Shown here: positions 1-24,072 of the stretch, in pieces | How the letters are laid out: every line of letters starts with the position of its first letter | Position numbering within the stretch: position 1 is the first letter of the stretch | Virus record (IMG/VR): IMGVR_UViG_3300006789_000158 | Span: 1-24,072 of that record | Length of the DNA stretch: 24,072 bases | Origin: a virus | Strand: one strand, 5' to 3' | Notes under the pieces: generated by a model | The model's input: the letters and a program-made list of their open reading frames with translations, nothing else | Told to the model about the DNA's origin: nothing | Databases searched by the model: none | Translations under genes and position numbers: made by a program

Positions 1-3000
1 CAAATGAAGTTACACCCGCTGCTTGTAATTGTAACTTTGTATTAGCCTCACTTGTTCCATCGAAAAATTTAGTAGTAGTTCCAAAAGTTGCCAATGGAAA
101 ATCAGGGTCTTGTCCTGATGAAGATATTGCCATTCCAGTATTAGTAAGAACAATTTGAGTTTCCATCGTATCAATGTTTGTTTGTGCTGCAGCCGCACTT
201 GCTGAAGCTGCATTTATACCATCCTCCGCTGAAGATGAATTTGCATTTATTGTTGAAGCAGCCGATGCTGAAAACTCATTAGCCGAACCACTAATTGATG
301 CCGCAGTTACTCCAGCTAAAGCACCAGTACTAATAGTAATATCACCTGTTATACCTAAACTACTTCCATCCCAAGTTAATTTATCACCTAAACTAAAACT
401 ACTACCACTATCTATATAAAACCCCGTATTTGAAGTTCCATATTCTCCAGCCCCAGTATAAAGTGCATTATCACTTACAGTTATTCCACCAATAAATCCA
501 CCTGATGCAGTAATTACACCTTCAATTTTTGCACCACTTGCAATAAGAACACCAGAAGATGATACTGCAAAATTAGTTCCAAATCTTACATAATAATTTG
601 AACCTGGAGTAAAGTCCATATAATACCCAGTAAGATCATTATTATCACCAGTTTTATAAATTCTTGAACTATCAGCATCTAAAGTTATATTACTTCCACT
701 AATAAGTCCATTATTTAAAATATTCCAACTACCAATATAACCTTCATTAGCTCTAATACTTCCACTAAGAAATACATTTTCTGCTGATAATCCGAATCCT
801 GGACTTGATTCATTATGTACTGCAGCAGTACTTGCTAATCCACTTAAATCTCCAAACCTTGCTCTCCTTAAAAATCCACCACTTCCAGATTCAATTACAT
901 CTATATATGGTGTTTCAGTATCGGTTGGGTCTGCATTTATATGTATAAATCCTGTTTGAGGGCGTCCAAAACTTATAATAACTTGTCCATCATCATATGA
1001 TGCTGATACAGAAGCGGCTCCACCAAAATTACCTATTGAACCTGTTACACTACCTTGTAATTCTCTTGTTACTGTAATTGCATTTATAAACCCAGTAGTA
1101 TTTCCAGTTTGATCTGACGCAGAATACGCTGCATTAAGTCTCATAAACTCTGAACTAAATCCTGTATCTCCTACTTTCTTAACAAATAATAATTCTCCTT
1201 GTTGAAATCCAGCTGAATTAACCAATGGAATTGTTGTAGCACTAGCGCTAACACTACCACTTATAGTTGTTGCATTACTAACAAGTAATTGTCCACCAAC
1301 TGCGTTTACAGTTTGTTTTTCAAATGTTGTTGTAGCAAGAGTACCACGAACATAAACATTACTAAATTCTGCAAATCCATCGCTATCAATAGTCCACCCA
1401 GATGCCTTCTTTGCATAATCTCTTGTTCTAATTGAACCAGTACTACTTAATATAATATTAGATGAACCTAAACTATTTTGCTCTATTCCCCAACCACCAA
1501 TATTACCAGCAGTACCACTTATATGTCCATCTGCTTTTACTTGAAAGTTTGAAGCGCTTATAAATAGTCCAGAATCGGTTGATGAATTTTCATCAGCATT
1601 TCCTCTTATATAAAAAGTATCTCCTGATAATTTTTCTCTACCAATATTAAATCCACCAATCTTACCTGTTTGCGCTTCGATATTTCCTTTTACAACAACA
1701 TCTCCACTTGAGGATAAATGAAAGTTAGATGAACTAATTTCTATATTTCCACCACTACCACTTACATATTGTTCTTCACTACCTAAGAAAAATGATTTTG
1801 CTTTTACCTCAAAAACACTTGGACTTGTTCTAAATTTAAGAGATCCCTCATCTCCACCAGCATGCAATTCTAAACCTAAACCATCATAATTTTCACTTGC
1901 ACCTATAGCAGTTCCAACACTACCACTAAACATTAATATACCAGAAGGACCTTCTCCTGTAGTTGCCCGCTTAAATCCCTCATATGATTTTGTTCTAAAA
2001 TATGCTGATGATTGTCCACTTATCTCAAATCCTTGTCCCTCACCAAGACTATTATTAATAGTTAAAGTTCCTGGTAAAATATTATCCGTTCCTGAAAATA
2101 CTGTATTACTTCCTTGAAATTGTTCAGCATTTGCTGAAAATGTTTCCATCTGAGCTTGCTTACCATCTTTAGTAAAATATTCTACTTTAAACAATAACCT
2201 TTGAGGTCTTTGACTTAACAATGGAGTATCAGTTGTTATTATTACATTATTTGGATTAAACCCTGATTCTCTAGCTTGCTTTAAAGATATTTCACTAATA
2301 TACCATTTACCTGAAGGAGCTACGAACTGTATAATTGGACGAGCTGTTGATTCTAATACAAAATTTTGATAAACCATTTTTGGAAATGTAATATTAGCAT
2401 CCACCCCTTTATCATCAGGATTTAAAGAACCAATAAAATATCCCCATGGGGTAGATTTAAACTCTTCGCCTATTTTTTTAGGTTTAACTCCTGAACCAGA
2501 TACGTAAACTTTTAATTCTGCTCTATCTTGATCTACTAAATTTTCATCTATTCTTACTTGTGTTGTTGCTTTTATAGGATGTGCATTAAATGATAAACTA
2601 TATTCTACATCTCTTATAATTAAAGGTCTATTTTCTCCAACTATATTGCCTTTTCCAGCTATATCTTTTGTTCTTGATGTATTTAACCAAAAAGCAACAT
2701 TATCATTTTCACTATAGTTTGAACCAGAAATAACTACTGCATCGTGAATATGACTTATAGTTGCTCTATCAAATCCTCCAACTGGTCCACTACCGACTAC
2801 TGCTCCTGAATAATATCCAGCATTTGTTCCTTGAGAGCCAGTCCAATATGTATCTACTATTGATCGGGTCGGGAAATACCCTTTCATCAAATTACCCTTT
2901 AATGATAAATCATCTATCAATTCTTCACGAGATTCTAAAATTCTTTCTGTTAATGGTATAAACTCAGTATCATTTGTTGTTCTATAATAAACTTTAGCTC

Positions 3001-6000
3001 TATAAACATCTCCTGAAAGTGTTCTTAAATTGGCAAGTTTAATTGTAGATTTAGATATATAATTTATTTCATTATAATCAAATTCTACAGTTTCATTAAA
3101 GCTCATAGTAAATGGAGATGGACCTAAATCAGGAATTTCTAATAACTGATATGCTAAACTTTCTACAGAATTATTAAATATTATAGGCTTTGATGACGGT
3201 ATTATAGTATGACCTTTAGTTTTACCTATAGTAAATTCATATGGTAAGTTTTGAGATACTAATTTAGAAACAGAATACCCGCTTTTGCCTGCGAATTCTC
3301 CCAGTTCGAATCTATCAACTTTTACTTTTGCTCCTTCTAAATAAGATCCAACTTCTCTGCCCGACCCATCCGGGTGCGGGTGCCCGTGCATACTACCACT
3401 CGGTAAAAATATTTTATAGTCATATACTGCAGGACTTGCTGCAGTCATGGAAGAATCATTTCTACCAGAAGCATTATCATCATAGTTACCATCATTATAG
3501 CTACTTCCACCGCCACCACCACCACCTTTGTTACCTTTATTTGTTTGAGCATCACTATGTTGCGTATCATCATATGTATCTTCTTCAGAAGTATTTGCGG
3601 TTGCCTTTAGTGATTCAATCTCCGTATCTATACAAGTAACATTATAATATGCGGTATTACTGCTTACTCCGGGAGCACCAACTGTTAAACCAATTGCTTT
3701 AAAGTCTACATCATCCGCAATAAATTGAGTATTTTTTCCATTTCCAATTACATAAATCTCATCATAATTGGTATCGTGTAAACTCCAAGTATAAGAAGTT
3801 AACCTAACTCCATACGTACTATAGTATTGTCTGTCTGCTGTTGTTCTTAAATCGTGCAGTCCAAATGCAAGAGACGCCGTTGCTTCGTGAATTGTTTCTA
3901 AATCATCAATCATTATATCGGTATCAGCTAATACTGGAACTGCTCCCCCTACTACATCAACAAATAAAGAACTGCTCGTACTAGATTTACCATTTGAATC
4001 TTTAACAACTACACTTGCAGTATAAGCACCAGATGCACCATATGCATGTGTTAAAGAAGTAGTAGATTCATCATTACCATCAAATGATACCCCTCCAGTT
4101 ATACCATCACCATATTCCACAAAATCACTCGTAGCATCTCCCCAAGCAATTGACATCTCGTCAATATACTTTTCACTCTCTGTAGTTGAACTTGCAGAAA
4201 CAATAAGTGTAAACGCTTGACTTGCAGTAACTGCGGTTGAACCTGAAATAGATGTTATAAGTGGTACTGCTGTATTTACAGTTATCGGTTGTCCCTTAAA
4301 TTCTTTTGTACCACCAGACCAATTAGCTACAATTCTGGGTTTAAAATTTCCTTGAGTTGAATATGTAGCAGTTGTAGTTTGTCCTGAAGCACTCATTTCT
4401 ACTTCACTAACTCCAGTAAATAATTTTTGACTGGTTGGACTTCCTTCACCATCTTCAGTAAATGTAACTGTAAGTGGTGCCGTTCCAGATGTTACATTTG
4501 AAGTTACATGAGGTCTTGGTGTAACTGCATTACTAACACTTTGTTTTATAACTGTATTTGATTTTCTTCCTGCTGTATCAACTACATAATGTTCAATATC
4601 AAAATTGCCCCCTGCACCATATGATGCAGAAACTGCTGACCCTGTTACTGATGTTGGGAATAGTTGAAATCCATCCCAATAAATTGTTTTGCCGCTTGAA
4701 TTTTTTGCTCCAACTCTAAATGAAGCATATTTTGTTCCTGGATGTAAAAATCTACTATGTACACTAAGTTTTGTCCAACCACTACTATTGATTTTAGTTA
4801 GATCACCTACTACTATATTTTGATGTACATCTCCTTCTTCACCAATTGTTTCATAGTTTGCATCTAATCCATACAATGACAAATAAGCAAATGTATTCTC
4901 AGAATCAGCTTTGGCATAAGCACTAACTGTAAATCCATCCGATTGAGTTGCTGGTGCGAGTGCGGCAGTACTACTTCCTCTATAATGTCCAAAAAAGCTA
5001 TCAGCTGCATTTGAAACTTGTGCTATAGCATTTGAACCACTATATGCTACTGAAGATTGTCTGGTTACACTTGCATTACCTACAGAATATCCGTCCCAAA
5101 ATCCACTTAAAGCACTTCCAAATATATTATTAGGTGCATAATTTATAAATTGACTACCAATTATTTGTGCTTTTTCAAAATACCAATGGAATTTATCAAG
5201 ACTTAAACCAGTACCAACTGTTGCACTTGAAGTAACATTAAAATTTACATCTGTATTAACTACTGAGTTTGATTGAGAAAAATCTGCTACTGCCGGCGTT
5301 GGTTGAACTTTTACAGTTTGAGCAGTACTATTAGTTTGAGTATTATAATTATTTCCTACAGTATGAGTAACTGTATAATCTCCACTTTCACTATATTCAT
5401 GTATTACTCTTTTACCTGCGGAACCTGTAACTACTAAACTTCTACCATCTCCAAAATCCCATTGAAATGTTGTATCATCAATATTATCATCAGGATTTGA
5501 AGCATCATCTGCACTAGCAGAATATATACTTCTATCTGTGAATCTAAATCTTGCTTTTGTAAAAATTGGGTTTGTAGAAATTTCTAAACTGCCCGTCAAA
5601 TACTGTGCTTCTTCTGATAATGCTTCATTTAAAGTACCATTAGATATAAACATACCAGCTTTTGGTGTAGCAGGTGGTGATACCGTAACTATAACGTTAT
5701 CTTTAGCCCCACCACCAAACGGTGAATTTCCAGTAGCTCTAACAGTATACGTCTGAGCTTTAGTATATGTATGAGAGCCATTAGTAGTTTGTGGATCAAA
5801 ACTATCAGTTGTAGAATCTCCCCATTCATATTCTACATTATTTATCGGTCCTACTCTATCTGCTATTAAATCAACTGTAAATTTGTTATTTCTTAAAACT
5901 CCAGTAGGTTTTGTATTATTAATAAATCGAAGTTCTAAATCAGAATGTGCTATTAAATTTGGATTTAAAAATTGTCGTACTCCACCAGGTATTCGTGATC

Positions 6001-6550
6001 CAGAAAGACTTCCGCTCACTAAAACATTTACTTCTTTTTGTCCTGTTTTAGGTATTACTTCTTGTAACATTGTTTCAGATATTGATAACTTTGGTGCTCT
6101 TAAAAATAAAATCTTTTCATTATTCGGTGAAGATGGATCTATCATTATTTCCATTTGATAACGAACATTATATACATCTTGAAATTCTTCTGGAATAACT
6201 AATCCATCATTCTGTTCTGGATTTGGATTTATTTCACCAAGTAATGTTAAAGTTGCTATTCCAGGAGTAACATCTTCATATACTTCTATACTTAATCTTC
6301 TTGAAGTACCTTCTAAATAATTTCGTATTGGATTTACATATACGGTTTTACCAGTTATATCAATTAATTCAAATAATATATCTGTTTCTCTTTTTAGCGC
6401 GGGAGAGCCATCAATTAATATAGATGATCTACCAGTAGGTATAATATCTGGAGCATCAAGGATTTTAAAATATTTATTATCTGTATCCTCAATAAATACT
6501 TGAACTTGATCTAAATTCTGTTTTTTAACTGTTTTCTTGAATAATGCCAT
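1..6550 (-). CDS. Giant modular tail fibre / adhesin-like virion protein (C-terminus beyond left edge)
   Basis: One open frame of at least 2183 codons runs from the ATG at 6548-6550 to the left edge without a stop; an in-frame TAA directly precedes the ATG, so the start is firm although no good Shine-Dalgarno is visible. Visible modules: a beta-rich N-terminus (about 1-210); PKD-like domains at about 219-290 (EWGD), 330-425 (WDFGDG, then HEYSESGDYTV), 668-760 and 774-864 (AWGD, then HAYGASGAYT); a CBM4/9-like jelly-roll at about 479-637, ending YWDGFQLF; a Gly run near residue 1010; an HGHPHPDG motif at 1055-1062; a beta-rich middle; then IGG-type repeats and Ala/Ser-rich sequence. PKD, Ig and CBM-like modules usually bind cell-surface glycans or space binding domains, so I infer a virion protein contacting the host, perhaps a central fibre or baseplate adhesin. 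The family is not identified. It lies behind its own late-type promoter, separate from the baseplate operon. Confidence 0.85.
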   Translation of the reverse strand, partial: MALFKKTVKKQNLDQVQVFIEDTDNKYFKILDAPDIIPTGRSSILIDGSPALKRETDILFELIDITGKTVYVNPIRNYLEGTSRRLSIEVYEDVTPGIATLTLLGEINPNPEQNDGLVIPEEFQDVYNVRYQMEIMIDPSSPNNEKILFLRAPKLSISETMLQEVIPKTGQKEVNVLVSGSLSGSRIPGGVRQFLNPNLIAHSDLELRFINNTKPTGVLRNNKFTVDLIADRVGPINNVEYEWGDSTTDSFDPQTTNGSHTYTKAQTYTVRATGNSPFGGGAKDNVIVTVSPPATPKAGMFISNGTLNEALSEEAQYLTGSLEISTNPIFTKARFRFTDRSIYSASADDASNPDDNIDDTTFQWDFGDGRSLVVTGSAGKRVIHEYSESGDYTVTHTVGNNYNTQTNSTAQTVKVQPTPAVADFSQSNSVVNTDVNFNVTSSATVGTGLSLDKFHWYFEKAQIIGSQFINYAPNNIFGSALSGFWDGYSVGNASVTRQSSVAYSGSNAIAQVSNAADSFFGHYRGSSTAALAPATQSDGFTVSAYAKADSENTFAYLSLYGLDANYETIGEEGDVHQNIVVGDLTKINSSGWTKLSVHSRFLHPGTKYASFRVGAKNSSGKTIYWDGFQLFPTSVTGSAVSASYGAGGNFDIEHYVVDTAGRKSNTVIKQSVSNAVTPRPHVTSNVTSGTAPLTVTFTEDGEGSPTSQKLFTGVSEVEMSASGQTTTATYSTQGNFKPRIVANWSGGTKEFKGQPITVNTAVPLITSISGSTAVTASQAFTLIVSASSTTESEKYIDEMSIAWGDATSDFVEYGDGITGGVSFDGNDESTTSLTHAYGASGAYTASVVVKDSNGKSSTSSSLFVDVVGGAVPVLADTDIMIDDLETIHEATASLAFGLHDLRTTADRQYYSTYGVRLTSYTWSLHDTNYDEIYVIGNGKNTQFIADDVDFKAIGLTVGAPGVSSNTAYYNVTCIDTEIESLKATANTSEEDTYDDTQHSDAQTNKGNKGGGGGGGSSYNDGNYDDNASGRNDSSMTAASPAVYDYKIFLPSGSMHGHPHPDGSGREVGSYLEGAKVKVDRFELGEFAGKSGYSVSKLVSQNLPYEFTIGKTKGHTIIPSSKPIIFNNSVESLAYQLLEIPDLGPSPFTMSFNETVEFDYNEINYISKSTIKLANLRTLSGDVYRAKVYYRTTNDTEFIPLTERILESREELIDDLSLKGNLMKGYFPTRSIVDTYWTGSQGTNAGYYSGAVVGSGPVGGFDRATISHIHDAVVISGSNYSENDNVAFWLNTSRTKDIAGKGNIVGENRPLIIRDVEYSLSFNAHPIKATTQVRIDENLVDQDRAELKVYVSGSGVKPKKIGEEFKSTPWGYFIGSLNPDDKGVDANITFPKMVYQNFVLESTARPIIQFVAPSGKWYISEISLKQARESGFNPNNVIITTDTPLLSQRPQRLLFKVEYFTKDGKQAQMETFSANAEQFQGSNTVFSGTDNILPGTLTINNSLGEGQGFEISGQSSAYFRTKSYEGFKRATTGEGPSGILMFSGSVGTAIGASENYDGLGLELHAGGDEGSLKFRTSPSVFEVKAKSFFLGSEEQYVSGSGGNIEISSSNFHLSSSGDVVVKGNIEAQTGKIGGFNIGREKLSGDTFYIRGNADENSSTDSGLFISASNFQVKADGHISGTAGNIGGWGIEQNSLGSSNIILSSTGSIRTRDYAKKASGWTIDSDGFAEFSNVYVRGTLATTTFEKQTVNAVGGQLLVSNATTISGSVSASATTIPLVNSAGFQQGELLFVKKVGDTGFSSEFMRLNAAYSASDQTGNTTGFINAITVTRELQGSVTGSIGNFGGAASVSASYDDGQVIISFGRPQTGFIHINADPTDTETPYIDVIESGSGGFLRRARFGDLSGLASTAAVHNESSPGFGLSAENVFLSGSIRANEGYIGSWNILNNGLISGSNITLDADSSRIYKTGDNNDLTGYYMDFTPGSNYYVRFGTNFAVSSSGVLIASGAKIEGVITASGGFIGGITVSDNALYTGAGEYGTSNTGFYIDSGSSFSLGDKLTWDGSSLGITGDITISTGALAGVTAASISGSANEFSASAASTINANSSSAEDGINAASASAAAAQTNIDTMETQIVLTNTGMAISSSGQDPDFPLATFGTTTKFFDGTSEANTKLQLQAAGVTSF
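456..1668 (-). repeat. Four diverged IGG-type protein repeats inside the adhesin gene
   Basis: Translating the adhesin frame gives four copies of a short pattern, roughly G-x-I-G-(G/S)-(F/W)-x-(I/V) followed by 5-7 residues and a Leu/Gly/Ser turn. They read GKIGGFNIG (about 1644-1668), GNIGGWGIE (about 1486-1512), GYIGSWNIL (about 717-743) and GFIGGITVS (about 476-502). Spacing is irregular (about 155, 770 and 240 bases) and the DNA is diverged, so these are structural repeats rather than a recent duplication. Similar repeats occur in tail-tip and fibre proteins of other phages; here they mark the fibrous distal half of the visible protein. Confidence 0.6.
3359..3391 (-). other. GC-rich patch encoding the His-x-His-x-His motif of the adhesin
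   Basis: Within an AT-rich gene, these 33 bases are about three quarters G+C (my count 25 of 33) and encode M-HGHPHPDG-SG using CAC, GGG and CCG codons that neighbouring codons avoid. H1055, H1057 and H1059 alternate in a beta-compatible HxHxH pattern. HxH motifs coordinate iron in tail spikes and in the T4 gp37 tip, so metal binding is possible. The motif follows a Gly-rich, probably flexible, stretch encoded at about 3515-3535. Confidence 0.5.
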
Positions 6551-6572
6551 TTAAATAGTTGTCCCATTTCAT

Positions 6573-6601
6573 TTATAATAAATATTAAAACTTTATTATA
6601 A
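6573..6601. promoter_or_regulatory. Perfect 10-bp inverted repeat, candidate operator
   Basis: TTATAATAAA (6573-6582) and TTTATTATAA (6592-6601) are exact reverse complements separated by 9 bases. The repeat sits in the divergent spacer between the ribbon-helix-helix gene and the giant adhesin gene, immediately downstream of the adhesin's late-type promoter. Ribbon-helix-helix proteins commonly bind paired half-sites in their own promoter regions, so this is a natural operator candidate. It is composed only of A and T, so a chance palindrome or a weak RNA hairpin in the adhesin leader remains possible. Confidence 0.5.
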
Positions 6602-6604
6602 GTA

Positions 6605-6612
6605 TATTTATA
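6605..6612 (-). promoter_or_regulatory. T4-type late promoter for the adhesin gene
   Basis: The plus strand reads TATTTATA, giving an exact TATAAATA on the minus strand, the T4 late-promoter element recognised by the gp55-type sigma factor. It lies 54 bases upstream of the adhesin ATG and points at it, which would give an untranslated leader of nearly 50 bases containing the inverted repeat. The octamer also occurs by chance elsewhere in this AT-rich window, so position and orientation carry the call. Confidence 0.6.
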
Positions 6613-6617
6613 GTGTG

Positions 6618-6623
6618 TATAAT
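6618..6623 (+). promoter_or_regulatory. Possible -10 box for the ribbon-helix-helix gene
   Basis: A perfect TATAAT stands 10 bases before the ATG at 6634. The hexamer at a 17-base spacing upstream (6595-6600, ATTATA) is a poor -35 and lies within the right arm of the inverted repeat. Use of this box would start the transcript about 4 bases before the ATG, a nearly leaderless message. If transcription starts further upstream, the GGAT at 6624-6627 could act as a weak Shine-Dalgarno. Confidence 0.35.
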
Positions 6624-6633
6624 GGATGTATAA

Positions 6634-6810
6634 ATGAAAAAAAGATATAATTTTACGTTAGATGAGTCTGTAAAGACTATTTTGGAGTATTATGCTAAAG
6701 AAAATTTTACTACAATGTCTGCAGTATTAACTTCTTTAATTTTGGAATTACAATCAAAAAAGATTGTTTATGGTAATAAATTACCTTCTAAGAGGATTTC
6801 CCAAAACTAA
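6634..6810 (+). CDS. Small ribbon-helix-helix (Arc/CopG-type) DNA-binding protein, putative repressor
   Basis: This 58-aa protein is the only plus-strand gene in the window. Its fold reads directly: a basic strand MKKRYNFTLD (1-10), helix A ESVKTILEYYAKENF (11-25), the TTMS turn, then helix B AVLTSLILELQSKK (30-43) and a short basic tail. This is the strand-helix-helix layout of Arc/CopG/MetJ repressors, which dimerise and insert the paired strand into the DNA major groove. The gene is divergent from the giant adhesin gene, with an inverted repeat and promoter elements in the 83-bp spacer. It converges on the nuclease-ATPase gene, whose last 23 bases it overlaps. I infer autoregulation and/or control of the adhesin promoter; neither is shown by sequence alone. 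Fold confidence is good; target and role are inferred. Confidence 0.75.
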   Translation: MKKRYNFTLDESVKTILEYYAKENFTTMSAVLTSLILELQSKKIVYGNKLPSKRISQN

Positions 6811-9800
6811 TATTGCTGTATCCATGTTCTTTCTTTATTTCTAATAAAGTATCTACAGCATCTCTCATAGATTCTATATGTGATACAATAACAACAAATT
6901 GAAATTGAGATTTTAAATATTGAAAAAAACTATAAACAGAATTTAAATTTTCACTATCCATAGTTCCAAATCCCTCATCTATAGCGAGAAAATTACCTCT
7001 TGGTAAATTACAAACATTAATTAACCCTACTCTAAGAGCTAATGATGATATAAATTTTTCCATACCACTTGATAATTCTAAAGGCCACACATTATCTTCA
7101 TCATACACAATATAGTTATTAATACTCTTACCATCCATTTTAAATATAATGCTGAAATCAACAATCTGTGATAATATATTATTAACTTCCCCTTCAATAG
7201 TCGGTAGTGCATCTTGTATTAAATTATATGGAACTCCATCTCTACTTACCGCTTGTAAATAATAATGATACGCTCCTATCGTATCCTCTAATTCTTCCAT
7301 TTTAGTAATATTATCAAACAATGTTTTTATTTGTGTTTCTAAAATAGCTACTGTTTTTCCCCTATTATATTTTTTAGCAGTATGATCTTTTATCTTAGAA
7401 TCTACCACTTGTATTTCTGATTCTACTAACTCTATTTTAGATAAAATATCTTTATTAAATTTTATAGATTTTTCTTGTCTTTCAAACTTTGTTATATCTT
7501 TTAAAACATATTGTTTACTTTGTTTAACATTCTTACCTTTTTCAATAATAACATCTTTTTGATGGTGTACTGATTCTAATTTTGCTTCTTCTTCAAATAT
7601 ACTTTTAGTAATAATATCATATTTAGATTGTATTTCAGTATACTCTTTGACTACTTTTCGTAAATCTCCAGCCTCTTTTATATATTGAGTTTGTAAATGT
7701 TTATTATGTGTTATAGTATCTATTGCATTTTTAGCATCTTTTACAAATGGATTAGTTAAACAAGCTTCACACGTTTCATTCCATTCCCAACTCTGTAATT
7801 TATCTATAGCTTTTTGTTCTACATCTATTTGATTTTCTAATGTTAATAACAATTTTTCATAATTTTCTAAGTCTCGTTTTTTATTGCCAACTTCTTCAAT
7901 ATCTAATTTTTTTATTTTTTTATTTTTTAAAGTATCCAATAATTCTTTTGTATTAACTATAGATTTTTCTAATGAAATATATTGATCTCTTAATATACCT
8001 GTTTCATCTTTTAATATATTTAATTCTTCTTTTAATTTTTCAATATCTTTTACATCTTCTATTGGTTTTAATTTAGAAGTAAATTCTTTTTTAGATTCTT
8101 CAAACTTTTCTTTTTGTTCTTCATACTCACTTAACTTTTCATTAATTAACTTCAGATCAATTTTATTAGATTTCAATTGACTTCTAGCTTCAGTTAATTC
8201 ATCTTCATAATTAGATTGTTGAAAGTTTTTTAGTAAAACAGATTCTTCTTTAACTCTCTCACTTGCCATTTGATATAATTTATCAAACACCCCAATACCC
8301 ATAAATTGAGCTAATAATTCTTTCTTTTCTTTCTGAGTTTTATCTATGAATACTCCTGATGAATTATTTTGAGTAGACAATGTAGTTAAAATAAAATCGT
8401 CATATGTTCCTAATACTCTACGAATATTATTGTTTGTAGTTCTCCTTTGATCACCGTTCATAGAAACCATTTGTTGTAACTCTGTATCCCAACGTTCAAA
8501 GTTAACATCTACTTTAACATGCCCATTTAAAAGTCGTTTTCCTTTTCTTTCAACATAATAATCTGTTCCATCTATTTCTATATTAAGTTTACATCTAAAA
8601 TCTGATTTTTTATTGTTCAATATCATATCAGCTTTAAATGCTCTACTACAAGTATCAAATAAACAAAAAGATAGTGCATCTAATAATGATGATTTACCAC
8701 TTGCATTTGGAGCAAAAATTCCTATTATACCACTTAATCTAGTAAAATCAACTATATTAGTTTTACCATAAGAAAACATATTATCAAATTCAAACTTTTT
8801 AATTTTCCAATTAATATTCCTTTGAATATCTTCTTCTGGTAAAATTTGATTTAACTCATTGTTTATTTCTTGTAATTGTATTTCAAGATTATCATCTATA
8901 AAAAATTCTTTTTTAATATAATCTAATATTAATTTATTTTGATAATCTACGTTAGATACATCTCCTATACTAATCTTTTTAGCTTCATCTCCTAAATTAA
9001 TAACACTATCTACTTTATAAAGTTTACTCTCTGTTAATTTAGGATATTTATCTTTAACAATAGAAAGCACTTTTTTTATTTGAGTTTCAGTTGTATTTTT
9101 ACATCGTAACCGTAACCTTCCTTTCTCTGGAAGGGCATCCCAATCTTTTGGTAAATTTCCATCAATAATATCAAGAGTAGCATATCCAAAATCATTTGGT
9201 ATTTCTATATGCTCAAAACTCTTATTCTTCACATCCCAAACAGATACTCCGTGCCCATACACCGCTTCACCATAATTTTGTTGAACAAGACTACCACAAT
9301 ATCTTACGTGGGGCTTTTTATTAACATTATCATATTCTTGTAATGTTTGCATTTTATGAATATCCCCAAGCAAAACCATATCATATCCATCCATACTTTC
9401 TAATTTAACTTTAGATGGTAACTTAAATCCTAAATCTGTAGCTGATTGATCAACAGTACCGTGATATAATAATACTTTAGTATCTCCTTCTACATCTTTT
9501 GCTTGAATATAATTCTCTTCTGTATCCCAAACATCCCATACTACAAATGTTATATCTGCAAAATTATAAACACCACTATCTTTAAAATAATATAAATTTG
9601 GATGATTAAGATTCTCTACAATTGGTGTAAGAACATCAAGCCTATGTGTATTATTTAAATTACAGTCGTGGTTTCCTGCTATAATAATAGTTGGAACAAT
9701 ATCAGAAAGATTTTTGAATAATCTTGATAATTGATCTACCAATTCTGGCGACATTTCAGTTTTACTATGTGCGATATCACCACCTATATAAACTACACTA

Positions 9801-9955
9801 TCTTCAGGATTCTTTTTTATTATTTCATATAATTTATTAAACGCATCTTCAAATTCGGAATGACGATGTAGATTTCGTATTTGTATGTCCGATATATGAT
9901 ATATTCTTTTTACTACATTTAAATTAGTTTTTATAATATGTTTTTGATTTTTCAA
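6788..9955 (-). CDS. gp47-gp46: Fused Mre11-Rad50 type recombination nuclease-ATPase (gp47-gp46 / SbcD-SbcC like)
   Basis: The 1055-aa protein joins two normally separate subunits. Residues about 17-340 are a calcineurin-type phosphoesterase with metal-ligand motifs HISDIQ (D23), GGDIAH (D60, H63), GNHD (94-97), YHG (H165) and GDIH (197-200). From about 385 comes an SMC/Rad50 ATPase: Walker A APNASGKS (415-422), long coiled coils (about 560-900) flanking a zinc-hook CEAC (C729, C732), signature LSSGMEK (about 960) and Walker B FLAIDEGFG (about 990), then a switch-type VSHIE. In T4, gp47 and gp46 form the complex that resects DNA ends for recombination-dependent replication; the same role is inferred. 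The first in-frame start after a stop is TTG at 9953-9955, since no ATG precedes the phosphoesterase motifs; it overlaps the primase gene by 32 bases. Walker A has Ala in place of its first Gly. Confidence 0.92.
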   Translation of the reverse strand: MKNQKHIIKTNLNVVKRIYHISDIQIRNLHRHSEFEDAFNKLYEIIKKNPEDSVVYIGGDIAHSKTEMSPELVDQLSRLFKNLSDIVPTIIIAGNHDCNLNNTHRLDVLTPIVENLNHPNLYYFKDSGVYNFADITFVVWDVWDTEENYIQAKDVEGDTKVLLYHGTVDQSATDLGFKLPSKVKLESMDGYDMVLLGDIHKMQTLQEYDNVNKKPHVRYCGSLVQQNYGEAVYGHGVSVWDVKNKSFEHIEIPNDFGYATLDIIDGNLPKDWDALPEKGRLRLRCKNTTETQIKKVLSIVKDKYPKLTESKLYKVDSVINLGDEAKKISIGDVSNVDYQNKLILDYIKKEFFIDDNLEIQLQEINNELNQILPEEDIQRNINWKIKKFEFDNMFSYGKTNIVDFTRLSGIIGIFAPNASGKSSLLDALSFCLFDTCSRAFKADMILNNKKSDFRCKLNIEIDGTDYYVERKGKRLLNGHVKVDVNFERWDTELQQMVSMNGDQRRTTNNNIRRVLGTYDDFILTTLSTQNNSSGVFIDKTQKEKKELLAQFMGIGVFDKLYQMASERVKEESVLLKNFQQSNYEDELTEARSQLKSNKIDLKLINEKLSEYEEQKEKFEESKKEFTSKLKPIEDVKDIEKLKEELNILKDETGILRDQYISLEKSIVNTKELLDTLKNKKIKKLDIEEVGNKKRDLENYEKLLLTLENQIDVEQKAIDKLQSWEWNETCEACLTNPFVKDAKNAIDTITHNKHLQTQYIKEAGDLRKVVKEYTEIQSKYDIITKSIFEEEAKLESVHHQKDVIIEKGKNVKQSKQYVLKDITKFERQEKSIKFNKDILSKIELVESEIQVVDSKIKDHTAKKYNRGKTVAILETQIKTLFDNITKMEELEDTIGAYHYYLQAVSRDGVPYNLIQDALPTIEGEVNNILSQIVDFSIIFKMDGKSINNYIVYDEDNVWPLELSSGMEKFISSLALRVGLINVCNLPRGNFLAIDEGFGTMDSENLNSVYSFFQYLKSQFQFVVIVSHIESMRDAVDTLLEIKKEHGYSNISFGKSS

Positions 9956-10889
9956 ACTTCTTACCTTTTAATTTTGATTGAATAACATCAGAAAATGTTA
10001 GCTCTTTTGTACTTTCTATTTTTTCTGTCATTTTGTCATAACCTACCTCATTTGGATCCTTATCCTCTAAAGATACTAGTCTAACTTGTATACCATATGA
10101 TTTTAACTTAGTACTTATCTTTAATGCATCTGGTTGAGCATCACTATCAAGTATAATATATACATCTTTTACTTTTTTATTTAATAAAGTCAACATCAAT
10201 TTTTTTGGGATTGTTTTACCTAATAATGGAATAGCATTTCTTTTTACTGTCATAGCATCAAATACACCTTCACATAATATTATTGGTTCATCCCAATTTA
10301 TAAATAATTCAAAACAAATTATATTTTTACTTATCGTGGGATTTTTATACTTCATACCACCACCATAGACATCTCGTGCTATAAAATAATTTAACTTACC
10401 ATGTTTATCATAAGATGGTATTATAATTCTATTACTATAAATTCCACTTTCACAATAACCTATACCATATCTTACTATGATATCTTTAGTAAATCCTCGC
10501 TCCTTTAAAAAATTATAACATCTCTTTTCTATGGGTGTGCTGAAATGAATATGATTTAGTCTTTTAAATTCTTTAGGTAACGAAACTAATTTTTTTACAT
10601 CTTTTTCTGATTTTTGATCATAATAATAATCTTCTTGCTCATTTAAATATTCTTTTAAATCGCTCCAACTATTCTCACTTACACCTACAGCTTTAAATAA
10701 TTGATAAAAATTATGACCACCTTGATTAGAAACCCAACAATGCCATTTTTGGTTTTTTATATTTATTTGTAATTTAGGCTTATAATGAGAAATAAACGGA
10801 GACCAAAACATATACTCATTTTGTTTTCTTAATTTTGTATGGGTAGAACCTAATGCCTTTGACAAAATATTCAATATAATATTATTCAT
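9924..10889 (-). CDS. DnaG/gp61-type DNA primase with degenerate zinc domain
   Basis: The 321-aa protein makes RNA primers for lagging-strand synthesis. The Toprim core is clear: NRIIIP (153-158), the glutamate motif ILCEGVFDA (E207), the metal-binding DSD (248-250) and the acidic LEDKDPNE (274-281). The N-terminal segment (about 28-66) keeps the shape of the CHC2 zinc domain: SPF, then PKLQINIKNQKWHCW and a GGHNFYQL helix. Three of the four expected ligands appear replaced (S30, I33, S54) and only C51 remains. Length is close to that of T4 gp61 (342 aa). It overlaps the resolvase-like gene by 8 bases and the nuclease-ATPase gene by 32, suggesting coupled translation of a DNA-metabolism cassette. 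A GAGGAG stands about 18 bases upstream of the ATG, too distant to be ideal. Confidence 0.85.
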   Translation of the reverse strand: MNNIILNILSKALGSTHTKLRKQNEYMFWSPFISHYKPKLQINIKNQKWHCWVSNQGGHNFYQLFKAVGVSENSWSDLKEYLNEQEDYYYDQKSEKDVKKLVSLPKEFKRLNHIHFSTPIEKRCYNFLKERGFTKDIIVRYGIGYCESGIYSNRIIIPSYDKHGKLNYFIARDVYGGGMKYKNPTISKNIICFELFINWDEPIILCEGVFDAMTVKRNAIPLLGKTIPKKLMLTLLNKKVKDVYIILDSDAQPDALKISTKLKSYGIQVRLVSLEDKDPNEVGYDKMTEKIESTKELTFSDVIQSKLKGKKFEKSKTYYKN

Positions 10890-11220
10890 CTAATAATTGT
10901 AATAACTCCTCAAATTCTAAAACAGCATATGTTTTAGAACGATTTCTTTTAAAAATAACTAATGGTATATGATTACCACTATTACCTTCAGCTTGATCTA
11001 ATGCTTCCCAGATATTAATTTTTTCTTGATTTTTACATTCTACACTAAATGGAAATAATCTACGAGCTGCAGGGGATAGCAGAATATCTTCTCCGACGTC
11101 CCCCATTGTAATAGAACGCACATCATCGGGTTCTAATTTAGAGTTGAATTTTTCAAGAATTATATCTCGAACTTTATTTTGGAGGCGTTTGCCCTTATTC
11201 TTTGCACTACGTGGTTTCAT
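10882..11220 (-). CDS. PD-(D/E)xK nuclease, Holliday-junction-resolvase-like
   Basis: This small 112-aa basic protein has the ordered signature of the restriction-endonuclease-like fold: an N-terminal basic helix KGKRLQNKVRDIILEKF (9-25), an acidic residue in MGDVGEDILLSP (D45), and the E-x-K signature VECKN (E61, K63) followed by a helix INIWEALDQAEGN. Resolvase-like and VRR-NUC-like nucleases of this size are common in phages and process branched DNA. Its place beside the primase and Mre11-Rad50 genes fits recombination or junction cleavage before packaging. Substrate specificity cannot be read from the sequence. The 34-base gap upstream holds no clear ribosome-binding site or promoter, so this may be read from the structural operon transcript or from an unseen promoter within the metalloprotease gene. 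Confidence 0.75.
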   Translation of the reverse strand: MKPRSAKNKGKRLQNKVRDIILEKFNSKLEPDDVRSITMGDVGEDILLSPAARRLFPFSVECKNQEKINIWEALDQAEGNSGNHIPLVIFKRNRSKTYAVLEFEELLQLLDE

Positions 11221-11254
11221 AACATAATACTAAATATAACCTAATTTGAGCTAA

Positions 11255-11629
11255 TTAAAATTTATTTTTCCATTTACTATACTCTTTAATAGCCCATTTT
11301 TCTGCAATTTCCTCAAATTTATTATCATCGTGAAAATCTTTACCTTTATTCACAGCAATATCGCCCGCTTGTTGATATGCCTTTTCGTATTTCTTTTTAC
11401 CCATTTTTTTAGCATCTATAGCATGCTTAATCTCATGTAAAATTGTTATAATAAGTTCTTTAACTGTAGAATAACTACTTCTTAAACGTATTGTATCTGT
11501 CATCCAATTATAATCTGCTTGATTAGAACTTGCTCCAAATTTTATTTTAGATTTTAAATTATAGTATTTTACTAAATCTGATGCAATAAGTTGAAAATCT
11601 GCTCTTTCTAATAATATTCTTTTAAACAT
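11255..11629 (-). CDS. HExxH zinc-metalloprotease-like protein
   Basis: The 124-aa protein carries ILHEIKHAID (HEIKH at 65-69), the zincin pattern with two histidine ligands and a catalytic glutamate. FEEIAEKWA (105-113) lies about 40 residues later and could supply a third, acidic ligand, as in gluzincin- or SprT-like minimal domains. There is no signal peptide or membrane segment, so a cytoplasmic or virion-internal protein is likely. The frame extends one codon further to a TTG at 11632, but the GAGG at 11634-11637 is better placed for the ATG at 11627-11629. The gene overlaps the end of the upstream 326-aa structural gene by 8 bases, pointing to coupled, late expression. Possible roles are structural-protein processing or cell-wall-related peptide cleavage; neither can be chosen from sequence. 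Confidence 0.7.
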   Translation of the reverse strand: MFKRILLERADFQLIASDLVKYYNLKSKIKFGASSNQADYNWMTDTIRLRSSYSTVKELIITILHEIKHAIDAKKMGKKKYEKAYQQAGDIAVNKGKDFHDDNKFEEIAEKWAIKEYSKWKNKF

Positions 11630-12602
11630 CAAACCTCACCACAAAATTTAACATTAACTCATCATCATTTTTAATCGGGTGTGCTAATTTACCAATAGCC
11701 ATTAATTCACTTTTATCATTATATAACCCAATAGAAGTAACATATGGATTAAATAAACTGCCTGTTGCTAAATCAATAGATTCTGAAGCGGCTGTGTATG
11801 ATCCTGATAAAGAGCCTGTTCCATTAGTAGGATTATCTCCTGGAGGAAAAAATTTACTAATAAAAGATGTAGGAAGTCCACTTGGAAGTGTGTGTCTACC
11901 ACCTCTATCTTTAGCTATACTAATATTAGTAGTACTATTAAACTCTCCACGATCCACCGTACAGTTATATTCATATTCATAATGTGTTTGAGTTGCTTTA
12001 AAATCAATTTCAAATCCATCACTACCAGTAGCAGAACCAACTACTGAATATGAACCTGTATCTGTTATAGCTACAATTCCGTGTGAATAAAAAATATTAC
12101 CTACAGAACCCGTAGTTCCTGCTGCGAATGATGCTGAATTTGCATTATCATAAATATTTCCAAACCCATCATCTTTTAATGTAAATGTTGTTGCACCACC
12201 ATTATCAGTAATTGTTACTGAGCCTGGTTTTACTTCTTCTCCAAAAAATTGTTGTGGTATTGTTAATATTTGAGCAGAACCATGTAACGTCATTTTCTTA
12301 TTTGCTACATTGTTAATACCAAAAGAATTCCAGGGTTCATCTTTTTTAGAATAATATAACCGATTTATTGTAAACCAACTTGGAATTGCATAATATGTTG
12401 CAAAAGGTGTATTATCAGCCGAAACAGATCCACTATAATAACTTGAAGAGACAGCTGATGAGGAAATAAATAAATGTGCAGAACTACTATTAGCGCTAAA
12501 ACCAAAAACACCACTCCCACTATCCATATCAGTTAACGAGAATGATTTGTGGGTTTTAAACGATTCTACAGAAGTATCGCCATCTTGAAAATTCTTATAC
12601 AT
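11622..12602 (-). CDS. Virion structural protein, paralogue of the upstream gene product (326 aa)
   Basis: The 326-aa, Ser/Gly/Thr-rich protein has no known catalytic motif. Its C-terminal about 45 residues (NPYVTSIGLYND, SELMAIGKLAHPI, LNFVVRFDV) align with the end of the preceding 341-aa product (TTVGLYND, NELLAVAKLSKPL, IVKVKLDF). A middle block (TITDNGGATT through GIVAIT) resembles the other protein's LIDDSGATT to GIMIL block. The two are tandem paralogues and probably occupy related positions in the baseplate or tail periphery; that placement rests on operon position. SD GGAG precedes the ATG after a 12-base intergenic gap. Confidence 0.7.
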   Translation of the reverse strand: MYKNFQDGDTSVESFKTHKSFSLTDMDSGSGVFGFSANSSSAHLFISSSAVSSSYYSGSVSADNTPFATYYAIPSWFTINRLYYSKKDEPWNSFGINNVANKKMTLHGSAQILTIPQQFFGEEVKPGSVTITDNGGATTFTLKDDGFGNIYDNANSASFAAGTTGSVGNIFYSHGIVAITDTGSYSVVGSATGSDGFEIDFKATQTHYEYEYNCTVDRGEFNSTTNISIAKDRGGRHTLPSGLPTSFISKFFPPGDNPTNGTGSLSGSYTAASESIDLATGSLFNPYVTSIGLYNDKSELMAIGKLAHPIKNDDELMLNFVVRFDV

Positions 12603-12614
12603 TAAAAAGCTCCG

Positions 12615-13640
12615 TTAAAAATCGAGCTTCACTTTTACAATAGCTTCCCTAGAAAATGATTTCAGTAAAGGTTTAGATAATTTTGCAACTGCTAATAATT
12701 CATTAGAATCATTATACAAGCCTACGGTTGTCATATAAACCTTAGGATCATTTTGCATAGATGATACTGTTAGTGAGCCATCAGATTGAGTAAAAAATGT
12801 AGGATTAGTACTAAAATTATATTTCTTATTAGTTAATCTACAAAAATAATGTGTAGTACTTAATTGCTCTTCCCGTCTAGCTACAAAATAAGAACTTGCA
12901 GAAACGGAATTATATAATTTACCCGTATTATTATGAGCAGCATTTGATGCAGTATTAGTAGCTAATGCAAGATATCCTTGATCAAGTTTTTGCCCATTTA
13001 AAATCATAATACCCATATCAGGATAAAATAATCCATACGCACCATCAGTTGTTTCACTTGCTGCAGCTGTATTTGTTACTGCTGTACCACTTGCTATTGA
13101 ACCACTTACTACATTAAAAACTCTTCCACCCTGAGAAACTGTTGGATCAGTTGTAGCACCACTATCATCAATCAATTTTACAGTTCCTGCACTGCTACTT
13201 AAATGTAATTCCCAGTTCCCTGGATCCACTTTTTCACGCATCCTAGCTCTAGCCATAGAAATAGCGTAAATGTGTTTTATATCTTTAGATGGAGAAAAAG
13301 TAAACTTAGTATCATTCGGTGCAAGAAGTAAATTTCTAAATTGAGAATAAACAGCTGCCGATGGTCTATCTGTATATGAAGTTCCTAATATCCCAGCACT
13401 TCCACTACCATCTAAATGTCCAAACGCCATTGAAAACTGAACCTCTGCTTCGCTATCTGAAGAAGGATTGGTTTTATAAACATCGTAAAAATATTTTCCC
13501 GAACTTCCACTTTGTGTAGAAGAAGTGTGCATTGTTTGAAGCGTTCCAACACCCCCCGACCATAAACCAGAACTAATAGTTTGATTAATATCGGTTATTA
13601 TATCTTCTTCTGTATTAAATACTGTATATATTTCAGCCAT
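12615..13640 (-). CDS. Virion structural protein (341 aa), paralogue of the downstream product
   Basis: The 341-aa protein sits in the baseplate/tail operon and shares a C-terminal module with its downstream neighbour: VGLYNDSNELLAVAKLSKPL at about 306-325, then a hydrophobic strand ending KVKLDF. The N-terminal half contains HLDGSGSAGILGTSYT and a segment RNLLLAPNDTKFTF reminiscent of repeats in other marine-phage tail proteins, followed by IYAISMARARMREKVDPGNW. No enzymatic motif is visible. A clean AGGAG precedes the ATG. Function is unassigned; a tail or baseplate structural role is inferred from context and composition. Confidence 0.7.
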   Translation of the reverse strand: MAEIYTVFNTEEDIITDINQTISSGLWSGGVGTLQTMHTSSTQSGSSGKYFYDVYKTNPSSDSEAEVQFSMAFGHLDGSGSAGILGTSYTDRPSAAVYSQFRNLLLAPNDTKFTFSPSKDIKHIYAISMARARMREKVDPGNWELHLSSSAGTVKLIDDSGATTDPTVSQGGRVFNVVSGSIASGTAVTNTAAASETTDGAYGLFYPDMGIMILNGQKLDQGYLALATNTASNAAHNNTGKLYNSVSASSYFVARREEQLSTTHYFCRLTNKKYNFSTNPTFFTQSDGSLTVSSMQNDPKVYMTTVGLYNDSNELLAVAKLSKPLLKSFSREAIVKVKLDF

Positions 13641-13650
13641 TTTCTAACTC

Positions 13651-14283
13651 CTAACTATTTGCACTTACAGTTACACTAATTGTTTGAGATGCTCCAGAAT
13701 CATTCCCAAAAATAGTCAACTGTGTTGTAATTGCTGATGTAGTTGCTTTGGATACTATATTAACAACTTTACCTATTACTGTAGTACTTCTCTTCCTATC
13801 AGCATCACTAAGGAATACTGGAACAGTTCCACCTCGTTGTTCAACCCCACCACCTGCAGATACAAACAAATCTGCTGCATTCGAATTATGTAATATAAAT
13901 GTATATCCACCTTTTCCATCATTACCATTAGTTGTTGCTGGTGATATAATCTGTTGTTCATTTGCGGTTGTAAATGTTAATGCTGAACTTGCCAACTTAA
14001 TAACAGGTAATTTAACTGTATTTTTTGGTAAAGTAACAAGTTTGTATCTCATTATCTGATTCTCATCTGGAATAGCCTCAAGTAACGGCATATTTTCTAT
14101 AGCCGCTCCATATGAATTAGTTCCATCTGGGTGAGAAACATCATAGAGACCATAATCAATTTCATCATCTCCTAATGCAAATTTTGTAATTTTAAATTCA
14201 TTATTTCCACGTGCCAATAATTCTCTACCTTTTTTGGTAAGAATAGCATCTATGGTTTGCGTGGTATTATCTAAAAATCCCAT
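13651..14283 (-). CDS. Tail/baseplate-associated structural protein (210 aa)
   Basis: The 210-aa protein begins MGFLDNTTQTIDAILTKKGR and continues ELLARGNNEFKITKFALGDDEIDYGLYD. I recognise this N-terminus as recurrent in marine myophage structural clusters but cannot attach a function. The rest is beta-rich and ends in a TISVTVS strand that looks like a small Ig-like domain (about 115-210). It is the first gene after an 81-base spacer and has a strong SD (TTAGGAGT), so it may head a transcription unit with the two following paralogous genes. Confidence 0.65.
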   Translation of the reverse strand: MGFLDNTTQTIDAILTKKGRELLARGNNEFKITKFALGDDEIDYGLYDVSHPDGTNSYGAAIENMPLLEAIPDENQIMRYKLVTLPKNTVKLPVIKLASSALTFTTANEQQIISPATTNGNDGKGGYTFILHNSNAADLFVSAGGGVEQRGGTVPVFLSDADRKRSTTVIGKVVNIVSKATTSAITTQLTIFGNDSGASQTISVTVSANS

Positions 14284-14364
14284 TATTTACTCCTAAGTAT
14301 ATTTGGTTTTCGTATATAACTGCGTTTACTCTACTATAAATATAATAATAAAATATATTATACA
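14284..14364 (-). promoter_or_regulatory. AT-rich 81-bp spacer with possible promoter for the 210-aa gene
   Basis: This is the longest gap in the structural operon. On the minus strand it holds a perfect TATAAT (14357-14362), an A/T-only run, and a good SD (AGGAG) before the ATG at 14283. No convincing -35 box or exact minus-strand TATAAATA is present, and no stem-loop with a T-run follows the 1151-aa gene. A promoter here is plausible but weakly supported. Confidence 0.3.
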
Positions 14365-17300
14365 TTATTCTATTCTCAATTGTGATTTTCCAGGATCTTG
14401 AGATACTATTCTTAGTGGAGTAGTATCCGAAGTTTCTACTGGATCAAAGTTTCCTGCATAACTATTTAACACAGTCGTAGCATTAGTCTGTTTACATCCT
14501 TCAAACATCAAATTAGCTAATGCACAAAATTGATCGTATTTGTTATCTATATCAGAACGAATAGCTGATGATGAATAATATAAATTCAAAGATCGGCTTA
14601 CTGAACTGCTATAATAATATTTTGTTTCTAAATTATGTGGTGAAATAATCGAGCCAGTTATTTCTGGTTGTAAAACTTCTTCAAACACATATTCAGGACC
14701 ACCGCTTGTAACTGAAGAAGATATATATGTATTTCCCCAATATCCTTTATGTGATCCTGTATAATTTAATCTGGTTAATGTTGGTATATTAAATATTTCA
14801 GTAGATCCAGAAATAATTCCTTCCTTATCATTTATACTTCCAGTTAATTTTGTAGTAACTTCTTTTGCATATATTGATGCATCTATGTGTCCTTCAAAAT
14901 TTGGGGATTCAAAACTTAATCCTCTTGAAATAATATCTTTTGATCGTTCAAGAATATTTTGTTTAACTGTTAATCCAAATTCGGGCCTTGTTCTAGCTGG
15001 CAAAATATCTTTTATTTGTTTAAATATAATCTGATCAAAATACTTTATTAATCTCATATAATCCCAAAAATTATTTGGTGAACTATATTTTTGCCAATAC
15101 GCATTTTTTATTTCATGTAATCTTCTATATCTTGGTTTAGGTAAATCTCTTGGATCTCCAACATATTGATGAAAATCTAAATCTGCTAAAGATCTAACAA
15201 TATCCTCATCTATTACATCTGTTGGTGAGAAGAATATTCCTACTTTCGGTGAATCTTTTGGAGCTACATCTAATAAACTTTTTTCCGATCGTTTAGAACT
15301 ATATCCTGGAATATATGGTTGTAAGCCACCACCTTCAAGACTTGAGCTAATAACTCGCATCTTAACATTACTTTCTTTCTTAGGACCAATATTTGGTACT
15401 AACATTTTATCTTCATCTACTACACTAGCATAAAAATTTCCACTAAAATTCTTAGCACTACCAGTAATTGTAGTTAATGAAGTATCTCCACTTTTATCTT
15501 GTAATTGTGTATTTGCAGCTACACTCAAATCTTTATTATCATCAAACGATAATCTAAATACTAAATCAGTATACGAAGCTGAAGCATGATTTCCATTATA
15601 AGCTTTTGGTGAAGTAACGTGATTATCAAATGCCGACATTGTAAGTGGTGAATTCCAATATCTAAACTCCATCATAGAACCAGTTAAATATCCAGCTGCA
15701 CCATAACCAACATTAACCTGATTAGGAGTTAACCAAGAAGTATTCAATGATTGAGAAACTGTATTAGCCCCATCTATAGACATAGAAGTTTCAGACGCAT
15801 AATATATCTTACCTCTTCCTGCATCATATTTTTTAGCTGCTAATCTATATGTTACGGCTTGAGATCCACTATCAGATGCTACATATGCACCACTACCAGA
15901 TTCTCTTGAAACCATAACAGACCAAAATTCACCATCATATAATGGCATAGCACTTGTAGACATTGAAACATAGCCACTTGATCCAGATAATTGAAAATCA
16001 ACATGCCCAACATTATCGGTTGTACCAGAATCTTCTCTTAATTTAACTTCCCAATGTTTTGTAGATCCATTTACAGCTTCAACAAGAGTTTGACTTCCAC
16101 TATTTACAGAATTAAATCTAAATTCAACTGTATCTGGTCTTCTTCCTGTATTTCCATCGTGTACCCAAGGTACTTGAACATATTGCCCACCTCTAAAATC
16201 TAAAGATTTAGTAAACTTTCTTTTTATATTAAATGATTTTACTTGACCAGGAAGAGATGGACCACCGTATTCCCTAACATCTAAAATAGTAGCAGGGATT
16301 CCAAACATATTAACCATTCCCCGTAAAGATTTTAATGTACCTTTTGTTTTTAAGAAAAAGGGTATATTATTAACCAATCTTCTATGTATTTTTCTACCTA
16401 AATCTTTCTGGGGTTCAGCTGAATATGTTGTGAACGCAGAATCAGATCCTGATTGGTATTGCCCGTATTGATATCTTGGTAAATCTAATAAATCTGCCCC
16501 ATTATACAAATCTAATCCAAAACTTTTCGCTACATCTTGAATTAAATCATTTGAATATCCTTTTTTATTCGAATCATAATTTTCATATATTTTTGGAATA
16601 TGATTAATATATGTCCATACTTCATCATACATTTCTCCAACCATATCTATAAATTTTAAAAAATCTTCATTGGAATTATCTTGTACAATATATTTTGGTA
16701 TTCTATTAGCTAATCTATTTTCATTATCCATATCAAATACCGATGCACTATATGCCTGACCAGTTTCATTTACAACACTCCCATACCAAGATGTAAAATC
16801 TGCATGAGATGAAGTTATTGGTGTATATGGATCACTAAATGTTCCACTTCCAGTTTTTGGCCATGATGCATTATATCGTTCCGTCCCTAAAAATTCTGAT
16901 CCACTTACAACAGTTGAAACAGTACTATACAAATACTTTTCATATGGTGTAAAGTTTAATTTAACATCTCTAATTTGTCTATGTACCGAACTTAATTCTT
17001 TTCCTAAAGATCCAGTAGTAGAATTAGTTGCTAATGATGCAGATGTAGTTAATAACGATTCTATCTTATCAAATTTATATTTTGCATTATCAAGTTTAGA
17101 TACGGCAGAACCAAATACAGTAAAATTATCATATTTTTCAAAATCTATATTTAAATCAACTGATTGTAAACTAGAACTTAATATATCTGTTCTAATTTGT
17201 TCTGATATATTTACATCACTTGTTATTAAATCAGATAAATTTTTATATTGTGTTGATTTATTATCAAAAAATGAGCCTTGGGCTGCTTCTAAATCAAATT

Positions 17301-17820
17301 GTGGATCTAATAAGAAAGTTACATCTTCATCAATCTCATCTTCTGGTATTAAAAGTACATCTTCTTCAACTGGATCAATAATTTCTTCTATTACAGAAAC
17401 ATTTTGTAGAGAGGCTTCACTAATTGATGAATATAATTTTAATAATTTTTTCTTCTCTGATTCCTGATGAGTATTTACAATTAAATAAAGATTATTATCT
17501 TCTGTATACAAATAATGTGATAGATCATTTACATCAATATTATCAAATGTAACATGAAATGTTAATGGTTTTCTTGGGTTAGTACCTTCATAATCACCAT
17601 CTTGTGCCGATAATGATATTCCTTCATCTTTAAAATTTGCTTCTACAACTATAGTATCACGACTTTTAACCTCTACAATTTCAGATATAAATGGAGCATA
17701 TTGAGGTATTGATTCAACTACTTTTCCTACTCCAGGGGCATTTTTTTCCTGTTCACCAGCAGCTTTTCGTGCATCTCTTTGAGCATCTTTTTCTGTATAA
17801 TTTGGATCTTGCTTAGCCAT
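14365..17820 (-). CDS. Large baseplate protein, gp7/P2-gpI-like, with LamG-like domain
   Basis: The 1151-aa protein has an acidic N-terminal half (about 1-350) and then a region resembling P2 tail protein I and the T4 gp7 core: FLKFIDMVGEMYDEVWTYI (about 386-404), YSNDLIQDVAKSFGLDLY, and IPFFLKTKGTLKSLRGMVN with MFGIPATILDVREYGG (about 483-519). Residues about 537-750 form a concanavalin/LamG-like sandwich (KSLDFRGGQYVQVP, WSVMVSR, MMEFRYWNSPLT), suggesting glycan or protein binding. A conserved-looking C-terminal part (YFDQIIFKQIKDILPARTR) follows. In T4, gp7 joins two gp6 chains and gp25 in the wedge, and both partners are encoded just upstream; T4 gp7 is of similar size (1032 aa). I infer the wedge gp7 role from this; the LamG insertion looks specialised. 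The ATG overlaps the stop of the 83-aa ORF (TAATG). Confidence 0.75.
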   Translation of the reverse strand: MAKQDPNYTEKDAQRDARKAAGEQEKNAPGVGKVVESIPQYAPFISEIVEVKSRDTIVVEANFKDEGISLSAQDGDYEGTNPRKPLTFHVTFDNIDVNDLSHYLYTEDNNLYLIVNTHQESEKKKLLKLYSSISEASLQNVSVIEEIIDPVEEDVLLIPEDEIDEDVTFLLDPQFDLEAAQGSFFDNKSTQYKNLSDLITSDVNISEQIRTDILSSSLQSVDLNIDFEKYDNFTVFGSAVSKLDNAKYKFDKIESLLTTSASLATNSTTGSLGKELSSVHRQIRDVKLNFTPYEKYLYSTVSTVVSGSEFLGTERYNASWPKTGSGTFSDPYTPITSSHADFTSWYGSVVNETGQAYSASVFDMDNENRLANRIPKYIVQDNSNEDFLKFIDMVGEMYDEVWTYINHIPKIYENYDSNKKGYSNDLIQDVAKSFGLDLYNGADLLDLPRYQYGQYQSGSDSAFTTYSAEPQKDLGRKIHRRLVNNIPFFLKTKGTLKSLRGMVNMFGIPATILDVREYGGPSLPGQVKSFNIKRKFTKSLDFRGGQYVQVPWVHDGNTGRRPDTVEFRFNSVNSGSQTLVEAVNGSTKHWEVKLREDSGTTDNVGHVDFQLSGSSGYVSMSTSAMPLYDGEFWSVMVSRESGSGAYVASDSGSQAVTYRLAAKKYDAGRGKIYYASETSMSIDGANTVSQSLNTSWLTPNQVNVGYGAAGYLTGSMMEFRYWNSPLTMSAFDNHVTSPKAYNGNHASASYTDLVFRLSFDDNKDLSVAANTQLQDKSGDTSLTTITGSAKNFSGNFYASVVDEDKMLVPNIGPKKESNVKMRVISSSLEGGGLQPYIPGYSSKRSEKSLLDVAPKDSPKVGIFFSPTDVIDEDIVRSLADLDFHQYVGDPRDLPKPRYRRLHEIKNAYWQKYSSPNNFWDYMRLIKYFDQIIFKQIKDILPARTRPEFGLTVKQNILERSKDIISRGLSFESPNFEGHIDASIYAKEVTTKLTGSINDKEGIISGSTEIFNIPTLTRLNYTGSHKGYWGNTYISSSVTSGGPEYVFEEVLQPEITGSIISPHNLETKYYYSSSVSRSLNLYYSSSAIRSDIDNKYDQFCALANLMFEGCKQTNATTVLNSYAGNFDPVETSDTTPLRIVSQDPGKSQLRIE

Positions 17821-18071
17821 TATAAATCAAACTCGTCTCGTTCAGTTGAAAGCCCACCACGACCTCCAGTTGTTGTTTCTGTAGTATCATCTTTAAGACC
17901 TACATCTAAATTTGGATTTTCTTCATCATCTACTGTATCTGTTACAGTATTTGTTTTTGTAGTTGTTCTATTAGTATTATCCGTTACAGTAAGATTAGTT
18001 GTTTTATATGATATAATAAATGCATTATCTATAGTTAACTTACCCCCTACCATAGCTGGAGAAAATCCCAT
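17820..18071 (-). CDS. Small Thr/Asp-rich protein (83 aa), possibly the detached C-terminus of the upstream gene product
   Basis: The 83-aa ORF begins MGFSPAMVGGKLTIDNAFII and ends in a low-complexity Thr/Asp/Glu tail. It is in the same frame as the upstream 204-aa gene, with only the TAA at 18084-18086 and four sense codons between that stop and this ATG. There is no strong SD (only GAAG next to the ATG). Reading through the TAA would give one continuous protein of about 291 residues. It could therefore be a separate reinitiated protein, a readthrough extension, or a piece of a gene split by a nonsense change. It overlaps the ATG of the 1151-aa gene by one base. Confidence 0.55.
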   Translation of the reverse strand: MGFSPAMVGGKLTIDNAFIISYKTTNLTVTDNTNRTTTKTNTVTDTVDDEENPNLDVGLKDDTTETTTGGRGGLSTERDEFDL

Positions 18072-18083
18072 ATCTTCAGCTGT

Positions 18084-18698
18084 TTAAGTTGCTTTAATTT
18101 TATAAGGATCAGAAGTATCTACTTTTACAGTTCCTTCTGAAGTATAATCATCTGTACTTTTTGGAATGTAATCATATGCTGCAGTATCAAAATTTATAAA
18201 ATTAGATGCATATGAAGTTTTTTCAGTTACATCTATATTTTTTAATTGTAATCTAACTTCTTTTCTGGATGGACTTATATCTGACACATCATATGCTAAT
18301 TTTACCCTTGTTAATGGTTCAACATTTGTATCTTGTGGATTTGTTCCAGTATAATACTTACCTTCAATTTTTTGAACTGCTCCTTTCCACAATTCTCTAT
18401 CGTTATCAAAGAATCCATATACACTCGAACCAGCTTTTCTTCTAAGAAAATTCAATCTTACTTTATAAGATCCAGCTATATATCCTAATTTTCTAAGTAT
18501 TCTTCCTGGATTAAAATTAAATAATTCTCCTACTTTCAATTCTTCTACAGATATTTCTGTAGTTTCTATTACTTCACCAGTTTGATCTAAAACTGTTACT
18601 AATACAAAATCTCTAGTATCATTTCCAAATGACGTCGGATGTGCTGTAGAAGTATACAACATATTAAAATCATTATATGTTAATTCATTACTTGGCAT
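18084..18698 (-). CDS. Virion structural protein (204 aa)
   Basis: The 204-aa protein sits in the middle of the baseplate operon, joined to the upstream gene by a TAATG overlap. A beta-rich segment (about 28-125) contains FVLVTVLDQTG, a GRILRKLGYIAGSYKVRLNF stretch and LWKGAVQKIEGKYYTG. This layout resembles N-terminal segments of other phage fibre and baseplate proteins that describe a deformable axis, but I do not recognise the family. No catalytic motif is visible. The ORF ends at a TAA beyond which the same frame stays open for another 87 codons (see the 83-aa ORF). Confidence 0.65.
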   Translation of the reverse strand: MPSNELTYNDFNMLYTSTAHPTSFGNDTRDFVLVTVLDQTGEVIETTEISVEELKVGELFNFNPGRILRKLGYIAGSYKVRLNFLRRKAGSSVYGFFDNDRELWKGAVQKIEGKYYTGTNPQDTNVEPLTRVKLAYDVSDISPSRKEVRLQLKNIDVTEKTSYASNFINFDTAAYDYIPKSTDDYTSEGTVKVDTSDPYKIKAT

Positions 18699-19720
18699 TA
18701 GTCAACCTGTACTTTAATTGGACCCGAAGTAATCTCCCCTTGGGTTTGAGAATCCGATATTTTGCATGTAAAAACTCTTGTTGCATGATTTTTTCTATAT
18801 TTAGCTGGAAAATATTCTACTACTTCTTTATCAGTAGCCCCATATCTATCACTTGGAAAAATTTCATTTCCATCAACAAACCATCTATATGTCATCCCAG
18901 TACCACCTACTGCATCTACTTTTATATATATTTTTTTCCAACCACTTGATAATTTCCCATTTTTTCTACGTTGAGTTCTTTTGGAAACTCTATATGGTAA
19001 TTCAAGAACTCCAGTAACATCAACTTTAGGAGTCGTAGCAACACTATAAGGTAAATTTTTAACAAACCTTAATTTTTGATAACCAGCATCAGCTGATGCT
19101 ATTGGATTTCCCTTTTGCTCCCAATCTGCCCGAGAATATGGTTGAGTAGTATCTACAAAATTATTCATTTCCGCTAAATAAGAAGTCCACGCCGCTTCTT
19201 TTTCAGCAGTTTCTGCTATCAATGATTCTAATTCTTTTAACTCTCGTTCTAACTCTGCTTTAATTCTAGCTAATTCATCCATTCCACCTATATATTCAAC
19301 ACTTGTTTCAACCAAATACCTATGTGAATTTATTGTACCTTCTCCTGGTATACTTCCTTTTAATCTTTCATATTCATTAAATAATTCTTCTATACTTAAT
19401 CCTAAGCCAGCCCCACCCATTAACTCTTTAAAATTTTTATCTACAATATCATCAACTTTATCTGATTCTGGGGAAGTTTTTTCTAAATTTACTGGAACTA
19501 ATTGATCAGTTGAATCTACTCCATAAAGATCTAAATCTGAATCAACTGATATTATTGTTCCATTCTTAGTTCTAAATACTGTACTACCATCTTCTCTTGA
19601 TCCAGTTAAAAATAAATCTTGATATTCACTTTCTAAGCGTTTTAAACGTTTAGCTTGAAATGAATCAAGTTTTTCTTTGAACCTCGAATCAGTTTTAACT
19701 TGTTCGAATGTTATTGGCAT
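18698..19720 (-). CDS. Coiled-coil plus Ig-like structural protein (340 aa)
   Basis: The 340-aa protein has a charged N-terminal helix (RFKEKLDSFQAKRLKRLESE, about 13-32), a strongly heptad-like acidic/basic segment (ELARIKAELERELKELESLI, about 149-168) and a C-terminal Ig-like domain (about 245-340) with the hallmark YRWFVDGNEI and the terminal strand CKISDSQTQGEITSGPIKV. A coiled coil followed by an Ig domain fits an elongated oligomeric virion component such as a baseplate peripheral or fibre-connector protein. Both ends overlap their neighbours as TAATG, indicating translational coupling. I cannot match it to a specific T4 gene product. Confidence 0.65.
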   Translation of the reverse strand: MPITFEQVKTDSRFKEKLDSFQAKRLKRLESEYQDLFLTGSREDGSTVFRTKNGTIISVDSDLDLYGVDSTDQLVPVNLEKTSPESDKVDDIVDKNFKELMGGAGLGLSIEELFNEYERLKGSIPGEGTINSHRYLVETSVEYIGGMDELARIKAELERELKELESLIAETAEKEAAWTSYLAEMNNFVDTTQPYSRADWEQKGNPIASADAGYQKLRFVKNLPYSVATTPKVDVTGVLELPYRVSKRTQRRKNGKLSSGWKKIYIKVDAVGGTGMTYRWFVDGNEIFPSDRYGATDKEVVEYFPAKYRKNHATRVFTCKISDSQTQGEITSGPIKVQVD

Positions 19721-20844
19721 TATCTACTCACTTTAAAAGTGTGATCTTGAAGAGATATTACATCTTGCTCATTTGATGTGCTCTGGCTTACAGTTGCTTT
19801 AAATTGAACATTATAAATTCGTTCTGGTTGTAATCCATTTAACCAAAGATTAAAATAATTTCCTGTTGAATCGCAGCTTACTATTGAACCGCTTCCAAAT
19901 GGAATTATAACTTCTTCTGTTTGTGCATCTTTTATAGAATAATAAGTACTGCCACTTGGTAAATACTTTACACCCAATTGAGTAGGTGTAGTAGCATAAG
20001 TTTTTTCTGGATATCTAGCCCGTCCTACCACTCGTATTTTTGTTTTAGAATCTTGCTTATATTCACTCCTCAACCCCTTAACATAAAAAGCCATATCATC
20101 ATAATCAGAGCCTGTTATTGGTTGTAAACTTCCTGTACTCCAAGAACTATCATCCCAAACTGCTTCTAACTTTGGTGAATAAATTGTATTTGTATCTCTT
20201 GAGAAAAAACTAAAATTTCCTAAATGTGTTGTACTTCCCTCTGGTTGAGAAGTATCTGCATTTTTCAGACTACCACTTCTCTTTACTAAAAACCCTTCGT
20301 TTGGATATGTTGAGCCAGAATAAATCCAAGCATTCATTATATCTGTTACATTCATTCTCATATCAGTAGTTGAATGATCGTAAGATTGTGAAGCATCAAG
20401 TTTAGCGCCACCACTACCACTATACCAAGTAGCACCAGATCCCGATAAACTGCCTGACATCCAATATTGACCTGAACTCTTTCCTTGACTATATTTCCAA
20501 CTAACTCCATTTGTTATTTGAGGATTAGAATCAAATTCTCCTGTTCCACCAGTCCAAGATTGACTTACAGGATGAGCATATAAAAGATCACTAGTTGTTA
20601 ATTCTTCTGGGTTTGCATCATACATATTTAAATAATACTTTGCAGTAGATGGTATTAACCCACTTATTACTGAAGAACTAATATAGGTTAAATCAAATTT
20701 AACTAACGCTCGTGAAACATTTACAGTATCACCAGTAGCACTCACATCTTTCCTAACCTCTAATATAGGATCCAATCCCGTATTCATAGATTGACTTGCT
20801 TGATATATTGTAGCATCTACGCTTGGATATTCAAAATAATGCAT
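19720..20844 (-). CDS. DNRLRE-like structural protein (374 aa)
   Basis: The 374-aa protein opens with a pattern typical of DNRLRE-type beta-sandwich modules: DATIYQASQSMNTG, an EVRKD strand, then SRALVKFDLTYI (about 43-54), YYLNMYDA and later MRMNVTDIMNAWIYSG and NEGFLVKRSG, where a lattice or carbohydrate-binding-like domain closes (about 10-235). The C-terminal part is beta-rich with GLQPERIYNVQFKA (Fn3/Ig-like). Such domains are found in cell-surface and phage-fibre proteins. Operon position places it in the baseplate; whether it binds glycans is unknown. It follows the gp6 C-terminal gene by three bases. Confidence 0.6.
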   Translation of the reverse strand: MHYFEYPSVDATIYQASQSMNTGLDPILEVRKDVSATGDTVNVSRALVKFDLTYISSSVISGLIPSTAKYYLNMYDANPEELTTSDLLYAHPVSQSWTGGTGEFDSNPQITNGVSWKYSQGKSSGQYWMSGSLSGSGATWYSGSGGAKLDASQSYDHSTTDMRMNVTDIMNAWIYSGSTYPNEGFLVKRSGSLKNADTSQPEGSTTHLGNFSFFSRDTNTIYSPKLEAVWDDSSWSTGSLQPITGSDYDDMAFYVKGLRSEYKQDSKTKIRVVGRARYPEKTYATTPTQLGVKYLPSGSTYYSIKDAQTEEVIIPFGSGSIVSCDSTGNYFNLWLNGLQPERIYNVQFKATVSQSTSNEQDVISLQDHTFKVSR

Positions 20845-20847
20845 TTA

Positions 20848-21429
20848 TTATCCCCCTATAGTTCCAACTACTTTACCCTGTATATCTGAATCTGAATATT
20901 TCAATTCAAACATACTTGGATCTAATGATGTATGATATATTCCATTATAATATGCTTTATCCATATCATATACATTTCCAGAGTAACCATCAGCAGTTCG
21001 GTATTTATTTGTAATAATTATTTGTGGCTTATCAGCAGGATTTGCAGTAGATGCTACAGCATCTTCTGGTGTTACTACAACAGCAACTCCCTCAACAACT
21101 GATAATTTATATAATAAATCAGATATAACTATAGGTTGGTTTATTTGCCACCTATCAATATTAAAAAATGATTTTACTTCATTTATACATCTAACTAAAA
21201 CTTCATTTTTATTAAATTGTGGTAATGTCATTATAGAAAATTTAACTCCAATATTAATAACATACGCAGTTTTAATATTAATAGCATCTGTTACCATTCT
21301 ATATTGTCCTAAATATGTTTGTAAATTTTCTTTAGTTGCTTGATTGGGTGCAGTTAAATTTTTATTTCCATCATATGATAAAACATATAAATTTAATGCT
21401 AGTGGGTTTTTATTATCTTGATTGGCCAT
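20848..21429 (-). CDS. gp6: Baseplate wedge gp6 (J-like), C-terminal portion as a separate gene
   Basis: The 193-aa protein matches the C-terminal part of T4-type gp6 as I know the family: NPLALNLYVLSYD (8-20), NLQTYLGQYRMVTDAINI (35-52), YVINIGVKFSI (56-66), then FFNIDRWQINQPIVISDLLY (88-107) and a VEGV turn (112-115). The strand-helix-strand around IGVKF and the QPI-xx-SDLL element are the usual J-family C-terminal domain. With the upstream 488-aa product the total is 681 residues, close to the T4 gp6 length of 660. The ATG lies 5 bases beyond the upstream TAA and in another frame (a -1 shift would join them); the SD is weak (GGAT). Two polypeptides probably assemble as one gp6 unit, or a frameshift product exists. 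Confidence 0.75.
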   Translation of the reverse strand: MANQDNKNPLALNLYVLSYDGNKNLTAPNQATKENLQTYLGQYRMVTDAINIKTAYVINIGVKFSIMTLPQFNKNEVLVRCINEVKSFFNIDRWQINQPIVISDLLYKLSVVEGVAVVVTPEDAVASTANPADKPQIIITNKYRTADGYSGNVYDMDKAYYNGIYHTSLDPSMFELKYSDSDIQGKVVGTIGG

Positions 21430-21434
21430 AGTTT

Positions 21435-22901
21435 TTATCCATAAATTGATTTCTGAACAGTACCACCTTGTGTTTCATCTTTTGAATCACTTGAAGTTGC
21501 TCCAATAGTATCACTAGTTTTTTCTGCTATATCACTTAAATGATCATCTTGTACTACATAAACTTTTGCAATACTTCCAAATCTAGAAGGCATTGCTAAT
21601 GATCTTACCATATAATCATTCTTAGTAACTGCTCTATTTTGTGATTGAAAATTAGCAGCTGCATTACTTTTTATTTCTTGTAATGTTTCTGCATTTTTAG
21701 CTCCCACAGCTGCTTCATTATTTATAGCCCTAATAGACTGTAATGTAGCAGTTACAGTAGCTGAATTTAAAGTGCTTGAATTTGGTATTGATGTTACTTT
21801 ATTTACAATTCTTGATAATTGTTTAACACCTACATTATCTGTATGTGAAGCGCCGTGCGCAAAAACAACTGTTAATGTTGTATTAGATGGTGCTAATCCA
21901 TAAGTCCGCGTTTTTAAAAAATTACTTGGGTCAAATGTAGTATCTAATTTAGAAACTCCTGTAGAAAGAGATGATCCAACATTATCTGGATTTGGTATAA
22001 TTTCTTCATCAGGATTATCTGAAACTCCTGAACCAAATCTTAATTCAGTTCTATTATCACCTCGTAAATATGTAACAAATCTTCTTGGTGTTCTAATAAG
22101 TTTCATTAGATATGGTGTATCTCCAGCATAATCACTTAAATCTGGAGAATTTGTGGTATTATTTGCACTTTCATCTAAAACTGTATCCTGTCCTAAAGAC
22201 ATTACTTCATACCACTTATTTCCATCACTATCGGATACTGAAATTATTTCGTTAATATTTTCATTCCCCAGTACACTAATTGTATATTGTTCTGCTGCTG
22301 AATATGTTATATACTCTGTACTAACGTTCCCACTAACCGCGTCCACTTTCTTTCTTAATAAAAATTTTGTTGGTGTACCATCTGCAGATTCTTGATATTT
22401 TTCAAAATAAGTAGGATCTATAGAACTTGAAACTTGAAAATTTATAGGTTCTGTAGTTCTAAATGTTGCTGTATTGGCTTTTGTAGAAAGTCTCATCCCA
22501 GCATTTATAGTAGGAGCATAAGACCAATTTGGTGTAACATTAGCTCCTGAACCTTGTGATGGAACTGTACAGTATACATCTACTTTACAAGAAGCTGGAA
22601 CTCCTGTTTTTGGTTTATATCCTAATGATTGTGCTATATCATATACAGTTTTCTTTTCTTCAGCATATGCTAAAATAGTTTCTTTAAAAGTATTATCTAC
22701 ATAATAAGAAAGAACATCTCCAACATATGATGCCATCTCTACAAACATCATTCCAATAGAACTATCACTAAAATCTGTATAGGTAGTTGGAAAATATGTT
22801 TTAGCATGCTCTACAAGACTTTCTCTAAATTGTGAAAAATCTTTATTTAAATACTTAACTTCTCTTTTTACGTCTTTTTTTATATTTGTTGATTCACCCA
22901 T
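21435..22901 (-). CDS. gp6: Baseplate wedge gp6 (J-like), N-terminal and central portion
   Basis: The 488-aa protein starts with the canonical baseplate-J/gp6 N-terminus: FSQFRESLVEHAKTYFP (22-38), SSIGMMFVEMASYVGDVLSYY (47-67), DNTFKETILAYAEEKKTVYD (69-88) and IAQSLGYKP (89-97). Central beta-rich segments include RTPRRFVTYLRGDNRTELRFG and the downstream AVGAKNAETLQEIKSNA helix, with KNDYMVRSLAMPSRFGSIAKVYVVQDD near the end (given here in two blocks joined at MPSRFG). In T4, two gp6 chains and one gp7 form the wedge trifurcation that opens the baseplate. The protein ends in an acidic tail just where the C-terminal domain would continue, and that domain is encoded by the next gene. SD AGGAT precedes the ATG. 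Confidence 0.85.
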   Translation of the reverse strand: MGESTNIKKDVKREVKYLNKDFSQFRESLVEHAKTYFPTTYTDFSDSSIGMMFVEMASYVGDVLSYYVDNTFKETILAYAEEKKTVYDIAQSLGYKPKTGVPASCKVDVYCTVPSQGSGANVTPNWSYAPTINAGMRLSTKANTATFRTTEPINFQVSSSIDPTYFEKYQESADGTPTKFLLRKKVDAVSGNVSTEYITYSAAEQYTISVLGNENINEIISVSDSDGNKWYEVMSLGQDTVLDESANNTTNSPDLSDYAGDTPYLMKLIRTPRRFVTYLRGDNRTELRFGSGVSDNPDEEIIPNPDNVGSSLSTGVSKLDTTFDPSNFLKTRTYGLAPSNTTLTVVFAHGASHTDNVGVKQLSRIVNKVTSIPNSSTLNSATVTATLQSIRAINNEAAVGAKNAETLQEIKSNAAANFQSQNRAVTKNDYMVRSLAMPSRFGSIAKVYVVQDDHLSDIAEKTSDTIGATSSDSKDETQGGTVQKSIYG

Positions 22902-22920
22902 TTTTTATCCTATATGTTAT

Positions 22921-22938
22921 AGTAACGTTGATGTTACT
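22921..22938. repeat. Short inverted repeat over the gp25 stop codon
   Basis: AGTAAC (22921-22926) and GTTACT (22933-22938) are reverse complements with a 6-base loop, spanning the gp25 stop codon and the start of the 32-base gap before gp6. No T-run follows on the minus strand, so a terminator is unlikely; an RNA hairpin affecting coupling or stability is possible, and chance is not excluded. Confidence 0.3.
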
Positions 22939-23398
22939 CCTTCCCTCCGCTGATCACCGGGGCTTGGGCGGTATCTTCAACGCCCCCATCTGGAGTTACT
23001 GTAAATTCTAAGTTAGCTGGATCCGAAAAATCTGCTTGGAAATCTATTTTTACTACTACTGCTCCATCATGATTATCTTTTGGTTCTACGACTAAACTAT
23101 TAACAATTACCCCTGGCATATACTTCTCTACAGCCTGATTAATAGTATCATTTATCGCAGCTTCCAACTCTGAATCTCCAACTTGATATTCAAATAGTAT
23201 TCCATGTAAATTAGTACCAAAATCCTGATCCATATCTTTTTCACCTTTTTGAGTAAGTAAAAGATTTCGTAAATTGTTTTTAACAGTTGTGCCATATTCC
23301 ATAATTTGTCCAAATGTTTTAGTATCTGTTCCAAACGTTAATGGGTATGACATTCCAAACGGAATACCAAGTGCTGAATATTTTACTACGTTTGCCAT
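22934..23398 (-). CDS. gp25: Baseplate wedge protein gp25 (GPW/gp25 family)
   Basis: The 154-aa protein has the family signature: NLRNLLLTQKGEKDMDQDFG (42-61), TNLHGILFE and the amphipathic helix SELEAAINDTINQAVEKYMP (76-95), followed by the two-strand VNSLVVEPK and VVVKIDFQAD. T4 gp25 (132 aa) anchors gp6/gp7 wedges to the central hub and starts sheath assembly; it lies directly upstream of gp6 here, which supports both calls. The ATG overlaps the upstream stop as TAATG. The final about 17 codons (residues 137-154) form a Pro/Gly tail encoded by GC-rich DNA, beyond the length usual for the family. Confidence 0.9.
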   Translation of the reverse strand: MANVVKYSALGIPFGMSYPLTFGTDTKTFGQIMEYGTTVKNNLRNLLLTQKGEKDMDQDFGTNLHGILFEYQVGDSELEAAINDTINQAVEKYMPGVIVNSLVVEPKDNHDGAVVVKIDFQADFSDPANLEFTVTPDGGVEDTAQAPVISGGKE

Positions 23399-23826
23399 TA
23401 TTTACCTTTATCCATTGCTTTCATTAAATCAGAATAATCTCTTGTAAGTGCGTTAACAACTCCATCACCTACTTGGTCTGGAGTAACACCCTTTTCTGCT
23501 AAAGTTTGTGCTGCAACTCTATCTCTTTTTAGTTCAGGAGAAGCCATTTCTCCATATCCTAATACCTCTGACATATCTCCTGTAGTATAGGCTTTACCAC
23601 CCATAGTTGGATATTCTTCAGTTTCTCCCTTAAACCCAACGGTTTCATTTAAAACTTTATTTAATGTAGAGTTATCAGTATAGTTAACTGTTTCTCGTTT
23701 TACTGGCTTTGTTGCTACCATACGAGAAGGTTTTACCTGTTCCTTTATAAATATTTCGTTAACTTGCTTTTTAACCTCTTCTACTACCATTTTTCTAATA
23801 ATAGTTCTTAGTTGTTTTACTTTCAT
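23398..23826 (-). CDS. Small tail-region protein of unknown function (142 aa)
   Basis: The 142-aa protein begins with a basic amphipathic helix MKVKQLRTIIRKMVVEEVKK and continues into polar, probably disordered sequence with YPTMGGKAYTTGDMSEVLGY (about 73-92) and a C-terminal helix-rich end (ALTRDYSDLMKAM). N-termini of this LRxxIRKxVxEE type recur in marine T4-like phage genomes, but the function is unknown to me. SD AAGAGG is placed 7 bases before the ATG at 23824-23826. It couples to gp25 by TAATG. Candidates are a baseplate or neck accessory protein; nothing in the sequence decides. Confidence 0.6.
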   Translation of the reverse strand: MKVKQLRTIIRKMVVEEVKKQVNEIFIKEQVKPSRMVATKPVKRETVNYTDNSTLNKVLNETVGFKGETEEYPTMGGKAYTTGDMSEVLGYGEMASPELKRDRVAAQTLAEKGVTPDQVGDGVVNALTRDYSDLMKAMDKGK

Positions 23827-23843
23827 AACATTACCTCTTATTG

Positions 23844-24072
23844 TTAAGTAATTTGAAAAGCATTATATACTGTACCTGGAGTAGTACCTGCTATTGCTTT
23901 TCTCAATTCTTCTTCCTCTTCAGGAGTTAATTCTTCACCTTTTTTCTGTTTTTCTTCAATACCTTTTAATAATTGTTCTTCATAATAAAGTTGACTATTA
24001 TATTCTGCTGCATCTGTACCATCACCTAAATTCATTGTTGAATCTCCAACATCAACTGTTCCCTGTGGTAGA
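23844..24072 (-). CDS. Unidentified phage protein, 5' end beyond the right edge
   Basis: The frame stays open to the right edge, so the gene is truncated here. An internal ATG at 24033-24035 could serve as a start (63 aa), but no SD is evident in the bases before it and the same frame continues upstream as LPQGTVDVGDST, so an extended N-terminus is more likely. The visible end is highly charged and helical (EEQLLKGIEEKQKK, LTPEEEEELRKAIAG) and finishes VYNAFQIT. It is the first visible member of the baseplate operon on this side. No family recognised. Confidence 0.45.
   Translation of the reverse strand, partial: LPQGTVDVGDSTMNLGDGTDAAEYNSQLYYEEQLLKGIEEKQKKGEELTPEEEEELRKAIAGTTPGTVYNAFQIT

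Follow-up and report, generated by a model that had tools for sequence, protein, structure and literature searches.

This analysis concerns a stretch of DNA (the window) of 24,072 nucleotides, which is a 24-kb IMG/VR virus record. Nearly all of its genes are located on the minus strand, among them baseplate genes coding for a gp25-like protein and wedge subunits. The window also encodes a RusA-like resolvase, a primase, a fused SbcD-SbcC protein and a large PKD-domain protein. Its only well-supported plus-strand gene is an ORF of 58 amino acid residues, which codes for a ribbon-helix-helix (RHH) protein and is oriented divergently from the large PKD-domain gene. The following features are located at or bear on this locus:

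2-6550, minus strand: large adhesin-type gene with a PKD domain (Pfam PKD, E 4e-16), cut by the contig end
6571-6588, minus strand: promoter-like adhesin box TTAATATTTATTATAAAT (core TATTTATT, 6584-6577), assigned by matrix score; predicted start near 6574
6573-6601: exact inverted repeat with arms at 6573-6582 and 6592-6601; exact only in the window and in its two nearest relatives, L183 and L184
6603-6614, plus strand: promoter-like RHH box TATATTTATAGT (TATATTTA at 6603-6610), a 12-mer repeated before gene 13651-14283; predicted start near 6615
6605-6612, minus strand: TATAAATA, reverse complement of part of the RHH box TATATTTATAGT
6613-6633, plus strand: candidate RHH operator, direct repeats GTGTGTATAA (6613-6622) and GGATGTATAA (6624-6633), 11 bp apart
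6618-6623, plus strand: TATAAT within the repeated leader, 10 bp before the RHH ATG
6634-6810, plus strand: gene for the 58-aa RHH (CopG/Arc-type) protein, kept in 58 other IMG/VR contigs
6788-9955, minus strand: fused SbcD-SbcC-like gene (Metallophos and AAA_23/SMC_N; phrog_77 and phrog_100)
14329-14346, minus strand: yardstick box ATTATATTTATAGTAGAG before structural gene 13651-14283 (13.3 bits)

The initial annotation had described the 58-aa ORF, the large ORF running leftwards from 6550, the 83-bp spacer between them (6551-6633), the 10-bp inverted repeat, the minus-strand TATAAATA and the plus-strand TATAAT, and all of these elements are present at these positions. In relatives the adhesin-type protein reaches 4103-4329 aa. 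The neighbouring SbcD and SbcC homologues are joined in one protein of 1055 aa, which is found in about 110 viral contigs from marine and freshwater sources; its best annotated match is a protein of Microcystis phage Mel-JY01 (39%). A megablast search with the window and a tblastn search with the RHH protein returned nothing from cultured phages, and no close cultured relative was found. The phage gene is 97% identical in L186 (PCAX01000028.1), a contig placed in a MAG labelled Chloroflexi and probably a misbinned phage contig.

Counting the window and the 57 contigs whose spacer is resolved, the RHH gene is divergent from an adhesin-type gene at 58 loci, which comprise 45 distinct spacers. 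At all 58 of these loci the 3' ends of the RHH and SbcD-SbcC genes overlap tail to tail by 4-27 nt (6788-6810 in the window), and one further locus (L038) encodes a diverged small protein at the place of the RHH gene. The joint conservation of gene, palindrome and promoter among related phages, suggested in the initial annotation as a check, was confirmed for the small gene with its large divergent neighbour across 58 contigs and, in most relatives, for the divergent boxes described below; the palindrome is not conserved. In most pairs, substitutions in the RHH gene are found mainly at codon position 3, which indicates that the protein sequence is under purifying selection. Synteny and this codon-position pattern rule out a spurious small ORF.

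The affiliation of the protein was derived from profile and fold comparisons. All 19 aligned RHH members matched phrog_3180, an Arc-like repressor, with a best E of 4e-8 and 0.01 for the window protein alone. CopG was the first PDB match of the RHH family profile (E 0.0014), and Pfam returned no match for the window protein alone. In the alignment-based model, a monomer in which the strand is not formed since it forms only in the dimer, helices at residues 11-23 and 28-41 (pLDDT ~90) follow the extended residues 1-10; a single-sequence AlphaFold model merged both helices, and the alignment-based model kept them apart. The top Foldseek matches were CopG and then other RHH proteins, all at E values of 0.05 or more, the protein being small. 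Family profile, phrog_3180 and fold matches therefore agree with the initial designation as a ribbon-helix-helix protein, and by its sequence the 58-aa protein affiliates with the CopG/Arc type, likely representing a new branch of RHH autoregulators. Residues 4, 6 and 8, which we take to align with the DNA-contacting strand residues of CopG and Arc, are R4, N6 and T8 in the A/B proteins and K4, S6 and T8 in the C proteins; they are predicted from the alignment to face the DNA. This protein face and the leader of the gene change together, in what is essentially one contrast between clades.

The late promoter of phage T4 is TATAAATA, used with gp55, gp33 and gp45, and has the form NATAAATA in cyanophages. 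The minus-strand TATAAATA at 6605-6612 had been read as such a promoter in front of the adhesin gene. The window contains the motif 6 times, where 8.0 occurrences would be expected, hence its mere presence means nothing. The 12-mer TATATTTATAGT, in contrast to an expectation of 0.06, occurs exactly twice: the copy at 6603-6614 (+) precedes the RHH gene, and the one at 14333-14344 (-) precedes gene 13651-14283, whose direction is unambiguous. Strand counts in related genomes point the same way. In pieces of four of them, ATATTTAT was the enriched upstream word on the sense strand (34 regions versus 5 for its complement), and ATATTTATA was present in 30 sense regions versus 1 antisense region when the RHH locus was left out and Mel-JY01 included. 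Within 70 nt upstream of gene starts, the sense strand of four relatives carries TATTTATW 40 times versus WATAAATA 8 times; T4, the positive control, gave 11 WATAAATA in the same 70-nt windows, mostly at 32-36 nt, versus 5 TATTTATW. The refined box, TATATTTATATATGA, is located on the sense strand before structural genes of relatives, e.g. the L122 tail tube gene and the MGFLNNT gene, and ATATTTATATATGA was found in 14 of the 14 orthologous MGFL leaders of the C group. A similar polarity is seen in the relatives that do not carry the RHH gene (L039-L094), in which the gap between the SbcD-SbcC 3' end and the next tail gene is mostly 16-55 nt: of 25 such loci, 21 have sense TATTTAT before this tail gene and 2 have sense WATAAATA. 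There, TATTTAT is sometimes found at 12-24 nt from the ATG, and a distance as short as 12 nt suggests leaderless mRNAs, provided that the box is a promoter.

The T4 sigma factor gp55 (phrog_234) found no match in the 15 related records searched, mostly fragments, nor in Mel-JY01; the same search recovered T4 gp55 at 2.5e-70. The proposed T4-type late promoter before the adhesin gene is contradicted by the sense counts (TATTTATW over WATAAATA) and by the missing gp55 match, and on these grounds, with gp55 lacking in the searched records, it was rejected as the promoter of this locus. Two face-to-face late promoters in the spacers were likewise rejected on the opposite polarity in the sense-strand counts. 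Since TATAAATA is the complement of a plus-strand box and TATATTTATATATGA is found in the sense orientation in relatives, the spacer is better described by back-to-back overlapping promoters than by a T4-type late promoter. A literature search gave no paper combining phage, late promoter and TATTTAT.

The boxes were scored with a position-weight matrix trained without the RHH locus, whose consensus, TATATTTA, is TAnnTTTG-like. The adhesin box of the window reaches 8.6 bits (shuffle p 0.06-0.13); in most relatives it scores 9-16 bits, with many p values of 0.02 or less. The window copy of the RHH box is weak (5.6 bits, shuffle p ~0.3), as are RHH-side boxes in many relatives, where they usually read TATTTATTATATG plus extra bases, and its assignment was made on the identity of the 12-mers in the window and on its conserved position. 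Both divergent boxes and their separation of 20-21 bp, sometimes 24 bp, are kept in most relatives. In flavobacteria, TAnnTTTG sits at -12 to -5 (PMC9723704), and from this placement transcription would start near 6615 (+) and 6574 (-). The predicted start sites would be about 41 bp apart, so that polymerase footprints would overlap and the occupancy of one promoter should reduce that of the other. The TATAAT at 6618-6623 was discarded as a promoter of the RHH gene because its location inside the repeated leader, 10 bp from the ATG, provides no room for a leader before the start codon.

The role as operator that had been assigned to the palindrome could not be maintained. Perfect inverted repeats of at least 10 bp appeared in 3.8% of dinucleotide shuffles of the AT-rich spacer, which makes the palindrome marginal against chance. 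According to the initial annotation, the loss of the palindrome in phages that keep the gene would speak against such an operator, and this was observed in the sister phages L179 and L182: their RHH protein is 66-67% identical and their longest inverted repeat measures 5 bp. In other relatives the longest inverted repeat usually coincides with the box pair, with a loop of 17-23. The exact palindrome consists of both divergent boxes viewed jointly.

The leader of the RHH gene is conserved. Across 35 distinct C-group spacers, mean identity is 0.90 in the 30 nt upstream of the RHH ATG and 0.51 in the 30 nt upstream of the adhesin ATG; the late-type MGFL leader of the same C-group contigs has a mean identity of 0.67. 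The C-group leader has no clear repeat and includes the Shine-Dalgarno sequence. The window belongs to the A/B group, and its candidate operator (6613-6633) is located between the predicted start site and the RHH ATG. A lag of 11 gave the best self-match in 9 of 10 distinct A/B leaders (mean 0.63 versus 0.20-0.44 at other lags), the A/B leaders being non-independent and the repeat p of single leaders modest (0.01-0.5). Among the group B phages, some have an 11-bp repeat pattern that continues upstream into the RHH box. As the likely Shine-Dalgarno sequence is overlapped by the second repeat, part of the repeat conservation may serve translation. No second strong operator-like site was found outside the RHH locus in the window and in the searched pieces of G001, G003, G004 and G006, and the strongest 11-bp-repeat site is located only at the RHH locus in the window, G004 and G006. 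The adhesin side and the centre of the spacer showed no conserved sequence beyond the boxes. Elsewhere, in L024, L028, L029, L031, L034 and L036, arrays of short direct repeats of the AACAAGTA type are located just before the start codon of the RusA-like gene.

The most probable reading, to which we assign a probability of about 0.6, is that the RHH protein represses its own gene via the leader at divergent, overlapping promoters. The spacer would consist of a pair of such promoters of the clade's own type (TATATTTATATATGA, a TAnnTTTR-like -7 box, no -35), with the RHH gene transcribed rightwards from one and the giant adhesin gene leftwards from the other, presumably late in infection. Autorepression is indicated by the conserved leader and the repeats; the RHH protein most likely restrains its own expression through binding to the leader, in the A/B group at the 11-bp direct repeats, and self-regulation is its likeliest role. 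Through the overlap of the promoters, self-repression could also favour the adhesin promoter, and the RHH protein may gate this promoter indirectly. A more far-reaching version is tentative and in our view stands well below an even chance: a single-target repressor within the virion-gene programme that, by shutting its own promoter, would release the divergent adhesin promoter, a late promoter of the clade's own, and would thereby time or dose the adhesin separately from the baseplate genes throughout this large clade of marine phages.

Other explanations, not all of which are mutually exclusive, have to be weighed against self-repression at overlapping promoters. Direct control of both genes, in which the RHH protein would bind the leader and the inter-box DNA cooperatively and act on the adhesin gene as a genuine repressor or activator, is in line with the fixed inter-box spacing and with a divergent pairing to the adhesin gene that is conserved and exclusive. 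The repeat pattern reaching into the RHH box in some group B phages fits this as well. However, beyond the boxes the adhesin side and the centre of the spacer hold no conserved sequence, and we consider direct dual control unlikely. Far less room is left for the original combination of a T4-type late promoter TATAAATA (-) driving the adhesin gene and an RHH protein that gates it from the palindrome. The named elements do exist in the spacer, and an inward-facing WATAAATA is kept in most spacers; it is kept because the divergent boxes read as WATAAATA on the complementary strand. The strand statistics favour TATTTAT in sense, no gp55 family match was obtained, the sisters L179 and L182 have no palindrome, the adhesin side of the spacer is conserved no further than the box, and the relatives without the RHH gene keep sense TATTTAT and not WATAAATA. 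This combination is accordingly most improbable.

TATTTAT could instead act at the RNA level, as an mRNA or translation signal, with the RHH gene controlled post-transcriptionally and the C-group GGAGATTATCGGT leader serving as an RNA element. The short distances to the ATG in the relatives without the RHH gene (12-24 nt), which would produce leaderless mRNAs if the box were a promoter, and the inclusion of the Shine-Dalgarno sequence in the C-group conservation are in line with such a role. It seems quite unlikely nonetheless, as the box fits the -7 part of TTGAC-N18/19-TAnnTTTA promoters in the same genomes and the flavobacterial sigmaA consensus TAnnTTTG (PMC9723704). Lastly, the RHH gene might act mainly as an antisense element whose transcript enters the SbcD-SbcC 3' end and lowers nuclease expression late in infection. 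The tail-to-tail overlap is found at every one of the 58 loci and no terminator was found between both genes in the window, but overlaps are common among compact phage genes and the RHH protein is under purifying selection, which makes an antisense function improbable.

Several components of self-repression at overlapping promoters have counterparts in known systems. CopG, a plasmid RHH repressor, and Arc/Mnt of phage P22 resemble the 58-aa protein in size and in the order strand-helix-helix, and are its closest profile and fold matches. Differences are the low sequence similarity (E 0.0014), the candidate site, here a tandem direct repeat at 11 bp, and the context, here the virion gene region of a lytic-type phage with the RHH gene divergent from an adhesin gene. 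T4 and cyanophage late promoters share with the boxes a lone AT-rich -10-like element before virion genes and the missing -35. In contrast, the box at this locus reads TATATTTATATATGA in sense and thus has the opposite polarity to TATAAATA, without a gp55 match. Compared to the Bacteroidetes sigmaA promoter (TTG / TAnnTTTG), the TAnnTTT core is common to both, whereas the boxes of the locus are without TTGAC and carry a conserved downstream extension, TATATGA. Plasmid pLS20 has a regulator gene back to back with an operon at overlapping divergent promoters (PMC4207663), an arrangement similar to that of the RHH locus; pLS20 is described there as a switch with DNA looping, of which no sign was observed at the RHH locus. 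RHH autoregulators and overlapping divergent promoters beside a regulator are known; new in detail are the box of the clade and its conserved combination of the RHH gene with a giant adhesin gene. Simple motif matching easily leads to a strand error at this locus, which the analysis corrects: TATAAATA is the exact reverse complement of the clade's TATTTATA box. The analysis also yields a promoter model that can be tested for this uncultured clade of marine phages. In this compact, conserved regulator-adhesin pair, the dose of the giant host-contact protein could be adjusted through self-repression together with the overlap of the promoters.

A candidate late sigma factor of the clade is a protein of about 235 aa encoded in four relatives with 56-58% identity (L120:2589-3293, L116:16024-16707, L111:17834-18523 and L126:18558-19235 on the minus strand). 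It shows weak hints of sigma region 2 and a C-terminal IREMTGSNTQHITRVI stretch, and gave no alignment with gp55. TTGAC-N18/19-TAnnTTTA promoters are located before other, small genes of relatives (L108-L121; G001, G004, G006). As this is a Bacteroidetes pattern, it provides a lead towards a Bacteroidetes host of the clade. Many genes of G001, G004 and G006 carry AGGAG Shine-Dalgarno sequences, which are unusual for Bacteroidetes.
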